Assembly: GCA_019119235.1 (NCBI GenBank)
Contig: DWXL01000015.1
Span: 1-40,215 of the forward strand
Origin: Candidatus Blautia excrementigallinarum
GTDB taxonomy: Bacteria; Bacillota; Clostridia; Lachnospirales; Lachnospiraceae
Length of the DNA: 40,215 bases
Direction of reading: 5' to 3'
Shown here piece by piece: positions 1 through 40,215 of the stretch. Position 1 is the first letter of the stretch. Every line of letters starts with the position of its first letter. The position numbers and the translations under genes were made by a program. The notes beneath the pieces are model-generated. The model had not been told where the DNA came from. It saw only the letters and a list, made by a program, of their open reading frames with translations, and searched no databases.

Positions 1-555
1 TATTTTGGCAGTATTTATATGATCGTTGTGTTCGGATTTGTAGGACTGGGGACCATAACTTCCGATGTTCAGAACGGGGCCCTGGGTTTTCTGATGACGC
101 TGCCTGTCAGGAGAAGCGATTATGTAAAAGAAAAATATCTCCTCTGTACGATGTATATTTTCTGCGGCTGGGCGTTTTCTGTCATACTTGCGGCAGTCAT
201 GTACAGAGGACGGATACTGGAGGGCGACGAGCCTTTCATAATGGTAAGTATTTTGTACGTGGTGGCGGCGCTTATAATTAATTTCCTGATGATCCCCATA
301 AATTTCCGGTTTGGTCCGGAAACTGCCAGGATCGTACTCTTTGGAGTCTTTGCCGCGATCGTTCTGGGCGTGTTCGCGGGCATGTATCTGCTGGAAAAGC
401 TCATACCGGATCATTCTTATCTTGACAAGATCGCGGAGACAATTAATGCGGTAACAGCCGGACAGCTTCTGATAGGATTTCTGGCTGTGCTGGCGGTAGA
501 AACGCTCGCGTCCTATCTCTACAGCCTGCGGGTGATAAAACGAATGGAGTTCTGA
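1..555 (+). CDS. ABC-2 type transporter permease, C-terminal part (5' truncated by window)
   Basis: The reading frame is open from base 1, so the first ATG in view (base 19) is probably internal and the gene begins upstream of the window. About 184 residues are visible. They contain four or five hydrophobic segments and a cytosolic stretch of the type TLPVRRSDYVKEKYLL, which is typical of ABC-2 family permeases (ABC2_membrane_5-like) that pair with a separate ATPase for drug or peptide export. The ATPase gene would be expected upstream, outside the window. The gene ends with ATGGAGTTCTGA, 16 bases before the -35 box of the next promoter. The substrate cannot be told from this part. Family call is by hydrophobicity pattern and motif style, so it is moderately sure. 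Confidence 0.65.
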   Translation, partial: YFGSIYMIVVFGFVGLGTITSDVQNGALGFLMTLPVRRSDYVKEKYLLCTMYIFCGWAFSVILAAVMYRGRILEGDEPFIMVSILYVVAALIINFLMIPINFRFGPETARIVLFGVFAAIVLGVFAGMYLLEKLIPDHSYLDKIAETINAVTAGQLLIGFLAVLAVETLASYLYSLRVIKRMEF

Positions 556-571
556 AAATAATTCCGGTTTC

Positions 572-600
572 TTGATTTTCCTTTACGCCGCCGATATAAT
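572..600 (+). promoter_or_regulatory. Sigma-A promoter of the DUF362 gene
   Basis: TTGATT at 572-577 and a perfect TATAAT at 595-600 are separated by 17 bases. The expected start of transcription is near 607, giving a 25-base leader to the ATG at 632. An apparent TTG start at 572 for the downstream frame is this -35 box, not an initiation codon. Confidence 0.8.
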
Positions 601-631
601 AGTGATCATAAAAGAATATGGAGAAACAGAT

Positions 632-1726
632 ATGGAAAGAAACCAGATTTATATTACATGCGGAACCGAATATCAGGAAATGACGAAAGAAATCCTTAAG
701 GAATGCGCTCTTGCGGATCTGATCGGAGACAGGAAGAAACGGATCGCCATCAAGCCCAATCTTGTCTCCGCCTCCGATCCGTCCAACGGAGCCACCACCC
801 ACAGAGAGATCCTGGCGGGTATCATGGAATACCTGCGCGGCCATGGTTTTCAGAATATTGTTCTCACCGAAGGCTCCTGGGTGGGAGAGAAGACGGCAGA
901 TGCCTTCCAGGCCTGCGGCTATCAGGAAATCTGTGAACGTTATGATGTGCCTTTTCACGACACACAGAAGGATAAGGGTGTTTCCGCTGACTGCAGCGGA
1001 ATGAAACTGAATATCTGCAGCAGCGTGGGCGATATTGATTTCCTTATTAACGTGCCTGTGTTGAAGGGCCACTGCCAGACGAAGATCACCTGTGCCCTCA
1101 AGAATATGAAGGGCCTGATCCCCAATTCAGAAAAAAGGCGTTTTCATTCTCTGGGCCTTCATAAACCCATCGCCCATCTGAACACCGCGATCCGGCAGGA
1201 CTTCATTGTTGTGGACAATATCTGCGGCGATCTGGACTTCGAGGACGGAGGGAATCCGGTTGTGATGAACCGTATCCTTGCAGGAAGGGATCCTGTGCTC
1301 ATAGACGCTTATGTCTGTCATATGATGCACTACAAAGTATCCGACGTGCCTTACGTGGAGTTGGCCGGGAAACTCGGCGTGGGATGTTCGGATATCGGGA
1401 AGGCAGATATCCGTATCTGCGGAGAGAGCATGGGAGAGCAGCTTCCCCGTTCCCGTAAAGTGGTGGAGCTTGCCGACGCGGTGGAGGAAGTGGAATCCTG
1501 CAGCGCCTGCTATGGATACTTAATCCCCGCTCTGGACAGGCTGAAACAGGAAGGTCTTCTTCAGAACCTCCATGAGAAAATCTGCATCGGACAGGGATAC
1601 CGGGGAAAAACAGGAGAACTGGGAATCGGCCACTGCACCAGAAACTTCCGCCACCATCTGGAAGGGTGCCCGCCTCTTGAGAATGATATATACAACTTCC
1701 TGAAAGAATATATACTCAATAAATAA
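632..1726 (+). CDS. DUF362 domain-containing protein
   Basis: A 364-residue protein. The start at 632 is chosen because GGAGA lies seven bases upstream and because the longer frame would run through the promoter. The sequence matches the DUF362 family in layout: an early IAIKPNLV segment, a conserved middle around LINVPVLKGHCQTKITCALKNM split by loops, and an aspartate-rich VVDNICGDLDFEDGG segment. DUF362 proteins are often fused to a 4Fe-4S ferredoxin domain; none is present here. There is only one short Cys pair (ESCSAC, near residue 294) and scattered C-terminal Cys. The biochemical role of the family is not established, though some members sit in iron-sulfur or redox loci. It is monocistronic with its own promoter and faces a convergent kinase gene. 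Confidence 0.8.
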   Translation: MERNQIYITCGTEYQEMTKEILKECALADLIGDRKKRIAIKPNLVSASDPSNGATTHREILAGIMEYLRGHGFQNIVLTEGSWVGEKTADAFQACGYQEICERYDVPFHDTQKDKGVSADCSGMKLNICSSVGDIDFLINVPVLKGHCQTKITCALKNMKGLIPNSEKRRFHSLGLHKPIAHLNTAIRQDFIVVDNICGDLDFEDGGNPVVMNRILAGRDPVLIDAYVCHMMHYKVSDVPYVELAGKLGVGCSDIGKADIRICGESMGEQLPRSRKVVELADAVEEVESCSACYGYLIPALDRLKQEGLLQNLHEKICIGQGYRGKTGELGIGHCTRNFRHHLEGCPPLENDIYNFLKEYILNK

Positions 1727-1895
1727 TACCTGGATTTGCAGACTGTGAATTGAACCTGTTACAGGATATCCTGAAAAGAAATTACATTAGACCAATCAGA
1801 CTTGAATCAAACACCAGAAATTAAATAATTGTATTTGAACTAAAAAATAATACAAAGCGACAAATAAAATTCTGATATAAAGTTAAAGAAAAATA

Positions 1896-1996
1896 TTTCC
1901 TCAGGGAACGTCCGCAGCGCCGGCACTTCACGAATGCGAAGCATGAGTGTTAGTACCGCTGCGCGAGGATCAAGTGCGAACGGTTCCCTGAGGAAA
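1896..1996. repeat. ~100-nt inverted-repeat element between convergent genes
   Basis: A perfect 14-bp arm (TTTCCTCAGGGAAC, 1896-1909) is mirrored at 1983-1996. Inside, CGCAGCG (1913-1919) can pair with CGCTGCG (1957-1963), and GCACTT (1923-1928) with AAGTGC (1972-1977), so two alternative inner folds exist. The right arm is followed by CTTTTTT at about 1998-2004 and the left arm is preceded by A-rich sequence, so it may end transcription from both sides. Its GC-rich body stands out from the AT-rich DNA around it, which suggests a REP/MITE-like dispersed element. The remaining gap (1727-1895) is AT-rich with no gene seen. Confidence 0.6.
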
Positions 1997-2015
1997 ACTT
2001 TTTTACATAATTATA

Positions 2016-2612
2016 TCAGAAATCCCTTGCAGCCTCCGTCAGGATCTCCAGAATCTGATCCTCCGTAAACCGGCTGCTGTCCAGACAGATATCATACTGG
2101 CTGAGATCCGTCCATTTCTCATCCGTGAAGAATTCATAATACGCCCGTCTCTGCTTATCCATGTTCTTCACCATTTTGCGCGCGCTTTTTTCTTCCCGGC
2201 CTGTGCGGGCCCTGATGTTGCGTACACGGAGATCGAAGGGGGCATGGATAAATACGGTGAGAGATTTGTCTCTCAGGATATGATTGGCGCACCGTCCTAC
2301 GATAACGCAGTTGCCTTTCTCCGCAAGGGAGAGAATGATATTACGCTGGATCTCAAAAAGCACATCGTTCATTGGAATCGCATAATATTCCGGACTGATC
2401 TGGATCTCATGATCCACAGAGAATCGCCACTGGTTGGGCTTCTTCTCATCCACACTTGCAAACTGGTCAAATGGAACCTGCTTTTCTTTGCTGGCCATTT
2501 CGATCAGTTCCTTGTCATAAAAGGAATAACCAAGTTTATCGGCCAGCGCTTTTCCGATCACGCGGCCGCCGCTTCCATACATACGGTTAATGGTAATAAT
2601 GTGTTTACTCAT
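2016..2612 (-). CDS. Cytidylate kinase-like family protein
   Basis: A 198-residue cytosolic protein of the Cytidylate_kin2 group. The N-terminus carries a P-loop variant, ITINRMYGSGGRVIGKALA, followed by LGYSFYDKELIEMAS, the usual signature of these small kinase-like proteins that are widespread in clostridia. It ends with ILTEAARDF. The start is supported by GGGAGG seven bases upstream of the ATG on the minus strand. An extended -10 (TGGTATGAT, minus strand, near 2660) may serve as promoter, but no good -35 is seen. The physiological nucleotide substrate is not known for this subgroup, and a housekeeping cmk is normally encoded elsewhere, so a CMP-kinase function should not be assumed. Confidence 0.8.
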   Translation of the reverse strand: MSKHIITINRMYGSGGRVIGKALADKLGYSFYDKELIEMASKEKQVPFDQFASVDEKKPNQWRFSVDHEIQISPEYYAIPMNDVLFEIQRNIILSLAEKGNCVIVGRCANHILRDKSLTVFIHAPFDLRVRNIRARTGREEKSARKMVKNMDKQRRAYYEFFTDEKWTDLSQYDICLDSSRFTEDQILEILTEAARDF

Positions 2613-2893
2613 ATGAAGTCCTCCCTTCTGAAGCTTTCTTTATATTTGTCTTAATCATACCATATTTATCAGACAATATCTATAAGAAAAAAAGAAAAAA
2701 CTGAAATTGTATTGTTGAAAATATATATATAAAAATGTCAAAATAGGGAATAGCATGTCGATGGCTTTTTCTTGACCATAGGTCAGAGGAAGTTTATAAT
2801 ACAGTTATCCCCAAAAGAAAAGATGAAATTGACTTTTTTTTACATTTTTTATGGATAAAACTGGTAAATTTGCCTATACCGGGAAAAAATTAC

Positions 2894-2922
2894 TTGACAT
2901 ATGAAGTCTTATTAAATATAAT
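2894..2922 (+). promoter_or_regulatory. Consensus sigma-A promoter of the SleB-like gene
   Basis: Perfect TTGACA (2894-2899) and perfect TATAAT (2917-2922) with 17-base spacing. It lies in the AT-rich 427-base gap 2613-3039, in which no gene was seen. The 5' leader would be about 110 bases long. A sigma-A rather than sporulation-sigma promoter suggests vegetative expression. Confidence 0.85.
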
Positions 2923-3039
2923 TTTCTTATGCATTACAAAAATGTTACAAAATAATAAATATTATATAATGCTGAAATTAAGAAAAAGCATTGTTTATAT
3001 AAAAATAACATTATTAAAAATGCAAGGAATATCGGAGTT

Positions 3040-3945
3040 ATGAGAATCAGGAAATTACCAGTAAACCGTAAAAAAATTGAAAGAAAAAAGAAAGGGAATC
3101 CCTCAGTTCACGGCATAGTCTCTCTGACCATATGCGGTCTGACTGTGATTGCTCTTTCTGTAGGATGCAGGATAGCGGGCAGCGAAGAGGAAAACGAGGT
3201 ATATGCCGCATCAGAACCGGTTTTCCACACCGTGGACTATGATCTTCCGACAGGTATTGCAGGTGTTGCATCAGGCATAAGCGCTGCGCCGGAAGAAGGA
3301 TCTACCATTTACCGGATCGGAACATCCTGTGAACATGTGGTGGTGGGCCAGCGTATACAGAAAGTTGAGAAAACCGCACGTGAGCTGAATGTCAGCGCTT
3401 CCATGGAAGCTGCGGTAGAAGACCTTGATTCCAAAGCAGTTTCACTGGCTTCCTCCGCAACCATGATGTCGGATACAGATTACCAGAATCTTCTGCATAT
3501 TGTAGAGGCTGAGGCCGGCACCGAAGATGTCAAGGGCCGTGTTCTTATTGCCAATGTGATCATGAATCGTGTGAAGCATCCGGAATTTCCGGATACTGTT
3601 TCCGAAGTGATCTGGGAATATGACAATGGAGTGGCTCAGTTTTCTCCTATTGCCGACGGAAGGATCGGAGAAGTGACAGTATCCGATGAGACCAGAGAAG
3701 CAGTAAAACAGGCTCTCGAAGGAGTTGATTATTCGGAAGGAGCTCTCTTTTTCATTCAGAAATCAGCTGCGGAAAAACATAATATCGACTGGTTTGAAAA
3801 AGATCTGAAATGGCTTTTCAAACACGGAGTGCATGAATTCTATACTTATCCGGACGAGGTTTCCGGAAATGAAGAAGAAAACGACAGCAATACACAGGAA
3901 ACAGAAGATCTTGTGCAGATGGTCGAGACAGATGCAAAGGAATGA
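3040..3945 (+). CDS. SleB-like cell wall hydrolase (Hydrolase_2 domain)
   Basis: A 301-residue secreted or membrane-anchored protein. Basic residues at 1-22 are followed by one hydrophobic segment (about 27-43), then a low-complexity linker (50-145) and the hydrolase domain at about 150-275, starting with LLHIVEAEAGTEDVKG and including GRVLIANVIMNRV and FSPIADGRIG. The glutamate in the EAEAG context corresponds to the catalytic acid of SleB/CwlJ-type lytic enzymes acting on spore cortex peptidoglycan. The C-terminal 25 residues are acidic. SleB itself acts in germination, but the strong sigma-A promoter and the N-terminal anchor fit a general wall hydrolase too. The ribosome site is poor (CGGAG only two bases from ATG; AAGGA about 11 bases away). 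Confidence 0.85.
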   Translation: MRIRKLPVNRKKIERKKKGNPSVHGIVSLTICGLTVIALSVGCRIAGSEEENEVYAASEPVFHTVDYDLPTGIAGVASGISAAPEEGSTIYRIGTSCEHVVVGQRIQKVEKTARELNVSASMEAAVEDLDSKAVSLASSATMMSDTDYQNLLHIVEAEAGTEDVKGRVLIANVIMNRVKHPEFPDTVSEVIWEYDNGVAQFSPIADGRIGEVTVSDETREAVKQALEGVDYSEGALFFIQKSAAEKHNIDWFEKDLKWLFKHGVHEFYTYPDEVSGNEEENDSNTQETEDLVQMVETDAKE

Positions 3946-3956
3946 CGGACAGGAAC

Positions 3957-3995
3957 GCCCTGCGGAGTGAATATAACACTGCCGCAGGGCTTTTT
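3957..3995 (+). terminator. Rho-independent terminator after the SleB-like gene
   Basis: GCCCTGCGG (3957-3965) pairs with CCGCAGGGC (3982-3990), and the inner AGTG/CACT pair extends the stem; TTTTT follows at once. Confidence 0.9.
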
Positions 3996-4100
3996 ATATT
4001 TTTTATGGAATTTTATATTAGAACATGATACAATGATGCAGAAAAATACTGCAGCGTCCTGTGGACGCCAGGAATCAGAGAAAGGCAGGAATATTGTGTG

Positions 4101-5597
4101 ATGCAGATATTATATAAAAGTACAAGAGGAAACGGTGAAACAGTAACGGCTTCTCAGGCAATACTGAAGGGACTTTCTGAGGACGGCGGCCTGTTCGTGC
4201 CTGTGAGTATCCCGAAACTGGATATTCCGCTGGGCCGTCTTGCAAAGATGACTTATCAGGAAACGGCATATGAAGTTATGAGCCGCTTTCTTACAGATTA
4301 TACGGAAGAAGAACTTAAAAACTGTATTGCCGGAGCATATGATTCCAAATTCGATACAGAGGAGATCGCGCCTCTTCACAAAACAGGAGACGGAGTTTAT
4401 TTTCTGGAGTTGTTCCACGGAGCGACGATCGCCTTTAAAGACATGGCTCTTTCCATCCTCCCGTACCTGATGACTACGGCAGCGAAGAAAAATAATGTCA
4501 AAAATGAGATCGTGATCCTTACAGCCACTTCCGGAGATACAGGTAAGGCGGCGATGGCAGGTTTTGCTGATGTTCCTGGTACCAGGATCATCGTATTCTA
4601 TCCCAAACACGGCGTCAGTCCTGTCCAGGAGAAGCAGATGGTAACTCAGAAAGGCAATAACACCTATGTGGTTGGCATTACCGGCAATTTTGACGACGCC
4701 CAGACAGCAGTGAAGAAGATGTTCAATGATCCGGAGATGGCATCGGAACTGCATGAGGCAGGATATCAGTTTTCTTCCGCAAACTCGATCAATATCGGAC
4801 GTCTTATACCTCAGATCGTGTATTATGTATATGCTTACGGCAGACTGCTGAAATCAGGAGAGATCCGTGAGGGAGACAGGATCAATATCACTGTTCCCAC
4901 AGGAAACTTCGGCAATATTCTTGCCGCTTACTATGCGAAGCTGATGGGACTTCCGGTAAACAGGCTGATCTGTGCATCTAATGAAAATAAAGTGCTTTTT
5001 GATTTCTTCCGTACAGGAACCTATGATAGAAAGAGAGATTTCATTCTGACGTCCTCTCCGTCCATGGATATTCTGATCTCCAGCAACCTGGAGCGTCTGA
5101 TCTACCGGCTTACGGGTGAGGATTCTCAGAAGTGCCGCGAGCTTATGGAGGCTTTAAGCTCAGGAGGCGAGTATACCATCACGGAAGAGATGAGGAAGGG
5201 ACTGGCTGATTTTTACGGCAATTTTCTCAGCGAAGGGGAGACCAGGGAAGCGATCAGCGCTACTTATTATGGTTCCGGATATGTGATCGATCCACATACC
5301 GCAGTGGCGGCAGGCGTTTATCAGAAATATCTCCGGGATACGCAAGATCATACACCGGTAGTCATAGCGTCCACCGCAAGCCCATATAAATTTACAAGAA
5401 GCGTGATGGACGCTGTTTCCGACAGGTATGAAGGACTGGATGATTTTGCCCTTGTGGACGCGCTTTCCGCTCTTACAGGTATTCCTGTTCCCAGGGCAGT
5501 GGAAGAGATCCGGACGGCGCCAGTGCTTCACGATACGGTGATAGACGCCTGTGAAATGCCGGAAACCGTTAGAAAGATTCTTGGAATAAAATGTTGA
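4101..5597 (+). CDS. thrC: Threonine synthase
   Basis: A 498-residue PLP enzyme that converts O-phosphohomoserine to threonine, the last step of threonine biosynthesis. The family N-terminus (LYKSTRG, then LKGLSEDGGLFVP) is present. The PLP-binding lysine lies in HGATIAFKDMAL at about residue 113, TATSGDTGKAAMAGF is the conserved serine/threonine-rich segment, and VPTGNFGNILAAYYAK is the phosphate-binding glycine loop. Length fits the roughly 500-residue bacterial/yeast type. ATG at 4101 is preferred to the adjacent in-frame GTG at 4098. An extended -10 (TGATACAAT, ending 4034) is the likely promoter. Its TGA stop (5595-5597) overlaps the -35 box of the 6S RNA promoter. Confidence 0.96.
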   Translation: MQILYKSTRGNGETVTASQAILKGLSEDGGLFVPVSIPKLDIPLGRLAKMTYQETAYEVMSRFLTDYTEEELKNCIAGAYDSKFDTEEIAPLHKTGDGVYFLELFHGATIAFKDMALSILPYLMTTAAKKNNVKNEIVILTATSGDTGKAAMAGFADVPGTRIIVFYPKHGVSPVQEKQMVTQKGNNTYVVGITGNFDDAQTAVKKMFNDPEMASELHEAGYQFSSANSINIGRLIPQIVYYVYAYGRLLKSGEIREGDRINITVPTGNFGNILAAYYAKLMGLPVNRLICASNENKVLFDFFRTGTYDRKRDFILTSSPSMDILISSNLERLIYRLTGEDSQKCRELMEALSSGGEYTITEEMRKGLADFYGNFLSEGETREAISATYYGSGYVIDPHTAVAAGVYQKYLRDTQDHTPVVIASTASPYKFTRSVMDAVSDRYEGLDDFALVDALSALTGIPVPRAVEEIRTAPVLHDTVIDACEMPETVRKILGIKC

Positions 5598-5622
5598 AAA
5601 AACGTAAATAATAGAGTACAAT
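5594..5622 (+). promoter_or_regulatory. Promoter of 6S RNA
   Basis: TTGAAA (5594-5599) and TACAAT (5617-5622) are 17 bases apart. The -35 overlaps the thrC stop codon. Predicted transcription start is near 5629, eight bases before the closing stem of the RNA. Confidence 0.8.
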
Positions 5623-5628
5623 TAAATT

Positions 5629-5812
5629 AACAGAAATCCTGGAATGTGCGATACCCCTTCAGTTTTTGAACCTACATCGACATTAAGGGAATCCAATATC
5701 GCAGATGTAATGTCAGACCTCTCGTTGTGGTAGGCAGCGCATCCTGTTGAGGACACCCACCTGGCTGCGGCTAGGAGTCAAAAAGAAGGGAACGGCATTC
5801 CGGGACTTCCAG
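5629..5812 (+). ncRNA. ssrS: 6S RNA (RNA polymerase regulator)
   Basis: No gene fits here. The stretch is bounded by a promoter and a terminator and folds as a long rod. The closing stem pairs TCCTGGAATG (5637-5646) with CATTCCGGGA (5796-5805), allowing one G-U. Internal segments TTGAACCTACAT (left strand) and ACACCCACCTGGCTGCGG followed by CTAGGAGTCAAAA (right strand) are of the kind seen in clostridial 6S RNAs. Length (about 180 nt) is right. 6S RNA mimics an open promoter and binds sigma-A RNA polymerase in stationary phase. The call is from recalled consensus and the fold; a covariance-model search would settle it. Confidence 0.85.
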
Positions 5813-5819
5813 AAAAGAC

Positions 5820-5844
5820 GAGCCATCTGTATGGCTCTTTTTTT
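5820..5844 (+). terminator. Terminator of 6S RNA
   Basis: GAGCCAT (5820-5826), a CTGT loop and ATGGCTC (5831-5837), followed by seven T. Confidence 0.9.
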
Positions 5845-5881
5845 AAAGAAAAAAGCTGTAATGTATGGGAGGAATTTAAAA

Positions 5882-6931
5882 ATGGTTACAGAAAAACTTT
5901 TTGACAGTCTCCCCTCAGGGGAGAAGGTTACAGCCTACCGTCTGGAGAACAGCCGTGGCGCTTACGCGGAAGTACTGGATTACGGCGCGATTCTCCGCGT
6001 GCTCTGCGTACCTGACAGGAATGGCGACCTGACAGATGTCGTACTTGGATATGATTCCATAGAAGGATACCTTACTAACGGATGCTTTTTCGGAGCGACC
6101 ATCGGCCGGAGCGGAAACAGGATAGCAGGCGGGAAATTCATCCTGGACGGCAGAGAAGTGGTACTTGCGAAAAATGAGGGCGAAAACAATCTTCACAGTG
6201 GCCCGGACGGATTTGAGAAGAAGATGTGGAGCGCGCAGACAGACAGCGATAAGAACCGCGTTACATTTTCCAGGATCAGTCCGGACGGTGAGAACGGTTT
6301 CCCGGGAGAACTTGATGTTTCCGTTACATATGAACTTACAGACGACAACGAACTTCGTATCGTTTATGAGGGGATCTGTGACCAGACCACAGTTGCCAAT
6401 ATGACGAACCACTCTTATTTCAATCTTTCCGGCGAAGGAAGCGGAGACGTTCTTGATCAGTATCTGACGATCCATGCGCAGTCTTATACTCCTGTGCGGG
6501 AAGATTCCATTCCCCTGGGAGAGAATGCACCGGTAGAGGGAACGCCTATGGATTTTCGCAGGGAAAAGACTATCGGACAGGATATTAACGCCGATTTCCT
6601 GCAGCTGAAGCACACGGGTGGATTTGACCATAACTATGTAACGGACGGATATAATATGGCTGAGATCCGTGAGATTGCCGCGGCCCGCTCCGAAAAGACG
6701 GGAATCCATATGGAAGTGCTTACGGACTGTCCATGTGTACAGTTCTATGCCGGCAATTTTGTGGATAATGAAAAAGGCAAAAATGGCCATGTGTATGGGA
6801 AACGGAACGGTTTCTGCCTGGAGACACAGGTGGAACCAAACGCCGTCAACGTACCCGATTTTCATTCTCCGGTCCTGAATAAAGGAGAGAAATATTATTC
6901 CGAAACAGTCTACCGTTTTTTCGCAAAATAA
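5882..6931 (+). CDS. galM: Aldose 1-epimerase (mutarotase)
   Basis: A 349-residue cytosolic enzyme interconverting alpha and beta anomers of galactose, glucose and similar sugars. Family marks seen: GATIGRSGNRIAGGKF (about residues 73-88), NNLHSGPDGF (105-114), the catalytic-histidine segment NMTNHSYFNLSGEG (about 175-188), a substrate-binding KHTGGFDHNY (about 245) and a late CLETQVEPNAVN with the catalytic glutamate. The start is fixed by GGGAGGAA at 5868-5875 upstream of ATG 5882; the longer open frame to 5747 crosses the 6S RNA and its terminator and is rejected. No promoter is obvious between the 6S terminator and the gene, so read-through or a weak promoter at 5845-5870 must be supposed. 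Confidence 0.95.
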   Translation: MVTEKLFDSLPSGEKVTAYRLENSRGAYAEVLDYGAILRVLCVPDRNGDLTDVVLGYDSIEGYLTNGCFFGATIGRSGNRIAGGKFILDGREVVLAKNEGENNLHSGPDGFEKKMWSAQTDSDKNRVTFSRISPDGENGFPGELDVSVTYELTDDNELRIVYEGICDQTTVANMTNHSYFNLSGEGSGDVLDQYLTIHAQSYTPVREDSIPLGENAPVEGTPMDFRREKTIGQDINADFLQLKHTGGFDHNYVTDGYNMAEIREIAAARSEKTGIHMEVLTDCPCVQFYAGNFVDNEKGKNGHVYGKRNGFCLETQVEPNAVNVPDFHSPVLNKGEKYYSETVYRFFAK

Positions 6932-6967
6932 ACGGAGGATTTTTTTCAGAAAAAACTGCCATGTTTT

Positions 6968-7014
6968 CTGGTTTTCTTCATATACTTTTTATATGAGGAA
7001 AACCAGATTTTTTT
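6968..7014 (+). terminator. Strong stem-loop with T-run overlapping the next gene's start
   Basis: A 17-bp stem (6968-6984 with 6990-7006, one G-U, five-base loop) is followed by seven T (7008-7014). It has the form of a rho-independent terminator for galM, yet the ATG at 6993 of the next gene lies in its right arm. Confidence 0.8.
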
Positions 7015-8306
7015 GTATGTGCAGAATTATGATGCTTCTGTTTCTGGCAGGAATGATAACCGTGAACGGAGTGCTGGCAGAACAGGCAGATCAGAAAAGT
7101 GAATATCTTGCTGATTTAAAAAAACAGATGCAGCAGGAAAAAACTCGGCCGGGGGAGACGATACAGGGAGAGGTAAGTACTTCTCCTGTAGAGCAAAATA
7201 AAACAGTAGAAACAAAAACGGGTGGTGAAGAACCTATGATCAGAGTACTTCTTATGGATTCCGGCTATAATTCCTATTTCCATCCGGAGCTTGTCTTTGT
7301 CTGCAATGGGAAAGAAACTGTTTATACTCCGGAAACTGTTAAAGCCGAAGGCGGCTCTGTCACCGTACCCGAATGCGGAGATGGGATCCGGATCACTTCT
7401 ATCAGGCGACAGAACGGTAATCCCGTTTATGAAGGCTCTCTTCATATCATGGCAAAAGAAGAGGGGATCGTGGCTGTAAACGAACTGCCTCTGGAAAGTT
7501 ATCTCAGGGCTGTGGTCCCCAGTGAGATGCCGTCAGGATATGAAAAGGAGGCGCTGAAGGCTCAGGCGGTCTGCGCCAGGACCTATGCATGGATACATAT
7601 GCAGGAGCATGGCCTAGAGGAATACGGGGCGGACGTGGATGACAGCGTGAACTATCAGGTGTATCAGAATATACCTCCACAGGAAAGCACCACAGAGGCG
7701 GTTCAGGAGACAAAGGGACAGATTTTGTGTCAGAACGGAGAGCCGGTGGAAACATATTATTTTTCCACATCTGCCGGAGTTACCAGTACAGACGAGATCT
7801 GGGGCGCTGACACCGCCGCTTCCTATCTGAAAAGCGTGCCCTGTGAGTTTGACAGTGAAGAACCATGGAGCCGCTGGCAGGTGGAAATCCCCTGGCAGAA
7901 TCTGGAGGACAGCGTAGAAAAAGAGACCGGACAGCCCGGAAGTCTTATCGGGATATCCATAACGGAAAAACAGGAAAGCGGTGCGGTCACAGGTCTTGCG
8001 GCGATAACAGAAACGGGAACGCTGGATCTGGAAGATGAGTATTCCATTCGGGAATTCCTTTCTCCGGCGGGGTGTGTCATAACGGAAAAAGACGGAACCG
8101 GAACGGAAGGAGGAACGCTTCTTCCGAGTTCATATTTTGAACTGACTGTTGTTCCGCAAAAATCGGTTATTGTTACAGGAGGAGGATATGGCCACGGGGT
8201 GGGAATGAGTCAGAACGGGGCGAATGAGATGGCAAAGCAGGGCTATGACTATGAAGAAATCCTAGATTATTTTTATAAAGATGTGGAATTAGAGCAGATT
8301 TCCTGA
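6993..8306 (+). CDS. SpoIID/LytB domain protein
   Basis: A 437-residue secreted protein. MRKTRFF and the hydrophobic run that follows (residues 1-29, ending GVLA) form a signal peptide. The SpoIID domain occupies about 155-430: NELPLESYLRAVVPSEMP, then EALKAQAVCARTYA, and near the end GGYGHGVGMSQNGANEMA. SpoIID is a lytic transglycosylase that strips glycan during spore engulfment; LytB-like members also modify autolysins. The first ATG (6993) gives the best signal peptide, but it sits inside the terminator hairpin and lacks a Shine-Dalgarno sequence; 7017, 7029 and 7032 are alternative ATGs, also without one. A possible -10 (TATACT, 6981-6986) would start RNA at about 6993, which would make the message leaderless. 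Confidence 0.88.
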   Translation: MRKTRFFCMCRIMMLLFLAGMITVNGVLAEQADQKSEYLADLKKQMQQEKTRPGETIQGEVSTSPVEQNKTVETKTGGEEPMIRVLLMDSGYNSYFHPELVFVCNGKETVYTPETVKAEGGSVTVPECGDGIRITSIRRQNGNPVYEGSLHIMAKEEGIVAVNELPLESYLRAVVPSEMPSGYEKEALKAQAVCARTYAWIHMQEHGLEEYGADVDDSVNYQVYQNIPPQESTTEAVQETKGQILCQNGEPVETYYFSTSAGVTSTDEIWGADTAASYLKSVPCEFDSEEPWSRWQVEIPWQNLEDSVEKETGQPGSLIGISITEKQESGAVTGLAAITETGTLDLEDEYSIREFLSPAGCVITEKDGTGTEGGTLLPSSYFELTVVPQKSVIVTGGGYGHGVGMSQNGANEMAKQGYDYEEILDYFYKDVELEQIS

Positions 8307-8309
8307 CGC

Positions 8310-8338
8310 TTGCCACTGTACATGTTTCATGGTATGAT
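8310..8338 (+). promoter_or_regulatory. Promoter of the YihY-family gene
   Basis: TTGCCA (8310-8315), 17 bases, then TATGAT (8333-8338) preceded by TGG, giving an extended -10. Transcription should start about 8345, 40 bases before the ATG. Confidence 0.8.
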
Positions 8339-8384
8339 AAAGGGAGCATTGTTCACTGACGCATAGCGGAGCAGGAGAAGAACT

Positions 8385-9272
8385 ATGGATAGAAAAAAAG
8401 AAAGAGGGGCCCTTCATCTGATCCTGGGGTTTGCGGACAGGATCACGGGAGATCATGTGGCGGCCTACGCCGCCCAGACGGCTTACTTCCTGATGATGTC
8501 CTTTATCCCGTTTGTATTGTTTCTGGCGGCTATCGTTCAGTATACGCCGTTGACATACGGAATGGTCAGACAGGTGATCATAAGCATTGTGCCGGAGAAT
8601 CTGCAGGGATTTGTCCTTGGTATTGTGGCGGAGGTTTTTTCCAAGAACGCCGCCGTGCTTTCGGTATCCGCTCTGGTTGCGCTGTGGTCATCCGGAAAAG
8701 GCATGCAGGCGCTGATCAACGGGCTGAATACCATATATCATGTAAAAGAAACGCGAAACTGGCTGGTAAACAGGATTTATTCCATGCTGTACATGTTTCT
8801 GTTTGTTATAGCGCTGATCATCAGCCTTCTGCTTCTGGTAATGGGAAACAGGATCCATGATGTTGCTATGGAATATGTACCCATCATAGGGCGGGTGATC
8901 GGTAAGGTTCTGGACGCAAAGACGTTCCTTGTGTTTGTCATGCTGTTCCTGGTATTCCTTGTGCTTTACAGATACCTTCCCAACCGGAAAGCCTCCCTGA
9001 AAAGCCAGGTGCCGGGCGCGTTCCTCACAGCCGTGGCTTGGTCGCTGTTTTCCTACTTCTTTTCACTTTACTTTGCGTTCTTTCCGAACGTCGGTTCCAT
9101 GTACGGAAGTCTTTCCACGTTGATCATGGTAATGCTGTGGCTGTACTGCTGTATGAACCTATTGCTGTACGGCGCGGAGGTAAACGCGTATTTCGAAGAT
9201 CAGTTCCGTCAGGCGCAGACCAGCTTCTGGCAGCTGGTCGCCAGAAAAAGAAAGCAGGAGAAAAAAACTTGA
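8385..9272 (+). CDS. YihY/BrkB (virulence factor BrkB) family integral membrane protein
   Basis: A 295-residue inner-membrane protein with about six transmembrane segments. The family N-terminal motif AAYAAQTAYFLMMSFIPFVLF (here split: AAYAAQTAYF and LMMSFIPFVLF, about 26-46) is clear, as are LWSSGKGMQALINGLNTIY (about 102-120), the loop YRYLPNRKASLK and the final YGAEVNAYFED. YihY proteins were once called RNase BN in error; their role is unsettled, with transport or envelope functions suggested. AGGAGAAG precedes the ATG by five bases. The TGA stop (9270-9272) lies inside the -35 box of the T-box promoter, so the two units are packed without any gap. Confidence 0.9.
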   Translation: MDRKKERGALHLILGFADRITGDHVAAYAAQTAYFLMMSFIPFVLFLAAIVQYTPLTYGMVRQVIISIVPENLQGFVLGIVAEVFSKNAAVLSVSALVALWSSGKGMQALINGLNTIYHVKETRNWLVNRIYSMLYMFLFVIALIISLLLLVMGNRIHDVAMEYVPIIGRVIGKVLDAKTFLVFVMLFLVFLVLYRYLPNRKASLKSQVPGAFLTAVAWSLFSYFFSLYFAFFPNVGSMYGSLSTLIMVMLWLYCCMNLLLYGAEVNAYFEDQFRQAQTSFWQLVARKRKQEKKT

Positions 9273-9297
9273 CAGATTTTTGCTTCTGTGGCATATT
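9269..9297 (+). promoter_or_regulatory. Promoter of the T-box-pheST unit
   Basis: TTGACA (9269-9274), overlapping the previous stop codon, with CATATT (9292-9297) 17 bases downstream; TATTAA at 9294 is an alternative -10. Confidence 0.65.
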
Positions 9298-9303
9298 AAT
9301 TAA

Positions 9304-9564
9304 AGACGAAAAGCTGAGAAGGCGTATCAGGGTTCTGTTTTCTTACAGAGAGAAGAAGTCACCGGCTGCAAGCTTCTTTAAGTTCAGACAGTTCCTTAGT
9401 TTCCCGCCGGAGCTTCATTTCTGAACCGTGACCGGACTTCCGGTTCCAAGTAGGAGATGACGTGGCTGCGCGTTAAGCAGAGACAGAGCGCTCATGTATA
9501 TCTGTACATGGGAAACTGGGTGGTACCGCGGATAATCCGTCCCTCTATGAGGGGCGGTTTTTTT
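9304..9564 (+). promoter_or_regulatory. T-box leader (phenylalanine-tRNA responsive)
   Basis: The T-box signature GGGTGGTACCGCGG lies at 9518-9531 and is followed by a terminator: CCGTCCCT (9537-9544) with AGGGGCGG (9550-9557) and seven T. The sequence TGGT in the T-box pairs with an ACCA tRNA end, which fits tRNA-Phe. The upstream ~200 bases include an AGAGAGAAG segment of the kind found in the stem I K-turn region. Uncharged tRNA-Phe should stabilise the antiterminator and allow pheST expression. The specifier codon could not be fixed by eye; several TTC triplets are present (for example about 9390 and 9413). Confidence 0.93.
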
Positions 9565-9572
9565 GATACCAA

Positions 9573-9723
9573 GGCTTCAAAAGTCGGAGATCCATCTGTG
9601 CTTTGCAGAGAAATGGATTGACGACCTTGGAAGCCGTACAAAAATGAGGAAGAAACGGGGGAGGGGCCCCGTGAATTCCGAATTTTTGTAGAATTGCGAG
9701 AGCACGGAGTGCGGAGCAATTCT
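9573..9723. repeat. Imperfect and perfect inverted repeats between T-box and pheS
   Basis: Two hairpins fill the 217-base gap. The first pairs 9573-9595 with 9613-9635 imperfectly (shared GGCTTC and ATCCAT ends). The second is a perfect 8-bp arm AGAATTGC (9690-9697) with GCAATTCT (9716-9723) around a GC-rich loop. This resembles intergenic repeat units rather than T-box parts, since the T-box terminator is already complete at 9564. No reading frame of interest was seen. Confidence 0.5.
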
Positions 9724-9781
9724 CAGGTGTCAAAGTTGACGATTAAAATTCTAAGCGTATATCAAAAAGGAGAAATGAACC

Positions 9782-10807
9782 ATGAGTATGAAGGAAAAGC
9801 TTCAGGAACTGGCGGAGACCGCCAGAAAACGGATTCAGGAAGCAGACGGCCCGGATAAACTCAACGAAGTCAAAGTAGCTTATCTGGGAAAGAAGGGCGA
9901 GCTTACCGCGATCCTGAAAGGAATGAAGGACGTGGCTCCCGAGGAGCGTCCCAAGGTGGGACAGCTTGTCAATGAGACAAGAGCGAAGATCGAAGAGCTT
10001 CTGGAAGAGACCAGAAAGAAACTGGAAGAGGCTGTCCGTGAGGAAAAAATGAAAGCGGAAGTCATCGATGTGACCCTTCCCGCGAAAAAAGCCAGGATCG
10101 GACACCGCCATCCCAACACCATCGCTCTGGAAGAGGTGGAGCGTATCTTTATCGGTATGGGATACGAAGTTGTGGAAGGCCCGGAAGTGGAATACGCGGA
10201 CTACAACTTCACGAAGCTGAATATTCCGGAAGATCATCCTGCGAGAGACGAACAGGATACTTTTTTCATCGATGATTCCATCCTGCTCCGCTCCCAGACT
10301 TCCCCGGTACAGGCCCGTGTTATGGAGAAGGGCAAACTGCCCATCCGTATGATCGCTCCGGGAAGAGTTTTCCGTTCCGACGAGGTGGACGCCACACATT
10401 CCCCGTCTTTCCATCAGATCGAGGGAATGGTCATTGACAAACATATCACTTTCGCGGATCTTAAGGGAACCCTGGAAGAGTTCGCAAAAGAGCTTTTCGG
10501 ACCGGAGACCAAGACGAAATTCCGTCCCCATCATTTCCCGTTCACAGAGCCCAGCGCGGAGGTGGACGTATCCTGCTTCAAATGCGGAGGTAAAGGATGC
10601 CGTTTCTGCAAAGGCTCCGGTTGGATCGAGATCCTGGGATGCGGTTCCATTCATCCCAACGTGCTGAGGATGTGCGGCATCGACCCGGACGAGTATACAG
10701 GCTTTGCTTTCGGCGTGGGTCTTGAGAGAATTGCGCTCCTGAAATACGAGATCGACGATATGAGACTTCTGTATGAAAACGACATTCGTTTCCTGAAACA
10801 GTTCTAA
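9782..10807 (+). CDS. pheS: Phenylalanyl-tRNA synthetase alpha subunit
   Basis: A 341-residue subunit, the catalytic half of the (alpha-beta)2 class II synthetase that charges tRNA-Phe. The N-terminal coiled coil (1-95) binds tRNA. The catalytic core (about 110-340) shows the class II motifs: GYEVVEGPEVE, LLRSQTSPVQAR, FRSDEVDATHSPSFHQIEG and a C-terminal GFAFGVGLERIALLKY. An insertion with CFKCGGKGCRFCKGSGW supplies four cysteines of zinc-knuckle style, a variant found in many clostridial PheS proteins. AAGGAG lies nine bases before the ATG. Expression is under the T-box at 9304-9564, and pheT follows after 20 bases. Confidence 0.98.
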   Translation: MSMKEKLQELAETARKRIQEADGPDKLNEVKVAYLGKKGELTAILKGMKDVAPEERPKVGQLVNETRAKIEELLEETRKKLEEAVREEKMKAEVIDVTLPAKKARIGHRHPNTIALEEVERIFIGMGYEVVEGPEVEYADYNFTKLNIPEDHPARDEQDTFFIDDSILLRSQTSPVQARVMEKGKLPIRMIAPGRVFRSDEVDATHSPSFHQIEGMVIDKHITFADLKGTLEEFAKELFGPETKTKFRPHHFPFTEPSAEVDVSCFKCGGKGCRFCKGSGWIEILGCGSIHPNVLRMCGIDPDEYTGFAFGVGLERIALLKYEIDDMRLLYENDIRFLKQF

Positions 10808-10827
10808 TAGAAAGGTGGATATTTAAC

Positions 10828-13245
10828 ATGAATACATCAATGTCCTGGATCAAAATGTATGTGCCGGATCTGGATGTGACAGCTCAGGAATACACAGACG
10901 CCATGACGCTTTCCGGAACGAAGGTGGAAGGGTATGAAAAGCTGGACGCAGATCTGGATAAAATTGTCATCGGACAGATCATGAAGATAGAGAGACATCC
11001 CGACGCGGACAAACTGATCGTCTGCCAGGTGGATATCGGAACAGAGACTGTACAGATCGTAACAGGAGCCCCCAATGTAAAAGAGGGAGACAAGGTTCCG
11101 GTTGTTCTGGACGGCGGCCGTGTAGCGGGAAGCCACGACGGCAAGAAAACTCCCGGAGGAGTTCTGATCAAGAAAGGACAGCTCCGCGGCGTGGAATCCT
11201 GCGGTATGATGTGCTCCATCGAAGAGCTTGGAAGCACCAGAGAAATGTATCCGGAAGCTCCGGAATACGGTATTTATATTTTCCCGGAGGACGCTGAAGT
11301 TGGACAGAGCGCTGTCAAAGCGCTCGGCCTGGACGACGTTGTCTTTGAGTATGAGATCACATCCAACCGTGTGGACTGCTACGGCGTGATCGGAATCGCC
11401 AGAGAGGCGGCAGCCACTTTCGGCAAAAAATTCTGTCCTCCTGTTGTGAAGACAACAGGAAACGGAGAGGACGCTTCCGACTATATCAAAGTTACGGTAA
11501 AAGATCCGGATCTCTGCCCCAGATATACGGCCAGAGTGGTAAAAAATGTCAAGATCGGACCGTCTCCCAAATGGATGCAGAGATGCCTTGCCGCAAACGG
11601 CATTCGTCCCATCAACAACCTTGTTGATATCACCAACTATGTGATGGAAGAGTACGGACAGCCCATGCACGCTTACGACCTGGATACTATTGAGGGACGG
11701 GAGATCATTGTGCGCCGGGCAGAAGCCGGAGAGAAATTTGTCACCCTGGACGGACAGGAGAGGACAATGGATGAAAACGTCCTGATGATCTGCGACGGCA
11801 AAAAAGCGGTAGGCATCGGCGGTATCATGGGCGGTGAAAACTCCATGATTACCGACCAGGTAAAGACCGTGCTTTTTGAGGCGGCCTGCTTCAACGGAAC
11901 CAATATCCGCCTTTCTTCCAAGAGGATCGGACTTAGGACAGACGCTTCCGGCAAATTTGAAAAAGGCCTGGATCCCAATAACGCCGAAGCGGCCATCAAC
12001 CGCGCGTGCCAGCTGATGGAAGAACTTGGCGCCGGCGAAGTGGTCGGCGGCATGGTTGACGTATGCAGCGAGACAAGAGAGCCTTCGAGAGTTCCCTTTG
12101 AGCCGGAGCGAATCAACGCCATCCTGGGAACTGATCTGACAGTGGATGAGATGCTGGGATACCTGGCGCGGGTAGAGCTTGCCTACGATGAGAAGACAAA
12201 CGAGATCGTAGCGCCCACTTTCCGCCAGGATATCCACTGCACCGCGGACGTTGCCGAGGAAGTGGCCAGGTTCTACGGATACGACAAAATCCCCACTACC
12301 CTTCCCAACGGTGAGGCTACCACAGGCAAACTTCCGTTCAAACTGAGAATCGAGCAGGTGGCAAGGGACATCGCGGAATACTGCGGATTTTCCGAGGGAA
12401 TGACCTACTCTTTCGAAAGCCCCAAGGTGTTTGACAAACTTCGGATCCCGGCGGACAGCGACCTGAGAAAGGTGATCACCATCAGCAATCCGCTGGGCGA
12501 GGATTACAGCATCATGCGTACCACAACTCTGAACGGAATGCTGACTTCTCTTGCGACCAACTATAACAGAAGAAACAAAAATGTCCGTCTCTACGAGATC
12601 GGCAAAGTATATCTTCCCAAGTCCCTGCCGCTTACAGAACTTCCCGACGAGAGAGTGCATTTCACGCTTGGAATGTACGGCGACGGAGACTTCTTCGACA
12701 TGAAGGGCGTCTGCGAGGAATTCTTTGAAAAAGCAGGCATGAAGAAAAAAGTTCACTACACGCCCGACAGCGGAAAACCCTGGCTTCATCCCGGCAGACA
12801 GGCCAACATTATCTATGAGGGAAGCGTAGTGGGTTATTTGGGAGAGGTACATCCCCTGGTTGCCGATGCTTACGGAATCGGCGAAAAGACATATATCGCG
12901 GTGATCGATATCCTGGATATCCTGAAATACGCCGGATTTGAGCACAAGTATACCGGAATCGCGAAATATCCGGCAGTGACCAGAGACCTCAGTATGGTCG
13001 TACCGAAATCCGTCCTTGCGGGCGATATCGAAAAGATGCTGGAACAGAGAGGCGGAAAAATTCTGGAATCCTATCAGCTTTTCGACGTATACGAGGGATC
13101 TCAGATCAAAGAGGGATATAAGTCCATGGCATACTCCATCGTATTCCGCGATCATGAGAGAACTCTTGGGGAAGCGGATATTACCGCGGTGATGAAGAAG
13201 ATCCTCAACGGGCTTACCTCTCTGGGAATCGAGCTGAGAAGCTGA
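10828..13245 (+). CDS. pheT: Phenylalanyl-tRNA synthetase beta subunit
   Basis: An 805-residue subunit of full length. Domains in order: N-terminal B1 with the EMAP-like tRNA-binding fold (about 40-150, VIGQIMKIERHPDADKL), B3/B4 editing domain (about 210-390, including NLVDITNYVMEEYGQPMHAYD and GIMGGENSMI), B5 (about 405-475), catalytic-like core and the C-terminal FDX-ACB anticodon-binding domain (about 710-805, YPAVTRDLSMVVP). Start ATG 10828 follows GAAAGGTGG. The TGA stop overlaps the next ATG by one base (TGATG), which suggests translational coupling with the downstream phosphatase. Confidence 0.98.
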   Translation: MNTSMSWIKMYVPDLDVTAQEYTDAMTLSGTKVEGYEKLDADLDKIVIGQIMKIERHPDADKLIVCQVDIGTETVQIVTGAPNVKEGDKVPVVLDGGRVAGSHDGKKTPGGVLIKKGQLRGVESCGMMCSIEELGSTREMYPEAPEYGIYIFPEDAEVGQSAVKALGLDDVVFEYEITSNRVDCYGVIGIAREAAATFGKKFCPPVVKTTGNGEDASDYIKVTVKDPDLCPRYTARVVKNVKIGPSPKWMQRCLAANGIRPINNLVDITNYVMEEYGQPMHAYDLDTIEGREIIVRRAEAGEKFVTLDGQERTMDENVLMICDGKKAVGIGGIMGGENSMITDQVKTVLFEAACFNGTNIRLSSKRIGLRTDASGKFEKGLDPNNAEAAINRACQLMEELGAGEVVGGMVDVCSETREPSRVPFEPERINAILGTDLTVDEMLGYLARVELAYDEKTNEIVAPTFRQDIHCTADVAEEVARFYGYDKIPTTLPNGEATTGKLPFKLRIEQVARDIAEYCGFSEGMTYSFESPKVFDKLRIPADSDLRKVITISNPLGEDYSIMRTTTLNGMLTSLATNYNRRNKNVRLYEIGKVYLPKSLPLTELPDERVHFTLGMYGDGDFFDMKGVCEEFFEKAGMKKKVHYTPDSGKPWLHPGRQANIIYEGSVVGYLGEVHPLVADAYGIGEKTYIAVIDILDILKYAGFEHKYTGIAKYPAVTRDLSMVVPKSVLAGDIEKMLEQRGGKILESYQLFDVYEGSQIKEGYKSMAYSIVFRDHERTLGEADITAVMKKILNGLTSLGIELRS

Positions 13246-13859
13246 TGAAGATTTATATAGTAAGACATGGGATAACCGTCTGGAACGAACTGAAAAAAGT
13301 GCAGGGCTGCGCGGATATTCATCTTGCGCCGCAGGGCCGGAGCCTGGCGGAAAAAACAGGCGAGGCACTGAGGGACGTGTCTTTTGATATCTGCTTTACC
13401 AGTCCTCTTCACCGGGCGTGCGAGACGGCCGCCCTTATACTTGGGGAAAGAGCAGGACGGATACCGGTGATTCCTGACGAACGGATCCGGGAGATCAATT
13501 TTGGCGTTCTTGAGGGGAAGGTTTTTAAGGATCGGGAGGGAAATATCCTGAATGAAGATCTGAAGACTTTTTTTAAGGATCCCTGGAATTATAAAAGACC
13601 GGAAGGCGGAGAAAATATTGAAGATATCGTCCGCCGCACCGGAGAGTTCTGGAAGGAAAAGACCAGTGATCCGAACCTTCAGGATAAAACGGTTCTCATC
13701 ACATCCCACGGCTGCGCGGTACGCGCCCTGCTTCAGAATGTGTACAAAGATAAGGAGGATTTCTGGCACGGAGGCCCGCCGCCAAACTGCGGAGTCAACG
13801 TAGTGGAAGTGGCAGACGGAAAGACAGTCCTTCTGGAAAAAGACAGGGTTTATGCCTGA
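13245..13859 (+). CDS. Histidine phosphatase family protein (GpmB/CobC-like)
   Basis: A 204-residue cytosolic phosphatase. The catalytic RHG motif is at the N-terminus (IYIVRHGITVWNE, nucleophile His8), an acid-base glutamate is expected near INFGVLEGKVF (about 85-95), and the second histidine lies in LITSHGCAVRALL (about 150). Its overlap with pheT by one base makes it the third gene of the T-box operon, although no link to tRNA charging is known. Members act on phosphosugars, phosphoglycerate, alpha-ribazole phosphate or other esters, so the substrate is open. An inverted repeat follows at 13904-13951. Confidence 0.88.
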   Translation: MKIYIVRHGITVWNELKKVQGCADIHLAPQGRSLAEKTGEALRDVSFDICFTSPLHRACETAALILGERAGRIPVIPDERIREINFGVLEGKVFKDREGNILNEDLKTFFKDPWNYKRPEGGENIEDIVRRTGEFWKEKTSDPNLQDKTVLITSHGCAVRALLQNVYKDKEDFWHGGPPPNCGVNVVEVADGKTVLLEKDRVYA

Positions 13860-13903
13860 ACGCATCTTTGGCCTGAGAAATATAAAATAATAATCGACAA
13901 AGC

Positions 13904-13951
13904 TAGCGTCAGTATACAAGGACCGTATTGGCCCCTTGTATACTGACGCTA
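13904..13951. repeat. Perfect 18-bp inverted repeat downstream of the phosphatase gene
   Basis: TAGCGTCAGTATACAAGG (13904-13921) is mirrored exactly at 13934-13951 around a 12-base loop. There is no T-run on either side, so it is not a standard terminator by itself. Confidence 0.75.
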
Positions 13952-13978
13952 ACCCGACATGAATGCAGGTCGGAGGAG

Positions 13979-13996
13979 TCCGGAAGACTTTCCGGA
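13979..13996 (+). terminator. Short stem-loop, possible terminator of the pheST operon
   Basis: TCCGGAA (13979-13985) pairs with TTCCGGA (13990-13996) around a GACT loop; an outer GGAG/CTCC may extend it. The following sequence (TTTCTCC) is only weakly T-rich, so termination is uncertain. Confidence 0.4.
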
Positions 13997-14056
13997 TTTC
14001 TCCGGCCTTTCTCTTATGTAGGAAAAAGAGAGGGAAGGTAAAGTGGAAAAGACAGC

Positions 14057-14085
14057 TTGTCGCTCTGAAAATGTTATGATATTAT
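14057..14085 (+). promoter_or_regulatory. Promoter of the ZorAB-like pair
   Basis: TTGTCG (14057-14062) and TATTAT (14080-14085) with 17-base spacing, about 40 bases upstream of the ATG at 14125. The pair is therefore likely expressed independently of pheST. Confidence 0.65.
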
Positions 14086-14124
14086 GGTAAAAAAGCAAGA
14101 ATATTGCATCTAAGGAGGATGATT

Positions 14125-15756
14125 ATGGGAAAAAAGATAGCAAATACCCTGCTGTTTCTGGCAGTTCTTGCCGCGGCGGTGGGAATGACGTTATATGTGG
14201 GCCAGGGAGTCGTCAGCGTTCTTGTCTATAATTTCATTTTCCTGGCAGTTATGGTTGTGATTTATTTTATCTGCCTTTTCGGAGGGATGTACCGGATGAA
14301 TAATCTGGCCGAATCTCTGAGGAACGCAGGCCAGGAACTGGTGGGACTGTTTCAGAAGCCAGGCAAGGCGGAAACTGAGAAGGTCGTAAGCCTGAAAGGT
14401 ATTTTCCATCACGGATATCTGGACAGGAAGATGAACGACTTTACAGACGGTATCAACAAGAGCGAGGAAGGCCTGGGCGATATTGAAGAATATTTCAATG
14501 AAGAGGATCTGGATAATCATATACATAAGCGTCTTCTTGAGATGGCACCGGATATTTTTACCAGCCTTGGTATCCTTGGAACATTCGTGGGACTTGTGTG
14601 GGGCCTTAAGAACTTTGAACCCTCCAATTATGAGGCGATGACAACTTCTGTTTCCGCTCTTGTAGACGGTATCAAGGTTGCGTTCCTAACGTCCATTTAC
14701 GGAATTTCTTTTTCTATTATATACAGCTACGGTATGAAGAGTGAGTACTCCTCCATGACCGAGGGACTGCAGGATTTTCTTGGCAAGTTCCATGCTTATG
14801 TGATGCCTACGGCAGAGACAGAATCCATGAATATCATGGTTTCCACACAGAAAAACCAGACGGCGGTCATGACTCAGATGGCAGAGGATTTTTCTGTGAA
14901 ACTGGCGGATAACTTTGAGAAGGTGATCACGCCCACTTTCCAGAAGATGAACGACTCTCTTGACGTACTTGTTTCTTCTGTGACACGCTGTCAGGAGGAT
15001 GCGGTAAAAGAGATCGCAGACGCTTTCCTGAAGCAGATGAACGCTTCTTTTAAAACGCAGTTTGATGAATTCGGCAGGACGCTTGCGCAGCTGAAAGACG
15101 CGCAGACAGATAATGTGAACTATACTACGAATCTTTATCAGGCCATGAGCCGTCAGCTTACAGAGTCCTATATGCATCATGAGACGGAGATGAAGAAGAT
15201 CCTGGAGGAAACAGGAAAGACTCAGAAGGAATATCTGGATACGGCGAACCGTATTGTCCGTGACAATCAGACCATACAGAAGCAGCAGCAGGCGGATTAC
15301 CATCATCTTGCGGATTATCTCAAGGAGGCGGAGACTTCATCCGCCAAATTCTGGGTGGCCTGCAATCAGACCATGCAGAAATATGTGGAGGCTGCCGCTC
15401 AGGGAATGGACCGTGTGTCCGCCGCCGGCAGGGCAGGAAGCGATCTGCTTGAATCCAACAGACGTGCTGTCGAGGCTTTTGACGCCAGACTGCAGGAATT
15501 TACTGAATACCAGAAGAAATCAGCCCGTACCATGGATCAGGTTCGCAGGCTTCTTATGGATATTACCGCCGCCCGTGAAGGCGGAGAGATCCGTCTCAGC
15601 GCCGGAAGGAATACCCAGAAGGAAACCCTGGATAAGATCCGCGAGATCCTGGAGGCGCAGAGCGAACAGCAGAAGGAATTCCTGGAGGAAATGTCCAGAA
15701 ACATCAAAGATCTTACGAAAGCTTCCGGAAAGGGAAAATTCGGTTTGTTCAGATAA
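14125..15756 (+). CDS. MotA/TolQ/ExbB-type channel protein with long coiled tail (ZorA-like)
   Basis: A 543-residue membrane protein. AGGAGG lies six bases before ATG 14125, so the upstream in-frame TTG is rejected. Four transmembrane segments are visible: about 5-26, 30-53, 143-162 and 178-202. The last two, with MAPDIFTSLGILGTFVGLVW and VAFLTSIYGISFSII, match the MotA/TolQ/ExbB core. A cytoplasmic insertion (54-140) and a long helical tail (about 215-543, Gln/Glu/Lys-rich) follow. ZorA of Zorya defence systems has this plan: stator core plus long intracellular tail. The partner gene starts 12 bases downstream and encodes a MotB-like protein. No ZorC, ZorD or ZorE and no flagellar genes are nearby, so this may be an orphan ion-driven motor with another output. 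Not a canonical MotA, which is about half this size. Confidence 0.8.
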   Translation: MGKKIANTLLFLAVLAAAVGMTLYVGQGVVSVLVYNFIFLAVMVVIYFICLFGGMYRMNNLAESLRNAGQELVGLFQKPGKAETEKVVSLKGIFHHGYLDRKMNDFTDGINKSEEGLGDIEEYFNEEDLDNHIHKRLLEMAPDIFTSLGILGTFVGLVWGLKNFEPSNYEAMTTSVSALVDGIKVAFLTSIYGISFSIIYSYGMKSEYSSMTEGLQDFLGKFHAYVMPTAETESMNIMVSTQKNQTAVMTQMAEDFSVKLADNFEKVITPTFQKMNDSLDVLVSSVTRCQEDAVKEIADAFLKQMNASFKTQFDEFGRTLAQLKDAQTDNVNYTTNLYQAMSRQLTESYMHHETEMKKILEETGKTQKEYLDTANRIVRDNQTIQKQQQADYHHLADYLKEAETSSAKFWVACNQTMQKYVEAAAQGMDRVSAAGRAGSDLLESNRRAVEAFDARLQEFTEYQKKSARTMDQVRRLLMDITAAREGGEIRLSAGRNTQKETLDKIREILEAQSEQQKEFLEEMSRNIKDLTKASGKGKFGLFR

Positions 15757-15768
15757 AAGGAGAGACAG

Positions 15769-16758
15769 ATGCGCAGAAGAAAAAAATCAGATGACCAGGG
15801 CTTTAATGTCTGGAGGTCCTATTCGGATATGATGGCCGGCGTTCTGCTTCTGTTCGTGCTCATTATGTGTGTGACACTGTTTCAGGCTCAGAAGAGTTAT
15901 GACGAAAGTGTGAAAGAACGTGACGAGAAAATCGCCATGCAGGAGCAGTATACCCTTGAGATCCTTGCCCAGCAGAATGAACTGGACGAGAAGGAAGGCG
16001 AACTTCAGAGCCAGACCGAGCAGATCCAGTCCCAGGACGAGAAACTGAAAGATCAGGAGCAGCTGCTGGCAGCGCTGGCGGCCCAGCTTCAGGATCAGGA
16101 AAAAACGCTGAAAGAGCAGGCGGCCACGCTGAGCGCCCAGCAGACGGATCTTGATGAGAAAACAGCGCTCCTGGCAGATCAGCAGGCCCAGATCGATCAG
16201 ATCGTGGGAGTGAAGGCGGAAGTAATAGAGGCTCTGAGGAACGAGTTCGCGGCCAGTAATGTGAATGTGGATATTGATTCCCAGACCGGAGCCCTCACAC
16301 TGGACGCCAACGTTATGTTCGATTACGACCAGTATGAGCTCACGGATGAAGGAAAAGCTGTTCTCGAACAGATCCTGCCTATATACTGTCAGGTGCTCCT
16401 TCAGGGAGATTATACCCAGTATCTTGCCGAGATCATTATAGACGGATATACAGATACCGACGGAGATTACAGTTATAACCTGTATCTTTCCCAGATGAGA
16501 TCCCTTGCCGTGGCCCAGTATCTTCTGGATATCCAGGGGAACTTCCTCAGCGCGGAGCAGAGCCAGGAGCTTCAGGATTATCTCACCGTGAACGGACATT
16601 CCATGGCCAATCCTATCCTGGACGCCCAGGGCAACGTTGATAAGGACGCTTCCAGGCGAGTGGAAGTGAAGTTCCGCCTTAAAGACGACGAGATGATCCA
16701 GGAACTGAACCAGATCATGAGCGGCGATGAGGCTGCCGCCGCTGCAGGAGAAAATTAA
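15769..16758 (+). CDS. MotB/OmpA-like peptidoglycan-binding protein (ZorB-like)
   Basis: A 329-residue single-pass membrane protein. A basic N-terminus is followed by the plug/TM segment YSDMMAGVLLLFVLIM; Asp20 just at the membrane entry corresponds to the proton- or ion-carrying aspartate of MotB, ExbD and ZorB. Residues 45-145 form a Gln/Glu/Lys-rich periplasmic coiled coil with near-heptad repetition. The OmpA-like peptidoglycan-binding domain spans about 170-305, with VMFDYDQYELTDEGK and GYTDTDGDYSYNLYLSQMRS. The acidic/alanine tail has no recognised motif. ATG follows AGGAGA. It forms a two-gene unit with the preceding channel gene; the promoter of rplS begins 10 bases after its stop. 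Confidence 0.82.
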   Translation: MRRRKKSDDQGFNVWRSYSDMMAGVLLLFVLIMCVTLFQAQKSYDESVKERDEKIAMQEQYTLEILAQQNELDEKEGELQSQTEQIQSQDEKLKDQEQLLAALAAQLQDQEKTLKEQAATLSAQQTDLDEKTALLADQQAQIDQIVGVKAEVIEALRNEFAASNVNVDIDSQTGALTLDANVMFDYDQYELTDEGKAVLEQILPIYCQVLLQGDYTQYLAEIIIDGYTDTDGDYSYNLYLSQMRSLAVAQYLLDIQGNFLSAEQSQELQDYLTVNGHSMANPILDAQGNVDKDASRRVEVKFRLKDDEMIQELNQIMSGDEAAAAAGEN

Positions 16759-16767
16759 AAAAACACC

Positions 16768-16796
16768 TTGCAATCCCTGATCTTCTATAGTATAAT
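16768..16796 (+). promoter_or_regulatory. Promoter of rplS
   Basis: TTGCAA (16768-16773), 17 bases, then perfect TATAAT (16791-16796). Transcription should start near 16803. Confidence 0.85.
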
Positions 16797-16802
16797 CATA
16801 CC

Positions 16803-16874
16803 TGTTGTAAAAAAGATGGTCCTCTGTTACAGATTTATGTATTAAGAACATCCAGAAGAATAGGAGAGAAAGAA
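16803..16874 (+). promoter_or_regulatory. rplS 5' leader, possible L19 autoregulatory site
   Basis: A leader of about 72 nt separates promoter and gene. Firmicutes often carry an L19 leader that L19 protein binds. Only short pairings are seen here (TCTG with CAGA, GATG with CATC), so the match is uncertain. Confidence 0.3.
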
Positions 16875-17222
16875 ATGAACGACATTATCAGAAACATCGA
16901 AGCTTCTCAGTTAAAAGCAGAAGCACCGGAATTCCGTGTAGGAGATACCGTAAGAGTGCATGCACTCATCAAAGAGGGAAACCGTGAGAGAGTTCAGGTT
17001 TTCGAGGGAACTGTACTGAAGAGACAGGGAGGAAGCTCCAGAGAGACTTTCACTGTAAGAAAGAACTCCAACGGCATCGGCGTAGAGAAGACATGGCCGC
17101 TGCATTCTCCCCACGTAGTTAAAGTAGAAGTTATCCGCCGCGGTAAAGTACGCCGTGCGAAACTGAACTACTTAAGAGACCGCGTAGGTAAAGCTGCCAA
17201 GGTTAAAGAGCGCGTGAGATAA
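16875..17222 (+). CDS. rplS: 50S ribosomal protein L19
   Basis: A 115-residue ribosomal protein at the interface of the two subunits, of usual length. Typical sequence: [56 protein letters not shown] and a C-terminal [24 protein letters not shown] lies eight bases before ATG. It has its own promoter and a strong terminator, and is followed by lepB-like, ylqF and rnhB, a gene order common in Firmicutes. Confidence 0.99.
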
Positions 17223-17246
17223 TACAATTTCAGAGGTTTCTATGAG

Positions 17247-17280
17247 GAGGGACAATAACGACAGCTATTGTCCCTCTTTG
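17247..17280 (+). terminator. Terminator after rplS
   Basis: An 11-bp perfect stem, GAGGGACAATA (17247-17257) with TATTGTCCCTC (17266-17276), followed by TTTGTT. The T-run is short, so some read-through into the next gene is plausible. Confidence 0.8.
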
Positions 17281-17313
17281 TTAATATCAGATGATTTCAG
17301 TTGAGGACCGGAC

Positions 17314-17916
17314 ATGGACATCAGAAATATAAAGAACTGGAAAGAAAATCCCAAATATCAGGAAATGAAGCTGCGTATGCAGGATGTAAAAGTAAAAAAG
17401 ACGTTCCGCTGGATATTTGAAATCGCGGTGACGCTTGCTTTTGCGGCACTGACGGCTGTGTTAATGTTTCAGACTGTCACCATGCAGGAAAGCGCCATGG
17501 AACCTACCATCGAGGTGGGAGACAGCTTTTTTATGAATCGGGTGATCTATAAATTTTCTTCGCCAAAACGTGGAGATATTATTGTGTTCCGGACAGATGC
17601 CAGTGACGACGCGGCACTTCATATCCGGCGTGTGGTCGGGCTTCCCGGGGAGACGATCCTGATCAGGAACGGAAAGATTTACATAGATGGGGAAGAATAT
17701 ATGGAAAGCGGGAATTATCCAGCTGTTACCAATCCCGGACTGGCAGAAAACGGCGTTACTCTGAATTCAGGAGAATATTTTGTCCTGGGCGATAACCGGA
17801 ACAACAGCGAAGACAGCCGGTATGCAGATATCGGCATGGTAAAGAAGCGGTATATTGCGGGAAAACTGTGGTTTCTCTGCTCGCCGTTTGAAAAAGCAGG
17901 ATTTATGAGAGGTTAG
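17314..17916 (+). CDS. Signal peptidase I homologue lacking both catalytic residues
   Basis: A 200-residue membrane protein of the S26 family at the lepB position between rplS and ylqF. One N-terminal transmembrane segment (about 34-53) is followed by the catalytic-type domain. Boxes can be aligned: box B reads ESAMEPTIEVGD where active enzymes have SMxPT, so Ala61 stands at the nucleophile serine; box D reads HIRRVVGLPGE where active enzymes have KRVxGLPGD, so Arg105 stands at the general-base lysine. Box E, VLGDNRNNSEDSR, is intact. Ser60 is one residue off register. The fold is therefore kept but the Ser-Lys dyad seems lost; a regulatory or scaffold role, or a shifted serine, are possible. 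No frameshift is seen. Confidence 0.88.
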   Translation: MDIRNIKNWKENPKYQEMKLRMQDVKVKKTFRWIFEIAVTLAFAALTAVLMFQTVTMQESAMEPTIEVGDSFFMNRVIYKFSSPKRGDIIVFRTDASDDAALHIRRVVGLPGETILIRNGKIYIDGEEYMESGNYPAVTNPGLAENGVTLNSGEYFVLGDNRNNSEDSRYADIGMVKKRYIAGKLWFLCSPFEKAGFMRG

Positions 17917-17922
17917 ACAAAT

Positions 17923-18774
17923 ATGAATGTACAGTGGTATCCCGGTCATATGACCAAAGCAAAACGACAGATGCAGGAGGATCTGAAACTGATCGATCTG
18001 ATCATTGAGCTGGTGGATGCCCGGGTTCCCATTTCCAGCAGGAATCCGGATATTGACAGTCTGGGCCAGAATAAGGCAAGGCTGATCCTCCTGAATAAGG
18101 CGGATCTGGCTGACGAACGTCAGAATGAAGCCTGGAAGGAATATTTCCAGAACAGGGGGGTTCATGTGGTTAAGGTGGATTCCCGCAGCGGCGCGGGAAT
18201 GAAACAGGTGCATGCAATGATCCAGGAAGCGTGCAGAGATAAAATAGAGAGGGACAAAAAGCGGGGGATTAAAAGCCGCCCGGTCCGCGCCATGGTGGCG
18301 GGAATCCCCAATGTGGGAAAATCCACATTTATCAACAGTTTCGCAGGAAAAGCATGTACGAAAACAGGAAACAAGCCGGGAGTTACCAGAGGAAAACAGT
18401 GGATCCGGCTTAATAAAAATGTAGAACTTCTGGATACGCCGGGTATCCTCTGGCCGAAATTTGAGGATCAGAAGGTTGGAGAACGGCTGGCCTGTATCGG
18501 TTCTATCAAAGACGATCTCCTGAATATGGAAGAACTTGCGCTTATTCTGATCGCTTACTTAAAGGAGCGATATCCCGGAGCTCTGGAAAAACGATATGAA
18601 GTATCCGAAGGAGGAGAGGCTCTGGCAGTGATGGAAGAGATCGCGAAAGTCCGGGGCTGTGTAAAAAAAGGAGACGAACTGGATTACGCTAAAACTGCAG
18701 GGATCATCTTTGACGATTTCCGCAGCGGTAAAACAGGGCGTATCACTCTGGAATGGGCGGAGCAGGAAGTATGA
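17923..18774 (+). CDS. ylqF: Ribosome biogenesis GTPase YlqF/RbgA
   Basis: A 283-residue GTPase needed for late assembly of the 50S subunit. The G motifs are circularly permuted as in the family: G4 LLNKADLAD (about 50), G5 near KVDSRSG, then G1 GIPNVGKSTFIN (about 127-138), a G2 threonine in KPGVTRGKQW and G3 LLDTPGILWPKFE. The N-terminus VQWYPGHMTKAKR is the YlqF signature. ATG follows the lepB-like stop by six bases. It ends in an ATGA overlap with rnhB. Confidence 0.96.
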   Translation: MNVQWYPGHMTKAKRQMQEDLKLIDLIIELVDARVPISSRNPDIDSLGQNKARLILLNKADLADERQNEAWKEYFQNRGVHVVKVDSRSGAGMKQVHAMIQEACRDKIERDKKRGIKSRPVRAMVAGIPNVGKSTFINSFAGKACTKTGNKPGVTRGKQWIRLNKNVELLDTPGILWPKFEDQKVGERLACIGSIKDDLLNMEELALILIAYLKERYPGALEKRYEVSEGGEALAVMEEIAKVRGCVKKGDELDYAKTAGIIFDDFRSGKTGRITLEWAEQEV

Positions 18775-19526
18775 AAACAGTAAAAGAAATTACAGAAGAA
18801 TTCGAAACGCTTCCCTGCAGAGAACGGGGGGAGCTGTACCGGATTTATCAGGACGATCCGCGAAGCGGCGTACAGAAACTCCTGGAACGTTACCGGAAAA
18901 AAGACGAAGCTCTGGAGAAAGAAAAACTCCGGATGGATGAGATGCTTCAGTATGAACGGGAATACAGTCATCTGGGATATCTCTGCGGGATCGATGAGGC
19001 CGGGAGAGGCCCTCTTGCCGGTCCGGTGGTGGCAGGTGCTGTGATCCTGCCGCAGGATAAGAAGATCCTGTATCTGAATGATTCCAAGAAGCTTTCCCCG
19101 GCGAAACGGGAGGAACTTTATGATGTGATCATGGATGAGGCGGTGGCTGTGGGCGTCGGGATCGTGGGGCCGGCCAGTATCGACGAGATCAATATCCTGC
19201 AGGCGACTTACGAGGCCATGCGTCAGGCCCTGGGGAAACTTTCTGTGAGGCCTCAGCTTCTTCTCAACGATGCGGTAACTATACCGGGTGTGGATATGCC
19301 TCAGGTGCCGATCATCAAAGGAGACGCAAAAAGCGCTTCTATCGCGGCGGCCAGCATCATAGCGAAAGTCACAAGGGACAGGCTGATGCAGGATTATGAT
19401 AGAGCCCTTCCGGAATACGGATTTGCTTCAAATAAGGGGTACGGCTCGGCGGAGCACATCGCGGCGCTGAAGAAATACGGACCGTCTCCCATTCACAGAA
19501 AAAGTTTTATCACGCATTTCATATAA
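18771..19526 (+). CDS. rnhB: Ribonuclease HII
   Basis: A 251-residue endonuclease that cuts RNA in RNA-DNA hybrids and removes misincorporated ribonucleotides. The RNase HII core starts with GIDEAGRGPLAGPVVAGAVI (about residues 72-91; acidic residues Asp74 and Glu75), followed by LNDSKKLSPAKRE, an internal PLL-type ND pair (LLLNDAV) and SIAAASIIAKVTRD. A 70-residue N-terminal extension precedes it, as in B. subtilis RnhB. The start is placed at 18771 (ATGA overlap with ylqF, GGAAG upstream) rather than the in-frame ATG at 18753. Confidence 0.95.
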   Translation: MKTVKEITEEFETLPCRERGELYRIYQDDPRSGVQKLLERYRKKDEALEKEKLRMDEMLQYEREYSHLGYLCGIDEAGRGPLAGPVVAGAVILPQDKKILYLNDSKKLSPAKREELYDVIMDEAVAVGVGIVGPASIDEINILQATYEAMRQALGKLSVRPQLLLNDAVTIPGVDMPQVPIIKGDAKSASIAAASIIAKVTRDRLMQDYDRALPEYGFASNKGYGSAEHIAALKKYGPSPIHRKSFITHFI

Positions 19527-19566
19527 CAAAAGATACCTACATAAAACATTGAAAAGGTGAAGTTCT

Positions 19567-19917
19567 ATAAATAAACGGGAAACAGGCGGCTGCTATGAAC
19601 ATAAGGCGGCCGCTTTTCTGGAATCACGGGGACTTAAAGTCCTTGAACACAACTTCCGCTGCCGTACCGGAGAGATCGATCTAGTCGCCAGGGACGGAGG
19701 GTATCTGGTGTTTGTTGAGGTAAAATACAGACACAATAAAACAAGCGGCCGTGCAGCGGCTGCAGTGGACAGAAGGAAACAGCACATGATCAGCCGAACT
19801 GCGCTGCTTTATCTCATGTGCCGCGGATACAGCGAGTGTACAGACTGCCGCTTTGACGTGGTGGCTTTTGACGGGGAGAAGATCCAGTGGATACGAAATG
19901 CTTTTGATTTCATCTGA
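19567..19917 (+). CDS. yraN: YraN/UPF0102 family endonuclease-like protein with apparent ATA start
   Basis: A 116-residue protein of the UPF0102 family, with a restriction-endonuclease-like fold. The conserved parts are present: ESRGLKVLEHNFRCRTGEIDLVARD and FVEVKYRHN, with the Glu/Asp/Glu-x-Lys set of the fold. The frame is open only from after TGA 19558-19560, and contains no ATG, GTG or TTG before 19708, which would cut away the conserved first half. The codon where the family has M of MNKR is ATA at 19567, with AAGGTGA six bases upstream. So translation either starts at AUA, or a point change has weakened the gene. It lies 40 bases after rnhB, its usual neighbour. Confidence 0.85.
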   Translation: MNKRETGGCYEHKAAAFLESRGLKVLEHNFRCRTGEIDLVARDGGYLVFVEVKYRHNKTSGRAAAAVDRRKQHMISRTALLYLMCRGYSECTDCRFDVVAFDGEKIQWIRNAFDFI

Positions 19918-19972
19918 ATCCGTGGACCGATAGTAAAAGATACAGATAAAATAAGATGTTCAGGAGAAGAAT

Positions 19973-20824
19973 ATGGAGATAAAATGGACCGGGGATGGCT
20001 ATCCTCATATGAATATAAAAGAAAATAAAGGCGTTACATATCTGACATTTCCCGCGCTGGAAAAAGAGGAGGGATTTGTGCATGCCTTCAGTACCCGTCT
20101 GGGCGGTGTGAGCGAAGGAATCTACGCCTCCATGAACTTGAGTTTTACCAGAGGGGATAAAGAGGAGGCGGTCCGGGAGAATTTCAGAAGATTTTCCGAC
20201 GCCCTGGGTTTTTTGCCGGAGGATATCGTATGCTCCAGCCAGACACATACAGCTAATGTAAGGGTGATGACGGAAAAAGACAGAGGAAACGGCGTAACAC
20301 GTCCGGGGGTCTACGAAGACGTGGACGGCATGATCACGGATGTTCCCGGGGTGGTCCTGGCGACCTTTTACGCGGACTGTGTGCCTCTGTATTTCGTGGA
20401 TCCTGTACACAGGGCTGTGGGGCTTTCCCATTCCGGATGGAGAGGGACCGCCGCCGGCATCGGAAGGGTGACGGTAAGAAAAATGCAGGAAACATATGGC
20501 ACAAGGCCGGCGGATATACGAAGCGCGATCGGGCCGTCCATCTGCCAGGAATGCTACGAGGTGAGCGAGGACGTGATCCTTGAGTTCAGAGACGCCTTCC
20601 CCAAAGAAAACTGGAAAGACTTGTTCTACCGAAAAGAGAACGGGAAATATCAGCTGAATCTTCAGAAAGCCAACCGTCTGATCATGATGGACGCGGGCAT
20701 TCCGGCTGAGAATATTTCCCTCCCGGGAATTTGTACATGCTGTAATCCGGAATTCCTTTTTTCCCACAGGGCGTCAAAAGGGCGCCGGGGAAACCTCGGC
20801 GCCTTTCTGGGAATTCGGAAATAA
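19973..20824 (+). CDS. pgeF: Peptidoglycan editing factor PgeF (YfiH/DUF152, formerly polyphenol oxidase family)
   Basis: A 283-residue cytosolic protein. The metal-site motifs are kept: SSQTHTANVRVM (about 88-99), FYADCVPLYF (about 133-142) and HSGWRGTAAGIG (about 152-163), followed by IGPSICQECYEV and a late CTCCNPEFLFSHR. The family removes wrongly added L-Ser from peptidoglycan precursors; purine nucleoside hydrolysis has been described for homologues and copper laccase annotations are older. AGGAGAAG precedes the ATG. It is probably the last gene of the ylqF-rnhB-yraN string and converges on prs with three bases between stop codons. Confidence 0.92.
   Translation: MEIKWTGDGYPHMNIKENKGVTYLTFPALEKEEGFVHAFSTRLGGVSEGIYASMNLSFTRGDKEEAVRENFRRFSDALGFLPEDIVCSSQTHTANVRVMTEKDRGNGVTRPGVYEDVDGMITDVPGVVLATFYADCVPLYFVDPVHRAVGLSHSGWRGTAAGIGRVTVRKMQETYGTRPADIRSAIGPSICQECYEVSEDVILEFRDAFPKENWKDLFYRKENGKYQLNLQKANRLIMMDAGIPAENISLPGICTCCNPEFLFSHRASKGRRGNLGAFLGIRK
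20781..20803. terminator. Stem-loop in the 3' end of pgeF, likely terminator of prs
   Basis: GGCGCCGGGG (20781-20790) pairs with CCTCGGCGCC (20794-20803) around AAA. Read on the minus strand it is followed by CTTTTG, which suits termination of prs inside the convergent pgeF; on the plus strand TTTC follows. Confidence 0.55.
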
Positions 20825-20827
20825 TGA

Positions 20828-21997
20828 TCAGTTTTTTACTTTACGCATCAACTCCATAATCTTGTCATTGCTGGAACGTACTTTTTCAACAGAAACGTCA
20901 TGATTGATGATATCGATGATGCTGGCCAGATACTTGCTCATGTTGGCCTCGATATAATAGGGCTTCGTGAGCAGGTCCGGTATCCTGTAGTTAAGATTGG
21001 TGGTGATCACCTTATCGATCCAGCCCCGGTTGTAGTAGTCGTCAAACTTGTCAAGCCCGTCTGTGAAAAGCCCGTATGTAGTACAGATAAATACGCGCTT
21101 CGCATGGCGTTCCTTGAGCTGTTTGGCTACGTCAAGCATACTCTCGCCGGATGAGATCATATCGTCGATAATTACAACATCCTTGCCTTCTACGGAATCA
21201 CCGAGGAATTCGTGAGCCACGATGGGGTTCTTGCCGTTTACGATAGTGGAGTAGTCGCGGCGTTTGTAAAACATTCCCATATCGACTCCAAGGATATTGG
21301 AGAAATATACCGCTCTTGACATAGCGCCTTCGTCGGGACTGATGATCATGAGATGATCGTTGTCCAGCCTGAAATCCGGCACATTCTTCACCAGAGCCTT
21401 CAGAAACTGATAGGTGGGGAAGAAATTGTCGAATCCGTTCAGAGGAATGGAGTTCTGAACGCGGGGATCGTGAGCGTCGAAAGTGATAAAGTTGGAAACG
21501 CCCATATCGCTCAATTCCTTGAGAGCCAGAGCGCAGTCCAGAGATTCTCTTTTGGAGCGGCGGTGCTGGCGTCCTTCATACAGGAACGGCATGATCACAT
21601 TGATCCTGTGAGCCTTGCCTGTGGAAGCGGAAATGATCCTCTTCAGATCCTGATAATGGTTGTCCGGAGACATATGGTTTACATGGCCGCAGACGGTGTA
21701 TGTCTCGCTGTAATTCGTGATATCCACCATGATAAAGAGGTCTGCGCCGCGGACGGATTCTTTGATGTAGCCTTTGCCTTCGCCGGTTCCGAAACGAACG
21801 CATTCACATTCGACAAGGAAAGACGGTTCGCTGTAACCCTGCGGTATAATGCTGGGCTGTTTCTTTTCCACAAGTTCTCTACGGAATTTCACAAGTTTCT
21901 TGTCTACTTCCTTCGCCAGGTCCTGACAGCCGGAAAGAGCGGCGATGCGGATGGGGGCGACAGGAAGAGATTTTTCAAGTAACTCTATATTGGGCAT
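20828..21997 (-). CDS. prs: Ribose-phosphate pyrophosphokinase (PRPP synthetase)
   Basis: A 389-residue enzyme that makes PRPP from ribose-5-phosphate and ATP for nucleotide, His and Trp synthesis. The PRPP-binding loop VVIIDDMISSGESMLDVAKQ lies at about 275-294, the two-domain PRT fold is recognisable (ITFDAHDPRVQNSIP; ISPDEGAMSRAVYFSN; KRRDYSTIVNG as the catalytic flexible loop). At 389 residues it is longer than the usual 310-320, with about 40 extra residues at the N-terminus and internal insertions; this long form occurs in Lachnospiraceae. A second, standard prs may exist elsewhere. AGGAGG lies eight bases before the ATG on the minus strand. Confidence 0.92.
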   Translation of the reverse strand: MPNIELLEKSLPVAPIRIAALSGCQDLAKEVDKKLVKFRRELVEKKQPSIIPQGYSEPSFLVECECVRFGTGEGKGYIKESVRGADLFIMVDITNYSETYTVCGHVNHMSPDNHYQDLKRIISASTGKAHRINVIMPFLYEGRQHRRSKRESLDCALALKELSDMGVSNFITFDAHDPRVQNSIPLNGFDNFFPTYQFLKALVKNVPDFRLDNDHLMIISPDEGAMSRAVYFSNILGVDMGMFYKRRDYSTIVNGKNPIVAHEFLGDSVEGKDVVIIDDMISSGESMLDVAKQLKERHAKRVFICTTYGLFTDGLDKFDDYYNRGWIDKVITTNLNYRIPDLLTKPYYIEANMSKYLASIIDIINHDVSVEKVRSSNDKIMELMRKVKN

Positions 21998-22100
21998 GAT
22001 TTTCCTCCTGGGTTCGTGTTTTCAAAGTTGTCGGGCATCATATACAATGACGCTACTACTACATTTATAACATTTGCCCTAAATCCCGTCAAGGAATTTA

Positions 22101-22129
22101 TTGATTTTTACTTCTGAAATTGTTATGAT
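22101..22129 (+). promoter_or_regulatory. Promoter of the DUF512-der-plsY-gpsA unit
   Basis: TTGATT (22101-22106), 17 bases, TATGAT (22124-22129) with an extended TGT. The TTG at 22101 is the -35, not a start codon. Confidence 0.8.
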
Positions 22130-22196
22130 AGTAGCGACACAGAGAGAAAAACAGACTGTAAATAACAGTGGATATATAGCAGCAGAGGGAATCAGA

Positions 22197-23579
22197 TTGA
22201 AAGAAAAAAGACATGTGATCTCCAGGGTCCTTCCGGGAAGTATTGCCGAGGAGCTTGAACTGGAACCGGGAGATATTCTGGCAGCGATCAACGGCCAGCC
22301 GGTGGAGGACGTATTCGATTACCGGTATCTTATGAACGATGAATATGTGACGCTTCTGGTGGAGAAGGCAGACGGAGAACTCTGGGAACTGGAAGTGGAG
22401 AAGGAGTTTGAGGAGGATCTGGGCGCGGAGTTTGAGAACGGGCTGATGGACGACTACCGTTCCTGCAGCAACCGCTGTATTTTTTGTTTCATTGACCAGA
22501 TGCCTCCCGGAATGCGGGAAACATTATATTTTAAAGACGACGATTCCCGGCTGTCTTTTCTTCAGGGGAATTATGTGACTCTGACCAATATGAGCAGGAA
22601 AGATATCGATCGTGTGATCCGGTACCGCCTGGAACCCATAAATATCTCTTTCCAGGCCATGAATCCGGAACTGCGGTGCAGGATGCTGCATAACCGTTTT
22701 GCGGGCGAGGCGCTTGAGAAGGTGGATCTTCTTTATGAAGCCGGTATTTCCATGAACGGCCAGATCGTCCTATGTAAAGGAATTAACGATGGCAGCGAAC
22801 TGGAGTACAGTCTTGAGAAGCTTTCCGCTTACGCTCCGGTTCTTCAGAGCGTTTCCGTGGTCCCGGTGGGGCTTACGAAATTTCGCGAAGGTCTTTTTCC
22901 CCTTGAACCATTTACGGAAGAAGATGCGGAGAAAGTGCTTGAACAGATACACCGCTGGCAGAAGGCCATGTATGAGAAACACGGGATCCATTTTGTCCAT
23001 GCTTCGGATGAATGGTATATTCTCGCCGGACAGGAGCTTCCGGAGGAAGAGCGCTATGACGGTTATATCCAGCTGGAGAACGGCGTGGGAATGCTGCGGC
23101 TTCTGGGTACGGAAGTGAAGGCCGCTCTTGAAGAGCGCGCCGGCGACGACAGGAAGCTGAGGATTTCTGCGGCTACCGGAAAACTTGCCGCGCCATACCT
23201 CAGACAATGTATGGACGCGATACATGAGAAATTCCCTCGTGTTAATGTAGAAGTACATGAGATCTCGAACCGTTTTTTCGGCGAAAGGATTACGGTGTCC
23301 GGTCTGATCACGGGACAGGACCTGAAAGAACAGCTGACGGGACAGGACCTGGGAGAGCGGCTTCTGATCCCCTGCAATATGCTCCGCAGCGGAGAGGATG
23401 TTTTTCTTGACGACATGACAGTGGAAGAGCTTTCCGAAGCCCTGAACACCGAGATCGTAGTGGCAGATGAAGATGGAGCGGATCTGGTATCTTCCGTACT
23501 GGATCCCCCTGACCATAAAAAACAGATAAGGAGACAGATGTATGAGCAAACCAGTAGTAGCGATCGTGGGAAGGCCTAA
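22197..23579 (+). CDS. PDZ/DUF512 radical-SAM-like protein
   Basis: A 460-residue protein if read from TTG 22197, chosen because AGAGGGA lies six bases upstream, because the family N-terminus ([20 protein letters not shown]) follows directly, and because upstream starts fall in the promoter. Order: PDZ-like domain (1-75), cysteine motif [14 protein letters not shown] (CX3CX2C, about residues 91-98) of radical SAM type, a TIM-barrel-like middle and the DUF512 C-terminal domain (about 235-440). The biochemical role of the family is unknown. It occurs next to der in many Firmicutes. Its last 38 bases overlap the start of der in another frame, so the C-terminus after LDPPDHKK may be poorly conserved. 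Confidence 0.88.
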
Positions 23580-24864
23580 TGTGGGCAAATCCACGTTGTT
23601 CAATGTGCTTGCCGGAGAGATGATCTCCATTGTCAAGGACACGCCCGGTGTGACCCGGGACCGGATCTACGCGGATGTGACCTGGCTGGATCATTCCTTT
23701 ACCCTCATTGATACAGGCGGAATCGAGCCTGACAGCAGCGATATCATTTTATCCCAGATGAGGGAGCAGGCCCAGATCGCCATAGATACGGCGGATGTGA
23801 TTATTTTTATCACCGACGTCCGCCAGGGCCTTGTGGACGCCGACGCCAAGGTGGCGGATATGCTTCGCCGCAGCCAGAAGCCGGTGCTTCTTGTAGTTAA
23901 TAAGGTAGACAGCCTTCAGAAATATATGATGGATGTTTACGAGTTCTATAATCTGGGCATCGGAGAGCCGATTGCCATTTCCGCGGCCAACCGCACAGGG
24001 ATCGGAGATCTTCTTGACGAGGTTGTGAAGGAGTTCCCCGAAGGCGCGGGAGAAGATGAGGACGACGACATTCCCCGGATCGCCGTGGTGGGTAAACCCA
24101 ACGTGGGCAAATCCTCGCTGATTAACAGGCTTCTGGGACAGGACCGTGTGATCGTATCGGATATTGCCGGAACCACCAGGGACGCGGTGGATACGAAAGT
24201 CAAATGGCAGGGAAAAGAATATATTTTCATTGATACCGCCGGACTTCGCCGCAAGGGAAAAGTGAAAGAAGAAATTGAGAGATACAGTGTGATCCGCACA
24301 GTCACTGCGGTGGAGCGGGCTCACGTGGTGGTTATGCTGATCGACGCCGTGGAGGGCGTGACGGAACAGGACGCCAAGATCGCCGGGATCGCCCATGAGA
24401 AGGGCAAGGGCGTGATCATTGCCGTCAACAAGTGGGACGCGGTGGAGAAGGACGATAAGACGATCTATAAATTTACCAACAGGATCCGCGAGGTGCTTTC
24501 GTACATGCCGTACGCGGAGATCGTCTTCATCTCGGCCAAAACGGGACAGAGGATCCCGCGCCTGTTCGAGACCATCGATATGGTGATCGAGAACCAGACG
24601 CTGCGGATCCAGACGGGAGTGCTTAACGAGATCCTTTCCGAAGCGGTGGCGATGCAGCAGCCGCCCTCCGACAGGGGCAAGCGCCTGAAGATCTTCTATA
24701 TGACACAGATAGGAGTACGCCCGCCTACTTTTGTTATTTTTGTAAATGACAGGGAACTGATGCATTTTTCCTACACCAGATATATTGAAAACAAGATCAG
24801 GGAGGCTTTCGGCTTCCGCGGAACCTCTCTGAAATTCATTATCCGTCAGCGGGGAGAGAAGTGA
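23542..24864 (+). CDS. der: Ribosome assembly GTPase Der (EngA)
   Basis: A 440-residue essential GTPase with two tandem G domains and a C-terminal KH-like domain, acting in 50S maturation. First G domain: [12 protein letters not shown] (about 9-20), VTRDR, DTGGIEP, NKVD (about 119-122). Second: [12 protein letters not shown] (about 185-196), [19 protein letters not shown] and [10 protein letters not shown]. The KH-like domain occupies about 355-440 ([13 protein letters not shown]). AAGGAG lies in the end of the upstream gene. The TGA stop overlaps the GTG codon at 24861. Confidence 0.98.
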
Positions 24865-24866
24865 TT

Positions 24867-25508
24867 ATGGAACGAATTATCTGTCTGATCATCGGATATA
24901 TATGCGGCCTGTTTCAGACTTCCTATATTATCGGCAGAATGCATAAAACCGATATCCGGGAACATGGAAGCGGAAACGCGGGAACGACCAACGCGCTGCG
25001 AACCTTCGGCAAAAAGGCGGGAGCGCTGACTCTTCTGGGAGACATCCTGAAATGCGTGATCGCGGTCCTGCTGGCGAATCTCATTTTCGGAAAGAGCTGC
25101 GGGGACATTATGCCGCTTCTTTCCGTGTACGCTGCGGCGGGATGCATCCTGGGACATAATTTCCCGGCTTACCTGAACTTCCGCGGCGGGAAAGGATTCG
25201 CTGCGTCGGTGGGATTTATCCTTATTTTTGACTGGAAGATCTTCCTTGTGGGAGCGGTGGTGTTTTTCGCCGTGTTTTTCCTGACCCACTATGTATCCCT
25301 GGGGTCCCTGAGCGCCTATGTGACGGCGTTCCTCGGAATGATCCTGCGGGGAGAGGGCGGCGCGTACGGAATGGATAAGAGCCATATGATGGAAATGTAT
25401 ATTCTCATGGCGGCGCTTACGCTGCTGGCTTTCTACAAGCACCGTTCCAATATCGTCCGTCTGATCCACGGAAACGAGAACCGCATATATCTCACGAAGA
25501 AACAGTAG
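24867..25508 (+). CDS. plsY: Glycerol-3-phosphate acyltransferase PlsY
   Basis: A 213-residue membrane enzyme that moves an acyl group from acyl-phosphate to glycerol-3-phosphate, the first step of phospholipid synthesis (with PlsX). Three conserved loops are seen: GSGNAGTTNALRTFGKKAG (about 36-54), GHNFPAYLNFRGGKGFA (about 96-112) and a later region after YVSLGS. Five or so transmembrane segments surround them. ATG 24867 is chosen; GTG 24861 is possible because it gives a GTGA overlap with der. The gene is followed by gpsA, which makes its substrate, so the two are functionally linked. Confidence 0.96.
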   Translation: MERIICLIIGYICGLFQTSYIIGRMHKTDIREHGSGNAGTTNALRTFGKKAGALTLLGDILKCVIAVLLANLIFGKSCGDIMPLLSVYAAAGCILGHNFPAYLNFRGGKGFAASVGFILIFDWKIFLVGAVVFFAVFFLTHYVSLGSLSAYVTAFLGMILRGEGGAYGMDKSHMMEMYILMAALTLLAFYKHRSNIVRLIHGNENRIYLTKKQ

Positions 25509-25571
25509 CGTTATGCCGGCTGTCATGTAATACAGCCCTCTATAAAAACGAAAGGTAAAAAGGTGGAGAGA

Positions 25572-26579
25572 ATGGCTAAAATCAGTGTATTGGGCGCAGG
25601 AAGCTGGGGAACGGCGCTTTCCCTTCTGCTTCATAATAACGGACACAGCGTACGGCTCTGGTCGGCGCTTAAAGATGAAGTGGAGATGCTGAGGACAAAG
25701 AGAGAGCACGAGTCAAAACTTCCGGGAGTCCACCTTCCGGAGGATATCGAGATCACATGGGATCTGGAAAGCTGTCTTAAGGATCCGGATGTGGCCGTAC
25801 TCGCGGTTCCGTCCCCCTTTACCAGAAGCACATCCGCGCAGATGGCGCCGTACGTGAAAAAAGGCCAGATCATCGTCAATGTTGCAAAGGGAGTGGAGGA
25901 GAATACTCTGATGACATTAAGCGAGATCATCAGCCAGGAGATTCCGCAGGCGGATGTCTGTGTGCTTTCCGGTCCCAGCCATGCGGAGGAAGTCGGACGG
26001 GGGATCCCCACAACCTGCGTGGTAAGCGCCTCTGAACGCAGTATGGCGGAATATCTTCAGGGCATTTTTATGAGTCCGGTATTCCGCGTCTATACAACTC
26101 CGGATATCCTGGGAGTAGAGCTGGGAGGAGCGCTTAAAAATGTGATCGCCCTTGCCGCCGGAGCTGCGGATGGACTTGGTTATGGCGACAATACAAAAGC
26201 CGCTCTGATCACACGGGGGATTGCGGAGATTGCCCGGCTGGGGACGAAGATGGGAGCCAGGATCGAAACCTTTTACGGGCTGTCAGGAATCGGAGACCTT
26301 ATCGTTACCTGCGCCAGTGTTCACAGCCGCAACAGAAAAGCAGGCTATCTCATAGGAAAAGGATATACAATGAAAGAGGCCATGGATGAGGTGAAGATGG
26401 TCGTGGAGGGCGTCTATTCCGCAAAGGCGGCCAAAAGCCTGGCGGAAAAATTCCAGGTTGAGATGCCCATCATAGAAGAGGTCAACAAGGTATTGTTTGA
26501 GGACAAGAAAGCTGCAGATGCGGTTATGGATCTGATGATCCGCGATAAAAAAGTAGAAACACCAATGCTGCCGTGGTAG
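25572..26579 (+). CDS. gpsA: NAD(P)-dependent glycerol-3-phosphate dehydrogenase
   Basis: A 335-residue cytosolic enzyme reducing dihydroxyacetone phosphate to sn-glycerol-3-phosphate for PlsY. Rossmann loop GAGSWGTALSLLLHNNGH (about 8-25), then IVNVAKGVEE, VLSGPSHAEEVGRG, the catalytic lysine in LGGALKNVIALAAGAADG (about 186-203) and GLSGIGDLIVTC. ATG 25572 is placed after AAAAAGGTGGAG. It sits 63 bases after plsY and closes the unit with a strong terminator. Confidence 0.97.
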   Translation: MAKISVLGAGSWGTALSLLLHNNGHSVRLWSALKDEVEMLRTKREHESKLPGVHLPEDIEITWDLESCLKDPDVAVLAVPSPFTRSTSAQMAPYVKKGQIIVNVAKGVEENTLMTLSEIISQEIPQADVCVLSGPSHAEEVGRGIPTTCVVSASERSMAEYLQGIFMSPVFRVYTTPDILGVELGGALKNVIALAAGAADGLGYGDNTKAALITRGIAEIARLGTKMGARIETFYGLSGIGDLIVTCASVHSRNRKAGYLIGKGYTMKEAMDEVKMVVEGVYSAKAAKSLAEKFQVEMPIIEEVNKVLFEDKKAADAVMDLMIRDKKVETPMLPW

Positions 26580-26583
26580 TAAA

Positions 26584-26625
26584 AAAAGGCTGTGTCGCCG
26601 GGATAAATCCCGGGATACAGCCTTT
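26584..26625. terminator. Bidirectional terminator between gpsA and the aldo/keto reductase gene
   Basis: AAAGGCTGT (26584-26592) pairs with ACAGCCTTT (26616-26624), with an inner CCGGGA/TCCCGG hairpin (loop TAAA). TTTT follows on the plus strand and the leading AAAAAA gives a T-run on the minus strand. Confidence 0.9.
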
Positions 26626-26668
26626 TCGATCTTCTCTGCCTGAAAGAGATGAGGACCGGAGCCGGAAC

Positions 26669-27496
26669 TCAGAACATCACTCCCCGAAGATCCTCAGGAA
26701 CAGAGGCACTGTGATAATTCTCATTCAATGTGTCCAGAAGATCCATATCTTCCTGATCGATGGAAAAATCAAAAATATTCGCGTTGGATTCTATGCGGTC
26801 CGGGTGGACAGATTTGGGAATTACGGAAATTCCCTTCTGCACAGCCCAGCGAAGACCTACCTGCGCCGGTGTGTGGGCATATTTCGTACCCATTACACAG
26901 AGAACGTCATGATCCAGGTAAGCGCCTCTGGCAAGAGGAGCGTAAGCCTGGACCTGAATTCCGTTCGCCTGACAATAATCGATGAGTTCTTTCGGATAAC
27001 AGAGCGGATGGCATTCGATCTGATTTACTGCTGGAACGATGCCGGAAACCCTGCGGAGTTCTTCGAGATGACGGATCTCAAAGTTGCTGACGCCGATGGA
27101 AAGAGCCCTGCCGGAACTCAGGATCTTCTCCATTTCTTTCCAGGTGCTTAAGTAGCAGCCCGGAACAGGCCAGTGGATCAGGTAAAGATCGATGTAGTCC
27201 AGGCCAAGACGGTCAAGGCTGCGCTGAAAAGCGCCTTCCACATCGCCCAGACGCTGGGCATTGTTCCAGATCTTGGTGGTGATAAAAAGCTCTTTGCGCG
27301 GGACACCGCATCTGGCAATACCGCGTCCTACATTCTCTTCGTTCTTATACGCGGAAGCGGTGTCAATCATGCGGTAGCCGCATTTCACAGCGGAAATAAT
27401 AGCGTTCTCCGCTTCGTTTTCTCCGGTGGCTTTATATACGCCCAGACCAAGCAGGGGCATTTTTCTGTCGTTATTTAAAAATACTGCGTTAGTCAA
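26669..27496 (-). CDS. Aldo/keto reductase (2,5-diketo-D-gluconate reductase type)
   Basis: A 275-residue NADPH-dependent carbonyl reductase. Catalytic residues are visible in order: Asp and Tyr in RMIDTASAYKNE (about 45-56), Lys in ELFITTKIWN (about 75-84) and His in DLYLIHWP (about 105-112). The cofactor end shows SVIPKSVHPDRI. Start: TTG at 27496 is preferred, because AGGAGG lies seven bases upstream and the family N-terminus (NAVFLNNDRKMPLLGLG) follows; the longer frame to 27592 adds 32 residues unlike the family. The physiological substrate cannot be inferred. It is monocistronic and divergent from the acetogenesis operon. Confidence 0.9.
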   Translation of the reverse strand: MTNAVFLNNDRKMPLLGLGVYKATGENEAENAIISAVKCGYRMIDTASAYKNEENVGRGIARCGVPRKELFITTKIWNNAQRLGDVEGAFQRSLDRLGLDYIDLYLIHWPVPGCYLSTWKEMEKILSSGRALSIGVSNFEIRHLEELRRVSGIVPAVNQIECHPLCYPKELIDYCQANGIQVQAYAPLARGAYLDHDVLCVMGTKYAHTPAQVGLRWAVQKGISVIPKSVHPDRIESNANIFDFSIDQEDMDLLDTLNENYHSASVPEDLRGVMF

Positions 27497-27726
27497 AATG
27501 GTTCCTCCTTGTATACAGACCCGATTCAGGAACTGTTTCTTCCAATGATATGCAACCCGGCGCATACCGGATCGTATATTCTGTCTGACCATACATTGTT
27601 CATTATAACATAGAATTATGAAAGAAGCACTTCTTTTTTATTAAAAAATTACTACGAACTTCCGCATTATGTAACCTGAATGTAAAAAAACAGATACTGA
27701 AAAAGATTGTATTTGATAAAAAACAA

Positions 27727-27748
27727 TATTGTTATAATTATAACAATA
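27727..27748. promoter_or_regulatory. 22-bp perfect palindrome, Rex-like operator
   Basis: TATTGTTATAATTATAACAATA reads the same on both strands; its core TTGTTAT-AATT-ATAACAA is close to the clostridial Rex (NADH/NAD sensor) consensus TTGTTAA-N4-TTAACAA. A TATAAT (27733-27738) lies inside it. It stands in the 427-base AT-rich gap (27497-27923) between the divergent reductase gene and the CODH/ACS operon, about 110 bases before the main promoter; no gene was seen in the gap. Confidence 0.55.
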
Positions 27749-27835
27749 GTTTTGCCGTTAGAAAAAATATCACAAATATCCTGAAATAAAATAAGGATTT
27801 TCCGTTATTTTCATTGTGAATTTATCAATAGTACC

Positions 27836-27864
27836 TTGCTAAAAGAAAGATAAAGATGTATAAT
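27836..27864 (+). promoter_or_regulatory. Promoter of the nickel-chaperone/CODH operon
   Basis: TTGCTA (27836-27841), 17 bases, perfect TATAAT (27859-27864). Start of transcription is expected near 27871, about 53 bases upstream of the first ATG. Confidence 0.8.
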
Positions 27865-27923
27865 AAATCATAATTGATAATTTCTTGTCATAAGTGCGCA
27901 TTTTTTTAGAAAGGAGTAGGAAC

Positions 27924-28253
27924 ATGCATCTTATTAAAGACGAAAACGGTAATCCTGTTCAGCACGGACATGAACATACACACAGCCACGGAGAGGGATG
28001 TGAGAACCATTCTCACGACCACTGCGGCATCTGTCAGGGAGGCGACTGCAAGAATGAAACCACAGCGCTTCTGACATACATGCTCCAGCACAATGAGCAT
28101 CACGCCCAGGAACTGGATCAGATGGCGGACAACCTTGAGAAAATGGGGCTTTCCGCTGCGGCGAAGACCATTAAGGAAGCTGTATCTGATTTCCAGAAAG
28201 GGAACATGCGTCTGGGACTTGCCCTGACACTGGTGAAAGAAGAACTGAAATAA
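27924..28253 (+). CDS. His/Cys-rich small protein, candidate nickel chaperone for CODH
   Basis: A 109-residue soluble protein with AAGGAG seven bases before ATG 27924. Residues 14-42 hold eight His in alternating pattern (HGHEHTHSHGEG and NHSHDHC) and four Cys (26, 34, 37, 42), an arrangement expected to bind several metal ions. Residues 45-109 form a compact, likely all-helical domain starting TTALLTYMLQHNEHHAQEL, with three more His. There is no signal peptide. It is the first gene of the operon, followed by cooT and cooC. In Rhodospirillum rubrum CooC, CooT and His-rich CooJ deliver nickel to CODH; this protein could replace CooJ, but with the His-rich part at the N-terminus rather than the C-terminus. 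Sequence kinship to CooJ was not seen; the function is inferred from composition and place. Confidence 0.75.
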   Translation: MHLIKDENGNPVQHGHEHTHSHGEGCENHSHDHCGICQGGDCKNETTALLTYMLQHNEHHAQELDQMADNLEKMGLSAAAKTIKEAVSDFQKGNMRLGLALTLVKEELK

Positions 28254-28282
28254 TTTAAGACTCGCATCAGGAGGTGACACGA

Positions 28283-28465
28283 ATGTGTCTTGCAACAGTA
28301 TATAAAGAAAGCGATGATTCCGTGATCTTTAAGAATGTAAGCCGTATTGATGTGGATGGAGAGAAGATTATTCTCCGGGATATCATGGGCGACGAGCGGA
28401 TCATCGAGGGCCGCATCCTTATGGTGGATCTGGCGAACAGTGTTGTGAAGCTGTGCTGTGACTGA
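28283..28465 (+). CDS. cooT: CooT-family nickel-binding protein
   Basis: A 60-residue protein starting MCLATVYKES. CooT of R. rubrum is a homodimer of similar size that binds one nickel ion through Cys2, and the MC start is kept here. The rest (FKNVSRIDVDGEKIILRDI, then RILMVDLANSVVKL) matches the small beta-sandwich pattern of the family. AGGAGGTGA lies five bases before ATG, a very strong ribosome site. It stands between the His-rich gene and cooC, the set expected for CODH nickel insertion. Confidence 0.88.
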   Translation: MCLATVYKESDDSVIFKNVSRIDVDGEKIILRDIMGDERIIEGRILMVDLANSVVKLCCD

Positions 28466-28524
28466 ACAGCGCGCGGGAACAATTATTAATACAGTAATAC
28501 CTGACTTAGGAGGCATCAATAATT

Positions 28525-29295
28525 ATGGCACATGTGATTGCCGTCGCAGGTAAAGGCGGCGTTGGAAAGACTACTTTGTGCGGAATGCTGATCCAGTATC
28601 TCTGCGAGCAGGGAAAGGGCCCTGTCCTCGCTGTGGATGCGGATGCGAATTCCAATCTGAACGAGGTTCTCGGAGTGAAGGTAGACACCACTCTCGGAGA
28701 CGTCCGCGAAGAGATCGCGCGGGCGGAGATGGCGAAGGAGAGTCCGATCCCGGCCGGGATGTCCAAGGCGGACTATGCGGAACTCCGTTTCGAGGACGCT
28801 CTGGTGGAAGATGATGATTTTGATCTGCTTGTTATGGGCAGGACGCAGGGGAAAGGCTGTTATTGTTATGTGAACGGACTTCTTCAGGCGCAGCTTGCCA
28901 AATACCAGAATAACTATCCCTATTTTGTTGTTGATAATGAAGCCGGCATGGAACATATCAGCCGGGGCGTTCTGCCTACCATGCAGACGGCGATCCTGGT
29001 AAGCGACTGTTCCAGAAGAGGAATCCAGGCGGTAGGGAGGATCGCGCAGCTGATTAAAGAATGCGATATGCATCCGTCCACGGTTGGCCTGATCGTCAAC
29101 CGGGCGCCAAAAGGCGAACTGAATCCCGGAATTATAGATGAGATTCAGATCCAGGGTCTGAATCTTCTGGGTGTGGTTCCCCAGGATGAATCCGTGTATG
29201 AGTATGACTGCGAGGGTAAACCCACGGCGTCTCTTCCGGAGGACAATCCTGTGAAACAGGCTCTCCGGGCTATCGTTGATAAACTGGACCTGTGA
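28525..29295 (+). CDS. cooC: CODH nickel-insertion ATPase CooC
   Basis: A 256-residue MinD/NifH-type ATPase. Deviant Walker A GKGGVGKTTLCG at about 9-20, a switch I-like VDADANSNL (38-46) and the CXC motif Cys112-Tyr-Cys114 (GKGCYCYVNG), at the same numbers as the metal-binding cysteines of R. rubrum CooC. The enzyme dimerises with ATP and helps load nickel into the C-cluster of CODH. Switch II is VVDNEAGMEH. TAGGAGG precedes the ATG. The gene lies after cooT and before acsA, with a terminator-like stem between it and acsA. Confidence 0.94.
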   Translation: MAHVIAVAGKGGVGKTTLCGMLIQYLCEQGKGPVLAVDADANSNLNEVLGVKVDTTLGDVREEIARAEMAKESPIPAGMSKADYAELRFEDALVEDDDFDLLVMGRTQGKGCYCYVNGLLQAQLAKYQNNYPYFVVDNEAGMEHISRGVLPTMQTAILVSDCSRRGIQAVGRIAQLIKECDMHPSTVGLIVNRAPKGELNPGIIDEIQIQGLNLLGVVPQDESVYEYDCEGKPTASLPEDNPVKQALRAIVDKLDL

Positions 29296-29319
29296 TCCGG
29301 CCGCTTCAGTAAGCGGGAT

Positions 29320-29357
29320 GTCTGCACCGGGAAGAGGTTTTTCCGGCGGACTTTTTT
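29320..29357 (+). terminator. Terminator or attenuator between cooC and acsA
   Basis: GTCTGC-ACCGG (29320-29330) pairs with CCGGCGGAC (29343-29351) with a small bulge; TTTTTT follows at 29352-29357. It has full terminator form but lies inside the apparent operon. Confidence 0.65.
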
Positions 29358-29364
29358 ACATGAA

Positions 29365-29460
29365 AATAACCCATGGGCGGGGATGGGTTCTGTCTGCGGG
29401 GTTATTATAAAAAAGACAAAATAAACATACATGGCCGCGTTTATCTTATCTGCCATGTAT
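29365..29460 (+). promoter_or_regulatory. acsA leader with mutually exclusive stems
   Basis: AACCCA (29368-29373) can pair with TGGGTT (29384-29389), or AATAACCC (29365-29372) with GGGTTATT (29399-29406); both cannot form at once. A third perfect 9-bp stem, ATACATGGC (29427-29435) with GCCATGTAT (29452-29460), ends three bases before the AAAGGAGG ribosome site of acsA. Confidence 0.45.
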
Positions 29461-29478
29461 CACTAAAGGAGGTCAATA

Positions 29479-31371
29479 ATGAGTGAATTCAAATTAACTA
29501 CAGTGGAAGAATTTGAGAATGCCACTAACAGACTGCTGGAGACCGGCGCTAAAGTGGGCGCTGATTCATGGCAGCTCCGCGTGAAAAATCAGACTCCACA
29601 CTGTAAGTTCGGAGAGAAGGGCATCTGCTGCCGTATCTGCTCCATGGGACCGTGCCGTATTACTCCGAAGGCTCCGAGAGGAATCTGCGGATGCGACGCA
29701 CACGGCATCGTAGGAAGAAACTTCCTTAAATTCACAGCAGGCGGAGCAGCGACACATTCCGATCACGGACGAGAGATCTGTCATACTCTGTACTGCGCAG
29801 ACAAAGATGGGAACTACAAAGTAAAAGATCCCGAGAAACTGATCCGTATCGCAAAAGAATGGGGCGTTGAGACAGAAGGTAAAGATATTTACGATCTGGC
29901 GCACGAAATGGCTGAGACAGGCCTTATGGAATATGGTAAACCCTTCGGTTACCAGAGATTCCTTGACAGAATGCCCGCAGCCCAGAAAGAGAAGCTGATC
30001 GAAAACGAGATCGCTCCCCGTGCCATTGACCGCGAGGTTGCTTCCTCTCTCCACATGTCCCATATGGGATGTTCTTCCCTTCCGGAAGCGCTTGTGAAAC
30101 AGTCTCTCCGCTGCGGTCTTGCAGACGGATGGGGCGGCTCCATGATGGGAACCGAATTCTCCGACGTGCTTTTCGGAACTCCGAAGCCCATCGACACAGA
30201 GGCGAACCTGGGCGTTATGGTGGAAGAGAACGTAAACATCGTTGTACACGGCCATGATCCCAGCCTTTCCGAGATGATCTGCGAATACGCGGACAGCAAG
30301 GAAATGATCGACTACGCGAAATCCGTAGGAGCCAAGGGTATCACAGTATCCGGTGTATGCTGTACCTCCAACGAAGTGGCAATGCGCCGCGGCGTTCCCA
30401 TGGCGGGCAACTTCCTGCAGCAGGAGAACGTTGTTCTCACAGGCGCCTGTGAGGCTATCGTTGTTGACGTTCAGTGTATCTTCCCGGCACTTGGACCGTT
30501 AAGCAAATGTTTCCACACCAAATTTATCACAACTTCTCCCATTGCTCAGATGCCGGATTCTGAATTTATCAGATTCAACGCTGAGACAGCAGGAGAAAAC
30601 GCGAAAGCGATCGTTAAACTCGCGATCGACAACTTCAAGAACAGAAAGCCCGAGCTCGTACATATCCCGCAGCTGAAGCAGAAGGCTACTGTAGGTTACT
30701 CCACAGAAGCGATCGTTAAAGTCCTTGACGGTGTTACCAACTCTCAGGTAGATGAACTTGGCACCACCAAGCCGCTGCTTGAGTGCATCACTTCCGGCGT
30801 TATCCGCGGCGCTGTTGCCATGGTAGGATGCAACAACCCGAAGATCCGTCCGGACTACGCTCACATTGAGCTTATGAAGAAATGTATTGCCAACGATATC
30901 ATTATCATCGCATCCGGATGTTCCGCACAGGCTGCCGCCAAGGCCGGCCTTATGGACAAATCCGCGAAGGAACTCTGCGGAGACGGTCTGAAGAGAGTCT
31001 GTGAACTGGCTGATATCCCGCCTGTTCTTCATATGGGATCCTGCGTGGATATTTCCCGTATGATGGTTCTTGCGGCTGAACTTGCCAAAGACGCAGGCCT
31101 GCAGATCAATCAGCTTCCTGTAGTGGGATGCGCTCCGGAGTGGATGTCTGAGAAGGCAGTATCCATCGGTAACTATGTTGTGGCTACCGGTATCGATACC
31201 TTCCTTGGTGTTGATCCTTATGTGGCAGGTTCCACAGAGATGGCGGAACTTCTGACAGAGGGAACCAGAAAATGGGTAGGAGCTGCCTACACAGTTGAAA
31301 CAGATATCGAGAAATTAGTTGATCTGATGATCGAGAGAATCGAAGAGAAGAGAACAGCTCTTGGAATCTGA
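29479..31371 (+). CDS. acsA: Anaerobic carbon monoxide dehydrogenase catalytic subunit
   Basis: A 630-residue Ni-Fe enzyme that reduces CO2 to CO (or the reverse) and passes CO to acetyl-CoA synthase. Cluster D cysteines Cys42 and Cys50 and cluster B cysteines (Cys51, Cys54, Cys59 and Cys70 or Cys72) lie in the N-terminal segment CKFGEKGICCRICSMGPC. C-cluster ligands are present: His in VVHGHDP (257-259), Cys294/295 (GVCCTSNE), Cys333 (VDVQCIFP), Cys451 (VGCNNPK), Cys481 (SGCSAQ) and Cys522 (GSCVDIS). Length is usual. AAAGGAGG is seven bases before ATG. With acsB next, it is the CODH of the CODH/ACS complex rather than a stand-alone CooS. Confidence 0.98.
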   Translation: MSEFKLTTVEEFENATNRLLETGAKVGADSWQLRVKNQTPHCKFGEKGICCRICSMGPCRITPKAPRGICGCDAHGIVGRNFLKFTAGGAATHSDHGREICHTLYCADKDGNYKVKDPEKLIRIAKEWGVETEGKDIYDLAHEMAETGLMEYGKPFGYQRFLDRMPAAQKEKLIENEIAPRAIDREVASSLHMSHMGCSSLPEALVKQSLRCGLADGWGGSMMGTEFSDVLFGTPKPIDTEANLGVMVEENVNIVVHGHDPSLSEMICEYADSKEMIDYAKSVGAKGITVSGVCCTSNEVAMRRGVPMAGNFLQQENVVLTGACEAIVVDVQCIFPALGPLSKCFHTKFITTSPIAQMPDSEFIRFNAETAGENAKAIVKLAIDNFKNRKPELVHIPQLKQKATVGYSTEAIVKVLDGVTNSQVDELGTTKPLLECITSGVIRGAVAMVGCNNPKIRPDYAHIELMKKCIANDIIIIASGCSAQAAAKAGLMDKSAKELCGDGLKRVCELADIPPVLHMGSCVDISRMMVLAAELAKDAGLQINQLPVVGCAPEWMSEKAVSIGNYVVATGIDTFLGVDPYVAGSTEMAELLTEGTRKWVGAAYTVETDIEKLVDLMIERIEEKRTALGI

Positions 31372-31405
31372 TATATTAATAAGCAAAAAAGGTGGATGAC
31401 GTAAA

Positions 31406-32170
31406 ATGAAAATCGCAGTAACAGGAAAAGGCGGCGTGGGTAAGACAACCTTTGCGGCGACTCTGGCCCGCCTCTACGCGGCGGAAGGAAGGCCGGTCCT
31501 GGCGGCGGATGTGGATCCGGATGCCAATCTGGGACTTGCCCTCGGGTTCGATGAAGACACACTGGATTCTATTGTTCCCATTTCCAAAATGCGCAAACTG
31601 GTGGAAGAGCGGACTGGCGCGACGGCAGGAAATCAGTTTTATCATCTGAACCCCAAAGTGGACGACATTCCCGACAAATACGGCAAGGTCTGCAACGGAG
31701 TCAGGCTCCTTGTTCTTGGTACTGTGGAGACCGGCGGCGGCGGATGCGTATGTCCGGAACATGTGATGCTGAAACGGATCATCAATAATCTTGTTCTCCG
31801 CAGAGAGGATGTCGTGATCCTTGATATGGAGGCAGGACTGGAACATCTGGGACGGGGTACCACAGAAGGTGTCGACGCTTTTATCGTGGTGATCGAACCC
31901 GGAGCCAGAAGCGTTCAGACCTATAAGAATGTTAAGCGTCTGGCGAAGGATCTTGGCGTGTCGCAGGTAAAGGTTGTGGCCAACAAGGTGCGCACCGAAG
32001 AGGACGAGGCATTTGTCACCGGACGGATTCCAGAGGAAGATCTTCTTGGAATGATCCATTATAATACAGAGGTGATGGACGCTGATCGACAGGGGAAATC
32101 CCCCTATGACTTCAGCGAGACAGTCACCGGAGAGATCAGAAAGATAAAAGAAAAAATTGATCGTCAGTGA
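31406..32170 (+). CDS. Second CooC-type ATPase (AcsF-like), CODH/ACS maturation
   Basis: A 254-residue MinD-type ATPase, clearly different from the cooC product three kilobases upstream. Walker A GKGGVGKTTFAATLAR (7-22), VDPDANLGLALG, CXC motif Cys114-Val-Cys116 within GGGGCVCPEH, and switch II LDMEAGLEHLGRG. The HVMLKRI segment after the CXC is typical of the CooC/AcsF group found beside acsB, and AcsF is implicated in nickel loading of ACS in acetogens. Position between acsA and acsB supports a role in maturing one of these. It could equally be called cooC2; assignment to ACS is inferred. AAAGGTGG lies upstream. Confidence 0.88.
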   Translation: MKIAVTGKGGVGKTTFAATLARLYAAEGRPVLAADVDPDANLGLALGFDEDTLDSIVPISKMRKLVEERTGATAGNQFYHLNPKVDDIPDKYGKVCNGVRLLVLGTVETGGGGCVCPEHVMLKRIINNLVLRREDVVILDMEAGLEHLGRGTTEGVDAFIVVIEPGARSVQTYKNVKRLAKDLGVSQVKVVANKVRTEEDEAFVTGRIPEEDLLGMIHYNTEVMDADRQGKSPYDFSETVTGEIRKIKEKIDRQ

Positions 32171-32192
32171 TCTATAATTAGGAGGTATAACA

Positions 32193-34319
32193 GTGACTTT
32201 ATTTGAAAGTGTTTTCGCAGGAAACGACGCGGTCTATGGCCTTACCGAGAACGCCATTGACGAAGCGATCAAAGCTCATGGAGCGGACAAAGCAGTCAGC
32301 TTCCCCAACACCGCTTATTCCCTTCCCTGCTACTACGCAGTAACAGGAACCAAGGTAGGCACACTTGGAGAGCTGAAAGAAGCGCTCGGGGTTGTGAAGA
32401 CCCTGATGACAAGAGAGAAAAGGACCCACGACGTATTTATGTCCGGTGTGGCTACAGCGCTCTGCGCGGAGTTCATCGAGGTCCTGAAATACATCGACGG
32501 CGCGGTTCCCTACGAAGAGCCCTGCTACGGCCATCTTGCCGACGCAGTGATCCGTGAACTGGGCGTGCCGCTGGTAACAGGCGATATCCCCGGCGTAGCC
32601 GTGATCCTGGGCAAAGCTCCTTCCGCAGAGGAAGCGGCGGCCCTGGTAAAATCCTACCAGGCACAGGGTATCCTTGTGACCCTGACCGGAGATATCATCG
32701 ATCAGCTTGCAGAGATCAACTATAAGACAGGCGCCAACGTACGTGTGATCCCGCTGGGCAAGGATGTTACATCTGTGATCCACGTAGTATCTGTAGCGAT
32801 CCGCGCGGCTCTGATCTTCGGTAACGTAAAACCGGGCGACGCTGCAGCTCTTATGGAATACACCATGAAACGTGTTCCGGCGTTCGTAAACGCATTCGCA
32901 CCGCTGAACGACGTGATCGTCGCATGCGGAGCAGGCGCTATCGCACTTGGCTTCCCGGTAATCACCGACCAGGCGGACGTTGCGAGAGTACCGAAGAGCC
33001 TGATCTGCCAGACAGATATCAGCAAATGGAACGCAACCTCCCTTGAGGCCCGCGACATCAAGATCAAGATCACCAATATCGATATCCCGGTAGCGTTCGC
33101 GTCCGCATTCGAGGGCGAGATCATCCGCCGCAAGGATATGCAGGTAGAGTTCGACGGATCCCGTGTGGACTGCGCGGAACTTGTACAGACCTGTGACGCC
33201 AGTGAGGTAGAGGACCACAAGATCACCGTGATCGGACCGGAAGCAGACGAGATGGAGCTTGGAAGCAAGAACTGCATCGCATACGTTGTGAAGGTTGCCG
33301 GCAAGAACATGCAGGCAGACTTTGAGCCGGTTATCGAGCGTAAGTTCCATAACTACATCAACTGCATCGAGGGCGTATACCATACAGGCCAGAGAGACAT
33401 GCAGCGTATCCGTATCAGCATCGACGCGTTCAACGCAGGATTCCGCATCAAACACATCGGAGAAGTGCTTTACTCTCAGGTGAAGAACGAATTCGACGCG
33501 GTTGTGGATAAATGCGAAGTAGTGATCTACACAGATCCGGCAGAATGTAAGAGAGTACGCCATGAGGTGGCTATCCCCACATTCGAGAAACGTGACGAGC
33601 GTCTGGATAACCTGACAGACGAGTCTGTAGACGTATACTACAGCTGTATCCTTTGCCAGGCATTCTCCCCCAGCCACGTATGCGTGGTAACACCGGAGAG
33701 ACTGGGACTGTGCGGAGCCGTATCATGGCTTGACGCCAAGGCGACCAACGAGCTGGATCCGGCAGGACCTTGCCAGGTGATCACCAAAGAGCGTCCCATC
33801 GATGAGAACCTTGGTTCTTATGAGGACGTAGACGAGGCAGTGAAGAAACTTTCCCAGGGCGCACTGGAGCATGTAACCCTGTATTCCATCATGCAGGATC
33901 CCATGACCTCCTGCGGATGCTTCGAATGTATCTGCGGTATCGAGCCGTTCTCCAACGGCGTTGTCATCGCCAACCGTGAGTACGCGGGTATGACACCTCT
34001 TGGAATGACCTTCCCGGAGATGGCATCCATGACAGGCGGCGGCGTGCAGACACCGGGCTTCATGGGACACGGCAAGCACTTCATCTCTTCCAAGAAGTTT
34101 ATGAAGGCAGAGGGCGGAATCGAGCGTATCGTATGGATGCCCAAGGAGCTGAAAGACTTCGTGGCAGAGCGTCTGAACAAGACGGCAAAAGAGCTTTACG
34201 GAATCGACAATTTCACAGACATGGTCGGAGACGAGACAGTAGCGACAGATCCGGAGACACTGGTGGCTTTCCTTACCGAGAAGAACCATCCGGCACTTGC
34301 ACTGGATCCGATGATGTAA
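32193..34319 (+). CDS. acsB: CO-methylating acetyl-CoA synthase (beta subunit of CODH/ACS)
   Basis: A 708-residue enzyme joining CO, a methyl group from the corrinoid protein and CoA into acetyl-CoA. GTG start at 32193, with AGGAGG eight bases upstream. The A-cluster is complete: Cys485, Cys488, Cys497 and Cys507 (in VYYSCILCQAFSPSHVC and LGLCGAVSW) hold the cubane and bridging nickel, and Cys574-Gly-Cys576 binds the distal nickel; spacing is identical to Moorella ACS (506, 509, 518, 528, 595, 597). The N-terminal ~300 residues form the CODH-binding domain typical of bacterial ACS and absent from archaeal CdhC. Confidence 0.98.
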   Translation: MTLFESVFAGNDAVYGLTENAIDEAIKAHGADKAVSFPNTAYSLPCYYAVTGTKVGTLGELKEALGVVKTLMTREKRTHDVFMSGVATALCAEFIEVLKYIDGAVPYEEPCYGHLADAVIRELGVPLVTGDIPGVAVILGKAPSAEEAAALVKSYQAQGILVTLTGDIIDQLAEINYKTGANVRVIPLGKDVTSVIHVVSVAIRAALIFGNVKPGDAAALMEYTMKRVPAFVNAFAPLNDVIVACGAGAIALGFPVITDQADVARVPKSLICQTDISKWNATSLEARDIKIKITNIDIPVAFASAFEGEIIRRKDMQVEFDGSRVDCAELVQTCDASEVEDHKITVIGPEADEMELGSKNCIAYVVKVAGKNMQADFEPVIERKFHNYINCIEGVYHTGQRDMQRIRISIDAFNAGFRIKHIGEVLYSQVKNEFDAVVDKCEVVIYTDPAECKRVRHEVAIPTFEKRDERLDNLTDESVDVYYSCILCQAFSPSHVCVVTPERLGLCGAVSWLDAKATNELDPAGPCQVITKERPIDENLGSYEDVDEAVKKLSQGALEHVTLYSIMQDPMTSCGCFECICGIEPFSNGVVIANREYAGMTPLGMTFPEMASMTGGGVQTPGFMGHGKHFISSKKFMKAEGGIERIVWMPKELKDFVAERLNKTAKELYGIDNFTDMVGDETVATDPETLVAFLTEKNHPALALDPMM

Positions 34320-34329
34320 TAATTTACGG

Positions 34330-34357
34330 CGGAGAATGGGGCTTTCCTCATTCTCCG
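34330..34357 (+). terminator. Stem-loop after acsB
   Basis: A 12-bp stem (34330-34341 with 34346-34357, one G-U) and CTTT loop, but no T-run follows. It may protect the 3' end or end transcription partially before the acsD promoter. Confidence 0.45.
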
Positions 34358-34426
34358 GCGTTATGCTTTCAGAAAGCAGTCGTGAAAACTGACAGAAAGG
34401 TTTGCCTATTTTTGGCGGAATCTGCC

Positions 34427-34456
34427 TTGTCAATAACCTATGAACTGTTGTATAAT
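34427..34456 (+). promoter_or_regulatory. Promoter of acsDCE-acsV
   Basis: TTGTCA (34427-34432), 18 bases, perfect TATAAT (34451-34456), about 55 bases before the acsD ATG. It lets the corrinoid protein genes be made apart from the CODH/ACS genes. Confidence 0.75.
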
Positions 34457-34511
34457 ATGCAATAGAGTATAAATATCAATACTTAAATTTTTAAGAGGAG
34501 GCTAATAAGAA

Positions 34512-35453
34512 ATGCCGTTTAATCAGAAACCACAAAAGTTTAATGCGAAGATTAACTCAGTCACAATCGGAAGCGGAGACAAGACTGTGACAATCGGCGG
34601 AGACAGCACATTTCCGTTCTACACCTTTGACGCTCCGTCAGAGAACTGCCCGAAGATCGGCGTAGAGATTTCTGACATGGGCCTTGAAGGCGTATCTGAG
34701 GGAATCAAAGCATACTACGACGGAGCTTCCACCATGGCTGACATCGCGAAGAAAGCAGCCTCTATGGAGGGCGCTGACTTTGTCGCACTGATCCTGGAAG
34801 GCGGAGATCCCAACGGTGAGAACAAGTCCATCGACGAGCTGATCGCAGTTGTCAAGGAAGTTGCCGACGCAGTTGACTGTCCGCTTGTTGTAGAGGGATG
34901 CAAGAACGTAGAGAAGGATGCGGAACTTCTTCCGAAGGTTGCAGAGGTTCTTCAGGGAAGAAACGCTCTGATCCTTTCCGAGAAAGAAGAGAACTACAAG
35001 GCTATCGGCGCAGCTGCAGGTCTGGCATACAATCAGATCGTAGGCGCTGAGTCCGCGGTAGATATCAACCTTGCGAAGCAGCTGAACGTTGTTACAACAC
35101 AGCTTGGCGTAGATCCCAAGAAGATCGTTATGAATATCGGAAGTGCGGCAGCAGGCTACGGATATGAATATGTGGTTTCCACTATGGACCGTATCAAAGG
35201 TGCTGCTCTCGGCCAGAACGACAATATGCTTCAGATGCCTATCATTACACCTGTATCCGCAGAGACATGGGGCGTGAAGGAAGCTACAGCTTCCGAAGCC
35301 GACATGCCGGAGTGGGGCCCGCAGGACGAGCGTGGAATCGACATGGAGATCATGACAGCCGCAGCAGACCTGGCAGCAGGTTCTGACGCTGTGATCTTAA
35401 GACATCCGGAATCTGTTAAGACAATTTCCAAGATGATCAAAGCACTTGTGTAA
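34512..35453 (+). CDS. acsD: Corrinoid iron-sulfur protein small subunit
   Basis: A 313-residue TIM-barrel subunit of the heterodimeric corrinoid iron-sulfur protein (CFeSP), which carries the methyl group from methyltransferase AcsE to ACS. Family marks: an N-terminal KFNAKINSVTIGSGDKTVTI, FVALILEGGDPNGENKS (about 90-106), the VVEGCKNVEKDAELLP segment and VMNIGSAAAGYGYEYVVSTMDRI (split by a loop) near 205-230. Length is usual. AGAGGAGG stands about 11 bases from ATG, rather far. It lies upstream of acsC by 22 bases, as its partner. Confidence 0.97.
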   Translation: MPFNQKPQKFNAKINSVTIGSGDKTVTIGGDSTFPFYTFDAPSENCPKIGVEISDMGLEGVSEGIKAYYDGASTMADIAKKAASMEGADFVALILEGGDPNGENKSIDELIAVVKEVADAVDCPLVVEGCKNVEKDAELLPKVAEVLQGRNALILSEKEENYKAIGAAAGLAYNQIVGAESAVDINLAKQLNVVTTQLGVDPKKIVMNIGSAAAGYGYEYVVSTMDRIKGAALGQNDNMLQMPIITPVSAETWGVKEATASEADMPEWGPQDERGIDMEIMTAAADLAAGSDAVILRHPESVKTISKMIKALV

Positions 35454-35475
35454 CGAATAGGAGGATAATTGAGCT

Positions 35476-36822
35476 ATGGCACTGAATGGTATTCAGATCT
35501 TTAAATTAACACCAAAGAAAAACTGTAAGGAATGTGGATGTCCGACGTGTATGGCTTTCGCTATGAAAGTTGCACAGGGCGCTATGCAGATCGAGCAGTG
35601 TCCGCATATGTCAGAAGACGCGCTGGCTACTCTTTCCGAGGCTACCGCGCCGCCGATGAAGACCATCAAGATCGGAACAGGCGACGGCGAGTTCACTCTC
35701 GGAGGAGAGACTGTTCTCTACAGACATGAGAAGACATTTGTCAGCAAGACAAGATATGCAGTATCTCTCTGCACAGGCATGAGCGACGCTGAGGTTGACG
35801 CGAAACTTGCTGAAATCCCGGTAGTTGACTATGAGCGTATCGGCGAGAGAATGCATGTTGAGCTTGTATATGTAAACTGCGGAGCAGACGCAGACGCGGC
35901 TAAATATACAGCGCTGGTTGAGAAGGCCAAAGGCCTTGGAAGAACTCTGATCCTGGGATGCACTGATCCCGAGATCGCGAAAGCCGCTCTTGAAGTATGC
36001 AAGGACAGCAAACCGGTTCTGAACGGAGCAAACGCTTCCAACTATGAAGCTATGAACGCAGTTGCCACAGAGGCAGGCGTTGTTCTGGGCGTATCCGGTA
36101 AAGATATCAACGAATTATATGACACAACAGCAGCACTTGAGAAACTGGGCAACAAGAACCTCGTTCTTGACACCACAGGCGCTGACGCAAAAGAAACATT
36201 CGCAAATACTGTACTGGTTCGCCGTGCAGCTCTGAAAGATCAGGACAGAACCTTCGGTTATCCGTCTCTGGTCAACCTTGTTAAGATCGCTCAGGGCGAC
36301 AAACATCTGCAGGCAGCACTGGCAGCACTGTTTACCATGAAATACGGTTCCATCGTTGTAATGGAAGAGATGACATACGCAGAAGCGCTTCCGCTTTACG
36401 GACTGCGCCAGAACGTATTTACAGACCCGCAGAAGCCGATGAAGGTAGAGCCGGGTATCTACCCGCTGAACGGCGCGGACGAGAATTCTCTCGTAGTTAC
36501 CACTGTAGACTTCGCTCTTACTTACTTCGTTGTATCCGGAGAGCTGGAGCGTTCCGGTGTTCCGCTTAACTTCGTTATCAACGACGCCGGCGGACTTTCC
36601 GTTCTTACCTCCTGGGCTGCAGGTAAATTCTCCGGAACAAGCATTTCCGAGTTCATCAAAGAGAATGTTGAGCCGAAGGTAAAATGCAGAAAACTCGTGA
36701 TCCCCGGCAAGGTAGCCGTACTGAAGGGCGATCTGGAAGCAAAACTTCCGGGATGGGAGATCATCGTAGGACCGAGAGAAGCAGTACAGCTTGTGAAGTT
36801 CTTAAAGGATATGCAGGCATAA
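35476..36822 (+). CDS. acsC: Corrinoid iron-sulfur protein large subunit
   Basis: A 448-residue subunit with three parts. The N-terminal domain binds a low-potential 4Fe-4S cluster through Cys17, Cys20, Cys25 and Cys42 (NCKECGCPTCMAFA and QCPHMS). The middle (about 95-320) is a TIM barrel. The C-terminal ~120 residues, from VDFALTYFVVSGELERSG on, form the cobamide-binding Rossmann-like domain with INDAGGLSVLTSWAAGKFSG. Cobalt is base-off here and has to be kept Co(I); the cluster and AcsV restore it after oxidation. ATG follows AGGAGG by nine bases. Confidence 0.97.
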   Translation: MALNGIQIFKLTPKKNCKECGCPTCMAFAMKVAQGAMQIEQCPHMSEDALATLSEATAPPMKTIKIGTGDGEFTLGGETVLYRHEKTFVSKTRYAVSLCTGMSDAEVDAKLAEIPVVDYERIGERMHVELVYVNCGADADAAKYTALVEKAKGLGRTLILGCTDPEIAKAALEVCKDSKPVLNGANASNYEAMNAVATEAGVVLGVSGKDINELYDTTAALEKLGNKNLVLDTTGADAKETFANTVLVRRAALKDQDRTFGYPSLVNLVKIAQGDKHLQAALAALFTMKYGSIVVMEEMTYAEALPLYGLRQNVFTDPQKPMKVEPGIYPLNGADENSLVVTTVDFALTYFVVSGELERSGVPLNFVINDAGGLSVLTSWAAGKFSGTSISEFIKENVEPKVKCRKLVIPGKVAVLKGDLEAKLPGWEIIVGPREAVQLVKFLKDMQA

Positions 36823-36865
36823 CTGCACCTTATCATAACAAAGTAATGTAAAGGAGAACACAGGT

Positions 36866-37651
36866 ATGGCAAAATTTGTAGTAATCGGAGAAAGACTTTC
36901 AACAACAGCTCCCGCTGTAAACAAAGCTTTCATGGAAAGAGATCCGGAGCCGATCATCAAGAGAGCAAAACAGCAGCTTGACGCAGGCGCTACTTATCTG
37001 GATGTTAATATCGGACCGGCTGAGAACGACGGCGAGGATCTGATGAAGTGGGCGGTTCAGCTCCTTCAGTCCGAGTTCGACAACGTTCCGCTTGCTCTTG
37101 ATACAACCAATAAAAAAGCAATCGAAGCCGGAATTTCTGTTTACAACAGAAGCAAAGGCAAACCGATCGTTAACTCTGCAGACGCAGGCGACAGAATTTC
37201 CAACATCGACCTTGCGGCAGCTAACGACGCTATCGTTATCGCTCTCTGCTCATCAGGAATGATCGCATCCGACAACGACGAGCGTATGATGCACTGCCAG
37301 AACATGCTGGAGAGAGGCCTTGGCCTTGGCATGGAAGCAGAGGATCTGTGGTTTGACCCGCTGTTCGTAGTTGTTAAAGGTATGCAGGAAAAACAGATGG
37401 AAGTTCTGGAAGCAATCAAAATGTTCTCCGATATGGGACTTAACTCTACCGGCGGACTTTCCAACAACAGCAACGGTATGCCGAAAGCTATCCGTCCGAT
37501 CATGGATTCCGCTCTGGTAGCTATGGCAATGATGCAGGGTCTTACCTCCGCAATTGTCAACCCCAATGATCTTCGTCTTATGGAGACCATTAAATCCTGT
37601 GACGTATTCAAAGGAAACACTCTGTACGCAGATTCTTATCTGGAGATCTGA
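36866..37651 (+). CDS. acsE: 5-methyltetrahydrofolate:corrinoid/iron-sulfur protein methyltransferase
   Basis: A 261-residue TIM-barrel pterin-binding enzyme moving the methyl group from CH3-H4folate to the cobalt of CFeSP. Typical stretches: IGERLSTTAPAVNKAF (6-21), the pterin-site YLDVNIGPAENDGEDLMKW (about 49-67), LALDTTNKKAIEAGI, IVNSADAGDR and GLSNNSNGMPKAIRP (about 197-211). The asparagine of the NNSNG segment corresponds to the residue that hydrogen-bonds the pterin N5 region in Moorella MeTr. Length (262 in Moorella) is nearly equal. AAGGAG is nine bases before ATG. A stable hairpin separates it from acsV. Confidence 0.97.
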   Translation: MAKFVVIGERLSTTAPAVNKAFMERDPEPIIKRAKQQLDAGATYLDVNIGPAENDGEDLMKWAVQLLQSEFDNVPLALDTTNKKAIEAGISVYNRSKGKPIVNSADAGDRISNIDLAAANDAIVIALCSSGMIASDNDERMMHCQNMLERGLGLGMEAEDLWFDPLFVVVKGMQEKQMEVLEAIKMFSDMGLNSTGGLSNNSNGMPKAIRPIMDSALVAMAMMQGLTSAIVNPNDLRLMETIKSCDVFKGNTLYADSYLEI

Positions 37652-37736
37652 TCCGCCGGCAGACAATCCGTTCTGCGGTAAGGGAACGCTATGTGCAGGC
37701 GGTCCCGGAGAAGAGTTTTATAGTGTACATAACCAA

Positions 37737-37773
37737 GATGAGGGCTGGAGACTTCGGTCTTCAGCCCTTCATC
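37737..37773 (+). other. UUCG-capped stable stem-loop between acsE and acsV
   Basis: A 16-bp stem (37737-37752 with 37757-37773, one bulge, one G-U) closed by C-TTCG-G, the exceptionally stable tetraloop. No T-run follows, and the acsV ribosome site (AGGAGAAAGG) begins six bases later. More likely an mRNA stability or processing element than a terminator. Confidence 0.75.
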
Positions 37774-37799
37774 TATCTTAGGAGAAAGGTGGTTGCCTG

Positions 37800-39728
37800 A
37801 TGTTTAAGGTAACGTTTGCTTTTGAAGACGGCAGTGTAACAGAAACGTATGCCAATACAGGAGACAATCTCCTGGAGATCGCCCGAGAAGCCAATGTGGC
37901 GATCGATGCTCCCTGCTCCGGGAACGGAGCCTGCGGGAAATGCCGCGTTCAGTTAAAGAACGGCGAGCTGGAAACAAAGAAAACACTTCATATTTCCGAT
38001 GAAGAATTTGAGGAAGGATGGCGTCTGGCCTGCATGAGCAAGATTATTGCAGACGTGGAGGTGCTTGTTCCGGACATTGCTTCCGCTTACAAGAGCAGGA
38101 TGAAAGTCGCGGATTTAAGCTCAAGAGAAGAAATCGCCATTTTTGAAAACGCCAAGAGAGAGATCGAACTGGCGGGTATTGAATTGAAAAACAGCCTTGA
38201 CGTGGTGGAGGTTCGGATGGAAGAACCTACTCTGGACGATACCATGCCTGACATCGAAAGGCTTTCGCGCGCGCTGCGCAAGTTTATGAACCTGAAGCGT
38301 GTGAGAATCCCCTATACGGTTCTCAGAAAGCTTCCGGATGTTCTCAGAAACAGTAAGTTTTCTGTGAAATGTGTGCTTAGGACAACACCGGACGATATGT
38401 TCGTATATGATATTTTTGACAGCAGAGAAGACGTGGTGATCGGCGGACTTGCGGTGGATATCGGTACCACTACAGTATCCGCTGTTCTGATCAACATGGA
38501 GACGGGAGAGATCCTGGCGAAGAGCTCTGCCGGTAACGGACAGATCCGTTATGGAGCCGACGTTATCAACCGTATTATCGAGGCGGCCAAACCGGGTGGC
38601 CAGAAGAAGCTGCAGGACGCGGTGATCAAGGAGACCATCAATCCCATGATCCATGAGATGTGCAAAAGCATTGGTTTTCCCAAAGACAGGATCTACCGTA
38701 TGTGCGTGGCTTCCAACACGACGATGAATCATCTGTTCGCCGGCATCAACGCAGATTATCTCCGTATGGAGCCGTACATCCCGGCGTTCTTTAAAACTAA
38801 TTCGCTGTTCTCCTCGGATGTGGGGATCGACATCAACCAGGATGCGCATATTATTATCGCGCCCAATATCGGAAGCTATGTAGGCGGCGATATTACCGCG
38901 GGCACCCTGGTGAGCATGATCTGGAACAGACCGGAATTCTCCCTGTTCATCGATCTGGGAACCAACGGTGAGCTTGTATTCGGCAACTCTGACTTCATGA
39001 TGAGCTGCGCCTGCTCTGCGGGACCGGCTTTCGAGGGAGGAGACATCAGCTGCGGCATGCGAGCCACAGACGGAGCTATCGAAGCCTGTACCATTGATAA
39101 AGATACCATGGAACCTACCTATACCGTTGTGGGAGACCCCGGCACGAAACCTGTGGGACTGTGCGGATCCGGTATCATTGATGTGATCAGCGAGCTGTTC
39201 ATGGCCGGCATCATCAATCCCAAGGGCAAGTTTGTCCGGGAAGGAAAGAGAGTACGCCACGACCAGTATGGAATGGGCAGCTATATCATTGCTTTTGAGG
39301 AGGAAGCCGGCACCACGAAGGATGTGGAGATCACAGAAGTGGATATCGACAACTTCATCCGTGCGAAAGGCGCGATCTTCTCAGCGATAAGGACTATGCT
39401 TTCCTCGCTGGATTTCGACGTGTCCATGATCGACGACGTCTATGTCGCGGGCGGTATCGGAAGCGGTATCAATATGCGCAACGCGGTGAATATCGGAATG
39501 TTCCCGGATATTCCTCTGGAGAAGTTCCACTATATCGGCAACTCCTCCCTGACCGGAGCTTATCTGATGCTTCTTTCCACGCCGGCGGAGCAGAAGACGT
39601 ACAAGCTTGCGTCCAATATGACTTATCTGGAGCTTTCCGCAGTACCGACCTATATGGACGAATTTGTTGGAGCCTGCTTCATTCCTCATACAGACGCGTC
39701 CATGTTCCCGTCCGTACAGCAGAAATAA
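37800..39728 (+). CDS. acsV: Reductive activator of corrinoid iron-sulfur protein (RACo/AcsV)
   Basis: A 642-residue protein. The N-terminal plant-type 2Fe-2S ferredoxin domain (1-95) has Cys39, Cys45, Cys48 and Cys78 (APCSGNGACGKCRV and WRLACMS). A linker (about 96-210) follows, then the ASKHA ATPase domain (about 215-620) with GGLAVDIGTTTVSAVL as phosphate loop, NIGSYVGGDITAGTL, FIDLGTNGELVFG and YVAGGIGSGINMRNA. It uses ATP hydrolysis to drive the uphill electron transfer that returns Co(II) of CFeSP to Co(I). Start ATG 37800 follows AGGAGAAAGGTGG. It lies after the CFeSP and methyltransferase genes, its substrate system. Confidence 0.95.
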   Translation: MFKVTFAFEDGSVTETYANTGDNLLEIAREANVAIDAPCSGNGACGKCRVQLKNGELETKKTLHISDEEFEEGWRLACMSKIIADVEVLVPDIASAYKSRMKVADLSSREEIAIFENAKREIELAGIELKNSLDVVEVRMEEPTLDDTMPDIERLSRALRKFMNLKRVRIPYTVLRKLPDVLRNSKFSVKCVLRTTPDDMFVYDIFDSREDVVIGGLAVDIGTTTVSAVLINMETGEILAKSSAGNGQIRYGADVINRIIEAAKPGGQKKLQDAVIKETINPMIHEMCKSIGFPKDRIYRMCVASNTTMNHLFAGINADYLRMEPYIPAFFKTNSLFSSDVGIDINQDAHIIIAPNIGSYVGGDITAGTLVSMIWNRPEFSLFIDLGTNGELVFGNSDFMMSCACSAGPAFEGGDISCGMRATDGAIEACTIDKDTMEPTYTVVGDPGTKPVGLCGSGIIDVISELFMAGIINPKGKFVREGKRVRHDQYGMGSYIIAFEEEAGTTKDVEITEVDIDNFIRAKGAIFSAIRTMLSSLDFDVSMIDDVYVAGGIGSGINMRNAVNIGMFPDIPLEKFHYIGNSSLTGAYLMLLSTPAEQKTYKLASNMTYLELSAVPTYMDEFVGACFIPHTDASMFPSVQQK

Positions 39729-39790
39729 GGCCGGAGCAGAAGCGCCGTCCGGCGACGGCATATTTAATCTAAGTTTAACAGAGGTGTGCA

Positions 39791-40215
39791 ATGAATTCTG
39801 ACATAAATGAGTTAAAATCCGGCGGAGAGGAATTCCTCTCTGTGGGAGACAGACTGGGATATGAAAAAGACAGCAAGGAGAGGATGCCCTGGGAGCATTA
39901 TCTGGACGCCTACGGCAAAGCTGATCCCGTAGAAATCGCGGCCAGACTTCAGATCCCCTATAATCAGGACACGAAGTGCTTTACCCTTCCTTTTCTGGGA
40001 TCTGTATATGAGATCTCATGGCCTGAGTTTCGGGTCAGCCATCATGAGGACGGGCAGAAGTATTATTCGCTGGAGGAGATGATCTATGCCAGAATCCTGA
40101 CCATCCGTTTTCTTCTTGAGGGCTCTGCCGTCAAAGGAAGCGGCAGGATGAAAACCTACCGGGAAATGCCCTGGGGCGAAGTGTATCTCCGCCAGTTTGA
40201 CGGAAGATGTATCAA
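39791..40215 (+). CDS. DUF3786 domain-containing protein (3' truncated by window)
   Basis: An open frame of at least 141 residues from ATG 39791 (AGAGGTG upstream) running off the window end. It begins MNSDINELKSGG and contains PVEIAARLQIPYNQDTK, FTLPFLGSVYEISWPEF, the LLEGSAVKGSG stretch and YREMPWGEVY, the last of which is characteristic of DUF3786. This domain is found in anaerobes, often beside or fused to corrinoid or iron-sulfur proteins of the Wood-Ljungdahl pathway, but its function is not known. It is 62 bases downstream of acsV with only a small hairpin (about 39743-39758) between, so it is probably in the same transcript. Confidence 0.8.
   Translation, partial: MNSDINELKSGGEEFLSVGDRLGYEKDSKERMPWEHYLDAYGKADPVEIAARLQIPYNQDTKCFTLPFLGSVYEISWPEFRVSHHEDGQKYYSLEEMIYARILTIRFLLEGSAVKGSGRMKTYREMPWGEVYLRQFDGRCI

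Follow-up and report, generated by a model that had tools for sequence, protein, structure and literature searches.

What might a Zorya-type motor do where no Zorya effector lies beside it? The question is raised by two adjacent genes in a 40,215-nucleotide stretch of a Blautia contig (this whole stretch is called the window below), which comes from an assembly that is 78% complete and shares 94% identity in ZorA with its nearest relative. Both open reading frames are intact:

14125–15756, + strand: zorA-like gene, 543 amino acids; MotA/TolQ/ExbB channel with a long cytoplasmic tail
15769–16758, + strand: zorB-like gene, 329 amino acids

A gap of 12 bp separates the two genes, and a good ribosome-binding site precedes each, with TAAGGAGG standing before the zorA ATG at 14125. 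A longer zorA reading from a TTG at 14104 was rejected, as the homologous start lies elsewhere (14125).

The pair groups with ZorA and ZorB

The original prediction took the two genes for relatives of zorA and zorB, and both profile and structure searches bear this out. Pfam places MotA_ExbB in the ZorA-like protein (E=2e-7) and OmpA in the ZorB-like one (E=3e-12), both passing the cut-off, and the PADLOC profiles ZorA1 (E=5e-23), ZorA2 (E=1e-21) and ZorB1 (PDLC00609, E=6e-68) match as well. The NCBIfam Zorya models also match the pair, but score under their curated cut-offs (71.8 versus 100 bits for the ZorA_2 subfamily and 89 versus 400 bits for ZorB1). When the PDB is searched by sequence, the ZorA-like protein retrieves ZorA best (8vvn, 8qyy, 8qyk, 8qyd, 8vvi), the sole MotA appearing at E=0.23, and the ZorB-like protein retrieves ZorB (8qyd, 8vvi). 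Single-chain AlphaFold2 models, built from 31 homologues and submitted to Foldseek, agree for the A subunit, for which ZorA chains occupy ranks 1–6 ahead of ExbB and PomA; with the B model, ZorB chains occupy ranks 2–4 among OmpA-type domains, and MotS (9ljk) is also among the matches. Judged by this homology, in sequence and in predicted fold, the pair is almost certainly a ZorAB-type ion-driven motor. Plain ExbBD proteins are not its closest relatives: ZorA and ZorB are nearest, ahead of MotA and ExbB.

A conserved tail motif and a long linker

The anatomy initially read from the gene pair, that is a coiled ZorA tail of ~330 residues, an aspartate at position 20 of ZorB, a coiled coil and an OmpA domain, is present in the two reading frames:

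14530–14739, + strand: ZorA residues 136–205, TM3–TM4 channel core (SLGILGTFVGLVWGL...GIKVAFLTSIYG), Thr/Ser lining nearly invariant
15331–15396, + strand: clade-specific ZorA tail motif, residues 403–424 (E403..SSAKFWVACNQTMQKY..A424, also written E..SSAKFWVACNQTMQKYVEAA)
15826–15828, + strand: codon for Asp20 of ZorB (SYSDMMAG), the ion-path residue that all 31 homologues share
15892–16254, + strand: ZorB extracytoplasmic coiled coil, residues about 42–162, part of one predicted helix (15–162) that includes the transmembrane segment
16255–16686, + strand: predicted OmpA-like peptidoglycan-binding domain of ZorB, residues about 163–306, with TD228-229, R244 and R296-R297 kept

In the channel, T153, T189 and S190 of ZorA are invariant across 31 sequences. 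Beyond this transmembrane core, which is modelled well, the tail extends for about 330–341 amino acids and is predicted to be helical, at low pLDDT. The tail segment from E403 to A424 reads KFWVACNQTMQKY and is almost invariant: an 11-residue run of it holds 10 invariant residues, when 20,000 random placements gave a maximum of 7, and it stays nearly invariant across species whose ZorA identity falls to about 40%. Since the motif is kept even in other genera, where the pair sits at unrelated sites, it probably docks an unlinked partner.

The ZorB model (AlphaFold2, pLDDT 78) consists of the helix 15–162 followed by an OmpA fold, and by alignment this domain keeps the ligand residues of predicted peptidoglycan binding. 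From the ion-path aspartate to the OmpA domain, the linker measures 143–234 residues in the Blautia-type clade versus 63–83 in effector-linked Zorya, roughly a doubling. As clostridial Zorya falls within this shorter range, the linker length is not merely a consequence of the Gram-positive wall.

A two-gene unit at a fixed site in Blautia

The neighbours originally named, pheST and rplS, hold in general, with the correction that a histidine-phosphatase (gpm-like) gene at 13245–13859 intervenes between pheT and the pair. Around the two genes we find the following signals:

13967–14008, + strand: hairpin of 19 pairs resembling an intrinsic terminator, downstream of the gpm-like gene and ahead of zorA
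14057–14085, + strand: zorA promoter sequence TTGTCG-17-TATTAT, with an extended -10 (TG..TATTAT) and a -35-like CTTGT box
16768–16796, + strand: promoter-like site for rplS, TTGCAA-17-TATAAT, downstream of zorB

The promoter elements CTTGT / TATGATATTAT are conserved upstream of most Blautia homologues, in agreement with the proposal that the pair has its own promoter, and as rplS is equipped with a promoter-like site as well, zorAB forms a two-gene unit at the window locus. The window also contains, between gpm and zorA (13902–13955), a near-perfect inverted repeat of about 18–20 bp (GCTAGCGTCAGTATACAAGG / CCTTGTATACTGACGCTAAC), which is absent from the closest relative and from the other loci compared. 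Elsewhere in the window, three Rfam families score over their gathering thresholds: 6S RNA (5633–5810), a T-box leader upstream of pheS (9307–9547) and Clostridiales-1 RNA (9564–9732).

How widely is this arrangement shared? Of 64 Blautia genomes, 58 carry the pair (59 with a genome whose sole copy is the EAL-type paralogue described below), as do 32 of the 34 near-complete ones, and wherever zorA and pheT lie on one contig (41/41 Blautia genomes) zorA is found in the same orientation as pheT and 32–1649 bp downstream of it. In three Blautia genomes without the pair, pheT and gpm are followed by a queA-like gene, and zorA is missing from the site; that two near-complete genomes lack the pair indicates that it is not essential to the genus. 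Distance matrices of ZorAB and PheST correlate (Mantel r=0.87, a value reached in 0 of 2000 permutations), and the two trees have 10 of 14 splits in common, with two supported conflicts. Within Blautia, then, the fixed site after pheT and the agreement with the PheST tree uphold the original suggestion of vertical inheritance, and on these sequence comparisons the pair is vertically inherited. It is also under strong purifying selection, dN/dS against the closest relative being 0.05 in zorA and 0.016 in zorB, and against others about 0.05–0.1, with the zorA tail nearly as constrained as the core. Plasmid and phage collections yielded no close relatives, the matches being to distant Zorya genes and to a single phage contig without annotation.

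Beyond the genus, distribution is patchy. The pair had been imagined as core to the Lachnospiraceae, which is not supported, given that 16 of 299 genomes match; likewise, the position between pheT and rplS is kept across Blautia, but other Lachnospiraceae genera carry the pair at other sites, for instance after hisF, before gyrB or beside wall-protein genes.

Search for Zorya effectors

We here define Zorya by the linkage of its motor to ZorC and ZorD (type I), ZorE (type II) or ZorF and ZorG (type III). As first noted, neither ZorC, ZorD or ZorE nor flagellar genes are near the pair among the window neighbours tested, all of which are housekeeping or acetogenesis genes. Genome-wide searches covered ZorC, ZorD and ZorE. 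The ZorC domain was found in 0 of 64 Blautia genomes, in a search whose positive control also matched nowhere; a clostridial ZorE query gave two marginal matches in the same 64 genomes (E~3e-4); and a clostridial ZorD query matched the shared helicase core alone, in 34 Blautia genomes, and nothing in the 78% complete source genome. Many near-complete Blautia genomes carry ZorAB without a ZorD-like match. The same kind of query does find effectors elsewhere, namely ZorD beside two type I-like pairs and ZorE beside a type II pair, all clostridial. With no linked effectors found and NCBIfam scores under the cut-offs, the pair is not Zorya by definition. A lost effector between zorB and rplS of relatives was considered and rejected, the inserts there being unrelated ordinary genes, among them, judged by eye, a ZIP-like transporter, a SEC-C aminopeptidase-like gene and MATE and EamA transporters.

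Could the pair still be a defence motor, its tail motif calling in a nuclease from another locus once the wall is disturbed by phage? In its favour, the pair is built like ZorAB, effector recruitment has been proposed for Zorya tails (PMC11890865), a conserved tail motif implies that a partner exists, and PADLOC matches ZorB strongly. We nevertheless consider this reading unlikely, for defence genes are mobile and patchy, in contrast to the fixed site, vertical inheritance, near-universal presence in Blautia and strong purifying selection seen here; known Zorya pairs adjoin their effectors, Clostridia included; and in Blautia the effector searches found neither ZorC nor, save for the marginal matches, ZorE, and in the source genome nothing like ZorD. 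Nor are there defence genes nearby: PADLOC matches on 23542–24864 fall on a GTPase that, from its size and neighbours, looks like Der/EngA rather than a defence gene.

Relation to Zorya and to other ion-driven motors

In our tree, a supported clade unites the Blautia-type pairs inside a broader Lachnospiraceae group, and effector-linked Zorya lies outside it on long branches, the tree having no settled root. The idea, raised at the outset, that a conserved ancestral motor of this type was the source from which Zorya defence motors were drawn appears very improbable to us. It could draw on one Blautia locus inside the Lachnospiraceae clade of the window pair (L066), where ZorA and ZorB are linked to a HerA ATPase, suggesting that the clade can be combined with nucleic-acid ATPases; this combination was seen once, however, related HerA loci inspected are without ZorAB, the clade is patchy in Lachnospiraceae, and the long branches and root of the tree speak against it as well. 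L066 itself is a single run of genes that, besides ZorA and ZorB, encodes an ATPase of the HerA/FtsK type, a VWA membrane protein and some uncharacterised proteins. HerA as a regular ZorAB partner was rejected after two relatives similar over their full length had been inspected and, like two further ones, proved to be without ZorAB.

Even less credible is that an ordinary ExbBD/TolQR biopolymer-transport or flagellar stator pair has been misread as ZorAB. MotA_ExbB and OmpA are general domains, TolQR and ExbBD belong to the same channel superfamily, and MotAB and MotPS share with the Blautia pair the ion-path aspartate and an OmpA-type domain fold. But the top matches in sequence and in fold are ZorA and ZorB, and the MotA sequence barely matches; the A tail has 341 residues versus 51 in ExbB and 35 in MotA; TolR and ExbD (as seen in the E. 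coli proteins compared) have no OmpA domain, unlike the B subunit here; and the FliG_C profile, whose control matched in four genomes, is absent from the 78% complete source genome. Finally, a former Zorya that lost its effectors and now decays, as their absence next to the pair might suggest, is a reading already refuted by the selection evidence in Blautia (dN/dS about 0.02–0.1, reading frames intact throughout) and at odds with the long linker, an architecture that differs from Zorya.

What is shared with types I and II of Zorya (8qyd, 8vvn, 8vvi) is the motor: the channel core, the entry aspartate, the OmpA domain and the long helical tail. What differs is the presence of linked effectors (ZorC and ZorD or ZorE), of which the Blautia pair has none adjacent and none detected in the source genome, along with the longer linker, the clade-specific tail motif and the fixed genus-wide locus.

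Other clostridial orphan pairs resemble the Blautia pair in having the motor core without Zorya effectors, but have different tails or linked genes. In a second ZorA-like family, observed in five Blautia genomes and one other Lachnospiraceae genome, the C terminus is fused to an EAL domain (Pfam E=6e-51, 4e-55) that keeps EALVRW and has DDFGTG replaced by DGFDG, DGFKG or DGFSG, and so is probably a non-hydrolysing c-di-GMP sensor. In the B subunit of this family the Asp motif is retained, yet SpaA-type domains and a second transmembrane segment take the place of the OmpA domain; the loci are of polysaccharide type, beside a Wzz/BcsQ-like ATPase. From its sequences, the family resembles a surface-polysaccharide motor gated by c-di-GMP, and it may be more novel than the Blautia pair itself. 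A further, separate chromosomal ZorAB-like family spans ten loci in several clostridial families (L114, L117–L125) and has an FWPSFTDVMST motif and an OmpA domain, and no Zorya effectors adjoin it; L114, L118 and L122–L124 have a neighbouring gene for a TPR-like protein, the TPR group being a separate branch of the tree. Two loci (L107, L108) encode an A-like protein and a B-like partner that has an OmpA domain but not the ion-path aspartate; apparent type IV pilus genes (pilB, pilT and pilC) follow directly downstream. On the Prevotella plasmid pE2-28, ZorA2/ZorB2/ZorE-like genes have a 3'-5' exonuclease gene and two genes with the annotation DNA translocase FtsK on their flanks.

Wall-protein neighbours in sister lineages

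Next to which genes do relatives of the pair reside? In two other genera, genes for a choline-binding NlpC/P60 hydrolase and a secreted transglutaminase-fn3 protein lie just upstream of zorAB, with 39–77 bp from the transglutaminase gene to zorA; both are homologous between the two genera, at 33–37% identity. In three Robinsoniella-type species, a gene for a choline-binding CAP protein follows zorB after 20–45 bp. Five Blautia species encode, 5–17 bp after zorB, a short protein with one transmembrane helix, a coil and a conserved domain of ~100 amino acids (LRYLKMPYY...GEMVV), which is missing in the window. This protein matched no known domain in Pfam or PDB searches; the idea of a degenerate M15 peptidase was dropped, with no support from either database, and an M15_4 protein sought in the source genome for comparison was not found there. 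Possibly, the short protein is a third subunit of the motor.

Together, the wall proteins in sister lineages and the membrane/coil protein after zorB suggest that the output or input of the motor concerns wall or surface proteins. None of these genes adjoins the window pair, and in Blautia itself it is pheT, gpm and rplS, rather than wall-protein genes, that border it; its proposed envelope role is thus deduced from relatives, and of the options first entertained for the motor, it is wall or envelope work that these neighbours (NlpC/P60, transglutaminase, CAP) favour.

A probable wall-anchored motor outside defence

What, then, is the likely function of this pair? Our preferred reading is that of a ZorAB-type motor that probably serves a housekeeping, envelope-related job instead of defence. 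Zorya and MotAB work as 5:2 assemblies in which ion flow turns A around wall-bound B and the tail relays the signal (PMC11890865). By the same scheme, five A subunits would encircle two B subunits, whose long coil would bridge the gap beneath the thick Gram-positive wall, with anchorage in peptidoglycan. Either ion flow past Asp20 would rotate the A ring, tail included, against a B dimer fixed in the wall, or wall strain would gate ion flow. The tail motif would dock a conserved, unlinked, putative cytoplasmic partner, so that the state of the wall would be turned into cytoplasmic action, or force, at the docking site, for use in envelope upkeep.

Blautia has no outer membrane. More tentatively, and with rather less confidence than in an envelope-related job as such, the pair could be a monoderm counterpart of Tol-Pal: a rotary, ion-driven machine whose long coiled coil would cross the zone beneath the Gram-positive wall, which would sense peptidoglycan or act on it, and whose conserved tail motif would hand the signal or force on to a cytoplasmic partner; Zorya would then be one defence-specialised branch of a wider clostridial class of wall-anchored motors. 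TolQR and ExbBD, whose TolQ and ExbB subunits have no long tail and of which ExbB ranks below ZorA by fold, may have an analogous role in coupling ion flow to the envelope. A search of the open-licence literature found no publication on a ZorAB-like pair in Blautia, which is weak evidence of novelty.

ZorAB motors are familiar from anti-phage defence. One that is vertically inherited and effector-less in a common gut genus sets motor and defence effectors apart, and allows the sensing half to be tested by itself. There are consequences for annotation as well: the relaxed '_other' classes of PADLOC require just two co-localised genes (PMC8565338), and Zorya calls from the motor pair alone can mislabel such housekeeping loci as defence. 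Among clostridia, the EAL-tailed, TPR-linked and HerA-linked families suggest a diverse, little-described class of wall-anchored motors.
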